Shown here piece by piece: positions 1-64,000 of a stretch of 64,000 nt of DNA (position 1 is its first letter; every line of letters starts with the position of its first letter). The stretch comes from Lachnospiraceae bacterium (GTDB lineage: Bacteria; Bacillota; Clostridia; Lachnospirales; Lachnospiraceae), in the NCBI GenBank assembly GCA_017470985.1, contig JAFUXA010000013.1, positions 45,581 to 109,580 on the forward strand, given 5' to 3'. Both the position numbers and the translations under genes were made by a program. Under the pieces are notes generated by a model. That model was not told the DNA's origin, made no database searches, and saw only the letters and a program-made list of their open reading frames with translations.

Positions 1-23
1 GAAATATATTAATAGATAAGCAA

Positions 24-929
24 TTACATATGTTTTTTGAAAAAGGAAAGGGTTTGATCCACCACAGTGTTTGCTTCCGGGAGAAGACCGGCAAGAATTG
101 GGAATGCATGAAAAGCATCGGGCCAGCCCTCTCCTTCCACTTTTCCTCCAGCAGCTGTGATTAATTCCTTTAATTTTTCGGAGTCTGCCGCTAAAATTTC
201 GCCCTTATCCCAGGCAAAATAAGCCGGTGGGAAATTTTTATAGTCAGATAGAAGAGGATTACATATAGGATCAGACAATAGGCTGTCGTTTTTAAAATAA
301 AAATCCTTTAACTGCTGCATTGCATTGGGGGAGAGTGAAATATCGGTGGAAGCATTTTTTTCCCAATCTAAGGAGTAATCCCAGGCACAGGGAGTGGAAT
401 AAAGAGCGACAGCGTTTGGAAGTCTTAAATTGTGTTTCATAGCAAGTAAAGTAGTGGTTAGTGTCATATAGGCTCCGCCGCTTTCACCCAGAACAAAAAT
501 TGGTTTGTCAGGATATCGGTTCAGTAGTTCCTTATATCCAGCAAAGCAATCTTCCTGAGCTGCGGGAGCTGGATGCTTTGGGGCTAAGCGATAAGAAGAG
601 GTGTAGGTAACGTAACCAGTTTTAGAGGCCAATATAGATGCAAAATGACGAGATGTTTTTGCGTTACCGGCAACCATTCCACCGCCATGGATATAGAATA
701 GTATTGCGGATTCGTCTACTTCCTTTGGAATACAGACTTCTCCCTTCATAGTTCCTAGTTTCACCGGTCGAAATGTTACGTCAGGAGCGTTTTTTAATGT
801 AAGAAGTGAGAGATCATTTGTAATACGCATAACATAGGGATTTATTTTTTTGTTATTATTACTGATTCCCTGACGATTGTATTGTTTTTTCATAACAGTT
901 TTCATGTATTTCATAGTTTCACTAGCCAT
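24..929 (-). CDS. HSL-family alpha/beta hydrolase (esterase/lipase)
   Basis: Probable carboxylesterase of the hormone-sensitive-lipase family, which hydrolyses short acyl or aryl esters; no signal peptide, so cytoplasmic. Visible are the oxyanion motif HGGG (about residues 81-84), the nucleophile elbow GESGG (Ser150), a likely acid Asp249 and the catalytic His274 in DAFHAF. At 301 aa the length is normal. I prefer the ATG at 929 over the one at 941 because GGAGG sits just upstream of it, and the paralogue at 2460 begins with the same arrangement (MAS.EM). It is divergent from the TetR gene at 1061, which is its likely regulator. The substrate is unknown; acetyl or feruloyl side chains of plant polysaccharides are an inference from the neighbourhood. 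Confidence 0.9.
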   Translation of the reverse strand: MASETMKYMKTVMKKQYNRQGISNNNKKINPYVMRITNDLSLLTLKNAPDVTFRPVKLGTMKGEVCIPKEVDESAILFYIHGGGMVAGNAKTSRHFASILASKTGYVTYTSSYRLAPKHPAPAAQEDCFAGYKELLNRYPDKPIFVLGESGGAYMTLTTTLLAMKHNLRLPNAVALYSTPCAWDYSLDWEKNASTDISLSPNAMQQLKDFYFKNDSLLSDPICNPLLSDYKNFPPAYFAWDKGEILAADSEKLKELITAAGGKVEGEGWPDAFHAFPILAGLLPEANTVVDQTLSFFKKHM

Positions 930-1060
930 AAGTTCCTCCATTCTTTAAAAACTACATTTGTTGACTTTTGCTTTGTGATAAGTATAAAATGGTGGAAACA
1001 AAGATTCAATGCGATATTTTCAATAAACAACAATTTACGGGAAGGATGTAGATTTATAAA

Positions 1061-1654
1061 ATGAAAACAAGATCAAACAAATCGAAAGAGGGATTACAAA
1101 AGGAGCTTATCCGACTAATGAAATATAAAAAAATCCAGGAGATTACTGTTACGGAATTGTGTGAAAAGGCTGATATTAATCGTTCAACGTTCTATAAATA
1201 TTATGCACTACCACAGGATGTAATGGAAGAATATATAAAAGAAATGTATGGGGAAGGGATTTTGATTATGACTGAACATTATAAAGGTGATACAGAACAA
1301 GTGCTTTTTCATCGATTTGAAAAAATGTGTCGATTGTACTTTAACAGGACACTGGAATGCCGGGATGCGATTGCAAATAATATACAGTATTTTTCTTCCA
1401 TGCAAAATCGCTATGATGTAGCAAAAAGTTATTCAAATATATCTACAGAATTGCGTTATAAAGGCAGTTTCTTTTGGGGAGGGATTAGTAGTGTGATTCA
1501 AAACTGGCTATTTATAACCGGTGATGAATCACCGGAATATATTGCAACTTTGTTGACAAAGATGTCTATGGATTTTTGCAAACAAAATCCGGAAGCATAT
1601 GTATTTTTGGGCTTATCAGCTCCACAGTCTGGCGGAGACATGGAAAGTCTGTAA
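1061..1654 (+). CDS. TetR/AcrR-family transcriptional regulator
   Basis: A 197-residue one-component repressor. The N-terminal helix-turn-helix (about residues 10-52) shows the family signature ITVTELCEKADINRSTFYKY. The rest is a helical ligand/dimer domain with no recognisable ligand pocket. It is transcribed divergently from the esterase at 24-929 across about 130 bases, the usual layout for a local TetR repressor. A second TetR gene follows convergently at 1677-2285. Part of the 3' end of this gene recurs, decayed, at 8370-8404. Confidence 0.9.
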   Translation: MKTRSNKSKEGLQKELIRLMKYKKIQEITVTELCEKADINRSTFYKYYALPQDVMEEYIKEMYGEGILIMTEHYKGDTEQVLFHRFEKMCRLYFNRTLECRDAIANNIQYFSSMQNRYDVAKSYSNISTELRYKGSFFWGGISSVIQNWLFITGDESPEYIATLLTKMSMDFCKQNPEAYVFLGLSAPQSGGDMESL

Positions 1655-1676
1655 TAAGGAACATGATAAGGGAGTG

Positions 1677-2285
1677 TTATTGTGAATGTCTTATTTTTGC
1701 TACAGTATCCAAAATCAGTTCTTCCGCATTTTTTACATGATCTACACGAAAAAAATAAGTGGTGATATGAAGAAAAGTATTTAGCATATATTGGGCAAAT
1801 TCCTTATCGGTATTGTTATTTTTCAGGTAGTCTTCTAATAGTTCTACGATCATAACAGCAGTTAATCGTGCTTCTGCTTTAGATAGTGTTTTGCTATCTT
1901 TTATCAGTTGTTGGGTGTATAAATCTATCATTTTCTCTTTCAAGTTAAATTCTTCTGTTTTAATAGAAAATAACCGAAGGATAATTTCTTTTTTGGAAAC
2001 AATATATTCGTACAAAAGCATGTTGATGGTTTCCAATGACATATCATTTTCTTTGGTTGTTACGGTAATCATATCTATCATTTCCGATACGATAGTTTCT
2101 TGTGCTCGTTCTAATATTTCATATTTATCAGAAAAATGCTGATAAAAGGTAGAACGATTTATTCTTGCCTCATCCAAAATATTTTGTACAGTTATTTTCT
2201 CAAAGGATTTTGTTTCCATAATTTCAAATAGAGCATAAGTAATATCTCTATCAGTTCTTTCAAATTGATTGGTTCGTCGCATCAT
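1677..2285 (-). CDS. TetR/AcrR-family transcriptional regulator
   Basis: A 202-residue TetR-type regulator with the N-terminal HTH at about residues 8-55 (ITVQNILDEARINRSTFYQH). Two ATG codons are adjacent at the start, and AGGAG precedes them by 4 or 7 bases, so the start may be the second (2282). It is divergent from the esterase at 2460, and the 174-base gap probably carries the shared operator. Its C-terminal domain differs from that of the TetR at 1061, so the two are not a recent duplication, although each sits next to one of the two paralogous esterases. Confidence 0.9.
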   Translation of the reverse strand: MMRRTNQFERTDRDITYALFEIMETKSFEKITVQNILDEARINRSTFYQHFSDKYEILERAQETIVSEMIDMITVTTKENDMSLETINMLLYEYIVSKKEIILRLFSIKTEEFNLKEKMIDLYTQQLIKDSKTLSKAEARLTAVMIVELLEDYLKNNNTDKEFAQYMLNTFLHITTYFFRVDHVKNAEELILDTVAKIRHSQ

Positions 2286-2459
2286 TCGTCTCCTTTTCTA
2301 TTTGATAACCCAATAATATCATACAAAGTGTTCGATTAGCAAACAATAAATCCATTTTATCTCTTGTTGAGAAGTCTTTTAGAAATTATGATTTAACCAG
2401 AATAAAAGCAAATCATTTCTTCGAGAGAAAGTTTTTTGAAATGGAATGGAGGTATTTTT

Positions 2460-3368
2460 ATGGCTAGTAAAGAAATGGAAAGTTTAAAACAAATTATGCA
2501 GCAGATGATGGCAGCAGGGTTTGCACCAAAATTTGATGGAAGTGCAGATGCGATGCAGCTTCGTAAGGTAGTACAGCAGGCACAGGATAATATGGCTGAG
2601 ATTACCGGAGTAAGCTTTATAGATGATGAGTTTGCCGGAATCGAATCAGAGATTAGTATGCCTGATGATGCAAAGGATGACTATATTGTAGTTTATATTC
2701 ACGGAGGTGGATTGATTTGTGGAAATGCAAAATCATCCAGAGGTTATGCATCCATGTTGGCAGATGAGTGCAAGCGACCTGTCATATCTTTCACTTATCG
2801 CTTGGCTCCGGAAAACAAGTTCCCAGCAATGACAAATGACAGCTATGATGTGTATAAGGCTGTTACCGAGCGCTATCCTGATAAGCCTGTTTATTTAATA
2901 GGGGAAAGCGGAGGTGCTTATCTTTGCCTGGCAGTAGCTATGATGGCACGAGATACAGGAATTAAGATGCCTGCGGGTATTGTACCCTATTCTCCTCCGA
3001 TTATTTTTAATGATGATATAGACAGAAACTTTGATGGAAATAAAGATTTTACCGTAAAACCGGATTCCTTTGTCTGGTTAGGAGGATTGGCAGCGGAGAG
3101 CACAGAAGCAACCAGAACAGAAAAATATTTAAATCTCACTTTAGATGATTATCACGATTTTTGTCCTGTTTTTTTAGCATGGGATGAGAGCGAGACATTA
3201 TCCGTGGATTCTATATGGCTAACGAAAGCTTTTGAAAAGGCAGGTGTAGAATATGAAGCCTATTCCTACCCAGACTGCTTCCATGCATTCGCTACTACAG
3301 GCAGGGGAACACCAGAAAGTTATGAGATTATGAAAAATACTGTTAAGTTTTTTGACAAGCATAAATAA
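2460..3368 (+). CDS. HSL-family alpha/beta hydrolase (esterase/lipase)
   Basis: Paralogue of the esterase at 24-929, 302 aa and probably cytoplasmic. It has HGGG at residues 81-84, GESGG with Ser150, Asp250 and His275 (DCFHAF), a complete triad. The ATG at 2460 is chosen over an upstream in-frame ATG at 2436 because GGAGG lies 7 bases before it. The phosphotriesterase-like gene follows after 65 bases containing a GGGCAGAT hairpin (3390-3410). That layout suggests one transcript with attenuated downstream expression. Substrate unknown. Confidence 0.9.
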   Translation: MASKEMESLKQIMQQMMAAGFAPKFDGSADAMQLRKVVQQAQDNMAEITGVSFIDDEFAGIESEISMPDDAKDDYIVVYIHGGGLICGNAKSSRGYASMLADECKRPVISFTYRLAPENKFPAMTNDSYDVYKAVTERYPDKPVYLIGESGGAYLCLAVAMMARDTGIKMPAGIVPYSPPIIFNDDIDRNFDGNKDFTVKPDSFVWLGGLAAESTEATRTEKYLNLTLDDYHDFCPVFLAWDESETLSVDSIWLTKAFEKAGVEYEAYSYPDCFHAFATTGRGTPESYEIMKNTVKFFDKHK

Positions 3369-3389
3369 AATTCGAAATACAGTATATAT

Positions 3390-3410
3390 GGGCAGATTTT
3401 TTATCTGCCC
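3390..3410 (+). terminator. intercistronic hairpin (possible weak terminator)
   Basis: GGGCAGAT at 3390-3397 pairs with ATCTGCCC at 3403-3410 around a T-rich loop. No clear U tract follows, so it may stabilise the mRNA or cause partial termination between the esterase and the next gene. Confidence 0.45.
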
Positions 3411-3433
3411 AATACTTTAATGGAGGATAAATT

Positions 3434-4531
3434 ATGAGTAAAAAAATTACAACGGTATGCGGAGATATTGAGCCGAAAGATTTGGGAGTGACTTCGCTAC
3501 ATGAGCACACCTATTTGGATATGAGTATTTCCAGAGAGTTTATGAAAAGATATTTTCCTGATATACCAAAGGAAAAATTGGCATTTCGTCCAGAAAATTA
3601 TACTTTTTTAAAGTCAGGAACTTATCTCATGTCTAATGATTTGGCAGAAGTTGACGACGAAGAATTTTTGATTAAGGAATACACCTATTTCAAAGAGGCA
3701 GGTGGAAAATCTGTTTGTGATTGCTCACCATGTGGAAGTGGAGGAGATATCAATAGAATTGTTTCGCTATCAAAAAAATTGGATTTGAATATTATATGTG
3801 CCACTGGAATTTATACCTTGACTTCCCGTCCGCCGGAACTATTGGGAAAAGACGATGCATTCTATTACAATTATTTTAAAAATGAAGTGAATAATGGAAG
3901 AGACGGAACAGATATTCGCCCGGGTATGTTAAAATGTGCCATCGCGACTATGGATGCAAACGGAATCATGGATGGAGAACTGGCCGGGGTAAGAGCCTGT
4001 GGAAAATTATCCGGTGAAACAGGACTTTCTGTTCATATTCATACAGATCCTAACATCCCCGGAGAACTTGTAGTAGAAACAGCAAAACTGGCAATCTCTT
4101 CAGGTGCCGAACCGGATAAAGTACATATTTGCCACATGGATAATCGGTTGTGTGCAGATGTACCGGTGGCATCTTATCTGACGGATAAAAACCTGGCTAG
4201 AAATGTGAGCGTAGAGACGCAAAAACAGCTGCTGGATTTGGGGGTTACTATCGGGTTTGATACTTTTGGAATGCCACTGACAAATGATAATTATTTTGTG
4301 ACAGAGGACATTGATCGCTTAAAAGCACTTCTTATTTTACTGGATGAGGGTTATGAAAATCAGATTACAGTTGGATGTGATTTTTCAAATAAGCTTTTGG
4401 GAAGAAGTTATGGAAGTCACGGAGTGGCAAGAAGTTTGGAATATCTTATCCCTATGTTAAAAAAATATAACAAAGAATCCGCAATTCAAAAGATTTTTGT
4501 AGAGAATCCGGCGAGAATTTTGGCATATTAA
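3434..4531 (+). CDS. phosphotriesterase-family metal-dependent hydrolase
   Basis: A 365-residue TIM-barrel amidohydrolase-superfamily protein of the PTE/lactonase group. The binuclear metal ligands can be traced: HEH (His23, His25), a bridging-lysine candidate in GMLKCA (Lys167), histidines in VHIHTDP and VHICHMDN, and Asp316 in VGCDFS. Members hydrolyse phosphotriesters, lactones or carboxyl esters; the physiological substrate here cannot be read from sequence. GGAGG precedes the ATG. Two bases after its stop an in-frame ATG opens the symporter region, so esterase, hydrolase and transporter probably form one uptake and degradation unit. A 73-bp stretch of this gene (4169-4241) is duplicated at 8421-8493. 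Confidence 0.85.
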   Translation: MSKKITTVCGDIEPKDLGVTSLHEHTYLDMSISREFMKRYFPDIPKEKLAFRPENYTFLKSGTYLMSNDLAEVDDEEFLIKEYTYFKEAGGKSVCDCSPCGSGGDINRIVSLSKKLDLNIICATGIYTLTSRPPELLGKDDAFYYNYFKNEVNNGRDGTDIRPGMLKCAIATMDANGIMDGELAGVRACGKLSGETGLSVHIHTDPNIPGELVVETAKLAISSGAEPDKVHICHMDNRLCADVPVASYLTDKNLARNVSVETQKQLLDLGVTIGFDTFGMPLTNDNYFVTEDIDRLKALLILLDEGYENQITVGCDFSNKLLGRSYGSHGVARSLEYLIPMLKKYNKESAIQKIFVENPARILAY

Positions 4532-4565
4532 AATGAAATATAAATGGAGAAGAAAGAGGCATAAA

Positions 4566-6011
4566 ATGGAAAATAATAAAATTATTTATAAACGCGCGAA
4601 AATGTCACATATTGCTTTTTCGCAATTATTTGGTGCTGCATCTATGTGTTTTTACATGCTGATGACATATGCTACATATATTGGTAATGTTAATTATGGA
4701 ATAATAGTTGCTGTTACAGGAGTAATTATTACAGTATCCAGATTATTTGACGGAATTACAGACCCTTTAGTTGCGTTTATCATTGAGAGATTTGATTCTA
4801 AATTTGGTAAAGTACGAATATTTTTATTTTTTGGGTGGGGTATCATGGCTTGTGCTACTACATTAATGTGTAATATAGGGCCGGGACATTTGAACGGTAT
4901 CCTGGGATTGATTTTCTTTGTTGTGTGCTACGCTATTTACATAATCGGATACACTTGTATGGGTATTGCCGGAGCGATTACCGGAAATATTATGACGAAT
5001 GATCCACGCCAGCGTCCTACTATCTCGGTTTTTGGAACAATTTATTCTTATCTTGCACCCATGCTGATTTCTATCATTTCTATGGTTGTGCTCTTACCCA
5101 AATATGACAATCAGGTGGGACAGGGATTCTTAGCAGAATTTAATTTGGTTGCAATTGTAATGGCGTTCATATTTTGTCTCTTTGCCTGCCTTGGAATTAC
5201 ACCTTATGATAAACCGGAAAACTTCCGGGGGAATGTGGAAAAAGAAAAAAATGATAAAACTTCGTTTCGAGATATTGTAGCGCTTATCCGTGATAACAAG
5301 GAGTTACAGAGATATATGTGGGCCGCCGTTTCAGATAAATTGGCACAGACTGTAGGCTCCGTATCAGTTGTTTCTGTGATGCTTTTTGGTATTATGATTG
5401 GAAATTACAGTATTTCCACTATTCTTTCCACAGTGGCCATATTACCTGGCATTATTTTCGCCATAATTGGTGCCAAGCTGGCAGGAAAGAACGGCAATAA
5501 AAAGACTATGGTGGATTGGACTTGGGTATGTCTGTTCCTGAATATCTTATATGGTCTGTTTTTACTGTTTACCGATACTACAAAGATTACGGTTGCGTTG
5601 ATTCCATCCATTATATTTTTTGTTTTTACGTTTGGAAACAACGCCGTGAAAATGGTGGTGTCTACAGCAACAAATGCTTATCGAATGGATGTAGTGGATT
5701 ATGAGTGCTATCGTTCCGGTAATTTCATGCCTGCAACGGTTTCAGCAGCGTATAGTTTTGTGGATAAGTTGGTGTCTTCCCTCGGAGCCACCATTGCAAC
5801 AGGAATGATTGCACTGATTGGATATACGGACACTGTACCTCAAAATGGGGACCCTCTGACAATGGGGGTAAAGATAATGACGGTTCTTTTGTTATGTGGC
5901 TTCCCGATTCTAGGTTGGGTGATTACTCTGATTGCTTTGAAAAACAGTGAACTTTCTAAAGAAAAGATGGAAGAAGTGCAGAGAACCATTAAAGAGCGTC
6001 AGACAAAATAA
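4566..6011 (+). CDS. GPH-family (MelB-like) sugar:cation symporter
   Basis: A polytopic membrane protein of about 12 helices, 481 aa, in the glycoside-pentoside-hexuronide:cation symporter family. Typical elements are the N-terminal FDGITDPLVAFIIERFDSKFG segment (family pattern D.ltDP..G...D...s..G) and the mid-protein DPRQRP loop. I place the start at ATG 4566, behind AGAGG, rather than at the ATG at 4533. The gene is coupled to the upstream metallohydrolase and ends just before a strong terminator. It probably imports the oligosaccharide or glycoside handled by the GH3 enzyme downstream. Substrate not assignable. Confidence 0.88.
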   Translation: MENNKIIYKRAKMSHIAFSQLFGAASMCFYMLMTYATYIGNVNYGIIVAVTGVIITVSRLFDGITDPLVAFIIERFDSKFGKVRIFLFFGWGIMACATTLMCNIGPGHLNGILGLIFFVVCYAIYIIGYTCMGIAGAITGNIMTNDPRQRPTISVFGTIYSYLAPMLISIISMVVLLPKYDNQVGQGFLAEFNLVAIVMAFIFCLFACLGITPYDKPENFRGNVEKEKNDKTSFRDIVALIRDNKELQRYMWAAVSDKLAQTVGSVSVVSVMLFGIMIGNYSISTILSTVAILPGIIFAIIGAKLAGKNGNKKTMVDWTWVCLFLNILYGLFLLFTDTTKITVALIPSIIFFVFTFGNNAVKMVVSTATNAYRMDVVDYECYRSGNFMPATVSAAYSFVDKLVSSLGATIATGMIALIGYTDTVPQNGDPLTMGVKIMTVLLLCGFPILGWVITLIALKNSELSKEKMEEVQRTIKERQTK

Positions 6012-6041
6012 GGGTTTCATACTTATATATTTAGAAAATAG

Positions 6042-6082
6042 AAATTCCCATATATGTGGTAGTCATATATGGGAATTTTTTT
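6042..6082 (+). terminator. Rho-independent terminator after the GPH symporter
   Basis: A 15-bp perfect stem (6042-6056 with 6064-6078), a 7-base loop and a T7 tract. It ends the esterase/hydrolase/symporter unit and overlaps the GTG at 6056, which could otherwise be mistaken for the start of the next gene. Confidence 0.92.
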
Positions 6083-6118
6083 AAGACAATCCATTCAGTA
6101 GAAGATAGGAGAAATTAT

Positions 6119-8341
6119 TTGTTATATAAAATTATTAAAAAACAGGGTTATATATTATATATAAATAAAAATGGAAAGAAAATATCATCTGCAAATGGCA
6201 AAATCATAGAGCAGGATGGAGCTGTGTTTAGAGATTTAGAAGGAGATGGGATTTTATATCCGTATGAAGATTGGAGAAATTCTTATGAGGATAGAGCAAA
6301 AAATTTAGTTGATAGAATGTCTGTGGATGAGATGATTGGCCTGACTCTTCATACGACATCTCAACCGGTTCCTGCTATGCCTGGTCAGATGGAAAACGTC
6401 GGGACTTATGGAGGTTTAAATTATTTGGAAACCAAAGAAATTAAACCAAGCAGCTTGACAGATCAACAAAAAAGTTTTATTGAACAAGATGGTATCCGGC
6501 ATATATTGGTATCAAATTATGAGAATATAGATACTATGGTGGAATGGGTAAATAATTTGCAAGCGAAAGCAGAATCAAATCATCATGGCATACCTGTTAA
6601 TCTATCAAGCGATCCACGACACGGTGCAGATGGGGATAGAGTTGAATTTAGAAATGTATCTCGTGACGTATCCAGATGGCCAGAGGGTCTGGGAATGGCA
6701 TCAGTTTTTGATAATGATATAGCTTATGACTATGCAAAAACAGTGGCCAAAGAGTATCGGGCTTTGGGCATAACGACTGCTTTGGGACCGCAGATTGACT
6801 TTGGATCAGATCCAAGGTGGTTTCGAATACAGGATACGTATGGTATGGATGTGGATTGGGTTACGCAACTTGCTCAGACCATTTGTGATGGATTACAGAC
6901 AACAGATGGAGAATCTGACGGTTGGGGGGAAGAAAGTGTAATTGCAATGTGTAAGCATTGGCCGGGAGGAGGAACAGGCGAAGGTGGAAGGGATGCTCAT
7001 TACCCTTTCGGAAAATATGCAGTATATCCGGGGGATAATTTTAAGACGCATTTGAGACCTTTCACTGAAGGAGCATTCAAATTGAAGAATGGAACGAAAA
7101 CGGCTGCTGCGGTGATGCCTTACTATAATGTGCCATGGAATCAGGATAAAAAATATGGTGAAAATGTCGGAAACGCATATAATAAATACATTATAAAAGA
7201 TTTGTTGATTGAGAAGTATGGATATGAAGGCGTTATTTGTACAGACTGGGGAATTACTAAGGATATGACACCGCATGTGGGTATGTACGTTATGGGTGGT
7301 AAAAGTCACGGTGTTGAAGGAATAACACAGCCACAACGTATATTGAAGTTGATGGATAATGGTGTAAATCAATTTGGTGGATTGGATGATAGAAAAGTTG
7401 TTGATGAGGCTTATAAGCTGGGAGTGGGGAAATATGGTTCAGACTATATGAATAATCTGCTATATATATCAGCATATAAGTTAATTTTAAATATGATGAG
7501 GTTAGGTCTGTTTGATAATCCATTTATCGACATTGCAAAGGCTAAAAAAATATTTGGTTCAAATAAAAATAGAAAAAAGGGCATTGAGGCACAGAGAAAA
7601 TCTCCTGTTCTTTTGAAAAATAAGAATGATGTGTTACCTATAAAAACATTTTATGAAAAAGTAAAGGTATATATACCTGTGCGACATGTAGATTCTTATT
7701 ATGGATTTGTTAGAATGAAATCTAAAGCCATGGATATGAATCCTGTAGATGATAAAGTAGTAAACAGATATTTTAGAAGAATAGAAAATCCCGATGATGC
7801 AGATGTTGCGATTGTTTTTATTGATTCCCCCAGAGGAAGAAATGGATATGAGTATGATATGATGAAAGAAGAAGAGCAGAAAGATGCCGGATATTATCCG
7901 ATTAGCCTGCAATACAGACCATATACCGCTAAGTACGCGAGAGAGGTAAGCATTGCCGGAGGTGACCCGCGCGAGATGAATTCTAATCGCAGTTATAAGG
8001 ATAGAACTGAAGTTACAGCCAATGAGATGGACTTGGATTTAATTTTAAATACGAGAAAAGTTATGGGTGACAAGCCCGTGATAGTGGTATTGAGGGTAGA
8101 ACGCCCTACTGTAGTGGCTGAATTTGAAAAGTATGCAGATGCAATTATAGTTGATTTTGGCATTGATAAAGAAGTGTTGTTTGAACTAATTACCGGAAAA
8201 TATCCTATATGCGGTAAACTACCAATAATAATGCCTGAATCAATGGAAACCGTGGAAATACATTGTGAAGACAGAGTAGATGATATGAAGGCTTATATAG
8301 ATGAATGTAAGCATGAATACAAGTTGCATTTTGGGTTATAA
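6119..8341 (+). CDS. divergent glycoside hydrolase family 3 protein (beta-glucosidase-like), UUG start
   Basis: A 740-residue cytoplasmic GH3 enzyme with the (alpha/beta)8 domain first (about residues 60-430) and the alpha/beta sandwich domain after. The nucleophile is probably Asp376 in VICTDWG; RHGADGD and CKHWPGGG resemble the family's substrate-binding and KHFPGHG motifs. The frame is open from a GTG at 6056, but that codon lies in the terminator stem. TTG at 6119, with AGGAGA 7 bases upstream, is the convincing start. The first 55 or so residues are lysine- and tyrosine-rich and lie outside the GH3 fold. It may cleave glycosides imported by the preceding symporter. Xylosidase or glucosidase activity cannot be told apart. 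Confidence 0.85.
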   Translation: MLYKIIKKQGYILYINKNGKKISSANGKIIEQDGAVFRDLEGDGILYPYEDWRNSYEDRAKNLVDRMSVDEMIGLTLHTTSQPVPAMPGQMENVGTYGGLNYLETKEIKPSSLTDQQKSFIEQDGIRHILVSNYENIDTMVEWVNNLQAKAESNHHGIPVNLSSDPRHGADGDRVEFRNVSRDVSRWPEGLGMASVFDNDIAYDYAKTVAKEYRALGITTALGPQIDFGSDPRWFRIQDTYGMDVDWVTQLAQTICDGLQTTDGESDGWGEESVIAMCKHWPGGGTGEGGRDAHYPFGKYAVYPGDNFKTHLRPFTEGAFKLKNGTKTAAAVMPYYNVPWNQDKKYGENVGNAYNKYIIKDLLIEKYGYEGVICTDWGITKDMTPHVGMYVMGGKSHGVEGITQPQRILKLMDNGVNQFGGLDDRKVVDEAYKLGVGKYGSDYMNNLLYISAYKLILNMMRLGLFDNPFIDIAKAKKIFGSNKNRKKGIEAQRKSPVLLKNKNDVLPIKTFYEKVKVYIPVRHVDSYYGFVRMKSKAMDMNPVDDKVVNRYFRRIENPDDADVAIVFIDSPRGRNGYEYDMMKEEEQKDAGYYPISLQYRPYTAKYAREVSIAGGDPREMNSNRSYKDRTEVTANEMDLDLILNTRKVMGDKPVIVVLRVERPTVVAEFEKYADAIIVDFGIDKEVLFELITGKYPICGKLPIIMPESMETVEIHCEDRVDDMKAYIDECKHEYKLHFGL

Positions 8342-8369
8342 AAAGATCCCCACTAGAAAAAAATAGGCG

Positions 8370-8493
8370 TATCAGCTCCAAAGTCTAACAGAGACGTGGA
8401 AAGACCATAATGGCGGTCAGGCATCTTATCTGACGGATAAAAACCTGGCTAGAAATGTGAGCGTAGAGACGCAAAAACAGCTGATGGATTTGG
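8370..8493 (+). pseudogene. decayed remnant carrying pieces of the TetR and phosphotriesterase genes
   Basis: Bases 8421-8493 match 4169-4241, inside the phosphotriesterase-like gene, with one mismatch at 8484. Just upstream, 8370-8404 is a weaker match to 1614-1648, the 3' end of the TetR gene. Both pieces keep the plus orientation. Neither is open over a useful length. This looks like what is left of a second copy of the neighbouring locus. Confidence 0.75.
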
Positions 8494-8508
8494 ATGTCAC
8501 AATTTATA

Positions 8509-8540
8509 GGTTGTCACATTTGTTGTGACAACCATTTTTT
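8509..8540 (+). terminator. Rho-independent terminator after GH3
   Basis: GGTTGTCACA pairs with TGTGACAACC around a 5-base loop, followed by ATTTTTT. Directional for the plus strand, so it ends the GH3 transcript; its stem includes the stop codon of the minus-strand AraC gene. Confidence 0.85.
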
Positions 8541-9227
8541 ATAAACTTTTTTAAAATATGATTTATCATAAGAAAATAAATCGGCAATATAGTCTATGCT
8601 ATATATGTGATTTTTTAACAGAATATCTGCTTCTTCCATTTTAACGTTAGTAATATATTCAGATATTGTGAGTCCGGTTTCACAATGAAATTTTCTTGAG
8701 AGATATGTTGGATTTAGACCAACCTGGTTTGCCAACAAGTTTAAAGTAATCTTCTCATAGCGATTTCGTTGGATAATCTCCATGCAATGTATTACTTCGT
8801 AAGAATATATATTGGAATTATGTTCTACGTATAGTTTATGAACTTTTGTAGATGTAGCTATAATTAAATGGTGTAAATCATTTATAGAGTTGGCTTTTGC
8901 GATTTCGATAAAGGCTTGACGTCGAATGGTATCAATAATTTCATTAGGCATACCATGGTTGCGGCCATATAATTCAATAAGAGCTATGCTGTAACCCATA
9001 TAGAGTTTAGCTAATTCTAAATCCCTCTCCATAGTGAGCAATAGATCTTCATAATAATCATCTTTTTCTAGTATATTTTCAAAGTTCAGTTCTGTATTGT
9101 TTGAAAAAATAGCCGACAACCATTTGTTGCGTGTGAGTGTGGTAAAAATATCATAACGTGGAGTTCTTGATTCATGCTCTTTAAAAATATTATATTCTTC
9201 GTCAAATAAGTTATTTTTATCTGTCAT
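8514..9227 (-). CDS. AraC-family transcriptional regulator
   Basis: A 237-residue regulator. The C-terminal ~85 residues form the double HTH of the AraC/XylS family (KITLNLLANQVGLNPTYLSR, then SIDYIADLFSYDKSYFKKVY). The N-terminal part is helical and lacks a recognisable cupin. The ATG at 9227 is preceded by GGAAGG; an open frame continues upstream to 9344 but has no ribosome site. The gene is divergent from GH43 (9413), so it is probably the activator of the polysaccharide cluster that follows. Confidence 0.88.
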   Translation of the reverse strand: MTDKNNLFDEEYNIFKEHESRTPRYDIFTTLTRNKWLSAIFSNNTELNFENILEKDDYYEDLLLTMERDLELAKLYMGYSIALIELYGRNHGMPNEIIDTIRRQAFIEIAKANSINDLHHLIIATSTKVHKLYVEHNSNIYSYEVIHCMEIIQRNRYEKITLNLLANQVGLNPTYLSRKFHCETGLTISEYITNVKMEEADILLKNHIYSIDYIADLFSYDKSYFKKVYKKWLSQQM

Positions 9228-9412
9228 AGTATTCCTTCCTAACACGTGGTTTGTTGTTTGAGAAATATGACTTTTATTATTATGATAAGATTGTGAAAAA
9301 AAGTAAAAATATTCCCTGAATGTAAAATAACTCAATATTAACATTCAGTCAAGCATTATTATTAGATTGTAAATATTAGAATCATTATATAGTAAATGGC
9401 AGGAGGGTTATT

Positions 9413-11293
9413 ATGAATTACTATTGTAATCCAATAAATTATAGTTACAAATATCAATTTAATAAACTGGAAGATGGAAGAGCATCTGTATCAAGAGAAG
9501 GTGCGGATCCGTCTCTTATTAGTTTCAAAGGGAAATACTTTATATTTCCATCTATGACCGCAGGTTTTATTTATAGCGATGATTTGTGTCACTTTGACTT
9601 TCATCCTTTTAAGAATCTGCCAGCTTATGATTATGCTCCAGATGTGAGGGTGTGTGGTGATTATTTATATTTCTGCGCTTCAAATCATGAAAAAGGAATA
9701 TATTTTAGAACAAAAGATCCATTTTTAGATGAATATGAGATGATAGAGGGTGATTTTGTTTTTTGGGATCCAAATCAGTTTTTTGATGATGATGGTAGGA
9801 TGTATTTTTTTTGGGGGTCATCAACAATCGAGCCACTTTATGGTATTGAGTTAGATCCTGTAACCTGCAAGCCTATTGGCGAGAAGGTAGAACTGTGTTA
9901 CATTGATGCTGCAAAAAAAGGATTTGAGAGAACTGCTGAGAATCATATTCCAGCCAGAACCCAGGAAGAAATAGATGTCATCATTAATGATATGAAGGGG
10001 AAAGGGATGGCTGATTCTATGATAGAGTCAGCTATGGCTTATATAAAAGGATCGCCATACATGGAGGGCGTATGGGTAGATAAGCATGAAGGTAAATATT
10101 ATTTACAATATGGAGCTAATGGTTCGCGCTTTAATGTCTATGCGGATGGTGTATATGTAGCAGATAAGCCTCTTGGTCCTTACAAGTTGGCTAAGAATAA
10201 TCCATATTCTTATAAGCCGGGTGGCTTTTGCCCTGGGGCTGGTCATGGCTCAACTATGGAAGATTATTATGGAAATATATGGCATGTAGCTACTAATCGA
10301 ATATGCGTCAATCATAATTTTGAAAGGCGAATTTCTCTTTGGCCGGCAGGTTATGATGCAGATGGGGAACTATTTTGTAATCAACGATTTGGAGATTGGG
10401 TAAGACCCGTTTTGAAGGGAAAAACTGATCCATGGGAGAATCCGCAATGGATGCTTTTGTCTTATGGTAAAACTGCAACTGCCTCATCTGAACATTCTCC
10501 TAAATTAAATAGAAAAAATGATGAGGGTACATTAGTCGAAGATCGATATTATGATGCTAATCAGGTGTTAAATGAGGATATTAGAACATGCTGGATGGCA
10601 TCAGAGGACAATTATTCACAGAGCGAAGCTGATATCAGATTTAATATATCTGGAAAGGACAATGATGAGTGGATACAGGTAGACTTAGGCAAAGAATATG
10701 ATGTATATGCTGTTCAGATAAATTTTGCAGATGAAGGTATGGTATCAGAATTACCGGATGGAGCTGATTTTATTGGAGCGTTGCATCAGAAGCGATTTAT
10801 TGATGAGCGAGACCATAAGACCAATTGGTTATTGGAGGGTTCAGTGGACGGCGTAGCTTATTACACTATTGAAGACAAACGGAATGCTGATACGGATTTA
10901 CCACATGATTTAGTTGTACGAGATAATGGATTTAAATGTAGATATGTAAGGCTGAGCCATATATCTCTACCATATAATCAAGTGCCTACAGTGTCAGGGA
11001 TTAGAGTGTTTGGATTGGATAAGGAAAAAGAACCCCCGAAGAGTATTAAAGCATGCGAAATTGAGTTATCATGGCAAAGTGAGTTGGATCTAAATGTTAG
11101 TTTCCCTAATAATTCTGATGCGCTGGGTTATGAAGTGGAGTGGGGATATAGCGCTGATAAATTATATCATAGCTATCAGATATTTGATAATCAGGTTAAT
11201 ATCGGTGGATTGGTGTTAGGCCAAGATGTATATCTTAGAGTGACTGCATTTAATGAAGCGGGAATTACTGAGGGAGAGATAGTAAAAGCTTAA
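9413..11293 (+). CDS. glycoside hydrolase family 43 with C-terminal F5/8-type and Fn3-like modules
   Basis: A 626-residue enzyme of the five-bladed beta-propeller GH43 family (beta-xylosidase/alpha-L-arabinofuranosidase type). The catalytic base is probably Asp32 (EGADPSL) and the acid Glu218 (YMEGVW); the pKa-modulating Asp lies in APDV or WDPNQFFDDDG. After about residue 350 comes a discoidin-like galactose-binding module (TATASSEHSP, WIQVDLGKEYDVYAVQI, CRYVRLSHI), then a fibronectin-III-like end from about 540. There is no signal peptide, so it acts on imported oligosaccharides. AGGAGGG precedes the ATG. It is the first gene of the cluster and divergent from the AraC regulator. Confidence 0.88.
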   Translation: MNYYCNPINYSYKYQFNKLEDGRASVSREGADPSLISFKGKYFIFPSMTAGFIYSDDLCHFDFHPFKNLPAYDYAPDVRVCGDYLYFCASNHEKGIYFRTKDPFLDEYEMIEGDFVFWDPNQFFDDDGRMYFFWGSSTIEPLYGIELDPVTCKPIGEKVELCYIDAAKKGFERTAENHIPARTQEEIDVIINDMKGKGMADSMIESAMAYIKGSPYMEGVWVDKHEGKYYLQYGANGSRFNVYADGVYVADKPLGPYKLAKNNPYSYKPGGFCPGAGHGSTMEDYYGNIWHVATNRICVNHNFERRISLWPAGYDADGELFCNQRFGDWVRPVLKGKTDPWENPQWMLLSYGKTATASSEHSPKLNRKNDEGTLVEDRYYDANQVLNEDIRTCWMASEDNYSQSEADIRFNISGKDNDEWIQVDLGKEYDVYAVQINFADEGMVSELPDGADFIGALHQKRFIDERDHKTNWLLEGSVDGVAYYTIEDKRNADTDLPHDLVVRDNGFKCRYVRLSHISLPYNQVPTVSGIRVFGLDKEKEPPKSIKACEIELSWQSELDLNVSFPNNSDALGYEVEWGYSADKLYHSYQIFDNQVNIGGLVLGQDVYLRVTAFNEAGITEGEIVKA

Positions 11294-11386
11294 TGGTTTA
11301 ATAACAAAATCACTTGCATACTAAATCATCCATGATATAATAAATCGATGAAAAGTAAGTGTAGTTACAGGTGGAGGCAGTGTTGC

Positions 11387-12100
11387 TTGAAACAATATCG
11401 TATTGCAATTGTAGAAGATGATAGAGATTATGCTTCATATCTAGCATCTTGTTTAAGTAAATATGGCGAGGAAAAGGATTGTACATTTTATGCCAGAGTA
11501 TATAACAAGGCAGAAAGCTTCATTGATGCATATACCCAATCTGCAGATATTATCTTCATGGATATAGATTTGGGTCAGGGCTTCATGAATGGAATGGAGG
11601 CCGCACGCAAACTTAGACAGATTGATTCGGTTGCGTTATTGATTTTTGTTACAAATATGCCTCAATATGCTCCTGAGGGTTATGATGTTGATGCGTTGGA
11701 TTATCTGCTGAAGCCGATTAATTATGGAAGCCTGTGCGTAAAACTTGATAAAGCGTTGAAATTGTTACAGGAGCGACAAGGTGTTCCTGTGAAAATCAAA
11801 GAGAAATCCGGTACGAGAATAGTTCCTTCTAATGAGCTTATGTATATAGAAGTAATGGGACACGATCTGACATATCATACCACTGATGAGATTGTTACCG
11901 CCTATGGAGGACTTAGAGAGAAGGAAGCAGAGTTGGCTGACTACAATTTTGTGAGATGTTCTGCATCTATTCTGGTTAATTTATCCTTTGTGAAGGGGCT
12001 ATATGGTGATGAAATAGCTGTGGGAAATGAGCGATTGAAGGTTGGTCGCTCCAAGAAGAAAGCATTTCTAGAACAATTAAATAAGTATTTGGGAATATAA
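11387..12100 (+). CDS. LytTR-family response regulator, UUG start
   Basis: A 237-residue response regulator. The receiver domain (residues 4-120) has acidic residues EDD at 10-12, phospho-acceptor Asp59 (IIFMDIDLG) and Lys in LLKPIN. The LytTR DNA-binding domain follows (about 135-235). I choose TTG at 11387 because GGAGG lies 9 bases before it and translation would begin with the receiver's first strand (KQYRIAIVEDD). An ATG at 11348 has no ribosome site and would add a non-homologous tail. LytTR regulators are normally driven by GHKL kinases, and one closes this cluster at 19559, making a pair separated by five genes. Confidence 0.88.
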   Translation: MKQYRIAIVEDDRDYASYLASCLSKYGEEKDCTFYARVYNKAESFIDAYTQSADIIFMDIDLGQGFMNGMEAARKLRQIDSVALLIFVTNMPQYAPEGYDVDALDYLLKPINYGSLCVKLDKALKLLQERQGVPVKIKEKSGTRIVPSNELMYIEVMGHDLTYHTTDEIVTAYGGLREKEAELADYNFVRCSASILVNLSFVKGLYGDEIAVGNERLKVGRSKKKAFLEQLNKYLGI

Positions 12101-12149
12101 TAAGTTGTAAATTATGTTGTGAAATATGTAAATTATTCCACCGCAATTG

Positions 12150-12233
12150 AAACTCCTGATATTGATTCGTTAATATATTAACGACAAGATGAGATAGTCT
12201 TGTTGTTGATGGAATCAATATAGGAGTTTTTTA
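12150..12233 (+). promoter_or_regulatory. three-way-junction leader that sequesters the GH2 ribosome site
   Basis: Outer stem 12150-12168 with 12212-12229 is about 18 bp with one bulged G. It encloses two hairpins: GTTAA/TTAAC (12169-12182) and ACAAGA/TCTTGT (12184-12203). The GH2 Shine-Dalgarno AGGAG (12222-12226) lies inside the outer 3' strand, and six T residues (12227-12232) follow. It can act as a terminator of the response-regulator gene, as a translational switch, or both. Confidence 0.7.
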
Positions 12234-14252
12234 ATGCGCCAAATTATTAATATAAATAACAATTGGAAATTTCAATTACATGGCCAGTCTGAGCAAGATG
12301 TGAACATACCACATACTTGGAACAATGTAGATGGTCAGGATGGTGGTAATGATTATTTAAGAACTGTTGCCACTTATTCCAAGAACTTTGAGACTCCGGC
12401 TCATACAGATTCAGAGGATGTATTTCTGGAGTTTAATGGAGTTAATTCAGAATGTCAGATTTTTTTAAATGGCAGCAAGCTATATGAGCATGCTGGAGGA
12501 TATTCTACATTTAGAGTAAATATTACAGAACATTTAACAGAAGAAAATCACTTGGAAGTGGTGGTAGACAACAGACCAAATGACAGAGTTTACCCACAGA
12601 AAGCTGACTTTACTTTCTATGGAGGCATCTACAGAGATGTGAATCTTCTTGTGGTAAGCAAGCATAGATTTGATATAGAATACTTTGGCGGTAGCGGTGT
12701 GGAAATAAGTGCCAAACCACAGAATAATTACAGAGATGCTGTGGTAAATATCAAAACCTGGAAGAATACATCTACTGCCACTACTATGATTACAATCTAT
12801 GATATGGAGGGCAATGTAATTCCATATCAGGCCGTGATTGTAGAAGAAGATACATGTAGTAGTACTTCTTACAGTGGGGATGAAATACTTAATTATTATG
12901 AGAATTTGGAAATCGAATTAATAGATATTCATCTGTGGGATGGAGTGAAGAATCCTTATTTATATACAGCTGAGATTGCTCTTATAGATAATGATGTAAC
13001 AGTAGATGAAGTCAAAGTGAGATTTGGAATCAGAGATTTTCATTATGATGCCAGAAGCGGTTTCTATCTCAATGGCAAATCATATCCACTCCATGGTGTA
13101 TCAAGGCATCAGGACAGGAAAGATATTGGAAATGCCATTACAGATGAGATGCATCTAGAAGATATGAATCTGATTTGTGAGATTGGAGCTAATACAATTC
13201 GTTTGGCTCATTATCAGCACAGTCAGTTTTTCTATGATTTGTGCGATGAGCGAGGAATGATAGTGTGGGCTGAGATACCTTATATCTCAGAGCATATGCC
13301 TCATGGCAGAGCAAATACAATCACTCAGATGAAGGAGTTGATCGTACAGAATTACAATCATCCATCTATTGTCTGTTGGGGGGTGTCAAATGAGATTACC
13401 ATTTCAACCAGGAATAAGAAGGATATGTTAGATAATCATCATTATCTCAATGATTTATGTCATGAAATGGATTCTACCAGATTCACCACTCTGGCTTGTT
13501 ATGCAATGTGTGGTCCGTTTAATCCGGTTGCACACATTACGGATACGGTTAGTTGGAATCTATATTTGGGATGGTATGTGCCGGGATTGTTTTTAAATGA
13601 TTTGTGGATGAGATTCTTCCACCTGGTATATCCAAACAGAGCATTGGGCTATTCGGAATACGGCTGCGAAGGTATGCCGAATCTGCACAGTGAACATCCT
13701 CGCAGAGGAGATCATACAGAGGAATATCAGGCCAGATATCATGAGTATATGCTTAGATGCTTTGAGAGAAATCCATATCTCTGGGCTACTCATGTATGGA
13801 ACATGTACGACTTTGCTGCAGATGCCAGAAATCAGGGTGGAGAGCCCGGCATGAATCACAAGGGGCTGGTGACATTTGACAGAAAAACCAAGAAAGACAG
13901 CTTCTATGTGTACAAGGCATGGTGGAGTGATGAGCCATTTGTTCATATAGCTTCTAAGCGCTTTGTTGACAGAACCAGAAACAGAATTACTATCAAGGTT
14001 TATTCAAATCAAAATGAAGTGAGTCTGTATAAAGATGGCATACTTCTAGAAACCAAGACAGGTCAGCATGTGTTTGAATTCAAGGTAAAACTTGATGAAA
14101 CTGGTGATGAGCCACATGCAGATCATATTTTCCGGGCTGTAAGCGGCAAATTGGTTGACGAGGCAATCTATCGCAGAGTAGATAAGCCAAACAGAGAATA
14201 TAAGCTCAAGGACGTAGGCGATAAGGGCGCCAACTGGGCTGATACTAATTAA
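12234..14252 (+). CDS. glycoside hydrolase family 2 (beta-galactosidase/beta-glucuronidase-like)
   Basis: A 672-residue cytoplasmic enzyme with the GH2 layout: sugar-binding jelly roll (residues 1-150), immunoglobulin-like domain (about 160-265) and TIM barrel (about 270-570). A short beta-rich tail follows. Acid/base Glu387 is in WGVSNEI and the nucleophile is Glu475 in GYSEYG; NTIRLAHYQH is the usual barrel motif. Specificity (galactosidase, glucuronidase, mannosidase or xylan-linked sugars) cannot be fixed. AGGAG lies 7 bases before the ATG but is buried in the leader hairpin. Fourteen bases separate it from the GPH symporter, so the two are co-transcribed. Confidence 0.92.
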   Translation: MRQIININNNWKFQLHGQSEQDVNIPHTWNNVDGQDGGNDYLRTVATYSKNFETPAHTDSEDVFLEFNGVNSECQIFLNGSKLYEHAGGYSTFRVNITEHLTEENHLEVVVDNRPNDRVYPQKADFTFYGGIYRDVNLLVVSKHRFDIEYFGGSGVEISAKPQNNYRDAVVNIKTWKNTSTATTMITIYDMEGNVIPYQAVIVEEDTCSSTSYSGDEILNYYENLEIELIDIHLWDGVKNPYLYTAEIALIDNDVTVDEVKVRFGIRDFHYDARSGFYLNGKSYPLHGVSRHQDRKDIGNAITDEMHLEDMNLICEIGANTIRLAHYQHSQFFYDLCDERGMIVWAEIPYISEHMPHGRANTITQMKELIVQNYNHPSIVCWGVSNEITISTRNKKDMLDNHHYLNDLCHEMDSTRFTTLACYAMCGPFNPVAHITDTVSWNLYLGWYVPGLFLNDLWMRFFHLVYPNRALGYSEYGCEGMPNLHSEHPRRGDHTEEYQARYHEYMLRCFERNPYLWATHVWNMYDFAADARNQGGEPGMNHKGLVTFDRKTKKDSFYVYKAWWSDEPFVHIASKRFVDRTRNRITIKVYSNQNEVSLYKDGILLETKTGQHVFEFKVKLDETGDEPHADHIFRAVSGKLVDEAIYRRVDKPNREYKLKDVGDKGANWADTN

Positions 14253-14266
14253 ATTGGAGTTGGAAA

Positions 14267-15808
14267 ATGAAAGATTTAAATACGCAGAGCGAACAGGCGC
14301 AGGATATAAATAGAGCAAAAACTTATCAGTTGATGTTGTTTCCGCTAAATAACGGAGCAACCAATGTATATTACATTCTGGTGTTATCATACATTGCAAC
14401 TTTCGGATCAAATGTATTGGGGCTTGGAGTGCTGTTTGCATCTGTGATGGTTACAGGCATGAGAGTGTTTGATGCATTTACAGATCCTCTGATTGGAGCT
14501 TTGATGGACAGAACCAACGGTAAGTTCGGAAAGTTCAGACCTTTCATGATTATGGGAAATATTATTATGGCTCTCAGTATAATGGCCATGTATATATTAA
14601 CACCATATATACCGGCTGATATGACCTGGGCCAGATATGCAACCTTCGTATTGCTATATGCTGTGTGGGTAATTGGATATACTTTCCAGACATCATGTAC
14701 CAGAGCAGGTCAGACAGTACTTACATCAGACCCAAATCAGAGACCACTATTTACTATTTTCAACACAGTGGGCTCCTTGCTTGGAATGGGTGTCATGCAG
14801 TTTTTGGCTCCTATAATCAGAGCCAATGTGGCAGATTACGGCAGCGTGGAATTCTACAAAGTACTCACACCAATCGGTATAGGAGTATCGGTGATACTTA
14901 CCATACTTGCTGTCATAGGTATCTGGGAGAAGGATCAGCCGAAGTACTTTGGAATTGCAGGAACCAAGGCTGACAGAGTAAAGATCTCTGAGTACTTAGA
15001 GATTATCAAGAATAACAGCCCAATGAAACGACTTATGATTGCCGGAGCCGGATGCAAGTTGGCTCTCTCAATAGCAACCAACACAACAGTACTTTGTATG
15101 TTATACGGATGCATGATGGGCAACTATGATGGATTATATCTGCCGATGATGATAATCGGTTATGTATTCTCAGTTCCATTTTTCCTGATTACGGTAAAGA
15201 CCAGTCAGAAGAAAGGACAGAAGGCTTCTTTACTTCGATTTGTTACACTGGCGCTGGTTTGCTATATTGGAGTATTTGTTCTCCTGGTTCTGTGGAAACA
15301 GGGTGTACCAGGATTTAATCTGACACTTATGTCTGAAGGACATATTTCAATTAACTTATATACAGTTTTATTTATTATACTGTTTGGCTTAGGCTATGGA
15401 GCATATTACTCTACAGCAGATATGCCAATACCAATGGTTGCAGATTGCTCAGATTATGAGACATACCGTTCTGGTAAATATATACCGGGAATTATGGGAA
15501 CACTTTTCTCATTGGTAGATAAGCTGGTATCATCTCTATCTGCAACAATTGTAGGAATAGCAGTAAGTGCTATAGGAATTTCATCTCTTCCAACTGCAGA
15601 GACACCGTATGCCACAGGTATGAATGTAGTTGTTATTATACTTTTCTGTGTTTTGCCAATGTTGGCTTGGATTATTACAATAGTAGCTATGAGAGGATAT
15701 ATTCTCACCGGCGATAAGATGCGTGAAATCCAGGAAGTGAATGCAAAACGTAAGAAAGCTATAGAACAGGGCGCAACACTTGAGGAAGCCATGGAAGAAT
15801 ACCAATAG
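14267..15808 (+). CDS. GPH-family (MelB-like) sugar:cation symporter
   Basis: A 513-residue, 12-helix symporter of the glycoside-pentoside-hexuronide:cation family. Diagnostic segments are FDAFTDPLIGALMDRTNGKFGKFR near residue 70 and the SDPNQRP loop near residue 155. A charged C-terminal tail (KRKKAIEQGATLEEAMEEY) extends into the cytoplasm. It lies directly behind GH2 and probably imports that enzyme's substrate. It is homologous to, but clearly diverged from, the symporter at 4566-6011. Transported sugar unknown. Confidence 0.9.
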   Translation: MKDLNTQSEQAQDINRAKTYQLMLFPLNNGATNVYYILVLSYIATFGSNVLGLGVLFASVMVTGMRVFDAFTDPLIGALMDRTNGKFGKFRPFMIMGNIIMALSIMAMYILTPYIPADMTWARYATFVLLYAVWVIGYTFQTSCTRAGQTVLTSDPNQRPLFTIFNTVGSLLGMGVMQFLAPIIRANVADYGSVEFYKVLTPIGIGVSVILTILAVIGIWEKDQPKYFGIAGTKADRVKISEYLEIIKNNSPMKRLMIAGAGCKLALSIATNTTVLCMLYGCMMGNYDGLYLPMMIIGYVFSVPFFLITVKTSQKKGQKASLLRFVTLALVCYIGVFVLLVLWKQGVPGFNLTLMSEGHISINLYTVLFIILFGLGYGAYYSTADMPIPMVADCSDYETYRSGKYIPGIMGTLFSLVDKLVSSLSATIVGIAVSAIGISSLPTAETPYATGMNVVVIILFCVLPMLAWIITIVAMRGYILTGDKMREIQEVNAKRKKAIEQGATLEEAMEEYQ

Positions 15809-15829
15809 GAGGTTAAAAAGGAGGTAAAA

Positions 15830-16219
15830 ATGAAAACATTATTTCAAGACAAGGCAAAAGGTTATATTTTGACATGTATAACTATCTTAATGGCTATCGT
15901 GACAGATATAGCTTATGCCGTAATCTACTCTAGTACGAAGTATATTTCGTGGGAGGGCTTTTGCATTATCATCGCTGGTGTAGTTCTTTCAATCATTTTA
16001 TATGCATTGAAATTACATAGATTCGCACCTACAGTCATGATGATTAGCGTATTTGTAGCATTACTGTTTCATGTATATTATATTTATTTCTTTATTTCAT
16101 CAGTAATGACAGGAATACAGTTTTCGGGATTCCCGATTAGCTTTTTCGTGAACTTTATACTTTTCGGAATCACATTGATTCTAAGCATTATATGCGTATT
16201 CTTACCTACTGAGAAATAA
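15830..16219 (+). CDS. small four-helix membrane protein of unknown function
   Basis: A 129-residue protein with four hydrophobic segments (about residues 9-30, 40-60, 65-90 and 100-125) and few charged residues. The start follows a strong AAGGAGG. It sits 21 bases after the symporter and 12 before the big GH3 gene, so it belongs to the same transcript. I recognise no family. Given that the neighbouring GH3 is itself membrane-anchored, an accessory role at the membrane is possible, but this rests on position only. Confidence 0.8.
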   Translation: MKTLFQDKAKGYILTCITILMAIVTDIAYAVIYSSTKYISWEGFCIIIAGVVLSIILYALKLHRFAPTVMMISVFVALLFHVYYIYFFISSVMTGIQFSGFPISFFVNFILFGITLILSIICVFLPTEK

Positions 16220-16231
16220 GGGAGGTTAACA

Positions 16232-19200
16232 ATGAAAGGAAAAATAGTTAGAAAGACATTGGCTGTTGTCAGCTTGCTTATGTCAGGTGTGTTATACACA
16301 GCAACAGTCATTACTGAAGTAAATGCCAAAAACATTTCCAGTGTATTTGGCGCTAAAACATATGATGTCGTTAATGAAAACTTTGACGACGACGCGACTT
16401 ATTATAAGTCAGAATATGATTCAGTGGCAGATCTTATGAAGGATGGTAGAGAGACTGCAACAGAAGTTTTGCAGGAAGGTGCTGTTCTTCTGAAAAATAA
16501 TAATAATGCACTTCCACTTGCTGGCGGAAGCAAAGTAAGTCTGGTTGGAGTTACTTCTTATGATCCTGTATATGGTGGTACAGGAAGTGGTTCTATCAGT
16601 GCAGAGGATGCAATTGATTTTTCAAAGTCACTTGAGAGTGCTGGATTGGAAGTTAATCCTACATTGAAGAAGGCATATACTTCTGAGGAATGGGCACAGT
16701 ACAAGAGAGGTAGTGATTCCAACTTTGGAAATACTGTATTGAAGATCAACGAAGCTCCATGGGATGTTGTTGATAAGGCAGCAGGCGATAGCCTGGTACA
16801 GTATGGTGATGCAGCAATCTTTACTGTAGGCCGTGTTGGTGGTGAAGGTTATGACCTTAACAACAAGGAAAATGATGGCGTTGATAATGGGGATGGTCTG
16901 GGAAATGATTATCTTGGACTTAATGCCAACGAGTTATCAGTTCTTGAAGGATTAAAGGCTAAGAAAGCTTCTGGAGAAATCAAGAAGATTGTAGTTCTTA
17001 TAAACTACGCAGGTATGCTTGAGGGAGATTTCCTCAAAGATGATGCAATTGATGCTGCTATGTGGGTTGGCGCTATGGGCGTCGGTGGAAATGCCGTTGG
17101 TAAGCTCCTCACAGGAGAGGCTACACCATCAGGTAGACTTCCAGATACTATGTGGATGAATAATGCAGCAAATCCTGTAAATGTAAATTACGGTGCATTT
17201 ATTTATGATAATGCTGGTGATTACAATGTGCCTAGTGATATGGGAACAGGTATGTATCCTGAGGTTACACTTGCTTCATATGTTGTATATCAGGAAGGTA
17301 TGTACTTAGGCTACAGATATACAAAGACTCGTTATGAGGACAAGGTACTTGGAACAGAAAATGTTGGAGACTTTGCATACAATGATGTAGTTGCTTATCC
17401 ATTTGGATATGGTTTATCATATGCTGATTTTGAATTGTCTAATACTTCAGTAGAGAAGACTGGTGACAGAGAATACACAGTATCAGTTGATGTAAAGAAC
17501 ACATCTGACAAGTATTCTGGTAAATGCTCAGTTCCAGTATATGTATCAAAGCCATATGGTGATTATGCCAAGACAAATGGTATTCAGGTACCATCTGTTG
17601 AACTTGTAAACTTTGAAAAGACCAAGGAGTTGGCTCCAGGTGAGTCACAGACTCTCAAGGTTGTACTTGATGAGAAATATTTTGCATCATATGATGCCAA
17701 CAATGCCAAGGGTTATGTTCTTATGGATGGTGATTACTATGTAGCTGTTGGCGGTAACGCTCACGAGGCAGTAAACAATGTACTTGCTGCTAAGCAGGCA
17801 AATGGTGTTGCTGTAAATGTAAGTGAGATGGTTGGTAAGGGTGACAGCTCACGTGTTGCTAAGTTTGCTCTTACATTTGACAAGGATAAATATGCTGAAT
17901 CTGACGCTGTATCTATGCTTGATGGCGAGTCACATCAGAAGGTTACAAACCTCTTCGACTTTGCTGATATCAATAAGTATGAAGGTGCTGGAGACAATCA
18001 TGTAGATTACTACAGCAGAGATAACTGGAATGCAATTTCTATGGATATGCAAAATGGTCATGCAACTGTTGAGATGACAGAGCAGATGGCAAAGGATATC
18101 TACGCACAGGTTCCTGAAATGACAGGACAGTATAATAACGCAGCTGGAGTTCCAAAGGAGTACCAGCAGCCAATTCCAGAGGATGATGGAGAATATCCAA
18201 CATACGGAGCTGACAATGACTTGAAGCTTATTGACATGAGATATGATGAGAATGGCAATGAGATTAGCTTCTTTGATCCAAAGTGGGATGAATTCATGGA
18301 TCAGCTTACATGGGATGAGACAATGGCTATTCTTGGAAATGCCTTCCATGTAACAGAGCCAATTGAGAGTATTGCTAAGCCAGGAACTAAGGACGAGAAT
18401 GGTCCAAACGGTTTCGGTGGATGGGCATTTACAAATGGCTATTATACAGGTAGAGGTTACATGTATAGAACAGAGAATCAGGCTGGACATGTAAACGAAG
18501 ATGGTACATATACAGCTGAGGCTGACCAGAATGGTTATAAGACAATGACAGGTTTCCCTGCAAATGGTATTGTAGCAGCAACATTTAACAAAGAGTTAGC
18601 TAACATGGCTGGACAGATTATCGGCGAAGACGGTCTGTGGGCTGGATGTAGCGGATTGTACGGACTTGGAATGAATATTCATCGTTCACCATACCTGGGA
18701 CGTACATGTGAGTACTATAGTGAGTGTGGTATGCTTACAGGTATTATGGGCGCTGCTGAGACTAAGGGTATTGAGTCAAAGGGTGTACATGTATACAACA
18801 AGCACTGCGCATTAAATGATCAGGAAAACACTCGTCACGGTGTAAGTACTTGGGTAAATGAGCAGGCTCTTAGAGAGATTTACTTGCGTGGATTTGAATT
18901 GCCAATCACAGATGGTGGAGCATTTAACACAATGGCTTCATTTGCAAGATTTGGTGTCCAGGCTGGTGCTGGTTGCAAGGCTTTGGCAGAAGACTTCCTT
19001 CGTGGAGAATGCGGTATGAGAGGTATCATCGTAACAGATGCTTACGGCGATATGAATGGTAGCCAGAATATCGATCCTTACTTCGAGATGGTATATGGTA
19101 TCTACTATGGTGGTAGTGATGTACCTGATGGTTCTCAGCCTATGTCTGAGGGACATTACGAAAAGTTCAAGAAGGGTTACAGCCAGATGGCATGGCAGAT

Positions 19201-19414
19201 GAGAAATGCTGCTAAGCGTGTATGCTATCAGACAGCTTGGTCAAATGCTATGAATGGTATTGATGAAAATTCAGAGATTGAAAAGATTGTACCTACATGG
19301 CAGAAGATTTTGAAGAATATAGCAAAAGTTGTATATGTAATCTTTATAATAAGTACTTTGTTTACATTAATTGATGTTATATCAGACGAGAAGAAGAGAG
19401 CACAAAATAAGTAA
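16232..19414 (+). CDS. membrane-anchored, domain-swapped GH3 beta-glycosidase
   Basis: A 1060-residue exported glycosidase. An N-terminal hydrophobic segment (about residues 7-30) is an uncleaved anchor or signal peptide. Domain order is the reverse of most GH3 enzymes: alpha/beta-sandwich domain (about 75-400), Fn3-like domain (about 410-525), then the TIM-barrel domain (about 620-1010) with probable nucleophile Asp936 in IIVTDAYGD. This permuted order is known for some Butyrivibrio and ruminal beta-glucosidases. A second transmembrane helix lies at the very C terminus (about 1028-1050), followed by a basic tail. Codon use is visibly more biased toward preferred codons than in the GH43 gene, suggesting high expression. 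Confidence 0.9.
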   Translation: MKGKIVRKTLAVVSLLMSGVLYTATVITEVNAKNISSVFGAKTYDVVNENFDDDATYYKSEYDSVADLMKDGRETATEVLQEGAVLLKNNNNALPLAGGSKVSLVGVTSYDPVYGGTGSGSISAEDAIDFSKSLESAGLEVNPTLKKAYTSEEWAQYKRGSDSNFGNTVLKINEAPWDVVDKAAGDSLVQYGDAAIFTVGRVGGEGYDLNNKENDGVDNGDGLGNDYLGLNANELSVLEGLKAKKASGEIKKIVVLINYAGMLEGDFLKDDAIDAAMWVGAMGVGGNAVGKLLTGEATPSGRLPDTMWMNNAANPVNVNYGAFIYDNAGDYNVPSDMGTGMYPEVTLASYVVYQEGMYLGYRYTKTRYEDKVLGTENVGDFAYNDVVAYPFGYGLSYADFELSNTSVEKTGDREYTVSVDVKNTSDKYSGKCSVPVYVSKPYGDYAKTNGIQVPSVELVNFEKTKELAPGESQTLKVVLDEKYFASYDANNAKGYVLMDGDYYVAVGGNAHEAVNNVLAAKQANGVAVNVSEMVGKGDSSRVAKFALTFDKDKYAESDAVSMLDGESHQKVTNLFDFADINKYEGAGDNHVDYYSRDNWNAISMDMQNGHATVEMTEQMAKDIYAQVPEMTGQYNNAAGVPKEYQQPIPEDDGEYPTYGADNDLKLIDMRYDENGNEISFFDPKWDEFMDQLTWDETMAILGNAFHVTEPIESIAKPGTKDENGPNGFGGWAFTNGYYTGRGYMYRTENQAGHVNEDGTYTAEADQNGYKTMTGFPANGIVAATFNKELANMAGQIIGEDGLWAGCSGLYGLGMNIHRSPYLGRTCEYYSECGMLTGIMGAAETKGIESKGVHVYNKHCALNDQENTRHGVSTWVNEQALREIYLRGFELPITDGGAFNTMASFARFGVQAGAGCKALAEDFLRGECGMRGIIVTDAYGDMNGSQNIDPYFEMVYGIYYGGSDVPDGSQPMSEGHYEKFKKGYSQMAWQMRNAAKRVCYQTAWSNAMNGIDENSEIEKIVPTWQKILKNIAKVVYVIFIISTLFTLIDVISDEKKRAQNK

Positions 19415-19449
19415 GATTTTTACAAACTCTCCTTAGCATAAAATAAAGT

Positions 19450-19482
19450 GGGGCGGTGATATTATCATCGCTCCATTTTTTA
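19450..19482 (+). terminator. Rho-independent terminator after GH3
   Basis: A 10-bp stem including two G-T pairs (19450-19459 with 19465-19474), then ATTTTTT. It ends the GH2-to-GH3 transcript and makes the following kinase gene a separate or read-through unit. Confidence 0.85.
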
Positions 19483-19558
19483 TATTGAATAAAGAGATGA
19501 TTATAAGATATATTGTATACAAGACTATTGGTCTATTATTTTATGATAGGTGGAGAAT

Positions 19559-20851
19559 ATGATAAATTATATGATTATTAACTATGAACTCCTGGGCTAT
19601 TTTGTTGAGCTTATATTAGCTGAATTGTTATTCTTGCATGCATTTGACAAGAGAGCACTGTTTGCCATGAGATTTATGGTAGCAACTGTTGTAGGAATGC
19701 TGGTATGTAGCCTGCTGGGAGTACAATGGGCATACAGGCCGACTTTATTGAAGTTTATATGTCTACTAGTGGTGATTTCCATAAGTGTATTTGACATGTA
19801 TATAAGCTTTCATGCCCGTTTGGAACTTATTATTTCTGCCAGTATTGCCGGAGTTGCAACTCAGCACATTGCCAACAAGACAGTGAATATTCTTCGGATA
19901 TTTCTATTTGGTCCACGTGATGCATATAGCACTGATTTATGGATACTGCTTTTGACAGAGGTGACTACTTTGGTTGTGATTTATACTATTATATATTTCC
20001 TCTTTGCCAGAAATTATGGTGCTGTGTCAAATGATTTCAGGAGTATACTTGTATCCTTTGTTATTGTGATAATGTGTATCGGTGTAAATCGACTGGTGGC
20101 TGATCATAATATTTCAAATATTTATTACGAGGTGGCTACAAGTATCTATGCCATATTGTGTTGTTTCTTTTCACTTACAATACAGTTCTATATATATAAG
20201 TGGCATGAGGAAAAATCAGAATCAATTATTATCAAGAACTTGTTGGATGCTTCTGAGAAGCAATATGAGCAGTGGAAATCCATGGAAGAGTTCACCAGTA
20301 TCAAGATACATGATTTGAAACACATGCTTGATAGAGTGGAGAGAATATCCAGGGAAGATAATGTGGCTATTCCGGATTTGGAGCCTATCAGAAAATCCAT
20401 AGAAGGCTTTAAACCTCAGGTAAGGACTGGAAATGAAGTTATAGATATTCTCCTTCGCAATATGGTATCTCTGTGCTTACAGCAGGATATACGATTTAAT
20501 TGTGTAAGTTATACAGATATGCTGGGAAACTTCGATAGTATGTCATTATATTTTCTCTTTGCCAATGCAATCGATAACGCAAGGGAAGCTGCTGATAATG
20601 TCACATCAGCTGATAAGAGAGTGGTGGATTTGAGTTTGAAGCAATTTGGAGATTCTATTGTTATTCATATCTGGAATTATTTTGATGGAAATATTACTTA
20701 TGAGGATGCTCTTCCAACCAGTACCAAGAGCGATGCAGGACATGGTTATGGATTGAAGAGTATCATGACTATAGTAGATTCCTTTGAAGGCGTAATGAGC
20801 ACAGATGTGGATGGAGATTGCTTCCATCTCAATATTATTTTACCGTTATAA
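19559..20851 (+). CDS. GHKL-domain sensor histidine kinase (AgrC/VirS-like)
   Basis: A 430-residue kinase with six or seven N-terminal transmembrane helices (about residues 5-220). A short linker follows with the phospho-acceptor His251 in KIHDLKHML, then a GHKL ATPase domain (about 310-430). The N box is FANAIDNAREAA and the G box GHGYGLKSI. The ATG at 19559 follows AGGTGG; a GTG at 19550 is also in frame. Such kinases sense peptides or membrane-proximal signals and phosphorylate LytTR regulators. The only LytTR regulator here is at 11387, so they probably form a pair spanning the glycosidase genes. Confidence 0.88.
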   Translation: MINYMIINYELLGYFVELILAELLFLHAFDKRALFAMRFMVATVVGMLVCSLLGVQWAYRPTLLKFICLLVVISISVFDMYISFHARLELIISASIAGVATQHIANKTVNILRIFLFGPRDAYSTDLWILLLTEVTTLVVIYTIIYFLFARNYGAVSNDFRSILVSFVIVIMCIGVNRLVADHNISNIYYEVATSIYAILCCFFSLTIQFYIYKWHEEKSESIIIKNLLDASEKQYEQWKSMEEFTSIKIHDLKHMLDRVERISREDNVAIPDLEPIRKSIEGFKPQVRTGNEVIDILLRNMVSLCLQQDIRFNCVSYTDMLGNFDSMSLYFLFANAIDNAREAADNVTSADKRVVDLSLKQFGDSIVIHIWNYFDGNITYEDALPTSTKSDAGHGYGLKSIMTIVDSFEGVMSTDVDGDCFHLNIILPL

Positions 20852-20873
20852 TAGTATTCACCTCATAACAAAA

Positions 20874-20902
20874 GGGACATCCATTTGGATGTCCCTAAAT
20901 TT
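20874..20902. terminator. terminator between the kinase gene and the opp operon
   Basis: GGGACATCC (20874-20882) pairs perfectly with GGATGTCCC (20887-20895). Read on the minus strand it is followed by TTTTGTT, so it mainly ends the opp operon; on the plus strand the tail is only weakly T-rich. Confidence 0.8.
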
Positions 20903-20967
20903 ATGTGCTTTAAAACGTGAAATGTTTGTTTGGAAAAAAACACATGCTGTTTTGATTTATTTAACAA

Positions 20968-22650
20968 TTACTGTGCAGCCTTCTCAGCATACATGAAGTA
21001 CTTCATACCGTATACAGTTGTATAAACACCTGTTACGTTAGCCTTCTGCATATAGATGTCGTTGTAGTAGTAGATAGGAACTACAGCATATGTATCCATA
21101 AGCATATCTTCTGCCTGGTGCATTAACTCAACACGCTTAGCGAAGTCTGTTGTTGTTCTGATCTCATTGATAAGAGCATCATACTCTGACCAGTTCTGTG
21201 GAGCAGAAGCGATAGGCTCCTTACCAAGCTGTGGATCATTGTTACCAGAATCTGATGTGAAGATCTCAAGCATGTTAACTGGATCATTGTAATCAGCTAA
21301 CCAACCTTCACGAGCGAATGTGTACTTACCAGCCTTACGATTGTCAAGGAATACCTGCCAATCCTGTGTCTCAATAGACATATCAATTCCGATTGCCTTG
21401 AGATCCTGCTGCATGATTTCTGCTGCAGCCTTGTGTCCTGGGTTGTCATTAAGTACGTATGGTACTGTGATTACTTCGCCGTTTAACTTAAGTACGCCAC
21501 CATCAAGTGTGAATCCAGCGTCTGTAAGTGTCTTTGTAGCTTCTGCTACTGCATCAGCATTTGAAGAACCTGTCTCAGCAGCCTTGTAGTACTCTTTGAT
21601 CTCGTATGTTGATCCGTTACCATCAGCCATTCCTTCTGGTACGAATGAACTTGCAGGAACCTGTCCTGTCTGACCAACCTTCTCTACGATATCGTTACGA
21701 GAGATAACAAGTGAGATAGCCTTACGAAGTGCAACTGCCTGATCAGCTGTCATATTCTTGAAGAGATCAGCGTTTACATTGAATGCTGCGTAGTATGTTC
21801 CAAGATTGTCCTCGATGTAGAACTCTGGGTTGTCCTTAAGATTTGGAATCTCATCTGTTGGAACATCATCGATGAAATCAAGATCTCCTGACTGGTAAGC
21901 AGCATATGTAGCTGTTGCATCAGCAGAGAGCATGAAGTTCAATGTCTCAATCTTTACGTTATCAGCATCATAGTAGTTTGGATTCTTTGTATAAGTCATA
22001 GATGACTCATGCTGCCAATCTGTAAGAGTGTAAGCACCGTTACATACGAATCCTGGCTCCTGAGCCCATGCTCCAGGGTTCTTTCCATCAGGATCTGCAG
22101 CTTCTACACCAGCCTGGTATACAGGGAAAAATGTAGGGAATGCCATCAAATCGTTGAAGTATGGACATGGACTAGTTAATGTAATCTGCAACTGGTAGTC
22201 ATTTGTAGCTTCTACCTTCAGAGTACCATCTTCGTTACGATCGATGATATCGAAAAGGTAAGCATAGTCAGCTGCTGTTTCCTCTGCAACAACACGATTC
22301 CATGAATATACGAAATCCTTTGCTGTTAATTCTTCACCGTTAGACCACTTTGATTCAATAAGGTCTACAGTGTATACCTTTCCATCCTCAGATACAGTTG
22401 GCATAGCCTTTGCTAACTGTGGAATTAATTCCTGATTATCCTTAGAGTATGTGTAAAGTCCTGCAAATGAGTTTACTGCAAGACATCCACCATCAACTGC
22501 AGAGTTGAGTGCTGGATCAAGGTAAGCTGGCTCTGATGCAAGATTGATCTTTAATACTGATGTTGCATCCTTGCCATTTCCTTTACCGCATGCTGCAAGT
22601 CCGAAAACCATTGCGCAGCAGAGTGCGAGTGCAAGAATTCTTTTCTTCAT
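20968..22650 (-). CDS. oppA: oligopeptide ABC transporter substrate-binding lipoprotein
   Basis: A 560-residue extracytoplasmic solute-binding protein of the SBP_bac_5 (OppA/DppA) family. The signal peptide ends in a lipobox, LAAC, with the lipidated cysteine at residue 21. Mature-domain hallmarks include WSNGEELTAKDFVYSW and NGAYTLTDW. It delivers peptides to the OppBC channel. It is the last gene of the opp operon, 212 bases after oppF. That gap holds a CAGGAAAA/TTTTCCTG hairpin, which could protect or separately express the abundant binding protein. Codon use is strongly biased, as expected for high expression. Confidence 0.95.
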   Translation of the reverse strand: MKKRILALALCCAMVFGLAACGKGNGKDATSVLKINLASEPAYLDPALNSAVDGGCLAVNSFAGLYTYSKDNQELIPQLAKAMPTVSEDGKVYTVDLIESKWSNGEELTAKDFVYSWNRVVAEETAADYAYLFDIIDRNEDGTLKVEATNDYQLQITLTSPCPYFNDLMAFPTFFPVYQAGVEAADPDGKNPGAWAQEPGFVCNGAYTLTDWQHESSMTYTKNPNYYDADNVKIETLNFMLSADATATYAAYQSGDLDFIDDVPTDEIPNLKDNPEFYIEDNLGTYYAAFNVNADLFKNMTADQAVALRKAISLVISRNDIVEKVGQTGQVPASSFVPEGMADGNGSTYEIKEYYKAAETGSSNADAVAEATKTLTDAGFTLDGGVLKLNGEVITVPYVLNDNPGHKAAAEIMQQDLKAIGIDMSIETQDWQVFLDNRKAGKYTFAREGWLADYNDPVNMLEIFTSDSGNNDPQLGKEPIASAPQNWSEYDALINEIRTTTDFAKRVELMHQAEDMLMDTYAVVPIYYYNDIYMQKANVTGVYTTVYGMKYFMYAEKAAQ

Positions 22651-22862
22651 TTTATAATCCTCCCTTTTTTAATAAATGAAAAAACAATATATTCAAAATG
22701 TGACAGGAAAATTCCAAACACTTTTCCTGCGCAAAATGAATGCATATTAGGTTGTGGAAATATTTACCACGTATATAATATGATACATTTATTATAAATA
22801 ATATGAGATTTTATGCAACTAAAATTTTAATATTTTAACACACGAAAATCCACACTTGATTA

Positions 22863-23852
22863 TTATCGATTCCAGCAAGCAACCATATGGCCATTTCCAC
22901 GATCTGTAAGTTCAGGCATCTCCTGTGCACACTTGTCAGTAGCATACTTACATCTTGTTCTGAATGGGCAACCGGTTGGCATACGAAGAGGAGATGGTAC
23001 ATCACCTTCTAGTACGATACGCTTGCTCTGTCTGGCTGTATCTGGATCTGGAATAGGTACAGCAGAGAGCAGTGATAATGTATATGGATGTGTTGGATTA
23101 TTGAATAACTCATCTGAGTCAGCAATTTCCATCATTTTACCCAGATACATAACTGCAATTCTATCTGATATATGTTTTACAACAAGGAGATCATGGGCGA
23201 TAAACAAGTAAGATACGCCAAGCTTCTCCTGAATATCTTCAAACATGTTGATAACCTGAGCCTGAATTGATACATCGAGAGCTGATACAGCCTCGTCACA
23301 TACAATAAACTTAGGATTAACTGCAAGGGCACGAGCGATACCGATACGCTGTCTCTGACCACCTGAGAACTCATGTGCATAACGCATAGCATGCTCTGCA
23401 TTAAGTCCTACAAGTTCCATAAGGTCAAGGATCTTCTTACGGCGCTCTTCCTTGGTAGAATACAACTTATGAGTGTCAAGAGGCTCACCGATGATGTCCT
23501 CTACAGTCATACGAGGGTTAAGTGATGAATATGGATCCTGGAATACCATCTGCATTTCCTTGCGGTAAGGAAGCATATTTACATCAATATTGTTCTCGCT
23601 ATCGTATAATACTTCACCATTAAATGTGATTTTACCTGCTGTTGGCTCATATAGACGCAGAAGAGTACGACCTACTGTAGTCTTACCACAGCCTGACTCA
23701 CCAACAAGTCCAAGTGTCTCACCTGGCTTAATAGAAAATGATATATCATCTACAGCCTTTAATGGTATCTTCTTGAATCCCTGAGATACAGGGAAGTATT
23801 GCTTTAAATGCTCTACTTTGAGCAAGTATTCTTCATTCTTATTCTCTGACAT
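22863..23852 (-). CDS. oppF: oligopeptide ABC transporter ATP-binding protein OppF
   Basis: A 329-residue ATPase subunit: Walker [10 protein letters not shown] (residues 51-59), signature [15 protein letters not shown] and Walker [13 protein letters not shown]. The C-terminal oligopeptide/dipeptide extension has a cysteine cluster (GCPFRTRC...DKC), which in related proteins can bind an iron-sulfur cluster. It pairs with OppD in the cytoplasm to drive peptide import. Only one base separates it from oppD, so the two are translationally coupled. Confidence 0.95.
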
Positions 23853-23853
23853 T

Positions 23854-24855
23854 TTAGGCCTCCTCTGACTTTGCTAATTCTGCAACATTCATCCAGCAAC
23901 TTGCGAGATGATCTTCCCCAACACGATATTCCTCTGGCTTTTGTGTAAGACAAATCTTCATTGCATTCTCGCAACGAGGACAGAAAGCACAACCTTCTGG
24001 CATGTTAAGTAAGTTGATTGGAGTACCTCCAATTGGAACCAGTCTCTCGTTCATTGTCTCAAGACGAGGGATTGAACGAAGAAGTCCCTTGGTATATTCA
24101 TGAGCAGGAGAGTAGAAGATTGCATCTGCGGTTCCACGCTCACATACACGACCACCATACATTACGATGATTTCATCACACATAGATGCAATAACACCTA
24201 AGTCATGAGTTACCATGATGATAGCCATGCCTAATTTCTTCTGTAAATCCTGCATAAGCTCTAGAATCTGTGCCTGGATTGTAACATCAAGGGCAGTAGT
24301 AGGCTCATCTGCAATAAGGATATCAGGCTCGCAGCAAAGTGCCATAGCGATCATTACACGCTGTCTCATACCACCTGATAATTCATGAGGATACTGCTTT
24401 ACACGGCTTTCAGGCTCATTTACACCTACCAATGTAAGCATCTCAATGGCTCTTGCCTTGGCTTCCTCTTTAGTCTTGTTAGTGTGAAGCAATACAGCTT
24501 CCTCCAACTGATATCCTACAGTAAATGTAGGATTAAGAGATGTCATTGGATCCTGGAAGATGATAGAGATTTTCTCACCTCTGAATTTAGACATCTGCTT
24601 CTCGTCCCATTTTGTAATATCTTCACCATTGAAACGTACTTCACCCTCAGTGATTCTACCTGCATCTGCCAGAATCTGTAAGATAGAGTACGCTGTTACT
24701 GATTTACCTGATCCGGATTCTCCTACGATACCAAGTGTCTTACCTGGTGCCAAATTAAAGGAGATACCATTTACAGCTCTTACTTCACCATTGTCAGTAA
24801 AGAAGCTTGTATGAAGATTATCTACTTCTAATATGTTCTTAATTTCATCACTCAT
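23854..24855 (-). CDS. oppD: oligopeptide ABC transporter ATP-binding protein OppD
   Basis: A 333-residue ATPase subunit with Walker A GESGSGKS (about residues 40-47), signature [15 protein letters not shown] and Walker [13 protein letters not shown]. It also has the C-terminal cysteine-containing oligopeptide extension ([15 protein letters not shown]). It is the heterodimer partner of OppF and lies between oppC (18 bases upstream) and oppF. Confidence 0.95.
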
Positions 24856-24873
24856 TTTTCGTTTATCTCCTTA

Positions 24874-25965
24874 TTAATCTAATTTTGAATCGAATGCATC
24901 ACGAAGACCATCACCAATCAGGTTCAGTGCTAATACAATAAGCACGATAATGATTGCTGGAATAACCAGACGGTATGGATATGACTGCATAGCCTGACGA
25001 GCATCGTTGGCAAGTGAACCAAGGGATGTAAGTGGGGCTGAAACTCCAAGTCCAAGGAATGATAAGTAGCTCTCTGTGAAGATAGCACTTGGAACCTGAA
25101 GAGCAGTTGTGATGATAATTACTGACAGGCAGTTTGGTAAGATATGACGGCGGAGAATTCTGCCGTTTGGTGTACCGATTGCCTTGGCAGCAAGTACATA
25201 TTCGTTATTCTTGATTGCAAGGATCTGACCACGAATGAGTCGTGCCATAGTAACCCAGTATAATAAACCGAACACGAAGAACATTGAAAGCATGTTGGCT
25301 CCGAGCTTGGCAAATATTGTTCCTTTGATAATTGGAGCAAGTCTCTCGTTAAATACTACTGACAACAAGATGATAATAAGCATATCAGGAAGAGAGTAGA
25401 TAACATCTACAATTCTCATCATTACCATATCAACCTTACCACCGGCATATCCAGAGATTGAACCATATACAACACCTATGATAAGTACCATGATAGCTGC
25501 AAGCACACCTACTGCAAGGGATACTCTGGTACCATAGATACAACGGATGAAATAGTCACGGCCAAGCTTATCTGTTCCGAATAAATGTGGGAACAAATGC
25601 TCTCCAGTGGAAGCCATGTAAGCTTCTTCCTGTGGTGAGTATGTCATTGGTGCAAGGTTTGTTGCTGTTGAATCTGCAACACCATTTATAGAGATAATCT
25701 CTTCATATGTATATGGGCAGATGTGTGGTGCAATTAAAATGATTACAAGAATTGCAAAAAGCACAATAATACTTCCCATTGCAAGATGGTTCTTTCTGAG
25801 ACGACGCATACCATCTTTGAAGAATGTGGTTGACTCACCCATTACATCCTGCTGTTTCTTCTCTTCATCCGTAGCTTTACGGAAGTCGTCATTGTTAAAT
25901 TTACTTAAATCTATCTGAGCTGAGAGGAGTTGTCTCTTCTTCAAGCTGTTTTCCATATTTGGCAT
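24874..25965 (-). CDS. oppC: oligopeptide ABC transporter permease OppC
   Basis: A 363-residue inner-membrane permease with six helices. The long charged N-terminal tail (about 55 residues) precedes the first helix (SIIVLFAILVIILIAPHI), as in OppC proteins. The permease coupling motif is near LIRGQILAIKNNEYVLAAKAIG. It forms the channel with OppB and lies 39 bases after oppB. Confidence 0.95.
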   Translation of the reverse strand: MPNMENSLKKRQLLSAQIDLSKFNNDDFRKATDEEKKQQDVMGESTTFFKDGMRRLRKNHLAMGSIIVLFAILVIILIAPHICPYTYEEIISINGVADSTATNLAPMTYSPQEEAYMASTGEHLFPHLFGTDKLGRDYFIRCIYGTRVSLAVGVLAAIMVLIIGVVYGSISGYAGGKVDMVMMRIVDVIYSLPDMLIIILLSVVFNERLAPIIKGTIFAKLGANMLSMFFVFGLLYWVTMARLIRGQILAIKNNEYVLAAKAIGTPNGRILRRHILPNCLSVIIITTALQVPSAIFTESYLSFLGLGVSAPLTSLGSLANDARQAMQSYPYRLVIPAIIIVLIVLALNLIGDGLRDAFDSKLD

Positions 25966-26004
25966 TTTATCTTCCTTTCTATCTGTAAAATGTAGGCAAG
26001 TTCA

Positions 26005-26916
26005 TTAGTTGAAATTGATTCGTGGATCAATCAACTTGTATGCAATATCTGTAAGCAGGTTAGCTACAACCATAAGAATTGCAAGGAATAATGTAACAGC
26101 CATGATAGTTGTGTAGTCACGGTTTACGATACTTGTTACAAATGCTGTTCCAAGACCACCGATTGTAAAGATGTTCTCTACAACCATTGAACCTGTGAGG
26201 ATGTAAGCAACCTCAGGTCCGAGATATGTAACTACAGGAATCAATGCATTTCTCAAAGCGTGTACAAAGATTACTTTAGCCTTTGATACGCCCTTGGCTT
26301 TTGCTGTTCTGATGTAATCCTGATTGAGGGCATCAAGCATAGATGTCTTGGTAAGACGAGTGATGTATGCCATAGGATATACACTAAGAGCAATTATTGG
26401 AAGTACATAGTTTGGATTATATGAATTCCAAACAGGTATCCACTGTAACTTCAGGCAGAATACAAGCATTAAAAGAGTAGCCAATACGAATGACGGCATG
26501 GCCGTTCCCAATGTTGTAAAGAATACTATGATTCTATCTGGTAATTTATTTCTTGTAAGTGCTGCGATTGATCCGAGGATTACGCCGATGATAGTTGCAA
26601 CGACAATAGCGCTGAAACCAAGCTTAGCTGAAATCTTGAATCTAGAAATCATATCTGGCCAAATCTCGCGACCGTTCTTGAGGGATACGCCCCAATCACC
26701 ATGTGCGATATTGCCCATATAGATGAGATACTGCTGACCTACAGGTTTGTCCAGATTGTATCTGGCTTCCAGTGCGGCCTGTGCTTGTGGACTGGTTGCT
26801 TTTTCTTTATTGAAAGGTCCACCAGGTATAAGCTCCATTACGAAGAAGGTAATGGCACTAACGATTATGATTGACATAATCGCAAGCAAAATTCGTTTGA
26901 TGATGTACTTAGTCAA
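26005..26916 (-). CDS. oppB: oligopeptide ABC transporter permease OppB
   Basis: A 303-residue inner-membrane permease with six helices. The N-terminal helix starts at once (YIIKRILLAIMSIIIVSAIT), and the coupling loop reads DYIRTAKAKGVSKAKVIFVHALRNA, both typical of OppB/DppB. It is the first gene of the minus-strand oppBCDFA operon. AGGAG lies just before the ATG; no convincing -35/-10 pair could be fixed in the A/T-rich upstream DNA. Confidence 0.95.
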   Translation of the reverse strand: MTKYIIKRILLAIMSIIIVSAITFFVMELIPGGPFNKEKATSPQAQAALEARYNLDKPVGQQYLIYMGNIAHGDWGVSLKNGREIWPDMISRFKISAKLGFSAIVVATIIGVILGSIAALTRNKLPDRIIVFFTTLGTAMPSFVLATLLMLVFCLKLQWIPVWNSYNPNYVLPIIALSVYPMAYITRLTKTSMLDALNQDYIRTAKAKGVSKAKVIFVHALRNALIPVVTYLGPEVAYILTGSMVVENIFTIGGLGTAFVTSIVNRDYTTIMAVTLFLAILMVVANLLTDIAYKLIDPRINFN

Positions 26917-27339
26917 TTTTTTTCTCCTTTATTATATAACAATTTCTTCTTGCTGCTTTAAAGCGGTAAAATATTAAAAGTTTAAACCTTTAAATAATTA
27001 CTGCGTTAAAAACATTTTGCATAAAACCAAAAGAAGTACAGATTCGAATGAATCTGCACTCCATTGTGTTTTGATTATGTGGGACATGATTTATTTGAAC
27101 GCAAACAGGTCACAGGTATCATGGCACCAACAAAAGATATTATAGATACTAAAGCGATTTTGGTCAATGATAAATTTGTTATTAAAATACCATAAACATT
27201 GCACATTTTTACCATTTTTGATATAAATATTTGGTTGAACCCTTGATTTTACAAGGGATTGCGACAACGCGTTAACACATGAAAGCATGAAATTGTTTTT
27301 TATAAATACATATTATATAAGGAAAGGAAGGAAACAGAT
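26917..27339. other. 423-base divergent intergenic region between oppB and the MATE gene
   Basis: A/T-rich. It contains two hairpins: CAGATTC/GAATCTG with loop GAAT (27039-27056) and CCCTTG/CAAGGG (27240-27257). It must hold both divergent promoters, but I see no clear consensus pair. A 65-codon minus-strand frame (27091-27288) has no ribosome site and is not counted as a gene. Confidence 0.5.
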
Positions 27340-28737
27340 ATGAGCTCATTGCGGCATAAATATATTGGAGATAAGGCTTTTTACAAGCATGTATTATATA
27401 TGGTTATACCCATGATTCTACAGAATCTTGTCACGAATTTTGTAAGTATGGTTGATAATATTATGGTAGGACAATTAGGAACTGCCCCTATGAGTGGAGT
27501 GTCTATTGTCAACCAGTTTGTATTTGTAGCAAACATTACAGTCTTTGGTGCTGTATCCGGCGCCAGCATATACGGGACTCAATACTTTGGCAAAGGCGAT
27601 CACGAGGGACAGAAGTTTACATTTAGATTCCGTCTCATCGCGGTGCTTATTATAATAGGAATATTTGCAGTTGTTTTTGTTGAGTTACAGGAGCCACTTA
27701 TTAGATTGTTCCTCAGCAAGGATGATTCTATTGAGATGATTGAATCCACACTTGGATTTGGTAGAGATTATATGGGAATCATAGTATTGTCTTTGTTCCC
27801 TTTCGGGATAGGACAGGCTTATGCCAGTACAATCAGAGAGTCTGGTGAGACCAATATCCCAATGGTGGCAGCCTTCTCTGCTGTGGGTGTAAATCTGTTG
27901 CTGGATTATGGCTTGATATTTGGAAAACTTGGAATGCCGGAAATGGGTGTAAAAGGTGCTGCAATTGCTACTGTAATTGCTAAGCTTATTGAAGCTGCTG
28001 TTATGATTATATGGACTCATACACATCTGAAGAGAATGCCTTCTGCTGCAGGGCTTTATAGAGGTTTCTATATTCCGAGAGAGGTTATTGGCAATATTAT
28101 TAAAACAGGAACACCTCTTTTATTGAATGAATTCCTGTGGTCATTTGGTATGGCAGTGGTTGCTCAATGTTATTCTGCCCGTGGTATAGATGTGGTTGCT
28201 GCAAGAAATATTGCCAACACTTTGACCAATCTGTTTAATGTTATTTTCATCCAAATGGGTGGCTGTATTGGCATACTGGTTGGCATGGAATTAGGAAGTG
28301 GCGATTTAAAGAGAGCAAAGGATGTGGATAACAAGATGATAGTATTCAGTCTTGCTCTCACAATTATTATTGCCATGGCCATGGTTCCTGTAGGATACGC
28401 ATTTCCAATGATGTATAAGACAGAACCGGTGGTTAGAAGCCTGGCAACTTATTATATATTGATATCTGCTCTTGCTATGCCAATGTGGTCCTTCACCAAC
28501 GCAGTGTATTTTACATTGCGAAGTGGTGGCAAGACTTTGCTTACATTTATATTTGACATGGGATTAACCTGGACTGTGATGATTCCTACAGCCTGGTTCT
28601 TGTGTTATAAGACCAATATGGATATACATCTGGTCATTGTATTGGTTATGTTTACGGAAATGATCAAGGTTATTATTGGATTCTTTATGGTGAAAAGTAA
28701 TCTTTGGCTTAACGATTTGGTGGGAGATGAAAGATAA
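27340..28737 (+). CDS. MATE-family efflux transporter
   Basis: A 465-residue, 12-helix multidrug and toxic-compound extrusion protein, an Na+ or H+ antiporter. The internal repeat is visible: the N-terminal MIPMILQNLVTNFVSMVDNIMVGQLG and its counterpart near residue 250 (GTPLLLNEFLWSFGMAVVAQCYSARG). GGAAGG precedes the ATG. The gene stands alone between the opp operon and the signalling genes. The exported substrate is unknown. Confidence 0.92.
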   Translation: MSSLRHKYIGDKAFYKHVLYMVIPMILQNLVTNFVSMVDNIMVGQLGTAPMSGVSIVNQFVFVANITVFGAVSGASIYGTQYFGKGDHEGQKFTFRFRLIAVLIIIGIFAVVFVELQEPLIRLFLSKDDSIEMIESTLGFGRDYMGIIVLSLFPFGIGQAYASTIRESGETNIPMVAAFSAVGVNLLLDYGLIFGKLGMPEMGVKGAAIATVIAKLIEAAVMIIWTHTHLKRMPSAAGLYRGFYIPREVIGNIIKTGTPLLLNEFLWSFGMAVVAQCYSARGIDVVAARNIANTLTNLFNVIFIQMGGCIGILVGMELGSGDLKRAKDVDNKMIVFSLALTIIIAMAMVPVGYAFPMMYKTEPVVRSLATYYILISALAMPMWSFTNAVYFTLRSGGKTLLTFIFDMGLTWTVMIPTAWFLCYKTNMDIHLVIVLVMFTEMIKVIIGFFMVKSNLWLNDLVGDER

Positions 28738-28855
28738 ATCTGAAAATTGATGAAAATATCAGATAGATAGTTTATAATATACATATGTTTATAGAGTACA
28801 TACGGTCACTACAGTGGTGTTCGTGTTACTGGCGTGTAAAATGTGGGGACTGATT

Positions 28856-30826
28856 ATGAAAAGGGAATATGACGAGACTTATGAGAGAACTTATATAATT
28901 GAACATTTGGATGATGCTATAGACAATGGAGAACTGGTTGTTTATTTCCAACCTGTGGTTCGCGCTTTGACAGAGAAGATTTCCGGTTTTGAAGCGTTGG
29001 TTAGATGGATAAGTCCTGAATTAGGTTTTCTGCCACCAGATAGATTTATACCTATTCTGGAGGAAGAAAATCTTGTTTCGCATGTGGATATATTTGTTAT
29101 ATATGAAGTCTGTAGGATTCTTCGTAAATATGAGGATAATGGACATGGAATTGTGCCTGTATCCATAAATCTGTCTGTTTTGGATTTGAATGCTATGGAT
29201 ATGTGTCAGGTGCTCATAGATGCCACTGAAAAATATAATATTTCCAGAGAGATGCTTCATGTGGAACTGACAGAGAGAGTGTTGGCCACAGATGAGAAGC
29301 TTGTCAGAGACAGGATATTCAGATTTCATGAAGAGGGTTTTGAGGTGTGGATGGATGATTTCGGAAGCGGTTATTCCACTTTGAATTCTCTCAAGGATTA
29401 TGAGTTTGATGTGATGAAGCTTGACATGAAATTTCTCTCATCAAATACAGAGAAGTCATGGAACATACTTCAATCCATAATAGCTCTCGCCAAAAATATT
29501 GGTGTTGGTACTGTAGCTGAAGGGTGCGAAACAAAAGAACAGGTGCAGATGCTTCGCAGTATTGGTTGTGACAAAATCCAGGGATATTATTTTGGCAAGC
29601 CTATGAGTGATGATGAGATTAATAAGCATATAGAGGATACCAATCTGGCTGTTGAAACTGCCTGGGATGCCAGTTTTTATAATCATGTGTCCGGCGTTGA
29701 ATATCCAAGATGGGTTGCAATCTGCATAATGGAATTTGATGGAGAAACTTTGAAACCCTGGTATGTGAGCAAGGATTATGCGAAGAATCTCAAGGAAGTG
29801 CAGATTAAAAGTTATAATGAATTTGAGACAGCTATTAATTCAGCGGATGATGAGAATGATTATAATACAATCTTCAAGAATCGTTTTAAGAGCGTGAAGG
29901 TGGGAACAGAAGAGGCATTTCTCACAGAATACAGAGGCGTGTATCTGTCGCTGAAGATCCTCAAGATTTATGAGGAAGGTCAGCGTTATATTGTCAGAAT
30001 ATCAATAATGAATACCCATATTATTGCTGGTAGCCTTGATTATAAAGCGGAAGAGCTCAACGAGGAAAGACTGGGTGAAAAGCCAAAGAAGCATCAGACT
30101 ATAATGATAGTTGAGGATGATGAAATTAACAAATTGATGATGGCCAACATGCTGAATGAGAGATATAACCTAATTCTTGCCAATGATGGTTTAGAGGCTA
30201 TGGAGATCTTTGAGGAAAAAGGTCATGACATAGATTTGATAATGCTGGATATGGTTTTGCCCAAGATTGATGGCATAGGTGTTATTAAAAAAATCCGTAG
30301 AAGCAGTCATGATGCCAATATTCCTATTATTGCAATGACATCTGCCGTTAATCTGGAAAAGAAAATATTTGAAGCCGGAGCAAATCAGTTGATTGCCAAG
30401 CCATTTGATTTACCGGAAATTGTATTGGCTCGTATTGAGAATGTTCTTCAATTGGACCAAGTAAATAAATTGATGAGATTTTCAAAACTGGATTATCTGC
30501 CAGCAGGTATAGTTGTATGCAAGTCAGATTATGATGAGACACTTCTGTATGCGACAGACAAAATGATTTATATTTTTGGTTGTTCGGATTTAAAAGAGTT
30601 TATGGAGTATTCGGGAGGATATTTCAATAACATTGTATATGAAGAAGATTTGGATATGCTTCTGGCAGAACTGGAAGACTTCAAAAAAAGAAATGGTGAG
30701 GAGATTCATCTGAGATATAGAATAAAAACCAAAAGTGGTGAAATCAAATATATTAATGATTACACCAAACTGGTTATAGATTCGGAGTATGGTGATCTGT
30801 ATTATTCTATAATTGTCGAGCACTAG
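28856..30826 (+). CDS. EAL c-di-GMP phosphodiesterase with receiver and PAS-like domains
   Basis: A 656-residue cytoplasmic protein. The EAL domain (about residues 15-265) keeps its catalytic set: GFEALVRW, VSINLS, VELTERV, WMDDFGSGYS, VMKLDMKF and AEGCETKEQ. It should therefore hydrolyse cyclic di-GMP. After an unassigned ~140-residue segment comes a receiver domain (about 415-535; EDDEIN, LIMLDMVLP, AKPF), then a PAS-like domain to the end. The order EAL first, REC and PAS last, is unusual. ATG 28856 follows GGGGA; an in-frame GTG at 28814 lacks a ribosome site. Next gene after 35 bases. Confidence 0.88.
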   Translation: MKREYDETYERTYIIEHLDDAIDNGELVVYFQPVVRALTEKISGFEALVRWISPELGFLPPDRFIPILEEENLVSHVDIFVIYEVCRILRKYEDNGHGIVPVSINLSVLDLNAMDMCQVLIDATEKYNISREMLHVELTERVLATDEKLVRDRIFRFHEEGFEVWMDDFGSGYSTLNSLKDYEFDVMKLDMKFLSSNTEKSWNILQSIIALAKNIGVGTVAEGCETKEQVQMLRSIGCDKIQGYYFGKPMSDDEINKHIEDTNLAVETAWDASFYNHVSGVEYPRWVAICIMEFDGETLKPWYVSKDYAKNLKEVQIKSYNEFETAINSADDENDYNTIFKNRFKSVKVGTEEAFLTEYRGVYLSLKILKIYEEGQRYIVRISIMNTHIIAGSLDYKAEELNEERLGEKPKKHQTIMIVEDDEINKLMMANMLNERYNLILANDGLEAMEIFEEKGHDIDLIMLDMVLPKIDGIGVIKKIRRSSHDANIPIIAMTSAVNLEKKIFEAGANQLIAKPFDLPEIVLARIENVLQLDQVNKLMRFSKLDYLPAGIVVCKSDYDETLLYATDKMIYIFGCSDLKEFMEYSGGYFNNIVYEEDLDMLLAELEDFKKRNGEEIHLRYRIKTKSGEIKYINDYTKLVIDSEYGDLYYSIIVEH

Positions 30827-30861
30827 CCGGCGAATAAAACAGAAAGTTGAAAGTGTTATAA

Positions 30862-32796
30862 ATGATTGATAAGGTGACAAATTATAATATTTATTTCGAT
30901 GTTTGCGCAGTTTTATTTGACCTTGTATTCCTGATACTTGTTGTGACAAGGAAGAAGGTAAAAGGGCGCAGAGACAGAGTGTTTATGTATATGGTATTGA
31001 CCATAATGATTGCGGCCATGATGGAGGTAGGCACATCTCTTATTAGAAATGGTGATTGGATTATGTCCAATTACTGGAGGACTATAATAAATGTATTGGC
31101 GCATTTCTTCCAGAATTCAGTATCTTTTCTTGTATACATGTATGTGCTACAGATTTTTGGCGTGTTGAGACATTTGTCATTTAAGAGAAAAGTATTCATT
31201 AGTATACCGGAAATGGCTTTGATGATTTTTTTGCTTGTACCGCAACTTAGAAGACTTATTTTCTACTATGATGAAGCTGGTATATATCAGAGGGGACCGG
31301 TTAATAAATGGTTTTATTATTGGGTGATTCTGGTATATACCATTGCAGGAATCTGTGCTTTGATGAAGTATAGAAATAGAATATCTAAACAGGACTTTAT
31401 GGCAATTTCACATTTTGTTATTGCTATGATTCTAAGTATTTTTGCAGAGGGATTTTTCCCTGGAATGCATCTTAGGATTACTATTTTCCTGCAGTCTCTA
31501 TGTTTCTTTGGAGCATATATCTGTCTGGAAAATGATGAGGAAGCCATCGATAATGAGACCGGTTTGCTTAGTAGATATTCATTGTGGAATGATTTGGGAC
31601 TCATGTATGAGTCTGAATATTCATCTTATTTGATTTCTGTAAATGTCAATAATTATGAATATTATTTACAGACAATCGGTTCTAAAAGAATGAATATTTT
31701 GCTGAAAAATGTCAGTCAATGGCTTGCAAAACTTTCCAGCGATAAGGTGAGTGTATATCACCCAAAGAGTGGTACATTTGCTCTGGTTTTATATGATTTT
31801 GATAGAGATAATGCCCTGAAATTTGCAGATAAAATCAGAGGCAGATTCATTGATGAATGGATTGTAGAAGGAGCAAGCGTATTCTTTCAGCCATTGGTGA
31901 AAATGACAGGAGTTCCGGAACAGATATGTCAGGATGATCAGTTATATGCTTTCATTGAAAACGGGAGCATCGAAGGTATGATAATGAACAGTGTAAACTT
32001 CATTGATGAGGTGAGCACAGGTCAGCGAAGATTACAGATTGAAATGGCATTGGATCGTGCTATCAAAAATGATACATTGCAGGTTTATTATCAACCGATA
32101 TATGATGTGGCAACTGGAAGAATTCGTTCTTGTGAAGCCCTGGTTCGTATGTATGATGAAGAATTGGGTATGGTTTCACCGGAGGAGTTCATAAAAGTTG
32201 CAGAGAAGACAGGACAGGTTAACTTCGTAGGCGAGATTGTATTTGAAAAGGTATGTCAGTTCTTGAAAGAGTACACACCTCAGAAATACGGAATGGATTA
32301 TGTAGAAGTAAATCTGTCTACTGTAGAATGTATGAACCCATTGGTTCCATCAACTATTAGAGATTTAATGAATAAGTACGGGGTGGATAAATCTCAGATT
32401 AGTCTGGAGATTACTGAGTCAGCGGTAATTCATAATAAGGAAACCATGGCAAATGTTATGGACAATATGCAGCGTGCAGGATTGTCATTTGCATTGGATG
32501 ATTTTGGTACAGGAAATGCTAATTTCTCATATGTGCTTGATTATAATTTTGATATTATCAAAATTGATAAGACATTTCTGTGGGCTGCTGATGGAAGCGA
32601 AGAGAATGCAGCAATTTTAGAAGCAATGCTACAGCTTATAAAGGGGTTGAAGAGAAAAGCTGTTGTAGAAGGAGTTGAAACAGAAAAGCAGAGAGATTAT
32701 CTTGTTTCAAAGGGAGTAGAGTTCCTACAAGGTTATTATTATTCAAAACCTTTACCGGAAAGGGAGTTTATAGATTTTATAAGAAGATATAATTAG
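30862..32796 (+). CDS. membrane EAL protein with degenerate GGDEF domain
   Basis: A 644-residue protein: about seven N-terminal transmembrane helices (residues 10-220), a GGDEF-like domain (about 230-375) and a C-terminal EAL domain (about 390-640). In the GGDEF fold the active-site loop reads KSGTFAL instead of GGDEF, so cyclase activity is probably lost. The EAL motifs are intact (CEALVRMYD, VEVNLS, LEITESAV, ALDDFGTG, IIKIDKTF, VEGVETEKQ). It likely acts as a phosphodiesterase controlled by a signal at the membrane. It sits in series with the EAL gene before it and the hybrid kinase after it. Confidence 0.88.
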   Translation: MIDKVTNYNIYFDVCAVLFDLVFLILVVTRKKVKGRRDRVFMYMVLTIMIAAMMEVGTSLIRNGDWIMSNYWRTIINVLAHFFQNSVSFLVYMYVLQIFGVLRHLSFKRKVFISIPEMALMIFLLVPQLRRLIFYYDEAGIYQRGPVNKWFYYWVILVYTIAGICALMKYRNRISKQDFMAISHFVIAMILSIFAEGFFPGMHLRITIFLQSLCFFGAYICLENDEEAIDNETGLLSRYSLWNDLGLMYESEYSSYLISVNVNNYEYYLQTIGSKRMNILLKNVSQWLAKLSSDKVSVYHPKSGTFALVLYDFDRDNALKFADKIRGRFIDEWIVEGASVFFQPLVKMTGVPEQICQDDQLYAFIENGSIEGMIMNSVNFIDEVSTGQRRLQIEMALDRAIKNDTLQVYYQPIYDVATGRIRSCEALVRMYDEELGMVSPEEFIKVAEKTGQVNFVGEIVFEKVCQFLKEYTPQKYGMDYVEVNLSTVECMNPLVPSTIRDLMNKYGVDKSQISLEITESAVIHNKETMANVMDNMQRAGLSFALDDFGTGNANFSYVLDYNFDIIKIDKTFLWAADGSEENAAILEAMLQLIKGLKRKAVVEGVETEKQRDYLVSKGVEFLQGYYYSKPLPEREFIDFIRRYN

Positions 32797-32834
32797 TAAC
32801 ACCATTTGTTTGATATTTATGGGAGACTGCTGTT

Positions 32835-35294
32835 ATGAAAGATGCTGAATTATTACTTGATTCCATAGTAGAGAGATTTGTATCTGTCCATGTTATTGAT
32901 ATGAAGAATGCTACAATTGTGGGGCATAAATCCACTGAAATACTAGATTTGTTGCTGGAGCGAGATGGAGATTTACAGGAAAAACTGGATGGATTGATAG
33001 AACACATGGTATCAAATGAACATAAATCTCGCATGAAGAAATTTGTTGATCTGTCAACTATGAAGGAGCGCCTGGCCAACACTGACAAGGTTACCATGAT
33101 GTTTCTGGGTACTCAAAGTGGCTGGTGTGAAGCTGCATTTATGCGTATGAAAGGATATGAGCCGGATGAAATGATAATTCATGTTGTGGAGAAAATCAAT
33201 GATGAGATTCTCTACAAAGCCAATGTGATGGCAGCTTTGGCCAAAGATTACGATATCATTATGGATATTGATATTCAAAATGAGAAAATGAATGTCTATA
33301 AAATGGGGACTGAGTTGTCTGATAAGCTTTCACGATTGGTGCGGGAGAAAACTTATAATCAACTTATAGAACTGTTTTTGAAGAATGAGGTATCCGATGA
33401 GGATAGGGAGCGCATGCGCAAAATAGTGTCCTTGGATTATATATCATATAAGTTGTCCAAGAGTCAGGCTTTTGCAGAGACATATTTGAACAGTAAAGGT
33501 CATTACTATAGAATGAAAATTGCTCGTAAGGATGATGATGGTGATGAAGTATTACATGCTCTTATGGGATTTACAGACATAGACGAGAATGTGCGAAGAG
33601 AAAAAAATGCAGAGCGTGAGATGCTTGATGCATTAGGAATGATTCAAGGTCTAAGTTGGGAATATCATACTATATGGGCAGTTGATAAAGAAAATTTACG
33701 AATGAAACTTATTCGTTCTTCAGGCAAATCGACTATTCAGGCTGCGCTTCAGATGGGAATGGACACCCTGGATTATGACATAATGTGTGGCAAATATATC
33801 AATAAATATGTGGACCCTCAGGATAGAGAGCGATTGAGAGTCGAGGCTTCATCAGATCGTGTTTTGGAGAAGCTGGAAAACGGTCATTATTATGCCATAA
33901 ACTATTTGCGTAGAATCCCTTCCGGTGAAGTGAGTTATCACCAGATGGCTTTTGTAAATGCTGATACACAGGACGGAAAGAAGCAGTTTGTCTGGGGATT
34001 TAGAGATGTAGATGAGATGCTCAAGGAAGAGATTATGAAACGGGAGGAATTGGAAAATGCCAAAGCCCTGGCAGAGGAAGCCAATGCTGCCAAATCCAGA
34101 TTTCTCTTCAATATGAGTCATGATATTCGAACACCACTAAATGCAATAATTGGTTTTACTGATTTGGCAGAGAAGAATCCGGATGATTTTGAAAAGAATG
34201 CAGAGTATAGAAAAAAGGTCAAATTGGCTAGTAAGCAATTGCTGGATATCTTGAATAATGTGTTGGAAATGGCCAGAATTGAGAGCGACAAGTTGGTTAT
34301 TGATGAAGAATTGACCAACGCCCATGAATTCTTTGAGACCTGGACCACCGTTTTTGACGGCGAATTGCGTAAGAAATCTCAGACCATGCATGCCAATGCT
34401 GATGTTGAACATGTATTTCTATATTTGGATAAGACACATTTGACAGAGGTACTGATGAATGTGGTAAGCAATGCAATTAAATATACTCCTGAGGGCGGAG
34501 AAATATGGGCAACCATACAGGAAGATGAATTTACAGAGGATTCTATAGAAGAATTTGGTTTGTATGAAGATAGAAAATGCGATGCCATAATAAATGGATT
34601 ATTACATTCTCAAAATGTATGTGTTATAGAAACCAGGATTAAAGATAATGGAATAGGCATGTCAGAAGAGTACTTAGAGCATGTATTTGATCAGTTTTCT
34701 CGAGAGAGGGATTCTTCAAATAGCGGTGTTCAGGGAACAGGACTTGGAATGGCTATTGTCAAACGTCTTATAGATCAGATGCATGGTACTATCAGAATCA
34801 ACAGCAAGGTGGGAGAAGGTACTGAGGTTGTGATACGAATACCTCATAGATACGGAGCACAAAATGATTTTGACAGTTATGGCAAAGAATCAGATAACTT
34901 ACAGCTTCTGGCCGGCAAGAGATTCCTACTGGCTGAGGATAATGATATTAATGCGATGCTTGCAACGGAGCTTCTAGGTATGAATGACATACAAGTTGAG
35001 AGAGCTCAAGATGGAGTGGAATGTGTAGACATGGTGAGCAAAGCTGAGGCGGGATATTATGATCTGATTCTGATGGATATACAGATGCCGAATCTAAATG
35101 GATATGATGCTGCCGGTAGAATCAGACGAATGGAGGATCCTAAAAAGGCAAATATACCAATTTTGGCAATGTCAGCTAATGCATTTAAGGAGGATATACA
35201 GCGAGCCTTAGATGCAGGGATGGATGGGCATATTGCAAAGCCTATTGACACCGAGAAAATGTTTGCAGTTATTCGAGAGGTGCTGAATAAATAG
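32835..35294 (+). CDS. soluble hybrid sensor histidine kinase with C-terminal receiver
   Basis: An 819-residue cytoplasmic kinase. About 400 N-terminal residues contain two or three PAS-like folds, and no transmembrane helix is evident. Next are a coiled linker, HisKA with His429 (NMSHDIRTPLNAIIGF) and HATPase (VVSNAIKYTPEGG, IKDNGIGMS, GTGLGMAIV). A receiver follows with phospho-acceptor Asp748 (LILMDIQMPN). No HPt domain is present here, so a separate phosphotransfer partner is needed. It is 38 bases behind the membrane EAL gene and probably co-transcribed. Confidence 0.9.
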   Translation: MKDAELLLDSIVERFVSVHVIDMKNATIVGHKSTEILDLLLERDGDLQEKLDGLIEHMVSNEHKSRMKKFVDLSTMKERLANTDKVTMMFLGTQSGWCEAAFMRMKGYEPDEMIIHVVEKINDEILYKANVMAALAKDYDIIMDIDIQNEKMNVYKMGTELSDKLSRLVREKTYNQLIELFLKNEVSDEDRERMRKIVSLDYISYKLSKSQAFAETYLNSKGHYYRMKIARKDDDGDEVLHALMGFTDIDENVRREKNAEREMLDALGMIQGLSWEYHTIWAVDKENLRMKLIRSSGKSTIQAALQMGMDTLDYDIMCGKYINKYVDPQDRERLRVEASSDRVLEKLENGHYYAINYLRRIPSGEVSYHQMAFVNADTQDGKKQFVWGFRDVDEMLKEEIMKREELENAKALAEEANAAKSRFLFNMSHDIRTPLNAIIGFTDLAEKNPDDFEKNAEYRKKVKLASKQLLDILNNVLEMARIESDKLVIDEELTNAHEFFETWTTVFDGELRKKSQTMHANADVEHVFLYLDKTHLTEVLMNVVSNAIKYTPEGGEIWATIQEDEFTEDSIEEFGLYEDRKCDAIINGLLHSQNVCVIETRIKDNGIGMSEEYLEHVFDQFSRERDSSNSGVQGTGLGMAIVKRLIDQMHGTIRINSKVGEGTEVVIRIPHRYGAQNDFDSYGKESDNLQLLAGKRFLLAEDNDINAMLATELLGMNDIQVERAQDGVECVDMVSKAEAGYYDLILMDIQMPNLNGYDAAGRIRRMEDPKKANIPILAMSANAFKEDIQRALDAGMDGHIAKPIDTEKMFAVIREVLNK

Positions 35295-35364
35295 TGTCCT
35301 AATCTTGTGCAGTTTGGTTGAGTATAATTAAGGGGCTAATTTAAAAATATGGGGGATAAATAAT

Positions 35365-37467
35365 ATGAGTGTAAAAGAAAAAAAGAACAAAAAAACATTT
35401 CAAAATTCTAAGAAAGGAATTGGAATTCGCGAGCAGATGATGCTGAAATTGCTGCCGGTTATTATATTGGCAACAGCTTTGCTTACTGTAGTGAGTGCTG
35501 TAAATAGCAAGAATACTATTAATACTCAGGTTCAAAATACCATGAAAGCAGAGCTATCTGGTAATAGTGCCCAGATTAATTCCGATCTGGATACAGTCAG
35601 ACATCAATGTGCAAATCTGGCACGTGAAGTTGGAATGCATTATGAGAGAACAACAATGGATGAGTTTGGCCGAAGCTTCGGAGATGCCATCAAGGATAGT
35701 GATATTATAAATGGCGCCGGCATCTGGTTTGAGCCATATGTGTATGATGCAACACAGCAGTACATGGGACCATATTGGTATAAGGATGGAGATGCAATTG
35801 CTGAAACTTATGAATACAGCAATGCAGAGTATGATTATTTCAAACAGGAATATTATGTAAATGCTGTGGCACTGCAGCCGGGAGAAACCACAATTACTAA
35901 TCCATATTATGATCCATCTTCTGGTACAGTAATGGCAAGTTGTTCTGCACCGATATATGCTCAGGATAAGTGCATAGGATGCGTAACCTGTGATATTACA
36001 TTGGATACAATGGTTGCCATCGCTTCTGCCATAAAAGTTGGTGAAAATGGTACAGCCCTTATGATTGATTCAAATGGTACATACATATTTACAGATGATG
36101 ATGCCAAGGTTCAGGATGGAGTGAAAATTTCAGATGATGAAAATGCTTCATTGGCGAAGGCTGGAGCAGAGATGCTTGGCAATGAAAGCGGGCTTACAAC
36201 ATATGCTGCCAAGAACGAAACTTATAATCTATATTACAATACAATTCCGGGTGTAAACTGGAAGTTGGCAATTCGTATGCCACAGTCTGAGATTAATGCG
36301 CCTGTGAAGAAACTTACAATGATACTTATTACAGTTGCAATTATTGCAACTGGTGCTATTGCTATTGTGATTGCCCTTATTGCCAGTGGATTGTCCAAGA
36401 CATTGAACAAGGTAAAGGCATTTGCCATGGATTTGGCAAAGGGTGATTTTACAGTTGAGAAGATTGAGACCAAAAGCAGAGATGAGCTGGGACTCATGAG
36501 TGGCTCTCTGAATGAAATGTATGAGAGTAACCGAGATGTGATTAGTCGTATTTCTTCTGGCTCTGCCAATGTAAATGACTCATCTGAGAAGATGAACAAG
36601 GTGGCAAGTGACCTGTCAGTTAAATTTGGAAATATTCATGATAATATGGGCAAGGTAAATGATGCCATGATGTCTACAGGAGCTGCCACAGAGGAAGTTT
36701 CAGCTTCTGTAAATGAGGTGAATGAGTCTGTCCGTTATCTGGCTGATGAGACATCCAAGACTTCAGAGGAGGTTGAGGTAATATTAAAGCGCGCTGCTGA
36801 GGTGGAAGAGAATTCCAGAAAAGCATATGAACATGCCATTGCAATTGTTGAGAAATATGGTGATGAGTTGAAGGAAGCCAACAAGCGTGCTGAGATAGTA
36901 AGTGAGATTGGAGATATGGCCAATAGTATTGCAGATATTGCCGATCAGATAAATCTGCTGTCTTTAAATGCTTCTATTGAAGCTGCCCGTGCCGGAGAGC
37001 ATGGTCGAGGATTTGCAGTTGTTGCTTCTGAAATCAATAAGCTTGCTACAGATACTGGAGATGCAGTTGAGAGAATTAAAGTTACAATCGATGGAGTTCA
37101 ATCAGCATTTAAGTCAATGAGCGGAGGGGCAAATCAGTTGCTTGATTTCGTTCAGGAGACTGTTGCGCCTGACTATGATAATTTTGTAAATGTGGGTGTG
37201 CAATATGGAGAGGATGCTACTGCCTTCAAGAACCTGGCAGATAAGATTGGAGAGATGGTAGATACAATTACTGAATCTATGGATCAGGTAAATGATGCCG
37301 TTGCCAATATTGCTGAGTCTGCGCAGGATACTGCGGCTAACTCTGCCGAGATTACAGATACTGTTGATGAGGTTTCTGTGATGGTGGATGATGTGGAAGG
37401 AATGGCTACAGAGCAGAAGGATGTGGCTTCAGATCTTGCCAACATTGTGAGTCAATTTAAGTTATAA
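35365..37467 (+). CDS. methyl-accepting chemotaxis protein with extracellular Cache domain
   Basis: A 700-residue transmembrane chemoreceptor. The first helix (about residues 28-50) is followed by a double-Cache ligand domain (about 60-310; [24 protein letters not shown]). A second helix lies at 315-342, then HAMP and a long signalling coiled coil with the conserved hairpin tip near residue 535 ([20 protein letters not shown]). It transmits extracellular small-molecule signals to CheA/CheW, which are not in this window. It starts 70 bases after the hybrid kinase. Confidence 0.93.
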
Positions 37468-37471
37468 AATT

Positions 37472-37517
37472 TATAGGAGGATGTTTCTTGATAAGAGAAA
37501 CGTCCTCCTTTTGTTAT
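37472..37517 (+). terminator. Rho-independent terminator after the chemoreceptor
   Basis: AGGAGGATGTTTCT pairs with AGAAACGTCCTCCT around a short loop, followed by TTTTG. It ends the 28.8-37.5 kb signalling transcript. Confidence 0.85.
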
Positions 37518-37607
37518 ATGGGAAAATTACACTGATTATATCAGCGGGGATATTGTAATTAAATACCCATGGAGAAGGTATTTATATAATAGAAGGAGGA
37601 TTAAGCT

Positions 37608-39686
37608 ATGAAAGTGTACACAACAGACAAAATCAGAAATGTGGTCGTATTGGGACATGGGGGTTCTGGTAAGACGACGCTGGTGGAGGCTATGGCTGCC
37701 ATTAGTGGAGCTGTGCCGAGAGCTGGCAAGGTAGAAGATGGCAATACTTTATCGGATTTTGGAAAAGAAGAAATTCGCAGGCATATCTCAATTGCTACAT
37801 CTGTTGTACCGGTGGAGTGGGATGATTATAAGATAAATGTGCTCGATACACCGGGATTCTTTGATTTCGAGGGCGAAGTTGATGAGGCAATGAGTGTTGC
37901 TGATGGAGCCATTATTGTGGTTTCGGGAAAAGCTGGTATTGAAGCTGGAACAGAGAGAGCCTGGGATCTGTGTGAGAGATTCCATTTACCGAGAATATTT
38001 TTCATCACTGACATGGATATTGATTCAGTATCATATCGAGAAGTGGTGGAGAATCTGACGGAGATGTATGGCAAGAAAATTGCACCATTTAACATGCCTC
38101 TTCGAGAAGAACAGGAATTGGCAGGCTATGTAAATGTAATTCAAAAGACAGCATTTCGATATAAGGGAGAGGATGCTGTGGAGGAGGAAGTGCCGGAGTA
38201 TTCTCTAGAATATATGAATCAGTATAATGAGACTCTTATGGAAGCAGTGGCAGAGACTTCTGAGGAATTTCTGGATAGATATCTGGCAGGGGATACATTT
38301 TCCGAAGCAGAGATTCGCGCAGCAGTAAGAGGTGCTATATCAGATGGTTCTATTGTGCCGGTGGAATCAGGAAGTGGAGTGAATGCGAGAGGTGTATATA
38401 CATTGCTGGATGATATTGTGAAATATATGCCTTCTGCAGACAACAGACAGATGCTTGGAATTAACTCTAAGACCAATGATATATTTGAGGCGAATTTTGA
38501 TGTTCTGAAGCCAAAGACTGCATTTGTATTCAAGACAATTGTAGATCCATTTATTGGACATTACAGTCTGATCAAGATTCGCTCAGGCGTTGTAAAGGCT
38601 GATGATCTCATGTATGACAGTCGTACTTCATCAGAGATTAAGATAGGTAAGCTGTATGTCCTTCGAGGAAACAAGGCTACAGAAGTTCCGGAACTTCATG
38701 CTGGTGATTTAGGTGCATTGGCTAAGCAGACATCCATTGCTACAGGAGATACATTATCAACCAAGGCTAATCCTATAGTCTATCCTAGCATGGATTTGCC
38801 GACACCTCTTACAGTGCGTAGATGGAAGGCGGTCAACAAAGGAGATGTGGACAAGATTGTAATGGCTATGGCTAAGTTGCAGGCAGAGGATATGACTTTT
38901 AAGTCAGTGACAGATCCGGCTAATCATCAATCTCTGATTTATGGAATGGGTGATATGCATTTAGAGATTATATTATCCCGATTGAAGAATGAATACAAGG
39001 TAGACCTGGAAGTATCTGAACCAAGAGTGCCATTTAGAGAGACCATCAGAAAGACATCGGATGTGGAATACAAATACAAGAAGCAGACAGGTGGACATGG
39101 ACAGTATGGACATGTGAAGATGAGATTTGCTCCAAGTGGAAGTGACGAGCCATATACATTTGACGAGGAAGTAGTAGGCGGCGCTGTGCCAAAGAATTAT
39201 TTCCCGGCAGTTGAAAAGGGAATTGTGGCTGCATGCGAGAGGGGACCATTGGCTGGATATCCTGTAGTAGGTGTCCATGTGACTTTATATGATGGCTCTT
39301 ATCACTCTGTAGATTCTTCGGAAATGGCATTTAAAACGGCAGCAGAGCAGGCTTTCAAGAAGGGATTTATGGAAGCTGGTCCTGTGCTTCTAGAACCTAT
39401 CGTAACCCTGAAGGTTACAGTGCCGGAGGTTTATATTGGCGAGATTATGGGTGACTTAAATAAGCGCCGCGCTTCAGTGCTTGGAATGACTCCTGATGGC
39501 ACCAAGCAGATTATTGAGGCGGAGGTTCCTCAGATGGAATTGGCAGATTACTGTACAGTGCTTCGATCAATAACAGGTGGAAGAGGCGAGTACTACTATG
39601 AGTTCGCCAGATATGAGCAGGCACCGGGGGATGTGCAATACAAGGCAATTGCTATTCATGAGGAAGAGATGGCATCTGAAGAATAA
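37608..39686 (+). CDS. elongation factor G paralogue (FusA2-type translational GTPase)
   Basis: A 692-residue EF-G-like protein with all five domains recognisable. The P-loop GHGGSGKT is at residues 16-23, G3 DTPG at 80-83, domain IV around TGGHGQYGHVKMRF, and the C-terminal domain GEIMGDLNKRRA. The G4 guanine-specificity motif, normally NKxD, reads TDMD (134-137). That suggests altered nucleotide recognition. It is an accessory paralogue rather than the main EF-G, which in Firmicutes lies with rpsL, rpsG and tufA. Monocistronic, with AAGGAGG before the ATG. Confidence 0.88.
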   Translation: MKVYTTDKIRNVVVLGHGGSGKTTLVEAMAAISGAVPRAGKVEDGNTLSDFGKEEIRRHISIATSVVPVEWDDYKINVLDTPGFFDFEGEVDEAMSVADGAIIVVSGKAGIEAGTERAWDLCERFHLPRIFFITDMDIDSVSYREVVENLTEMYGKKIAPFNMPLREEQELAGYVNVIQKTAFRYKGEDAVEEEVPEYSLEYMNQYNETLMEAVAETSEEFLDRYLAGDTFSEAEIRAAVRGAISDGSIVPVESGSGVNARGVYTLLDDIVKYMPSADNRQMLGINSKTNDIFEANFDVLKPKTAFVFKTIVDPFIGHYSLIKIRSGVVKADDLMYDSRTSSEIKIGKLYVLRGNKATEVPELHAGDLGALAKQTSIATGDTLSTKANPIVYPSMDLPTPLTVRRWKAVNKGDVDKIVMAMAKLQAEDMTFKSVTDPANHQSLIYGMGDMHLEIILSRLKNEYKVDLEVSEPRVPFRETIRKTSDVEYKYKKQTGGHGQYGHVKMRFAPSGSDEPYTFDEEVVGGAVPKNYFPAVEKGIVAACERGPLAGYPVVGVHVTLYDGSYHSVDSSEMAFKTAAEQAFKKGFMEAGPVLLEPIVTLKVTVPEVYIGEIMGDLNKRRASVLGMTPDGTKQIIEAEVPQMELADYCTVLRSITGGRGEYYYEFARYEQAPGDVQYKAIAIHEEEMASEE

Positions 39687-39775
39687 AATATGCATCTTTT
39701 AATGATATGTGTAATAGGGTATAATGATAAAAATGCGTTTCAGAAATATAAACACATAATTATAAGGAGGATGGC

Positions 39776-40339
39776 ATGAAAAAAGGGACAGTAATAGCAA
39801 TTGTTGTTGGAGTAATTGTAGTTATATTATTTTCACTGATTGGTGGGTACAATTCTCTTGTTAGCAAGGAAGCAGAGGTTGAGCAGCAGGCTGCCAATAT
39901 TGATACTCAGTTACAGAGAAGAGCAGATTTGATTCCTAATCTGGTAAATACTGTAAAAGGTTATACAAATCACGAGACAGAAGTATTTGCCCAGGTAAAT
40001 GAGGCTAGAGAGAAGTTGATGTCTGCTGGCACAATGGCAGAGAAGTCTGCGGCAAATGATGAGGTTTCAACAGCTTTGGGTAGACTTATTGCAGTTGCAG
40101 AGAATTATCCGGAATTAAAATCTGACAAGGTATACATCGATTTAATGGATGAGCTTGCCGGCACAGAGAATAGAATTGCCAAGGCAAGAAAAGATTACAA
40201 TGAGGTGACAACATCATATAACAAGGCAATCAAGAAATTCCCTGGCGTATTATATGCAGGAATCTTCGGCTTTGAAAAGGCTGATTTGTTCGAAGCGGCA
40301 GAGGGCGCAGCTACAGCACCAACAGTTGATTTTGAGTAA
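39776..40339 (+). CDS. lemA: LemA family protein
   Basis: A 187-residue membrane protein with one N-terminal helix (about residues 5-24) and an alpha-helical cytoplasmic or surface domain. It has the family motif VSKEAEVEQQAANIDTQLQR...DLIPNLV...TVKGY and a later ARKDYNEVTTSYNKAI...FPG.L. Function is unknown. LemA genes are very often next to TPM-domain genes, as here. GGAGG precedes the ATG at 39776 by 5 bases. A putative -10 TATAAT lies at 39720-39725. Confidence 0.93.
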   Translation: MKKGTVIAIVVGVIVVILFSLIGGYNSLVSKEAEVEQQAANIDTQLQRRADLIPNLVNTVKGYTNHETEVFAQVNEAREKLMSAGTMAEKSAANDEVSTALGRLIAVAENYPELKSDKVYIDLMDELAGTENRIAKARKDYNEVTTSYNKAIKKFPGVLYAGIFGFEKADLFEAAEGAATAPTVDFE

Positions 40340-40350
40340 GCATTTAAATA

Positions 40351-40381
40351 AGCAGTAGGTATTCTATGGGTATCTACTGCT
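40351..40381 (+). terminator. hairpin between lemA and the TPM gene
   Basis: AGCAGTAG (40351-40358) pairs with CTACTGCT (40374-40381). The tail is TATATATTA rather than a pure T tract, so termination may be partial. Confidence 0.5.
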
Positions 40382-40419
40382 TATATATTATGAGCAGATA
40401 AATATAAAGTGGAGAGAAG

Positions 40420-41385
40420 ATGGGAAAAAGATTGGCTATATTAAGTAGAGAAGAAAATAATAAACATAAAAAGAAAAAGAAAGAAGAAACAAAAAGACGC
40501 ATAATAACTGGTCTGATAACATATCTTATCGTTACAGTAATATTTACGATAGTTCAGGTTTCAGAAGAGCCGGAAGTGGTACAGGGAGATATTGGGCAGG
40601 TAGAGGCTACAGATTATTTCTTTGTAGATGATTATAGTGGCGTATTAAATGAAAATACTGAGAAGTACATTTTTGATAAGGCTAGAGCATTGTATGAAGA
40701 TACGGGAATACAGATTTGTGTTGTGACTGTTCCACATACAATGGGATATGATCTGGAATCATTTTCCAACATGCTGGCAAATAGTTGGGGAATCGGTGAT
40801 GCAGATGAAGATAATGGAATACTTCTATTATTTACCACTGATGAGGATGATCCACATGTCCGACTTGAAATCGGCGAAGGAATGGAAGGCACTATTACAG
40901 ATGGTGCCGCAGGTAGAATCCTTGATAAGTATGCTGTTGATGACAAAAACGATGGAAAATGGAATCGCGCAGCAGGCAATACATTTACAGAAGTATTGAA
41001 GGTGGTTGCAGAGGAGTATGATGAGGATTTATTGAAAAAGGATTCCTCTATTGCCATGAGCAAGAACTGGGGAGATGGTAAATCTGATACTGAAAATACA
41101 TTTGCTGATGCAACTTTTCCTGAGATTGAATATGAAGAGGTGCCTGAGGATGAGAGAGGCTTTGAAGGTTTCTTGTTGAAACTGGCTGTAGCTGCATTTT
41201 TCTCTTTGTTTGTAACGCCATTTGTGCTTATACTACTGTGGGTTGGTGGCGCAGGCGGAAGTGGTGGCTCTTATACTGGCGGTGGCGGCTTTGGCGGCGG
41301 CGGCTTCAGTGGGGGCGGCTTCAGCGGAGGCGGCGGCTTCAGTGGGGGCGGCGGTTCCTTCGGTGGCGGTGGCGCCAGCCGATGA
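40420..41385 (+). CDS. TPM-domain membrane protein (YgcG-like) with glycine-rich tail
   Basis: A 321-residue protein. A very basic N terminus (about 25 residues of Lys/Arg/Glu) precedes the first helix (IITGLITYLIVTVIFTIVQV). The TPM domain (about 65-200) has the family pattern DDYSGVLNENTEKYI...VVTVPHTMGYDLESFSNMLANSWGIG and LEIGEGMEGTITDG. A second helix lies near 250-275, and the protein ends in about 45 residues of Gly/Ser/Phe repeats. TPM proteins are implicated in photosystem repair in plants and membrane-protein turnover, but their bacterial role is unsettled. Paired with lemA. Confidence 0.9.
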   Translation: MGKRLAILSREENNKHKKKKKEETKRRIITGLITYLIVTVIFTIVQVSEEPEVVQGDIGQVEATDYFFVDDYSGVLNENTEKYIFDKARALYEDTGIQICVVTVPHTMGYDLESFSNMLANSWGIGDADEDNGILLLFTTDEDDPHVRLEIGEGMEGTITDGAAGRILDKYAVDDKNDGKWNRAAGNTFTEVLKVVAEEYDEDLLKKDSSIAMSKNWGDGKSDTENTFADATFPEIEYEEVPEDERGFEGFLLKLAVAAFFSLFVTPFVLILLWVGGAGGSGGSYTGGGGFGGGGFSGGGFSGGGGFSGGGGSFGGGGASR

Positions 41386-41447
41386 TGTGAAGCGTACATC
41401 AACCATAGACTCGAGATCAGACACAGTCCAAAATAGAAAAAACTAGA

Positions 41448-41503
41448 AAAACCACCGTACTGCCAGACTTTTGATTTCCTGGCAGCCAATACGGTGGTTT
41501 TTT
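41448..41503. terminator. bidirectional terminator
   Basis: AACCACCGTA (from 41450) pairs with TACGGTGGTT (41490-41499), and an inner TGCCAG/CTGGCA stem sits inside. T tracts flank both sides, so it serves the TPM gene on the plus strand and the chemoreceptor gene on the minus strand. Confidence 0.92.
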
Positions 41504-41508
41504 AGTGG

Positions 41509-43470
41509 TTAAGAAATTCTACTTTCAAATATGCTTAAGTTGTTGGCATTTACCATATATGTGCCTGTATCGGTATAGCGCGATATGGATTTACCATCCC
41601 AAATGTCAGATAGCATCTGCAATGGCACAGAACCCCAGGCAAATGGACGCTGGGCAATAGCTGTAGATATGTGGCCTTCTTTTATTGCCTCGGCTACTGA
41701 TTTGGTGAGATCCACAGTGACAACCTTATATGCGCCTGGATGTCTCTTGAGATAGTCGCAGTAAGCTAAGCCCCAGCCTACGTTGGTTGCAAAGAATACA
41801 TCCACACTAGGGTTGTTTTGCAATACCTGCTCAATATATGTATCTGCCTCTGCCTGAGTCGGTCCGCCAGGAGCTTTGAACTCAATCAAATCAATGTTAT
41901 CGTGGCGGCTGATTTCTTGATTGAAGCCTGTAGAACGATCACGGATGGCATCAACTATATTGTCTGACCATAGGTTAGTGGCAACACATCCGCCTTGAGA
42001 CAGAATATCTGCAACAGCCTTGGCTGAATCTACACCACATTGTATTGAGTCAGTTCCAACAACACTTTCATGTGTTACACCAGGAAGAGCAGACTGCAGG
42101 AATATAATCTTGATATCTTGTGCATTGGCCTTCTTTAATCTGTCAGAGATACTTGGACTGGCAATGGCTGAGATTACAATTGCGTCAAAATCATTTTCCA
42201 ATACATAATCCAGGAAGTCCGCCATTTCTTTGGTACCTGCGTCACCGCGTCCCTTTGGTGCAAATACTTCGATGTCATATCCCAGGACTTTAGCAGCATT
42301 ATGAGCCTCCTGAGTTGCAGGCATCCAGAAAGGATCATCTAAATCCCAGATCATTGCAATTTTTTTCTTCTTCCTTTCGGTGAAGGAGGTTTTGATAATA
42401 GCGTTGCTATTGCTTATATTTTCAACCTTTTCATTTAAAGTGCTGGACATCTGATTCAATAGTGAAATTTGATTGTCTAGCATAAATGTCTCGCTGGCAA
42501 CCTCCTGAGTGGAAGCGGAGAACTCTTGAATGACAGAGTTGATATTGGTGACAGAATCTACAATAGCATCTTTGTATTCGCTGATTTCGTCAACACCAGT
42601 ACCGAAGTTTTTCTGCTTCAAAACAAAGTCATCAATGGATGCACCAAGTACTTCCATTGTCTCACCCACAGCTTCAATAGCTTGAGCCTGACTGTCAAAT
42701 GTATCTTTGGAAGTAGTCATGGTCTTGCCAAGTACATCAAGTTCGTTTGTTATTCCATTGATAGATGTGCTGATGGACTCGCTGGCTTCCTGACTTTGTA
42801 CAGATAGCTTTCTGACTTCCTCAGCTACCACTGCAAATCCTTTTCCTGCTTCACCGGCGCGGGCTGCTTCAATGGATGCGTTTAAAGCCAACAGATTGGT
42901 CTGAGATGAAATCTCATAGAGCATCTGAGTGACTTCAATAATGGCGGTAATCTTTTCTAATAGGATATTAATTTCCTGCTGAATTGAATCAATTGCCTTC
43001 TGGTTTTGCGATTGATTTTCCTGCAAAGCATGAATAGATTTTTTGCTATCCTCATTTTGCTTGGACATCTGTACTGCCATTTCTACAAGAGCTAAAGAAT
43101 CATCTTGCATCAACCCCATTTTCTCTGCAAGATAGTTGGCGATTTCAAGGCAGTTACCCACATCTTCCGCCTGCTTCTGAGCACCCTGTGAAATGAAGTC
43201 GGTAGAGTTTTGCACATTTTTGGAAGCAAGTTCAATATTTTCTGAAATACCATTCAGCTGATCTGATACATTGCTTACATCTGCAAAATCTTTCTTCAAA
43301 GTGGTGAAATATTGCTTATATTGGCGGTATATTTTCACCATCTCCGGACTGCTTTTTCTGGACAGAGCGTCATCACTGTCAGGGACTTCCTGCATGAAAT
43401 CCCAATTGATAAGAGAATTTGCTATAGTTTGATAGTTACCCTGTGGTGTGTTTTGTCTTTTTCCAATCAA
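41509..43470 (-). CDS. soluble chemoreceptor fused to a C-terminal periplasmic-binding-protein fold
   Basis: A 653-residue protein with no hydrophobic segment. Residues 60-360 form a chemoreceptor coiled coil with the conserved tip at 189-223 ([20 protein letters not shown]). Residues 369-650 are a type I substrate-binding fold of the ribose/sugar class ([61 protein letters not shown]). Normally such a binding domain is secreted and precedes a membrane span; here it is cytoplasmic and C-terminal. It would sense an internal sugar or metabolite and signal to CheA. The start is TTG 43470 behind GGAGAAGG. Monocistronic. Confidence 0.9.
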
Positions 43471-43832
43471 TTTTCCTTCTCCTTTGTGTTAAAATCCTCC
43501 TTATCAATTTTTATACCCCATGTTAATCAATTAACGATTATATGTGAAAATTATACCATAGTAGAATTATTTGGAAAACTATTTATGGCAAATATTTACG
43601 AAAATTAGATGATATTCAAGCCTCTTGGAAACTGAAAAGTCATGAGTGTGGTATAATTAGACAATATACAGATGTTATGTGAAATATTATTTTAAATAGT
43701 GGAAATAGGGTATAATGTTTTTAATGAATAGGGGCAACGATAGAATGGCATTTTAAATATACAGTAATATTTGAAACGCCATAAAAGGGTGAGTATCAAA
43801 TTGTAAAAATGAAAAAGTATGGGAGAGTGAAA
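43471..43832. other. intergenic region with divergent promoters
   Basis: 362 bases without a gene. Plus-strand -10 candidates TATAAT lie at 43652-43657 and 43711-43716. The second is preceded by AATAGGG, as is the -10 upstream of lemA (39720). No good -35 boxes and no strong hairpin are seen. Confidence 0.4.
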
Positions 43833-44561
43833 ATGGAACAGAATAAAGTATTGGAAATCAGACATTTCTCAAAGTCCTATGGTGGAGCGGTCAAGGCATG
43901 TGATGATGTGTCTCTGTGCGTGGAGAGCGGTGACATTTACGGTTTTATAGGCCACAATGGCGCTGGAAAATCTACAACAATTCGTGCTGCAGTGGGAGTG
44001 CTGGATTTTACAGAAGGAGATATTTATATTAATGGACATTCGGTCAAGGATGAGCCTATGGATTGCAAGCGAGTTACAGCTTATATTCCAGACAACCCTG
44101 ATTTGTATGAGAATCTCACAGGCATTCAATATCTGAATTTTATTGCGGATGTATTTGGAATTGGTGCTGGTGATAGAGAAGCGCGTGTGAAGAAATATGC
44201 GGAGGCTTTTGAAATAACTGATGCACTTGGTGACGCAATCAACTCATATTCTCATGGAATGAAGCAGAAGCTGGCGATTATATCGGCTTTGATTCATGAA
44301 CCGAAGTTGCTGGTGCTTGATGAGCCTTTTGTGGGGCTTGATCCCAAGGCAACATTTACCCTGAAAGAGATAATGCATGAGATGTGTGAAAATGGCACGG
44401 CAATATTTTTCTCTACTCATGTGCTTGATGTGGCGGAGAAATTGTGTAATAAGGTGGCCATTATCCAGAAGGGGCATATAATAGCAGCCGGAACTATGGA
44501 AGAATTGACGGAGGGACACTCTCTAGAAGAAGCATTTCTGGAGGTGGTTAGTCATGAATAA
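43833..44561 (+). CDS. ABC transporter ATP-binding protein
   Basis: A 242-residue ABC ATPase with Walker A GHNGAGKST (about residues 36-44), signature YSHGMKQKLAIISAL and Walker B LLVLDEPFVGLDP, plus His switch STHVLDVAE. The ATG at 43833 has GGGAGAG upstream; an in-frame ATG at 43809 is less likely. The stop overlaps the start of the permease gene by 8 bases, so the two are translationally coupled. Subfamily resembles ABC-2 type exporters; substrate unknown. Confidence 0.92.
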   Translation: MEQNKVLEIRHFSKSYGGAVKACDDVSLCVESGDIYGFIGHNGAGKSTTIRAAVGVLDFTEGDIYINGHSVKDEPMDCKRVTAYIPDNPDLYENLTGIQYLNFIADVFGIGAGDREARVKKYAEAFEITDALGDAINSYSHGMKQKLAIISALIHEPKLLVLDEPFVGLDPKATFTLKEIMHEMCENGTAIFFSTHVLDVAEKLCNKVAIIQKGHIIAAGTMEELTEGHSLEEAFLEVVSHE

Positions 44562-46143
44562 TATACTTTTGAAGAATATGCTTTTGTCTACCAGCCAGTT
44601 AAATATTTTCCGCACTACGAAGGATGAAAAAAAGAAAAGAAAGATCGAAGGCGCATGGGTAGGCATGACAGTTATCTATCTTATGATTATTGTATATAGT
44701 TTTCTATCTTGTATAGGATTTGGCGGTATTGGACTTATTGATATTGCACCAATGATTTGCGCTATGACCATAAGTGGATTGGCATTTATATTTACCATAT
44801 TCCGAACCAACGGATATCTGTTTAATTTCAAAGAATATGACATGATTATGTCGCTGCCCTTTGGGGAAATGGAAGTGGTGGTCAGCAGATTTGTCTATAT
44901 GTATATTAAATGTCTGCCATGGTATTTAAGCGTGTCACTGTCCATGCTGGTTGGCTATATTATTTATGCAGAATTTAGCCTGATTAGCATTGTCATGTGG
45001 ATTGTGCTGACAATATTTGTCCCACTTATACCTATGGTGGTGGCTACATTTCTTGGCTTTTGCGTGGCCAAGATTAGTTCTGGCTTCAAGAAGAGAAATA
45101 TTATAACAACAGTTTTGACATTTGTTGTGGTAGCCGGATCTTTTGGCTTGAACTATGCAATCAACAAACTTTTTTCAGATGGCATGGTTAGACAGACTCT
45201 GGAAAATATATATGCAGTAAATGAGAAGATGGGGCAGGTGTACATTCCTGCGAAATGGTTTGCAGATGCCATAAATAATGGAAACATCGTAGGGGCATTG
45301 CTTTTAATAGGTAGTAGCTCGGCGTTATTTGTCATTGTGGTATATGTTATTGGCAAATCTTACCGCAAGATTAATTCAATGCTGAAATCCCATGCGGCTT
45401 CAGGTAATTACAAAATGTCTCGCCAGAAGACCAGGTCTGTGGTTCAGTCAATTGCTTACAAGGAGTTTAGACGACTTCTGGGGTCTAGTAATTATCTGGT
45501 AAATGCTACTGTGGGAGAGCTGCTGTCATTGGCCTTGGGCATAGCTGCCTGGGTTATAGGCTTTGATGGAATAATTAAATTTATAACAAATGGTGCTCCT
45601 GTTACAACGCAGATGGTGGCACCGTCAATTCCATTTATCGTATATTTTCTAATTGGCATGGTGGCAACAACAGCTTGTTCGCCATCCTTAGAGGGCAAGA
45701 ATTATTGGATTGTGCAGAGTCTGCCGATTGACAAGAAGGTATTGTACAAAGGGAAGATGCTATTTAACATGTATCTGACGGTTCCATTTATGACATTTGC
45801 CATATTATCTCTGTGCATAACGGGACATATGAATGTGTTGAATACAGTATTGGATGTAATTTTGGGAATCGCCCTGTGCGCATTTTCCACAACATGGGGC
45901 TGTGTATGCGGAGTGAAGCATATGAGGCTGGATTGGGAAAATGAAATTGAAGTGATTAAGCAGGGCGCAGCCGTGATGGTTTATCTGTTCCCAAATATGA
46001 TTGTGACCATGATTTTGGTTGTGGTAATGGTATTGCTTGGATTGGTGGTAAATCATTTGCTGATTACTGTTGTGTGTATTTTGGTGGTTACTTTGTTGGC
46101 TGTCTTGTGTTATTGGAGAGTGATGAAGTTAGCAGAAGAATAA
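44554..46143 (+). CDS. ABC transporter permease (ABC-2-like exporter subunit)
   Basis: A 529-residue membrane protein with about 12 hydrophobic segments and a basic cytoplasmic loop (KSYRKINSMLKSHAASGNYKMSRQKTRS) in the middle, suggesting two six-helix halves in one chain. It overlaps the ATPase gene and forms an exporter with it. I see no substrate-specific feature; lantibiotic-immunity, bacitracin-type or lipid transport are all possible. The 3' end is 8 bases from the convergent zinc peptidase gene. Confidence 0.85.
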   Translation: MNNILLKNMLLSTSQLNIFRTTKDEKKKRKIEGAWVGMTVIYLMIIVYSFLSCIGFGGIGLIDIAPMICAMTISGLAFIFTIFRTNGYLFNFKEYDMIMSLPFGEMEVVVSRFVYMYIKCLPWYLSVSLSMLVGYIIYAEFSLISIVMWIVLTIFVPLIPMVVATFLGFCVAKISSGFKKRNIITTVLTFVVVAGSFGLNYAINKLFSDGMVRQTLENIYAVNEKMGQVYIPAKWFADAINNGNIVGALLLIGSSSALFVIVVYVIGKSYRKINSMLKSHAASGNYKMSRQKTRSVVQSIAYKEFRRLLGSSNYLVNATVGELLSLALGIAAWVIGFDGIIKFITNGAPVTTQMVAPSIPFIVYFLIGMVATTACSPSLEGKNYWIVQSLPIDKKVLYKGKMLFNMYLTVPFMTFAILSLCITGHMNVLNTVLDVILGIALCAFSTTWGCVCGVKHMRLDWENEIEVIKQGAAVMVYLFPNMIVTMILVVVMVLLGLVVNHLLITVVCILVVTLLAVLCYWRVMKLAEE

Positions 46144-46151
46144 AGCTAGTT

Positions 46152-46850
46152 TCAGTCGTCTCTGCGGGCGCCACCTACTATGAGAACTAATCGAAGGAGT
46201 TGCAAAATTGTTGTGAAAAGAGCTGCTACATATGTGAGAGCAGCGGCTTTCAACACTTTTGTAGCTCCTTTGTGTTCTTCTCCTTCTAAGATATGACTTG
46301 TTTCTAATATGCGAAGTGCACGCTTGCTGGCGTCAAACTCCACAGGAAGGGTGATGAGCTGGAAGAGCACAACAAATGTGAATAACAATACGCCGACTTG
46401 TGCCAATGGTGTATTACCAATTATCAAGCCAATGATAATTACAGGCCATGAAATCCATGAACCGATGTTGGCAAGTGGAACTGATGCACCGCGTAGTTTG
46501 AGAGGAGCATAGTTCTCCTGGTGCTGAATTGCATGACCGCATTCATGGGCTGCAACACCAATTGCTGCAATACTGGTTTGCCCGTATACAGAGTCTGATA
46601 GGCGAAGTACTTTCTCATTTGGAGAATAATAATCTGTCAGATTTCCTCTGACTCTCTCAATTGTCACATCATATATTCCGGCAGAGTGTAGAATCTGTTC
46701 TGCCACCTGGTTGGATGTGATATTTCTGGCGCTTCTTATCTTGTCATATTTTCCATAAGTGGCCTTGACATTCATTGCTGCAAGTCCACTGATCAAAGCT
46801 CCGATAATAATCAAAATATATGTTGGGTCATAATAATATCCGTAGTACAT
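46152..46850 (-). CDS. zinc-dependent membrane peptidase (YugP-like)
   Basis: A 232-residue integral membrane protein with an HECGH zinc motif (residues 102-106). It is placed after a helical segment, and the downstream VEFDASKRALRILE segment supplies the likely third ligand. Hydrophobic segments lie near residues 8-27, 125-165 and 200-228. This matches the Firmicutes YugP/DUF zinc metallopeptidase family, whose substrates are not known. It is convergent with the ABC permease, and AAGGAGG precedes the ATG. Confidence 0.9.
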   Translation of the reverse strand: MYYGYYYDPTYILIIIGALISGLAAMNVKATYGKYDKIRSARNITSNQVAEQILHSAGIYDVTIERVRGNLTDYYSPNEKVLRLSDSVYGQTSIAAIGVAAHECGHAIQHQENYAPLKLRGASVPLANIGSWISWPVIIIGLIIGNTPLAQVGVLLFTFVVLFQLITLPVEFDASKRALRILETSHILEGEEHKGATKVLKAAALTYVAALFTTILQLLRLVLIVGGARRDD

Positions 46851-46918
46851 GTAAGAACCTCCTTGAATATGTCACATAAATTTCTAATAACTACAAATTC
46901 TGATAAACTATAAAATCT

Positions 46919-47020
46919 AAGAACTATTATAAGCGTTTTGAATAGAATTATTAAGAACTATTATAAGCGTTTTTGATAGAATTATTAAGAACTATTATAA
47001 GTGTTTTCGATAAAAATATT
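46919..47020. repeat. 34-bp tandem repeat, three copies plus a degenerate fourth
   Basis: Units 46919-46952, 46953-46986 and 46987-47020 each begin AAGAACTATTATAAG and differ by a few bases; a partial fourth continues to about 47040. Extremely A/T-rich, between the peptidase promoter and the sigma-factor gene. Confidence 0.85.
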
Positions 47021-47057
47021 AACAACTTGATAAGTGTTTGGCGTGTTTGGCGCAAGA

Positions 47058-47212
47058 TGCGGACAAAATCACAGAAATCAGCAAAAACATCTGTATCCGC
47101 AGCAACATCCAGTGAGTTGGTACAGATAAAATCGCAGGAATCTGCTAAAATATCCGTATCTGCTTGAGCAATGGGAGAGAAAGTACGGATAAAATAATAA
47201 AAATAAAATGAA
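47058..47212. repeat. 63-bp-period imperfect repeat upstream of the ECF sigma gene
   Basis: Units begin near 47060, 47123 and 47186, each with a GGAYAAAAT-like core. The first unit is bounded by TGCGGA (47058-47063) and TCCGCA (47096-47101), the second by CAGATA and TATCTG, so each can fold into a stem-loop. The third unit is truncated. The region from 46851 to 47301 has no gene. Confidence 0.75.
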
Positions 47213-47301
47213 CCATATGCCCGCCTTGCGACAATATGTCTATGTAAGGGCAAAAACCTGTTGGTCGACTAAGTAGGGGAAAGGAAGAAGGATAACTTGT
47301 A

Positions 47302-47871
47302 ATGAATAATGATGAATTTGAGCAGTTTATCAAGGTCAATGGAGCAGATATTCTCAGGTTCTGTAGAATGACCTGCGGAAGCAATGACGCAGGAGATGAT
47401 CTATACCAGGATACAATGCTTAAGCTGTTAGAGAAACTTGATAAAGTTGATAATCAACAGAATGTAAGAAGCTATGCCTTGTCCATATCTATTTTGCTTT
47501 GGAAGAACAAGAAGAAAAAGTATGCGAATCGGAAACGGATTGTTCCTATGATAAGTCTTGACTCTATTGATGGCAGTACATCTCAAGCTAAGCAGGTATA
47601 TTTGACAGAGGGAAGTGTTGCGATTCAAGAAACAGAAAGTGCTCCGGAGGAGCGCATTCTTCAGGAGGAGACATGTCTGATTGTGCAACAGGTTGTTGCG
47701 GGATTACCGGAGAAGTACCGGATTCCGGTATATCTATATTACTCTGCTAATATGCAGATGTCGGAAATCGCAGAAGTGTTACAGATACCTGTGGGAACGG
47801 TAAAGAGTCGTATGAACAAAGCAAAGAGCATATTAAAAAAAGAATTGGAGGCGTTAGGATATGACAGATGA
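47302..47871 (+). CDS. ECF-type RNA polymerase sigma factor
   Basis: A 189-residue sigma-70-family factor. Region 2 (about residues 8-75) shows DLYQDTMLKLLEKLDKVDNQ and VRSYALSISILLWKN. Region 4 (about 128-185) has LPEKYRIPVYLYYSANMQMSEIAEVLQIPVGTVKSRMNKAK. It overlaps the next gene by 11 bases, the standard arrangement with a cognate membrane anti-sigma factor. Its promoter lies within or after the repeat block. Confidence 0.92.
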   Translation: MNNDEFEQFIKVNGADILRFCRMTCGSNDAGDDLYQDTMLKLLEKLDKVDNQQNVRSYALSISILLWKNKKKKYANRKRIVPMISLDSIDGSTSQAKQVYLTEGSVAIQETESAPEERILQEETCLIVQQVVAGLPEKYRIPVYLYYSANMQMSEIAEVLQIPVGTVKSRMNKAKSILKKELEALGYDR

Positions 47872-48745
47872 TAGATTGGATCAGATCTTAAAGCAGGCCC
47901 TTGCTACAGAAATTGATGACAGTGAAATTCAAGTTCGGAGAAAGAAGAGGGAACATAAGATGAATATGAGAAAGATTTTGGCAGGTTCTTTGGTGGCATG
48001 TGCAGCATTGGCTATGGTTGTGGCTGGAGCAAACTTCAATATATTCAATACCAAGAGAGGTAGTGGCGATATTGCAAGTAATTCAGCTGGAAATATGTTT
48101 GCCATAACAGCCCGTGCGGCAGAATTATCAGGTGATGTTAATTCAGGGGATGTTATGAGTATGTATAATGAAATAACATATGGTACTGGCGGCTTCACAC
48201 CACAGACCTTTGCTATTTCTGGAGAAAATATTGCCAAAATTAAGTTGTCTACGGATAAATGTGAACTTTATAAAGTTACTCATGTATATCCGGAGGACAG
48301 TCAATTTGACAAGGCTCAGAGAATGGAAGTTGGTGAAGATACAGATTATGTAGCGGTATATAACAAGGAACCTGAGGAAGGTGGCGTTGTCATGAGCTTC
48401 GACTATTTGGAGGCAGTGGGCAATACATATGAAGGAGATTATAATAGTGATGTTCTCTTCGGAATGTATATACCTGATGAGCTCCAAAGCACTAATTCGG
48501 ATTTGCAGGCGTCTTTTCGTGAAGATGTTGACCAGTTGAGTGATGCTACAGTGACCATAGAAGTGACTTATACTGATGGTAATGTTGAGGTCCATCATTA
48601 TACATTAAATGTGGGCAAAATACTGGTACCAACAGATGAAGAAGGAAATTGTCAGTATGATAAATTGAGCAGATTTCTGACACCGGAGGAGGAGAAACAG
48701 GAGACTAACAATATATATGGATATCTTCCTGTTAGGATAGACTAG
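47861..48745 (+). CDS. putative membrane anti-sigma factor with extracytoplasmic domain
   Basis: A 294-residue protein. A short, charged cytoplasmic N terminus (about 40 residues, many Lys/Arg/Glu) is followed by one transmembrane helix (about 42-62) and some 230 extracytoplasmic residues, rich in Asp/Glu and predicted beta. Topology and its 11-base overlap with the ECF sigma gene indicate a membrane anti-sigma factor that senses the envelope. There is no zinc-binding HxxxCxxC motif, so it is not a ZAS-type. Family otherwise unrecognised. Confidence 0.8.
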   Translation: MTDDRLDQILKQALATEIDDSEIQVRRKKREHKMNMRKILAGSLVACAALAMVVAGANFNIFNTKRGSGDIASNSAGNMFAITARAAELSGDVNSGDVMSMYNEITYGTGGFTPQTFAISGENIAKIKLSTDKCELYKVTHVYPEDSQFDKAQRMEVGEDTDYVAVYNKEPEEGGVVMSFDYLEAVGNTYEGDYNSDVLFGMYIPDELQSTNSDLQASFREDVDQLSDATVTIEVTYTDGNVEVHHYTLNVGKILVPTDEEGNCQYDKLSRFLTPEEEKQETNNIYGYLPVRID

Positions 48746-48814
48746 TGCGACCGGAAACCCAAATGACAAAAAAATCCCACTAGTTGACAATATGTGTTAT
48801 AATAGCTGTGAACC

Positions 48815-48848
48815 GAGAGCTCCTGGAAGGGGGCTCTCTTAAGCTTTT
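48815..48848 (+). terminator. hairpin in the leader of the EAL gene
   Basis: GAGAGCTCC (48815-48823) pairs with GGGGCTCTC-type sequence (48830-48838), then TTAAGCTTTTT. It is either the terminator of the sigma/anti-sigma unit or part of the 5' leader, because a -10-like TATAAT lies just upstream at 48798-48803. Confidence 0.6.
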
Positions 48849-48873
48849 TAAAAAAGGGAATTTTAGGGAAGAT

Positions 48874-50790
48874 ATGATTATAAAAAATCAGTTACACATC
48901 GTCTTTTATGGCGCAGCACTGGCAATTAGTGTTACAGTGCTTTTATTTACTATAGTGCAAAAGCGAACAGACCGACCTCAGAATAAGTGGTTTGTGACAA
49001 TGCTTGCTATAGTAATTGCGAATGCTATGTCTGCAACAGGTAGCGCATTTATTGAACCACGTTTATCTGAGAGTCTAGAATATGTCAAGCCGCTCTTATA
49101 TTTTCAAAATGCGTATTTTATAGTTCATGCCGGTCTGGCTCCGGCTTTGTATAACTATGTTCAATGTGTCACGGGAAAGGCCGGAAGAAAGAGTCTAAAG
49201 AAGAAAACTATAGAAAATATTCCATTTATTTTTATAGAAATATTTACAATGTTTAATCCGATATATAACAACATATTCTACTATGATTCCAATATGGTAT
49301 TTCATAGAAACTGGGGAGAATATCTCTTATATGGAATAGCCGGATTATATTTTGCATTATCGATTGGAGAATTGTTGTTTTCATGGAGAGCGATTACTTT
49401 TCGTCGAAGAATCGCATTGACATATTTCTTCATGTTAGCTCTTGTTGGAATTCTGGCGCAGTTGTTTTTCATAGATATTAAATCTGAATTGTTTGCCGAG
49501 GCATTGGCTATGATGGGGGCCATGCTTGCAGTTGAAAGTGAGGATGATCGAGTCGATCCGGACACCAATATATACAATCGAAGAGCTATGCAGATGGATT
49601 TGCAGAATGCGCTTATTATGCGAGATAATCTGCCTCTGATATATGTGAAAATATTAAATGCGCATATTATTGAGAGAATTACCCGTTCAGCAAATGATGA
49701 TGTAATGGCAATAGCTTGTTCTGATTATCTCAAGACTTTAATTCCGAGATATCACATTTACCATCCAAATGCGGAGACTTTTGTCTTGATGTGCAGTGGA
49801 GTCTATAGTCAGCAAATAACCGAGATGGCTCAGAAGATAAAGAAAAGATTTGAGCAGGAATGGATAATTTCCAACACGTCTTTTTATCTGGAAGCTGCTG
49901 TTATTGAAGCTACATTGCCGCATGATATAAGTACGGATGATGATGCTTTCTATGTGGCTGACAGTATTATTCCTGAAAGTGTGGGAAAAAACAGAGCTGA
50001 GTTGGCATGGATTATGCGCCGGGCTGAGATTGAGAGAACTATCCGAAATTGCGTATTAAATAATAGTTTTGAGGTGTATTATCAGCCGACATATGATTTG
50101 AAAAATTATAAACTTTATGGGGCAGAGGCCTTGGTTCGTATGACGGACAAATCTATCGGTTATGTATCGCCGGAGGAGTTTATTCCAATTACTGAGCAGA
50201 TTGGTCTGGTGGATCAGATTGATGATTTTGTAATACACGAGGTGTGCAAATTTATACGAAGTGGGGTGCCACAAATCAATGGTATCAAGGCTATAAATGT
50301 AAATCTGTCGGTAATCCAATGTATGCGACCGGGATTCTTCGAACATATCATGAGCATTGTTGATTCATATAATCTAGATCGCAGCATGTTGAATTTTGAG
50401 ATAACTGAATCAGTGGGAGCGGAAGATTATGCCACCCTTTCTGAGGTCATTCACAAAATCAAAGGGGAAGGTTTTGCATTTTACATGGATGATTATGGTA
50501 CGGGTTATTCCAATATGGATGGTATTTTCTCACTGGAATTTGATGTTATCAAAATCGATAAAAGTATATTATGGAATGCCCAGAAGGAGTCCCGTGGACG
50601 CGTGATTCTGGAAAATAGTATTCATATGATTCACGATTTAGGATGTAAGGTTTTGGTTGAAGGAGTTGAAACTGAAGAACAGGTTGCAATGCTACAAAAC
50701 TATGGTGTGGATTATTTGCAGGGGTATTATTTCTCACAACCTGTATCAAAGGACAGATTTGTGGAATTTATTGGCGCTCAAAAAAGTTAA
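48874..50790 (+). CDS. membrane EAL protein with degenerate GGDEF domain
   Basis: A 638-residue protein with the same plan as the one at 30862: about seven N-terminal helices (to about residue 215), a GGDEF-like domain without the signature (around 230-370; HPNAETFVLMC at the loop) and an intact EAL domain (about 385-636). EAL motifs are GAEALVRM, INVNLS, FEITESVG, YMDDYGTGYS, VIKIDKSI and VEGVETEEQ. DDFG is DDYG here. Start ATG 48874 follows AGGGAAG; an upstream ATG lies inside the leader hairpin region. It should degrade c-di-GMP. Confidence 0.87.
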   Translation: MIIKNQLHIVFYGAALAISVTVLLFTIVQKRTDRPQNKWFVTMLAIVIANAMSATGSAFIEPRLSESLEYVKPLLYFQNAYFIVHAGLAPALYNYVQCVTGKAGRKSLKKKTIENIPFIFIEIFTMFNPIYNNIFYYDSNMVFHRNWGEYLLYGIAGLYFALSIGELLFSWRAITFRRRIALTYFFMLALVGILAQLFFIDIKSELFAEALAMMGAMLAVESEDDRVDPDTNIYNRRAMQMDLQNALIMRDNLPLIYVKILNAHIIERITRSANDDVMAIACSDYLKTLIPRYHIYHPNAETFVLMCSGVYSQQITEMAQKIKKRFEQEWIISNTSFYLEAAVIEATLPHDISTDDDAFYVADSIIPESVGKNRAELAWIMRRAEIERTIRNCVLNNSFEVYYQPTYDLKNYKLYGAEALVRMTDKSIGYVSPEEFIPITEQIGLVDQIDDFVIHEVCKFIRSGVPQINGIKAINVNLSVIQCMRPGFFEHIMSIVDSYNLDRSMLNFEITESVGAEDYATLSEVIHKIKGEGFAFYMDDYGTGYSNMDGIFSLEFDVIKIDKSILWNAQKESRGRVILENSIHMIHDLGCKVLVEGVETEEQVAMLQNYGVDYLQGYYFSQPVSKDRFVEFIGAQKS

Positions 50791-50800
50791 TGAGATAAAT

Positions 50801-50850
50801 GCGGTTTCAGACTGATGCAAATGTGTAACAGTGCTGAAATCGCTTTTTAT
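50801..50850 (+). terminator. Rho-independent terminator after the EAL gene
   Basis: GCGGTTTCAG (50801-50810) pairs with CTGAAATCGC (50834-50843), with one G-T pair and a large loop, then TTTTTATTTT. Confidence 0.75.
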
Positions 50851-50950
50851 TTTAAAATTTAATTGGAAAATATTTGTCTTTCTTTCTTTATCATTGTAAA
50901 ATATAGAACAAGAAACTTATGAGACTTGAACTGAAAATTGGAGGAAGGCT

Positions 50951-52147
50951 TTGAAAGCGAAAAAACGTAAGCGCATTGGCGTTATTAACGGGATACTTGT
51001 ATTACTTTTGTCAGTATTATCATTGGGAATAGGCCTGGCAACAATCATTTTATACAGGGAAAATGTGAAATGGATGCAAGGAATGTTTATTGCAATGGCT
51101 ATATATCTGGTGCTTGCAATTATATTTCTTGTAATCAATTGGTGGGACGCGCTGTCAACCAATCATGAGTTGGAGGCTGTGCGCAAAATAGCATATTCCG
51201 ACAAGATGACCGACCTGGAAAACCGTCGTGCATATGATGAGTATATATCTCTGTTAAATGAGAGGATTATAGCAGGTGATATAGATGAACACCTGCTTGT
51301 GATGATGATGGATGTAAATGGTTTGAAGAAAACCAATGATATCTTCGGACATATTGTCGGGGATGAATTGTTGATTGGCTCGGCTGAGTGTATAATCAAA
51401 GCCTTTGGCGCATATGGCAGATGTTTCAGAGCCGGAGGAGATGAATTTATTGTAATCGCCGTTATGGAACCGGAAATATTTGAAAAGAGAAAAAATGAGT
51501 TGATTAATAATCTGGCCAAATGGCAGGGAAGTCGCATAAATGGAATTGAAATTTCTATTGGCAAAGTAAACCTGAGCGAGTATCCGGGAGTGACTATGGA
51601 AGAGCTTATTGACATAGCAGACCGTAGAATGTATGAAGACAAGCAGCATTATTACGCAAGTCAATTGTCTGTGACAGAGGACTCCAAAGTTGATGTGAAT
51701 AGATTGAAATTCGCAGATGATTTTTCATTGACTAAATATACTATGCCGATTATTCAGCAGATGGCTGAGGTTATACCGGGAGGATTCTTCATTTACCGTG
51801 AAGATGCCAAACGTGAGATACTATATTTGAATAGAAAAGTGTTGGATATCTATGGATGTGAGACTAGAGATGAATTTATGGAGCTGACTGGTGGCACATT
51901 TCAGGGAATGGTTCATCCAGAGGATTTTGATGAGATTCAGAAATCTATTGATATGCAAATAGACGATGAAAATGGTGATGGAATGGATCATGTAATCTAT
52001 AGAATCATCCGTAAAGATGGCGCAGTGCGAACAGTAGATGACTATGGACACTTTAGTCATTCGGATGATTATGGCGATATATATTATGTGTTTATAAATG
52101 ACATATCAATCCACAATTGTAATGAATCAGCTGTCAGAGAAATCTGA
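50951..52147 (+). CDS. diguanylate cyclase (GGDEF) with C-terminal PAS domain, UUG start
   Basis: A 398-residue protein with two N-terminal transmembrane helices (about residues 9-32 and 40-62). The GGDEF domain (about 75-225) keeps the active loop RAGGDEF (GGDEF at 162-166) and the DKMTDLENRRAYD start. A PAS domain follows (about 255-390). It should synthesise c-di-GMP. Start is TTG 50951, preceded by GGAGGAAGG. It is the only protein in the window with an intact GGDEF signature. The last 64 bases overlap the convergent gene at 52084. Confidence 0.9.
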   Translation: MKAKKRKRIGVINGILVLLLSVLSLGIGLATIILYRENVKWMQGMFIAMAIYLVLAIIFLVINWWDALSTNHELEAVRKIAYSDKMTDLENRRAYDEYISLLNERIIAGDIDEHLLVMMMDVNGLKKTNDIFGHIVGDELLIGSAECIIKAFGAYGRCFRAGGDEFIVIAVMEPEIFEKRKNELINNLAKWQGSRINGIEISIGKVNLSEYPGVTMEELIDIADRRMYEDKQHYYASQLSVTEDSKVDVNRLKFADDFSLTKYTMPIIQQMAEVIPGGFFIYREDAKREILYLNRKVLDIYGCETRDEFMELTGGTFQGMVHPEDFDEIQKSIDMQIDDENGDGMDHVIYRIIRKDGAVRTVDDYGHFSHSDDYGDIYYVFINDISIHNCNESAVREI

Positions 52148-52554
52148 GCCAGCTGATTTTTTATGCGATTGAAATCTTCTAACTCATCTTCTGAAATAAC
52201 TCCATCTGCAGTGATTTCTATCAAGCGATCTTTCTCACTATTTAATTTGTTGAGAGTGGCCAGCATTTCAAGAGTTATTTGAGATAAATCTTTTACCTCT
52301 ACATGAGGTATGTATTCTTGCCCCAGTGGACATTTTGTAGAACAGTAATAGTTACATAAATCAGGGCGTCTATAGGCGTCAGCCATTGCCAGAATCTCAT
52401 CTGGATGCGGTTCTGACTTTTCACTTTCAATTTTTTCAATTCTACTTTCGGAGATATATTCCATGCGCGCTGAAGCTTCTGCTCTTGTTAAATCAGCAGC
52501 TTCTCTGGCAAGTTGATATTCATTTTTGTTTTCTTTTGTAGATTTGCGTCCCAT
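52084..52554 (-). CDS. XRE-like helix-turn-helix protein with helical C-terminal domain
   Basis: A 156-residue protein. Residues 13-65 form a Cro/CI-type HTH (YQLAREAADLTRAEASARMEYISESRIEKIE...PDEILAMADAY). A three-cysteine patch follows (CNYYCSTKC, about 77-85), then a helical coiled-coil-like segment. The cysteines could bind metal, but this is not shown. Its 3' end overlaps the GGDEF gene tail to tail by 64 bases. It is divergent from the small gene at 52740. Confidence 0.82.
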   Translation of the reverse strand: MGRKSTKENKNEYQLAREAADLTRAEASARMEYISESRIEKIESEKSEPHPDEILAMADAYRRPDLCNYYCSTKCPLGQEYIPHVEVKDLSQITLEMLATLNKLNSEKDRLIEITADGVISEDELEDFNRIKNQLAQISLTADSLQLWIDMSFINT

Positions 52555-52739
52555 AGATTACTTCTCCTATGTATCTGGATTATTAATGGTTTACGCCTGT
52601 GTTGCAACCATGGTCATATTATACTTCTATTTTGCTAAAACAGCAAAATAGAAATATTTATCCCACGAAAACAATTGTTTACGCAAGGGAGATAAAGAAC
52701 TATTATGTTTATAACAAAACACGAAAGGCGGTGAGTTAG

Positions 52740-52895
52740 ATGCCTATTGAATACAGGTTGTTTTTGTGTAAGCTGTTAAATGAGATGAAGAAAAACGAAG
52801 CATGTAGTCGGAGAATAGGAATATCTGATGAATCCACCTATCGTGGAAAGAAAATAGCAGATATTTCAAAATCGAATGAATATGTGCTTAGATGA
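52740..52895 (+). CDS. small 51-residue protein of unknown function
   Basis: Open frame from ATG 52740 to TGA 52895 with a GGCGGTGAG ribosome site 5 bases upstream. The product is basic and hydrophilic (MPIEYRLFLCKLLNEMKKNE at the start). It lies divergent from the XRE-like gene and 22 bases before the next gene, so it may lead a three-gene unit. No family recognised. Confidence 0.55.
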   Translation: MPIEYRLFLCKLLNEMKKNEACSRRIGISDESTYRGKKIADISKSNEYVLR

Positions 52896-52917
52896 TATAT
52901 AAGTGAGGAACAGAGAA

Positions 52918-53334
52918 ATGAATAACATGGAAGAAAAAGAAATAAGAGAAGCTATATATGCTGCCGATAATGCTTTGGCTCATTTGGATTCAGCTAAGAC
53001 TTATTTAAATAAGGCAAGTAATTGGGGAATCATTGATATCTTCGGAGGCGGCTTGTTTACCAACCTTATGAAGCATGAGAGAATGGGGGAAGCTGAGCGA
53101 GAGATACAAGAAGCTAAATATGCATTGCAGAAATTTAGCAGAGAATTACAGGATGTAACAGGTTATAGCTCAATTCATATTGATGATCTGATTACTTTTG
53201 CAGATTTTATATTTGACGGACTTCTGATGGACATAATTGCTCAGTCGAAGATTTCAGAAGCAAAGAGTCAATGTGATGAAGCAATACACAAGGTTTCGGT
53301 TATTAAAGCAGAGCTACAGAGCAAACTGAAGTAG
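52918..53334 (+). CDS. helical protein of unknown function with central glycine hairpin
   Basis: A 138-residue protein, nearly all alpha helical with heptad-like spacing, interrupted by WGIIDIFGGGLFTNLMKHERM (about residues 36-56), which may be a membrane-associating hairpin. The ATG at 52918 has AGGA 8 bases upstream; a GTG at 52903 is also in frame. Similar uncharacterised proteins occur in Firmicutes. It precedes a small membrane protein by 76 bases. A membrane-surface or stress role is only a guess from shape and context. Confidence 0.75.
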   Translation: MNNMEEKEIREAIYAADNALAHLDSAKTYLNKASNWGIIDIFGGGLFTNLMKHERMGEAEREIQEAKYALQKFSRELQDVTGYSSIHIDDLITFADFIFDGLLMDIIAQSKISEAKSQCDEAIHKVSVIKAELQSKLK

Positions 53335-53410
53335 ATGTATTATTCATGATAATAATATATGACATGAATTTGAAGCTGGAACTGTTGATTGGTTTGAAAG
53401 GAGATTTATT

Positions 53411-53632
53411 ATGTTACTTACAATTATTATGTTGATTTGTATGATAGGTATTTTTGGAAAACTACTGGGATTCGCTATTAAGATGGCATGGGGATTGACC
53501 AAGATATTATTCTCATTTATTTTCCTGCCATTCGTTTTGTTGGTATGTATATTTACCGGATTATTTTACATAGCTGTGCCAGTGCTTGCCTTGGTAGGTC
53601 TATTTACCTTAATTTGTGCAGTTGCGGATTAA
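53411..53632 (+). CDS. small membrane protein
   Basis: A 73-residue protein, almost wholly hydrophobic, with two or three helices (about residues 2-24, 28-50 and 52-72). AAGGAG precedes the ATG. It follows the helical protein at 52918 and may be its membrane partner. No family recognised. Confidence 0.75.
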   Translation: MLLTIIMLICMIGIFGKLLGFAIKMAWGLTKILFSFIFLPFVLLVCIFTGLFYIAVPVLALVGLFTLICAVAD

Positions 53633-53785
53633 ATAATATAGTGATTGTCAAATACTCCCTTGCTACGAAGATAGTAGCGGGGAGTATTTATTATGATTAT
53701 TGTGTTATAATGAAACAAGTTGAGAAATATTTTACAAAATGTATTGAGGATTGGGGAAATATTTATCACATAAAAAGGTTTGAAA

Positions 53786-54265
53786 ATGAAAGCAAAAGAC
53801 AAGACAAATGTAATGCGTGTTTTGGACGCCAAGAAAATAGAATACAACAGTCATTTCTATGAGCCGGATGCATCCTTGAGCGGTGAGGAAATTGCAGGCA
53901 TACTGGGTGAGGATTCTAAGTGTGTGTTTAAGACTCTTGTGACTCAGGGAAAGAGCGGTGGATATTTCGTATTTGTAGTACCTGTTATGACAGAGCTGGA
54001 TTTGAAGAAAGCTGCCAAGGCAGCAGGAGAGAAATCTGTATCCATGATAAAGCAGAAGGAATTGTTGCCTCTGACCGGATATGTCCACGGCGGATGCTCG
54101 CCTATTGGAATGAAGAAGACATTTCCCACATTTATACATGAGACTGCTATAGATTATGACAAAATCTATGTTAGCGGAGGCAAGGTTGGAGCACAGATTG
54201 AAGTCAACCCACAGGATTTAATAGATGTGTGTAGAATTCAGATTGCGGATATTGTGGTTGAATAA
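53786..54265 (+). CDS. ybaK: Cys-tRNA(Pro)/Cys-tRNA(Cys) deacylase (YbaK/EbsC family)
   Basis: A 159-residue editing-domain protein that hydrolyses mischarged aminoacyl-tRNA, chiefly Cys-tRNA(Pro). Family features are the early Y-x-x-H-x-Y-like segment (IEYNSHFYEP), the lysine in SKCVFKTLVTQ, and GYVHGGCSPIGMKK followed by the late SGGKVGAQIEVNPQDL. Length is normal. The start is ATG 53786 with AAAAAGG 8 bases upstream. It acts in the cytoplasm alongside prolyl-tRNA synthetase. Monocistronic or with the acidic protein 25 bases downstream. Confidence 0.93.
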   Translation: MKAKDKTNVMRVLDAKKIEYNSHFYEPDASLSGEEIAGILGEDSKCVFKTLVTQGKSGGYFVFVVPVMTELDLKKAAKAAGEKSVSMIKQKELLPLTGYVHGGCSPIGMKKTFPTFIHETAIDYDKIYVSGGKVGAQIEVNPQDLIDVCRIQIADIVVE

Positions 54266-54290
54266 ATGGGGATAGGAAAAGGAGAATTAT

Positions 54291-55370
54291 ATGGGAAAGT
54301 TTAATAATGATGGATTTGAGGATGTGCTTGGATCTGACTATGATGATTATCTAAACTATGATTATGAAGATGAGTACGAGAAGAAGTTACAGAGTAAGTT
54401 CCGAGAAGTCTTCAATGGTGAGTATGCGGGAGAGGACAGCAATCCAGAGCATCATGTGGAAGAGGGAGAAGATAGCAACCCAGAGTACCATGTTGAAGCG
54501 GGAGAAGATAAAAATCCTGAGTTTCATGTTGAGCCGGAGGAAGATGTAAAACCAGAGTTTCATGTTGAGCCGGAGGAAGACAAAGTCCCGGATTATCATG
54601 TGGAAAATGACTCTAATATTTATGCAGAGTATGCTGCCACTGAGTCTGATGAGTATGATGACGAGGAGGAGTATGGCAGCGAGGAGGAGTATGGCAACGA
54701 GGATGTAGATTATGCAGGATACAGCGGCACATTTCCTGATAATACTAAAATCAATGGCAAGAAACAGCGCATGAAAGGCGGCACGTGGGGCAAGATAATT
54801 GCTGGCTTGTTGCCGGTTCTGATAGTCTATGGTATTTCGGTTGGTATCGACCACATAAGTGATTTTATTGATGGCGATGATTATGAAAGCGAATACGAAT
54901 ACGAGGACGAAGATGAGTTAGATGAAGATTTAGAATATGAAGATGAGGTTGTGGCAAATGTTATGTCTGATCTTGAGAAACAATGTTTTCCAATGGATGG
55001 CGACGCAGCTGCAATTGAATTTGGTTATGATGACGAGTTGAAATTAGTTTTCCTTGGGGATAAATATGATGAGTATGGAGATATGTATTATGAGTACGAT
55101 TTATATTACATAGCAGATGATGAGTTTTATCTTTTTGCATATTATTTAGAAGATGATTCTAGTTATGAGGGAAGTTATTATTTCTCATGCACTCTGACCA
55201 AGGAGGGCGACACTTATACGCTGAGTGAGCTGGATACAGAGGATAGCTTCGTTCAATTTGACAAATCTACTATGCTGGGAGAGGCTGAGAGAGATGAACT
55301 CCTAAAGCAGGAAGAATTAAGTATGATGAACTCCATGAACGAGATGGAAGAAAATGATATGAAACAATGA
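54291..55370 (+). CDS. very acidic single-span membrane protein with 12-residue repeats
   Basis: A 359-residue protein. Residues 48-107 are five tandem 12-residue repeats of pattern ED-x-x-P-E-x-H-V-E-x-x, encoded at 54432-54611. A basic patch (INGKKQRMKGGTW) precedes one transmembrane helix (about 168-188), and an Asp/Glu/Tyr-rich second half follows. The repeat half is probably cytoplasmic and the other half extracellular, by the positive-inside rule. There is no known domain. The conserved His in each acidic repeat could bind divalent metal, which is speculative. Confidence 0.8.
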   Translation: MGKFNNDGFEDVLGSDYDDYLNYDYEDEYEKKLQSKFREVFNGEYAGEDSNPEHHVEEGEDSNPEYHVEAGEDKNPEFHVEPEEDVKPEFHVEPEEDKVPDYHVENDSNIYAEYAATESDEYDDEEEYGSEEEYGNEDVDYAGYSGTFPDNTKINGKKQRMKGGTWGKIIAGLLPVLIVYGISVGIDHISDFIDGDDYESEYEYEDEDELDEDLEYEDEVVANVMSDLEKQCFPMDGDAAAIEFGYDDELKLVFLGDKYDEYGDMYYEYDLYYIADDEFYLFAYYLEDDSSYEGSYYFSCTLTKEGDTYTLSELDTEDSFVQFDKSTMLGEAERDELLKQEELSMMNSMNEMEENDMKQ

Positions 55371-55434
55371 TTTGGGGTTAACATATAACAGATATATGTC
55401 GATATAAAACTGTAATTTAAAATGAGCTAAGGAG

Positions 55435-55480
55435 AGCGCACTATTCAAAGGAATGATTTCTTGAATAGTGTGCTTTTTTA
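55435..55480 (+). terminator. Rho-independent terminator after the acidic protein gene
   Basis: AGCGCACTATTCAA (55435-55448) pairs with TTGAATAGTGTGCT (55461-55474), one G-T pair, followed by T6. Confidence 0.92.
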
Positions 55481-55567
55481 CTTGGTGTTTAAATGTTTTA
55501 TGTCCCTTGGACCGTATGGGGAGGGACGCGGCCCTGAACGATTGATGGGTTGCAGAAGGGAGATTAT

Positions 55568-56242
55568 ATGGAAATTGGAGGTATTGGATCAAGAGTCGGT
55601 ATGCCATATTTTGTTCAGAGAAAGCAGAATATAGAGCAGAGTGTAAGTGCTGGTGCAGTTGCGGGAATGCCGGCTGATGCTATGGAAATGTTTGCATTTT
55701 GCCAATATGCTGATGCTACTGGAACCGGCGTGGATGATAAGTGGGGGAGTTGGCATGCTCTTAAATTCTTTGCTTCCCCAATGGAGGCGTTAGAGTACAA
55801 GTCATTTAATGATGCAATGTACAAGAAGCAGGATTGGACCATGGCTCTTGCGGGAAATGCTGATTATTCATTGAAGAGTCAAAGTACAGGTGAGACATTG
55901 GATGTATATGATGTATTTAAAATGTTGAAAAGTACTCTGGTTGAACAGCATAAGCTCACTGCCAAGGATACCAAGGCTGAGGATGACTGGCGCAAGATGG
56001 AAGATGAGAAGTGGCAGAAACTGATTGAGAGAATTGACAGATATATCAATGCATCTGTAGAGGAACTGAAGAAGATTCGTGAAGCTCAAAACGAAGCTAT
56101 CAATGTGGCGGCATCAGAAGCTCCGGCTGATATGAAATCACAGGCTGTAAATATGGCTATGCAAAATATATTGTTGAGTGGGAAGATGGGCCAACTGTCA
56201 AAGGTTTATGATGAGATGGATGAAATCTCTGAGAATGCATAA
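55568..56242 (+). CDS. hypothetical protein, helical C terminus
   Basis: A 224-residue cytoplasmic protein, starting at ATG 55568 behind AAGGGAG. The N terminus is glycine- and methionine-rich (MEIGGIGSRVGMPYF), the middle mixed, and residues about 115-224 are helical and charged (WRKMEDEKWQKLIERIDRYI). There is no signal, membrane segment or known motif. Similar proteins exist in related gut clostridia, but I know no function. It stands between terminators and the flavodoxin gene. Confidence 0.75.
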   Translation: MEIGGIGSRVGMPYFVQRKQNIEQSVSAGAVAGMPADAMEMFAFCQYADATGTGVDDKWGSWHALKFFASPMEALEYKSFNDAMYKKQDWTMALAGNADYSLKSQSTGETLDVYDVFKMLKSTLVEQHKLTAKDTKAEDDWRKMEDEKWQKLIERIDRYINASVEELKKIREAQNEAINVAASEAPADMKSQAVNMAMQNILLSGKMGQLSKVYDEMDEISENA

Positions 56243-56328
56243 TGTGGGAATGCCAATTATGTGATTGTTGTTTCCTGAGAGTTTGGGTATACTAGTCATA
56301 AGGATTAATGTATAGGAGGAGACTAACA

Positions 56329-56769
56329 ATGAAGGCAATTATAGCTTATGTATCTACTCATCACGGCAATACCGAGAAGGTTGTGAATGAGATCAAGAAA
56401 GAGTGTGGTGTGGAGGCATTTAATGTATTGGAAGAGCCGGATAGAGATTTGTCAGATTATGATTTGATTGGATTGGCTTCTGGTATATATGGAGCTCAAT
56501 TCCATCCTAAGATGGTTGCTTATGCCAAGGAACATTTGCCACAGAACAAGAAGATTTTCTATATTATGACAAGTGCTTTGGACAAGAATTTCAGTAAGTC
56601 AATGGCGGGAGCAATCGACGGTAAGAACGCAGAGATTGTTGGCACATTTTCATGCAAAGGATATAACACTTTTGGACCATTTAAGCTTGTAGGTGGTACT
56701 GGCAAAGGTCATCCTGATGCTACAGATTTGGCAAATGCAGTTGAATTTTTCAAGGGTATTGCAAAATAA
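56329..56769 (+). CDS. flavodoxin-like FMN protein
   Basis: A 146-residue flavodoxin-fold protein. The FMN phosphate loop is STHHGNTEKV (residues 9-18), and GLASGIYGAQFHPKM forms the isoalloxazine-side loop. It is likely an electron-transfer or NAD(P)H-linked flavodoxin domain protein in the cytoplasm. The ATG at 56329 is preceded by AGGAGGAGAC; an in-frame ATG at 56308 is less likely. Followed by the GT32 relic 19 bases later. Confidence 0.88.
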   Translation: MKAIIAYVSTHHGNTEKVVNEIKKECGVEAFNVLEEPDRDLSDYDLIGLASGIYGAQFHPKMVAYAKEHLPQNKKIFYIMTSALDKNFSKSMAGAIDGKNAEIVGTFSCKGYNTFGPFKLVGGTGKGHPDATDLANAVEFFKGIAK

Positions 56770-56788
56770 TTATCTGGCCGAGGAAAAT

Positions 56789-56965
56789 ATGACCATACAA
56801 CAATTGTTTGAAGAGTTACAGACCAAAGATATTATTTGCTGGGGAAGCGGTAAACATTTTCGTAATATCACATATGAACGGTGGATTTCGAAATCTGCTA
56901 AGGACGCAATGGAAAATAGATATAAGGAAATTGAGAGATTTCTGTCTAATAGAAAAACACACTAA
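56789..56965 (+). pseudogene. internally deleted GT32 glycosyltransferase remnant
   Basis: A 58-codon frame whose first ~30 residues (FEELQTKDIICWGSGKHFRN) match the N terminus of the transferase at 62110. Its last ~25 (SAKDAMENRYKEIERFLS) match that protein's extreme C terminus (SAKCAMENRYAEIRDFLLS). All of the catalytic domain between is missing, and the two ends are joined in frame. DNA identity to 62110-63300 is modest, so this is an old deletion of a paralogue. A GAGGAAA ribosome site remains, so a short product is possible. Confidence 0.82.
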
Positions 56966-56993
56966 TCCTTTTTGCGAGGTAGTGTGTTTTTTG
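56955..56993 (+). terminator. Rho-independent terminator after the GT32 remnant
   Basis: AAACACACTA (56955-56964) pairs with TAGTGTGTTT (56980-56989), then TTTT. The stop codon of the remnant is inside the stem. Confidence 0.88.
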
Positions 56994-57005
56994 CTTTTTG
57001 TGATT

Positions 57006-57070
57006 TGTCAAAATGAAATTGACAGAAATTAAGTCCTGATATATAATTTTGTCAGAGTGAAAATGACAAA
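57006..57070 (+). promoter_or_regulatory. consensus promoter with two flanking operator-like inverted repeats
   Basis: -35 TTGACA (57019-57024), 17-base spacer, -10 TATAAT (57042-57047). Two copies of TGTCA-N9-TGACA overlap it: 57006-57024, whose right arm lies in the -35, and 57050-57068, just after the -10 and extended to TTTGTCA/TGACAAA. The spacing and position fit a repressor acting on the gene at 57133. Confidence 0.8.
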
Positions 57071-57132
57071 TGGGAATGATATTATTAATGAACTGAAGAA
57101 AATAAAAGATACTATACGAGGAGCAATAGATT

Positions 57133-57411
57133 ATGAAAAAGATTAAGACATTAGAGGATGCATTAAACAGAATTGGTGAGTTGGAGCGCGAGAACGCCAA
57201 TTTGAGAGAAGAATTGGCGTATTATAAAAAGAGAAAGGCCAGCGGAAGACAAAGACATAATGCAAAATGGACTGCAATTTATAATGACTTTGTAGTTTGC
57301 TATGAAAAAGGAATGTCACTGGTGGAAATAGCAGATCGTAACAATTTAAGTGAGCGTAGTATGTATCGCTATTTGGCATATTATAAAGAAAATAAGGATG
57401 AGAAAATATAG
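57133..57411 (+). CDS. small leucine-zipper/HTH DNA-binding protein
   Basis: A 92-residue protein. Residues 4-35 are a heptad-repeat coiled coil (ALNRIGELERENANLREELA). A basic linker (KKRKASGRQRHN) follows, then a resolvase/Hin-like HTH (about 50-85; CYEKGMSLVEIADRNNLSER). It probably dimerises and binds DNA. The upstream promoter carries two TGTCA-N9-TGACA operators, so it may be self-regulated. Its last 32 coding bases recur exactly at 58383-58414 on the other side of the nuclease gene. Confidence 0.82.
   Translation: MKKIKTLEDALNRIGELERENANLREELAYYKKRKASGRQRHNAKWTAIYNDFVVCYEKGMSLVEIADRNNLSERSMYRYLAYYKENKDEKI
57374..57405 (+). repeat. 32-bp direct repeat, left copy
   Basis: Begins TGGCATATTATAAAG and ends GGATGAGAAA. 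Identical to 58383-58414. It is the 3' coding end of the small HTH gene. Confidence 0.95.
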
Positions 57412-57508
57412 TAACTGAATCTATAATGTTGCCGAAAATGAAAATGACAATTAGATGTGATGCTGTTTGTTTTAGAAATATTATGATGATATAATGAGGG
57501 GGAGAGTT

Positions 57509-58330
57509 ATGGAGAATTTATCTGCTGCAAAAAAGCAATATTTTAGGCTACAGGATAATAGGGTTTTAAAACTAGTTGAAGGCATGACACTTTTTGATGA
57601 TGATTTGATGACTTTGGTTTTTGATCAAAATGTGAAAGCTGTAGAGTTAGTATTGAGGATTATTCTTGGTAGACCGGTTCATGTTAAAGAACATCATGTT
57701 CAAGAGGAACTGAGAAATCCGGTTGTAGATGGTAGAAATATCACATTAGATGTTTTAGCTGTTGAAGATGATGGTACAGAGATTGATATAGAAGTTCAGG
57801 GAAATTCAGCTGGTGCGAATGTAAAAAGAGCCAGGTTTCATAGCGCTTCTATGGATTATCGAATGCTTAAGAAAAATGAAGATTTAGGGCAATTAAGAGA
57901 TTCTTATGTTATCTTTATTTATAAACATGATAAATTTGGAAAAGGATTACCGATATATATAGCAAGACGAGTAGTTGATGAAACAGGGGAATCATTAGAT
58001 GATGGTTCATATATTATATATGTGAATGGGGCGTATAAAGGAAATGATGAGATAGGGATGCTGATGCAAGATTTTCATTCATTAAATTCTGAAGGCATGA
58101 ATTATAAAGAATTAGCGGATGGTATGCAGCATTTCAAAGAAACTGGGAAAGGACGTGATACTATGTGTGAAGCAGTAGAAGAATATGCAAAAGAGTATGC
58201 GATTGAGAATAAAATTCTTAATGTGAAAAATCTTATGGAGAATATGAATTGGACGCTAGATCAGACGCTGACCAATATGGGAATTACAGATCAGGAGCGA
58301 GAAATTATTATACAACAGCTTCAGAAATAA
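57509..58330 (+). CDS. Rpn-family PD-(D/E)XK nuclease / putative transposase
   Basis: A 273-residue protein of the Rpn/PDDEXK transposase-like family, DNA endonucleases tied to recombination. The catalytic core is DVLAVEDDGTEIDIEVQG (about residues 82-99), i.e. D-x10-12-E-x-Q, with the upstream FDQNVKAVELVLRIILG segment common to the family. The C-terminal third is helical. Start ATG 57509 lies behind GGGGGAG. It is framed by a 32-bp direct repeat (57374-57405 and 58383-58414), so it may have arrived as a unit. Many Lachnospiraceae carry numerous copies. Confidence 0.88.
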   Translation: MENLSAAKKQYFRLQDNRVLKLVEGMTLFDDDLMTLVFDQNVKAVELVLRIILGRPVHVKEHHVQEELRNPVVDGRNITLDVLAVEDDGTEIDIEVQGNSAGANVKRARFHSASMDYRMLKKNEDLGQLRDSYVIFIYKHDKFGKGLPIYIARRVVDETGESLDDGSYIIYVNGAYKGNDEIGMLMQDFHSLNSEGMNYKELADGMQHFKETGKGRDTMCEAVEEYAKEYAIENKILNVKNLMENMNWTLDQTLTNMGITDQEREIIIQQLQK

Positions 58331-58357
58331 AAAGACTAAAGTTTTAGTCTTTTTATT
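58330..58357 (+). terminator. Rho-independent terminator after the nuclease gene
   Basis: AAAAGACTAA (from 58330) pairs with TTAGTCTTTT around a short loop, with T residues continuing to about 58357. Confidence 0.8.
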
Positions 58358-58382
58358 TTGATGTAGCATGTCAAAATGGGAA

Positions 58383-58414
58383 TGGCATATTATAAAGAAA
58401 ATAAGGATGAGAAA
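58383..58414 (+). repeat. 32-bp direct repeat, right copy
   Basis: Exact copy of 57374-57405, here non-coding and 20 bases before the HAD gene. Flanking bases differ on both sides. Confidence 0.95.
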
Positions 58415-58433
58415 TAAGAAGGGCTTAATTTAG

Positions 58434-59081
58434 ATGAGATATAGAAATTTATTATTCGACTTAGACGGGACACTTACAGATTCATCTGAAGGAATTATAA
58501 AATGCGCAATTTATGCATTTGAAAAAATGGGAATTGAAGTTCCGAACATGGAAGAATTAAAAACTTTCATTGGACCTCCACTTGGAGACAGCTTTGTAAA
58601 ATATGGCGTGGCAGAAGCAGATAGAAGCCGCAGTGTAGATATATTTCGCGAGCGCTATATTCCTATTGGTAAATATGAGAATAAACCATATCCTGGTATG
58701 ATTGATTTGTTAGCTAAACTTAAAAACGAGGGATTTAAGTTATATGTTGCAACTTCTAAACCAGAAAAGACTGCCAAGGAAGTGCTAGCACATTTTGATA
58801 TGGATAAATACTTTGATGAGATAGCCGGAGCTACAATGGATGGTAGCCGTGAGAGGAAAGAAGAAGTTATCCAGTATTTACTTAACAAAGTTGATAAAGT
58901 GGAAAATGATGGTGATACGGTTATGATTGGCGATACTGCCTTTGATGTTAGAGGCGCTGCAGAATTTGGAATTCCTTGCATTGGTGTCACATGGGGATTT
59001 GGTGATCTAAACGAGATGCGAGAGGCAGGTGCAATCGGTATCGTTGATACCATGGAACAATTATATGAGATGGTAAAGTAA
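58434..59081 (+). CDS. HAD-superfamily phosphatase (phosphoglycolate phosphatase-like)
   Basis: A 215-residue hydrolase with nucleophile motif DLDGTLTDS (Asp10, Asp12 by count from LLFDLDGT), motif II ATSKPEKTA, and motif III/IV GDTAFDVRGA...GVTWGFG. A helical cap follows motif I (about residues 20-85). The pattern fits the Gph/PpaX subgroup, which dephosphorylates phosphoglycolate or pyrophosphate. Cytoplasmic. The weak AAGGG lies 13 bases before the ATG. Confidence 0.9.
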   Translation: MRYRNLLFDLDGTLTDSSEGIIKCAIYAFEKMGIEVPNMEELKTFIGPPLGDSFVKYGVAEADRSRSVDIFRERYIPIGKYENKPYPGMIDLLAKLKNEGFKLYVATSKPEKTAKEVLAHFDMDKYFDEIAGATMDGSRERKEEVIQYLLNKVDKVENDGDTVMIGDTAFDVRGAAEFGIPCIGVTWGFGDLNEMREAGAIGIVDTMEQLYEMVK

Positions 59082-59088
59082 TTGCGTT

Positions 59089-59117
59089 CAGTCATGTATT
59101 AGCATGACTGATTTTTT
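59089..59117 (+). terminator. Rho-independent terminator after the HAD gene
   Basis: CAGTCATG (59089-59096) pairs with CATGACTG (59103-59110) around a 6-base loop, followed by ATTTTTT. Confidence 0.92.
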
Positions 59118-59123
59118 CTAAGG

Positions 59124-59206
59124 CCATTAAAATGATGGTAAAAATTATGTTTTAAACCATTATTTTAATGGTTTTTCTTTACAATTAGTTGATTTGATGG
59201 TTAAAT
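59124..59206 (+). promoter_or_regulatory. paired palindromic operators and promoter of the Hip-like module
   Basis: Two 15-bp palindromes, CCATTA-AAA-TGATGG (59124-59138) and CCATTA-TTT-TAATGG (59157-59171), have centres 33 bp apart, about three helical turns. Just downstream is -35 TTTACA (59178-59183), 17 bases, -10 TTAAAT (59201-59206). The layout matches cooperative autorepression by the HTH antitoxin. Confidence 0.75.
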
Positions 59207-59224
59207 AAAAGAGAGGTGATTGCT

Positions 59225-59770
59225 ATGATAGAGAAGTTAGCTGTTCCCAAATATACAACGGCGCAAGAAATAAAACATGTTAGAAAAATGCTTGGGATGA
59301 CACAAAAGGATTTTGCGGTACTTACTGGTTATTCTAAGCCAAGCATAGAACGACTAGAAACAGCGGATAAGCCTGTTACTGGACCAATTGTATTACTGGT
59401 GAAGATGCTTATGGAAAATCCTAGTTATGTAGAATCACTTACAATTCCAAAACAGGAGTACCCGAAAAGAATGTGGTACATGTATAAGGATAAAATATGC
59501 ACTCTGATTGATGTAGATGATAGACGCCAGAAAGTGTCAATAAAGAATTTTGTAGTCAATAATCAGTTTAAGGCATTTGGTGTAATAGAAAATCCAAGTT
59601 ATGCGGATTATTTGTCTTTTATTGAATCGAGATGCTTCCCTAGAACGAGAAACTATATGAAGATAATGTTAGAATCTCAAGATATACCATATTACGACCC
59701 AATGTTAATTATTAAGAAAACAAACGGTCGTATGGCAGAGGATGATTTTTGGATAAAGTTTGAGGAATAA
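59225..59770 (+). CDS. HTH antitoxin with fused HipA-N-like domain (Hip-like module)
   Basis: A 181-residue protein. Residues 12-65 form an XRE HTH (TAQEIKHVRKMLGMTQKDFAVLTGYSKPSIERLE). Residues 83-181 form a second domain with the strings FKAFGVIENPSYADYLSFIE, RCFPRTR and GRMAEDDFWIKF. As I know the family, such strings occur in the N-terminal part of HipA-like proteins or in companion subunits. Here that part is joined to the antitoxin. ATG 59225 follows AGGTGA; a GTG at 59216 also reads in frame. The kinase gene starts 4 bases after the stop. Probable DNA-binding antitoxin acting on the operators at 59124-59171. Confidence 0.82.
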   Translation: MIEKLAVPKYTTAQEIKHVRKMLGMTQKDFAVLTGYSKPSIERLETADKPVTGPIVLLVKMLMENPSYVESLTIPKQEYPKRMWYMYKDKICTLIDVDDRRQKVSIKNFVVNNQFKAFGVIENPSYADYLSFIESRCFPRTRNYMKIMLESQDIPYYDPMLIIKKTNGRMAEDDFWIKFEE

Positions 59771-59774
59771 AACT

Positions 59775-60587
59775 ATGGTTGAACTTACATCAAAAGAGAT
59801 GAAATACTTGGATAGAACATCGTCAAAAGGAAATCAATTTAAATGGAAGCAAAGTGGTATATGGTATAAGGCTGATTATGCTGGATATGAGGGGCTGGCA
59901 GAATACATGGTATCACATTTGCTTCAGTTGTCTGATATGGATGATGATGAATATATTTTATATAATCCGGTTCAGATTAAATATAAGAACAGAGAATTTT
60001 GTGGGGCTTGTAGTAATGATTTTATAGAAAATGACTGGCAAATTATTACGTTAGAGCGTCTTTTCCTTCAGATACATGGAATGAGTTTTTATGAATCAAT
60101 ATGGAAAATCCGAGATGTAGAAGAACGATTAAGATATATGGTGGATCAGGTAGAAGAAATAACTTCAATAAAGGATTTTGGAAAATATATTTCAAAGCTG
60201 ATGACTATTGATGCAGTATTCTTGAATGAAGATAGACATCTGCATAATGTGGCGGTATTGATGAATGGACAAGGAGAGTACAAATTATGTCCAATTTTTG
60301 ATAATGGAGCATGTCTGCTTTCAGATACTACAATAGATTATCCACTTGATATAGATGTGTTTAATTTGCTTGGAGAGGCTCATAGTAAGACAATAAGTCG
60401 AGATTTCGATGAACAATTAGATGTAGCGGAAAAACTATATGGAGAGAATCTTAAGTTTAGCTTTACAAAAAAAGATGTAAAGAAACTTTTGGAAAAACAA
60501 GAACTTTATTCCAAGGAAATATGTGATAGAGTAGAGACAATTATTTATCAGTCTATGCGAAAATATCCGTATTTATTTAAAGTGTAG
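59775..60587 (+). CDS. compact HipA/CtkA-like Ser/Thr kinase (putative toxin)
   Basis: A 270-residue kinase. IWYKADYAGYEGLAEYMVSHLL (residues 29-50) supplies the ATP lysine (Lys32) and pairing glutamate. DAVFLNEDRHLHNVAV (146-161) is the HipA-type catalytic loop (Asp153, His155, Asn158), and PIFDNGACLL (173-182) carries the metal aspartate Asp176. It lacks the ~100-residue N-terminal subdomain of HipA (about 440 aa), matching the fusion of that piece to the antitoxin. HipA kinases phosphorylate aminoacyl-tRNA synthetases; the target here is unknown. ATG 59775 follows GAGGAA, overlapping the antitoxin's end. Confidence 0.83.
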   Translation: MVELTSKEMKYLDRTSSKGNQFKWKQSGIWYKADYAGYEGLAEYMVSHLLQLSDMDDDEYILYNPVQIKYKNREFCGACSNDFIENDWQIITLERLFLQIHGMSFYESIWKIRDVEERLRYMVDQVEEITSIKDFGKYISKLMTIDAVFLNEDRHLHNVAVLMNGQGEYKLCPIFDNGACLLSDTTIDYPLDIDVFNLLGEAHSKTISRDFDEQLDVAEKLYGENLKFSFTKKDVKKLLEKQELYSKEICDRVETIIYQSMRKYPYLFKV

Positions 60588-60747
60588 AGGGGAAAGAAGA
60601 TAAAGCATAAAGATTAAACTATTAGTTTATTGATTCTTATGGGTGTTTATGATATTCTGATTTAACGCTATATAGGGAGATGGCGTGATTACAGGAATAA
60701 CTAGTGTCAAGTAGAGTGTTCGGGAGTGCAATCTAGGAGGTATGAAT

Positions 60748-61029
60748 ATGGAATATCCAGTAATCAATATGGAAGCAACTGGTGCTAGAATTAAGTTGCT
60801 GAGACTAGAAAGAAATATTAGCGTGGCTCAAATTGCCAGTTTCATGGGTGATGTTTCAGAACAGGCAATTTATAAATGGCAACGAGGACAGACCTTGCCA
60901 ACCGTTGACAATTTATTTGCATTGAGCAGATTATTTGAGACATCCATGGATAATATAATTGTAGAGTATGAAGAGGACGAGAAATCGTCCTCTTTTTCTA
61001 ACTATACCTTTATTTCATTTTCAAGTTAA
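60748..61029 (+). CDS. XRE-family transcriptional regulator, CDS reading through a terminator
   Basis: A 93-residue protein with an XRE HTH (about residues 8-65; GARIKLLRLERNISVAQIASFMGDVSEQAIYKWQRG) followed by an acidic stretch and a serine-rich tail. ATG 60748 lies 7 bases after AGGAGG; an ATG at 60742 is too close. The acidic stretch EEDEKSSSF is encoded by a perfect terminator hairpin with its T tract. The last ~18 residues may therefore be translated only from read-through transcripts. Target unknown. Confidence 0.85.
   Translation: MEYPVINMEATGARIKLLRLERNISVAQIASFMGDVSEQAIYKWQRGQTLPTVDNLFALSRLFETSMDNIIVEYEEDEKSSSFSNYTFISFSS
60973..60997 (+). terminator. intragenic Rho-independent terminator
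   Basis: GAGGACGA (60973-60980), GAAA loop, TCGTCCTC (60985-60992), T5 (60993-60997). It lies 32 bases before the stop codon of the XRE gene. Confidence 0.9.
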
Positions 61030-61067
61030 ACTACAGGTTCATTGTGCTGCTCAACTCGTTGAGATAT

Positions 61068-61073
61068 TATAAT
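61068..61073 (+). promoter_or_regulatory. -10 box of the candidate structured RNA
   Basis: TATAAT at 61068-61073. The best -35 is weak (TTGTGC at 61042, 20-base spacing). The imperfect palindrome CTCAAC-TC-GTTGAG (61050-61063) lies between them and could be an operator. Confidence 0.4.
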
Positions 61074-61076
61074 CAT

Positions 61077-61675
61077 GCAAGATAAATCTTGCGAACAACA
61101 AAATATTGCACTTAGCAAATTAATATCCTAGTGTAGATGCAAGACCATGCAGCTAGGACGCACTGCATTAAAAGGATAAGCAAGGCGGATACGACTTGTG
61201 AGAGCCTACTTGATATTGGTAACAATGTCATGAGAGAAGCGAATGCTTCAAATTCTGGGTGTGGTGCATTTGCTATCGGTAGAGCAAAGGTAGAACAAAC
61301 TACTACCTGTCGCAATTGACGCTCCGGTGGAGAATAATCCTTGAATACTATGAAGCTGATTACTTAGTAGGATCCTGAGGAAATATCATAAAAGGCAGGT
61401 AAAGCGGGTGGCCAATTGAGAAATCAATTGGTAGAAAAGTAGAAGTTTGTCTGAGTAGCCAAACGCTTTCAAATTCAAATAAGAAGAAACAGTATTGTCT
61501 CTTTTTGAGACATTCCTTATGGTAATGTGAATGGTTGGTGAAAAGTGGAGGTATCATTCCTCTGAGTGCTTGTAAGCTTATGCTTTAGGGTCTATAGCGG
61601 TAGTCGACGGGCTGCTTGCTCACGTAGATCTTCATTCTGACTGAATATGCTCGAGATAGTAAGTGTAAAGGGAAG
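61077..61675 (+). ncRNA. candidate large structured non-coding RNA (about 600 nt)
   Basis: About 650 bases between 61030 and 61719 have no credible gene but many short strong hairpins on one strand: GCAAGA/TCTTGC (61077-61092), TCCTAG/CTAGGA (61126-61158), GAAGC/GCTTC (61236-61249), TTTGCT/AGCAAA (61269-61288) and GGTAG/CTACC (61289-61307). Others are an 8-bp stem closed by a GAAA tetraloop (61412-61431) and TGTCTC/GAGACA (61496-61512). Size, density and GNRA loop recall the large ornate RNAs of Firmicutes and phages (ROOL, GOLLD, OLE), of which ROOL is nearest in length. I cannot confirm a family. Ends are approximate; no U-tract terminator is seen. Confidence 0.55.
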
Positions 61676-61719
61676 CCTTATTAGTTTGTTAAGTGCAGTA
61701 TTTTGATTTGGGAAAATAT

Positions 61720-62007
61720 TTATACCGCTATTTTCCATAAGGTCTGCTTGATATCATAATATAGTCGGATAGAGCGAGTCTGACCAAATACTATTATTTT
61801 GCATTCGAATACCAGTGTATTATTGCAGACAGAAATTCCATCGGGAGTTGTGTGGGTTCCGGTCCTGGGCAGCTCTCGATATTCTTTTATGGTAAATATT
61901 TGATAGACGCCATCTTCATCAGTTACCCGAATTCGCATGGGTATAATCTCGCCGTCTTTTGTATGCTGACAAATTACATCTATGGTTTTTGGTGACATTT
62001 TCCCCAT
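61720..62007 (-). CDS. SOS-regulated small protein of unknown function
   Basis: A 95-residue beta-rich protein (IPMRIRVTDEDGVYQIFTIK, LVFECKIIVFGQTRSIRLYY). From general knowledge, similar small genes stand beside Y-family DNA polymerase genes in Lachnospiraceae. No polymerase gene follows here; the downstream DNA is the RNA candidate on the other strand. AGGAG precedes the ATG. The promoter has a perfect LexA box between -35 and -10, so it should be induced by DNA damage. Function unknown. Confidence 0.82.
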   Translation of the reverse strand: MGKMSPKTIDVICQHTKDGEIIPMRIRVTDEDGVYQIFTIKEYRELPRTGTHTTPDGISVCNNTLVFECKIIVFGQTRSIRLYYDIKQTLWKIAV

Positions 62008-62042
62008 GATTACAAAACTCCTTTCTGACTACTTGGGAAATT

Positions 62043-62071
62043 ATTATAGAACATATGTTCGATTTTGTAAA
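62043..62071 (-). promoter_or_regulatory. LexA-controlled promoter (SOS box in the spacer)
   Basis: On the minus strand: -35 TTTACA (62071-62066), 17-base spacer, -10 TATAAT (62048-62043). The spacer contains GAACATATGTTC (62049-62060), a perfect palindrome matching the Gram-positive LexA/DinR site. Confidence 0.85.
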
Positions 62072-62089
62072 TAGTGATTGCTTCTATGT

Positions 62090-62095
62090 TATAAT
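62090..62095 (+). promoter_or_regulatory. -10 box of the GT32 gene
   Basis: TATAAT 15 bases before the ATG at 62110; only a weak -35 upstream. It implies a very short or absent 5' leader. The LexA box lies about 40 bases upstream and could also affect it. Confidence 0.5.
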
Positions 62096-62109
62096 TATTA
62101 GAAATTACA

Positions 62110-63300
62110 ATGGTTACTTTAGAAAATGTGAGAGTGAATCTGTCGATGGAATTTGGTTATAATCAGTTGCATGATTTTTTTGAGGAAATAAAAAATAAGG
62201 ATATTGTCTGTTGGGGGAGCGGAAAACATTTTAGAAACATTACATATCCATTCCTAAAAGAGAGCGGATTGTTGGCAAATCTTAAGGGCTTTGTTGAGAC
62301 ACAAGCTGCTGGTAAATTTCACCAGGCAAATCCAAGTGCGAAGTCCCCAGAGATTATAATTTATGATAGAAGTTATGAAATTATGAGCCGCGAGAATTTG
62401 GCAAAGCTCGATAGGCAGCAGACAATTATTCTCGTCACGGTCGCAGGCTACAAAGAGATTTTATCGCAGATTCGATGCGACAAGCGACTGGCTGATTTTG
62501 CGGTTATACCCTCTATTTATGTAGAGGCGCTCTATGAGGTTATGCAGATGTTGTCGGCAAATAAGCCGCCGCAGAATTTTCACAAGAATGATAATCCGGT
62601 GATACCGAAAATAATCCATACATTCTGGTTTTCAGGAGAAGAGATTCCAGCGGAATATAAGCTGTGTCTGGAATCCTGGCGGAAATTCGCACCTGATTTT
62701 GAAATAAAGATTTGGGATTTGGATTCATATAAAGCAGAAAATTGTGAGTTTTTTGAACAGGCTATTGCTCATAAAAATTGGGCCTTTGCATCGGATTACG
62801 CCAGAGTAGATGTGCTTCGCAGATATGGCGGGGTGTACATGGACATGGATGTAGAGATGTTACGACCTATTGACGATCTGCTTTACAACGATGCTTATAT
62901 GAGCTTCGAGTCTATGGGCCGAATTGAGTGTGGGTCTGGAATGGGAGCCAAGCCGGGAAATAGAATTATAGATGAAATATGTAAGAGTTATGAGAATAGA
63001 CCTTATCTCAAGGCAGATGGCTCTTGGGATAATTCGACTTGTCCAGTGCGATATACACAGGTGATTGAGCAACATGGATTGGAGAAGAACGGAGGATTTC
63101 AATTTGTGGATGATATAACCATTTATCCATTTGATGTGCTCACCTGCAAGAGCTTCGATACGGGAATTATTTATAATACAGAAAATAGTTACACTATCCA
63201 TCACCATAACGGCAACTGGGTGCCGGGTTCTGCAAAATGCGCTATGGAAAATCGTTATGCTGAAATTAGGGATTTTTTGCTGTCGCGTAGTTTGTTATAA
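62110..63300 (+). CDS. GT32-family glycosyltransferase (OCH1-like)
   Basis: A 396-residue transferase. The C-terminal part (about residues 160-375) is the GT32/DXD sugar-transferase domain: IPKIIHTFWFSGEEIP, AFASDYARVDVLRRYGGVYMDMDVE with DXD at MDMD, and a late IHHHNGNW. Such enzymes transfer hexoses, commonly in capsule or surface glycan synthesis. The N-terminal ~140 residues (DIVCWGSGKHFRN, IILVTVAGYKEIL) resemble a nucleotide-binding fold. Start is uncertain: no Shine-Dalgarno precedes ATG 62110 or the in-frame ATG 62146. A deletion relic of a paralogue is at 56789. Confidence 0.87.
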   Translation: MVTLENVRVNLSMEFGYNQLHDFFEEIKNKDIVCWGSGKHFRNITYPFLKESGLLANLKGFVETQAAGKFHQANPSAKSPEIIIYDRSYEIMSRENLAKLDRQQTIILVTVAGYKEILSQIRCDKRLADFAVIPSIYVEALYEVMQMLSANKPPQNFHKNDNPVIPKIIHTFWFSGEEIPAEYKLCLESWRKFAPDFEIKIWDLDSYKAENCEFFEQAIAHKNWAFASDYARVDVLRRYGGVYMDMDVEMLRPIDDLLYNDAYMSFESMGRIECGSGMGAKPGNRIIDEICKSYENRPYLKADGSWDNSTCPVRYTQVIEQHGLEKNGGFQFVDDITIYPFDVLTCKSFDTGIIYNTENSYTIHHHNGNWVPGSAKCAMENRYAEIRDFLLSRSLL

Positions 63301-63346
63301 TTAGGGTAAGTTGATAGGTTCCCAGGTTCAAACGAAGGAGAAGATT

Positions 63347-63760
63347 ATGGAAAAGAAAGAGTATAAGAAAAGTTATTGGGGATTGATATGGCTGTTTATA
63401 ATTTATTTTGTTGTGCTTACAGGTGCTGTATTTCTGCCTTACTCTGCTAAGATAATGACATTGGTAACAATGAATATTTCAACAATATGGTTTGTGGCGC
63501 TAACATTTGTCATTTATAAAACAGAGAAGATATATTGGTACACAGGTTTGTTTTACGAAGATGTGAAGGACTTGCCATCGGAAGTCAGAAGGGAATATGG
63601 CAGGAGACACGTGGTGAGATTTGCGTGGTTCGCATTGTTTTATCTGGTGTATTCAGCAGTGTCTTATTGGCAGAATTTATCAATTGCCATTGATATAACT
63701 GTTATGTGTGTAGGAGTGATGGCAGTTGCCATAAGCACTATGAGAATTAAGTTGGAGTAG
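63347..63760 (+). CDS. small membrane protein of unknown function
   Basis: A 137-residue protein with four hydrophobic segments (about residues 12-31, 38-58, 87-105 and 110-130) and a charged cytoplasmic loop (YEDVKDLPSEVRREYGRRH). The ATG at 63347 follows AAGGAGAAG; an ATG at 63311 is less likely. It resembles uncharacterised DUF-type membrane proteins of Firmicutes; I assign no family. Ends before a strong terminator. Confidence 0.8.
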   Translation: MEKKEYKKSYWGLIWLFIIYFVVLTGAVFLPYSAKIMTLVTMNISTIWFVALTFVIYKTEKIYWYTGLFYEDVKDLPSEVRREYGRRHVVRFAWFALFYLVYSAVSYWQNLSIAIDITVMCVGVMAVAISTMRIKLE

Positions 63761-63830
63761 GCTGCTGAAATTGCAGTAGGAGCAGTGGCTAAATATATGG
63801 ATGCTCATATTAATTTGTGTTGCAGAAGAA

Positions 63831-63858
63831 AAGTAGGAAGTAATTCCTACTTTTTTTT
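63831..63858 (+). terminator. Rho-independent terminator used as intron landing site
   Basis: AAGTAGGAA (63831-63839), GTAA loop, TTCCTACTT (63844-63852), with T8 spanning 63851-63858. The group II intron starts 6 bases after the T tract. Confidence 0.93.
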
Positions 63859-63864
63859 GTACTT

Positions 63865-64000
63865 GTGCGCCTAGCGGCGCACGTTTCTAACGGGTTAAAG
63901 TCCCGAATCCGCCCGGTAGTGGGAAGGATATAGCCGAAGGCAAGGGTGTCCATCGCGAGGTGGAATCTGAAGGAAGCTGGATGTGGGGAACATACTAACC
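63865..64000 (+). mobile_element. 5' end of a group IIC intron (cut by the window edge)
   Basis: Starts with GTGCGCC, the canonical group II 5' boundary. Domain I motifs closely parallel the Oceanobacillus iheyensis IIC intron: AGTCCCGAA, then CGAAGGCAAGGGTGTCC and GTGGAATCTGAAGGAAGC. Placement just after a terminator hairpin is the known target rule of class IIC introns. The reverse transcriptase/maturase gene and 3' end lie beyond the window. Confidence 0.88.

Follow-up and report, generated by a model that had tools for sequence, protein, structure and literature searches.

What is encoded in a hairpin-dense stretch of several hundred bases that holds no credible gene for a protein on either strand? 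Such a stretch had been delimited at 61030-61719 of the window, by which the whole 64,000 nucleotides of Lachnospiraceae DNA analysed here are meant, and the original prediction had seen in it a large structured non-coding RNA, either ROOL-like or of a new class. Searching the window with the Rfam covariance models (cmscan) identified 61103-61698 on the plus strand as the gene for a full-length ROOL RNA (RF03087), matched end to end (model positions 1-574 of 574) with 257.3 bits and an E-value of 1.5e-57, far above the gathering score of 99.1 bits, which bears out the guess of a ROOL-like RNA. It is the sole match at gathering score in the window, and its 257.3 bits compare with 215-404 bits for 18 full-length ROOL matches in fetched genome loci; for GOLLD (RF02032), nothing at gathering score was found within the window. 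Long ORFs are absent from the ROOL gene, the longest wholly inside it reaching 60 aa on the plus strand and 67 aa on the minus strand.

The RNA body is probably somewhat longer than the model match and extends from 61100 to 61704 on the plus strand, where an outer stem of 61100-61114 with 61690-61704 can be read by eye as 15 pairs including one G-U, mismatch-free only if G-U is allowed. The limits drawn earlier therefore contain the RNA but also include promoter and flank. The identification as a ROOL gene, with an RNA of approximately 605 nt, is near certain, and the wider explanation of a full-length ROOL gene with its own transcription and, by analogy, a cage-forming product is considered highly probable. 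The kind of RNA is already known; the copy is new, a divergent and apparently chromosomal ROOL.

The genomic setting is unusual for this RNA family. ROOL is usually, although not by definition, found on phages, prophages or plasmids, often near tRNAs, with at least one tRNA within 5 kb in 29 of 46 ROOL clusters as far as the fetched sequence reaches. This is not the setting of the window, which contains no tRNA; phage structural genes are absent from the 10 ORFs flanking ROOL, and the contig, as read from its metabolic genes, is apparently chromosomal. At the contig end, 63860-64000 resembles the 5' portion of a group II intron, with a weak Rfam match at 63949-64000 (24.7 bits against a threshold of 32); several contigs of the window's genome share a segment of approximately 45 bases at 63854-63900. 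The ROOL is the sole one found in this genome, and among 150 genomes of the family a match was obtained in two, the window's own and G027.

A comparison with a congeneric species (G001) is most informative about the origin of the gene. Genome G002 breaks off at a contig end and is uninformative as to presence or absence. G001 keeps the XRE gene next to the ROOL site (97% identity over 421 bases, followed by 77 bases of its own) and is then identical to the window at 80 of 80 bases (61013-61092), including a TATAAT and the palindrome GCAAGATAAATCTTGC at 61077-61092, with the last base of which the BLAST homology stops. Seven bases later the 3' flank follows from 61713 with 94% identity over 2050 bases; by eye it resumes near 61707, so that approximately 61093-61707 is missing. 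Both limits of the absent segment coincide with the RNA body, which supports the assigned RNA ends. ROOL is hence present in the window's species and absent at the same site from its congener. A further segment, 59082-60592, is missing from G001 as a separate gap; it includes a pair (59216-60587) of another XRE gene and a weakly HipA-like partner, which matches the candidate defence family PDC-M03A. Since the promoter-like sequence survives in G001 without the RNA, ROOL has likelier been lost there than gained here, as judged from one pair of draft genomes.

On the other hand, ROOL might have been gained by insertion beside an existing promoter-like element, the RNA body being a small mobile cassette. 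This alternative is the strongest of those considered, but we hold it to be unlikely. It fits with the coincidence of the present or absent segment with the RNA ends and with the occurrence of AAAATATT at both edges (61100-61107 and 61713-61720). However, these repeats do not give the junction found in G001, and excision through them was rejected for the same misfit. The flanking ORFs that were checked include no integrase, and the closest ORF of transposase type (PF12784, 57494-58330) lies approximately 2.8 kb off. Furthermore, the TATAAT and palindrome remaining in G001 without the RNA, as well as a similar inverted repeat upstream of other ROOLs (a motif chosen after looking at the sequences), fit better with loss.

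If loss in the congener is the preferred reading, is the copy in the window itself still intact? Relatives for comparison were collected with one DNA pattern derived from a conserved ROOL segment, which led to 25 genome loci and 47 viral contigs. ROOL was identified by cmscan in 18 of the 18 genome loci submitted, with 18 full-length matches in 17 loci and one locus (L019) cut off, and in 16 of 17 further loci, the exception being L036. A profile search gave 74 ROOL copies in 72 loci, and a threshold of 92% identity groups them into 46 clusters; the 72 do not include L004 and L005, which cover the same place on a Coprococcus catus contig as L017. In a tree of the 42 longer copies, with four of the 46 clusters left out as too short, the window's ROOL reaches no more than 51% identity with any of the 41 others, has the second longest end branch (0.95) and is without a well-supported sister. 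A blastn search of phages and plasmids gave no match to it.

Folding of the plus strand yields -210.1 kcal/mol (z -4.88), a value that none of 20 shuffles attains; a stable fold is likewise obtained for the minus strand (z -3.10, again none of 20 shuffles as good), and the strand assignment consequently rests on the covariance model. In the window's ROOL, 133 of the 159 model pairs are standard, 22 non-standard and four gapped. The hairpin with an 8-bp stem and a GAAA tetraloop noticed earlier is present at 61412-61431 on the plus strand, where it falls on one of the stems of the ROOL model. Compensatory base changes were assessed in an alignment of 25 sequences, the window and 24 relatives picked from the 74 copies for full length and leaning to those most alike, onto which the Rfam structure was projected through the window's row. 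Strong compensatory change in the stems of the ROOL model is displayed by the relatives: the covariation score is 0.343 compared with 0.160 after shuffling and at most 0.168 when the structure is slid by 1-3 columns, 62.4% of cells are paired compared with 51.2%, and in 117 of 155 pairs both sides change. Not one of 500 shuffles reaches the observed value for any of five measures. For several helices pairing is seen in less than 40% of cells, the alignment not having been adjusted to the structure.

These data bear on the possibility that the gene is a decaying ROOL pseudogene left behind by a lost prophage or plasmid, its structure a relic without a functional RNA. The long branch and the 22 of 159 non-standard pairs might be read in this way, as might the lack of tRNAs in the window and of phage structural genes in the flank and the congener without the RNA. 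Yet the ROOL is full length and untruncated with 133 of 159 model pairs standard, and the promoter region is identical over 80 bases between the two species, which makes a pseudogene improbable. Partial decay may nevertheless have occurred, considering the non-standard pairs, the long branch and the best identity of 51%. The other half of the original prediction, a new RNA class merely resembling ROOL, has virtually no probability left, as its low identity to the other ROOLs of the tree, 51% at best among 41, is outweighed by the end-to-end RF03087 match of 257.3 bits and the shared covarying pairs.

How might a ROOL gene that apparently lies on a chromosome be expressed? The TATAAT at 61068-61073 on the plus strand, located within the stretch identical in G001, is a candidate -10 element of a ROOL promoter. 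The sequence is present as previously reported; the promoter scan, on the other hand, lists no plus-strand promoter there and a matching -35 element at 16-18 nt is absent. Shortly downstream is the palindrome GCAAGATAAATCTTGC (61077-61092, plus strand), which has 7-bp arms around an AA centre, is the sole exact match to GCAAGATNNATCTTGC in the window and folds as a hairpin; situated at the expected transcription start, it might serve as an operator or a leader hairpin. An inverted repeat, TTAAAC-N5-GTTCAT, at 61026-61042 on the plus strand resembles repeats upstream of three ROOLs without nearby tRNAs (L015, L017 and L021); the p value of 0.02 for the window does not constitute a test, because the motif was chosen after looking at the sequences.

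Upstream of these elements, a small gene for an XRE-family DNA-binding protein of 95 aa (60742-61029, plus strand) was confirmed by an HTH_3 match of 2.5e-10, its ORF ending about 73-74 bases before the RNA. A terminator-like hairpin followed by T residues can be folded at 60972-60993 on the plus strand in the 3' end of this gene, although the terminator scan does not list it; it suggests that ROOL is a separate transcription unit. Relatives of the XRE protein (E-value at most 0.01) occur in seven ROOL loci, the window, L013, L015, L018, L020, L021 and L032, which amount to six of 46 clusters, in counts that treat all loci alike even though XRE genes are probably more frequent in phage loci. 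The gene lies directly upstream on the same strand in three of 46 clusters: in the window, L015 and L021, the distance to the RNA is 77, 81 and 86 bases from the end of the BLAST match and 74, 15 and 71 bases from the end of the ORF, respectively. As L015 and L021 are sisters in the tree, this layout represents two lineages and not three. XRE genes of this type are also common, with at least one in 29 of 41 genomes, own included, so that the association with ROOL is only a lead, and putative control of ROOL by the XRE protein is put forward tentatively, at somewhat less than even chances.

The meaning previously given to the neighbours, an XRE gene on one side and a LexA-controlled gene on the other, has to be divided accordingly: XRE genes recur beside some other ROOLs, whereas the LexA-box gene is without a link to ROOL. 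This gene, a 95-aa ORF on the minus strand (61720-62007) convergent with the RNA and outside the ROOL unit, belongs to no assigned family and gave no match in Pfam, PHROG or PADLOC under the limits applied. In front of it, a LexA-type box, GAACATATGTTC, is located at 62049-62060. In accordance with the earlier assignment, GAACNNNNGTTC is found upstream of all six examined copies of the ORF, own included, and the family is probably SOS-controlled, judging from the box. The gene is present in six of 61 genomes, own included. However, a search of 74 loci found it next to no ROOL but that of the window, and it occurs in relatives without a ROOL match (G001, G002, G011 and G013), which makes its position incidental; a LexA or SOS link to ROOL was rejected on these grounds.

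The RNA can be compared with several known systems. The env-120 ROOL has been described as a cage built from RNA alone, an octamer that encloses a disordered linker (PMC12286853). Cages without protein are known for a very small number of natural RNAs, ROOL among them, and for ROOL no function is described (PMC12286853). GOLLD, equally a large cage-forming RNA, belongs to phages and prophages and frequently lies close to tRNA islands (PMC12286853). A long non-coding RNA of the Lactobacillus salivarius megaplasmid, which is cited as a ROOL (PMC12286853), rivals 16S rRNA in amount and can be deleted, upon which the ratio of megaplasmid to chromosome falls from 1.61 to 1.16; the helix-turn-helix gene LSL_1884 adjoins it downstream (PMC5643018).

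With env-120 as representative of RF03087, the window's RNA shares its length, the order of stems, the segment CAATxGACGC...GAATAATCC, the GAAA hairpin and the long variable loop, which the projected structure places at 61464-61533 on the plus strand with a small hairpin (61496-61512) inside. It differs in being divergent (at most 51% identity), isolated, apparently chromosomal and without tRNAs in the window. The likeness to the L. salivarius RNA, as drawn from published descriptions, consists of membership in the same family according to the literature and of a helix-turn-helix gene alongside; this gene lies downstream and the RNA on a megaplasmid in L. salivarius, whereas in the window it lies upstream and the contig looks chromosomal. 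The copy in the window is of interest because no tRNA island was seen around it, because a candidate regulator lies next to it, and because it is cleanly present or absent between congeneric species.

A plausible course of events begins with the arrival of ROOL by a phage or plasmid, speculatively, and its subsequent retention on the chromosome. The RNA would form its own transcription unit, with the TATAAT at 61068 as promoter element and with the neighbouring XRE protein possibly acting on the repeats at the promoter. It would then fold alone, and, as modelled on env-120, eight copies might close into a hollow cage around the loop 61464-61533, which is likely the counterpart of the disordered linker. 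Because of the homology to the cage-forming env-120 ROOL, the formation of a cage by the window's RNA is to be expected with good probability; accessory storage or sequestration might be guessed as its role.

An alternative aspect of expression is seen in the leaders of other ROOLs, many of which carry a boxA like that of rRNA leaders, for example GAACCTTGAAAATTCAAT, just before the first stem. The window's copy differs from them, its own leader being without boxA (best score -3.7, shuffle p 0.67), and no boxA was found in the leaders of L015, L017 and L021 either. The appearance of a clostridial boxA is taken from the rRNA leaders themselves, the profile being the pre-16S leader element of seven genomes, with the register picked by eye; three of these genomes (G027, G175 and G177) also carry ROOL. 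Among the 20 rRNA loci, L131 (genome G048) is without a recognised start and the two loci of G171 are without a clear boxA, and neither genome is in the profile. A 16S rRNA for leader comparison was not found in G000-G002, the genomes of the window's genus.

In 43 leaders, three of the 46 clusters with less than 40 nt upstream being left out, a boxA score of at least 12 was reached by 11, of at least 10 by 15 and of at least 8 by 17, compared with 0.24%, 0.44% and 0.91%, respectively, of 3392 control windows, which were drawn from the same loci and may overlap each other. The 17 leaders are those of L048, L075, L030 (both), L035, L025, L062, L055, L024 (both), L008, L057, L029, L043, L034, L059 and L038, and in 12 of them boxA starts 17 bases before the estimated RNA start. 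Those present in the tree fall into three groups, with 11 of the 17 in one group, and are therefore far from 17 independent events. The motif CTTTGANAA, seen in ROOL leaders before it was counted, matches with at least 7 of 8 letters in 19 of 43 leaders compared with a shuffle mean of 1.5 (largest 6).

When 410 kb of representative loci were scanned on both strands at a score of at least 11, 31 places emerged: 14 directly before ROOL, one (near 757 in L069) before a tmRNA-like start recognised by eye, and 16 at other sites, of which three are in the window well away from its ROOL. Six of seven checked tmRNA places (L027, L043, L051, L040, L056 and L023) have an element of this kind, CTTTGACAATT or a close variant, 20 bases before the RNA; these six derive from two ROOL clusters only and lie in tRNA islands, and five of them score 6.7, which is under the cut-off of 8, with 10.3 for the remaining one. 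The seventh tmRNA (L025, start set by hand) is without a boxA-like element, as is the one GOLLD fetched.

In rRNA antitermination, boxA binds NusB and NusE according to the literature. A firmicute boxA consensus was not found in PMC10250234. A report of boxA before ROOL, GOLLD or phage tmRNA was not found in the full-text literature searched, and the one paper found to name both antitermination and ROOL mentions ROOL, as far as seen, as a size comparison only. At even chances, phages might set a host-type boxA, the NusB/S10 signal, before ROOL and perhaps tmRNA, whereby transcription would become rRNA-like, early termination would be escaped and rRNA-like abundance would be possible, while some chromosomal lineages, including that of the window, would instead use an XRE gene and a repeat-rich promoter. 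The boxA leaders offer a testable account of how ROOL-type RNAs could be made in rRNA-like amounts.

Several of the fetched loci show further features. ROOL genes are doubled in tandem in L024 and L030, and the viral contig L039 holds both ROOL (7558-8229) and GOLLD (12269-12780; 152.8 bits, threshold 150). Directly downstream of ROOL, L024 (5116-5436) and L030 (1338-1646) encode a small protein whose start is rich in cysteine and which carries the C-terminal domain of ribosomal L7/L12 (PF00542); an ORF in the same position in L035 (1992-2477) has a similar start and no Pfam match. In L026, ROOL is followed on the same strand, after 37 bp, by a gene for an RtcB RNA ligase (4033-5241).
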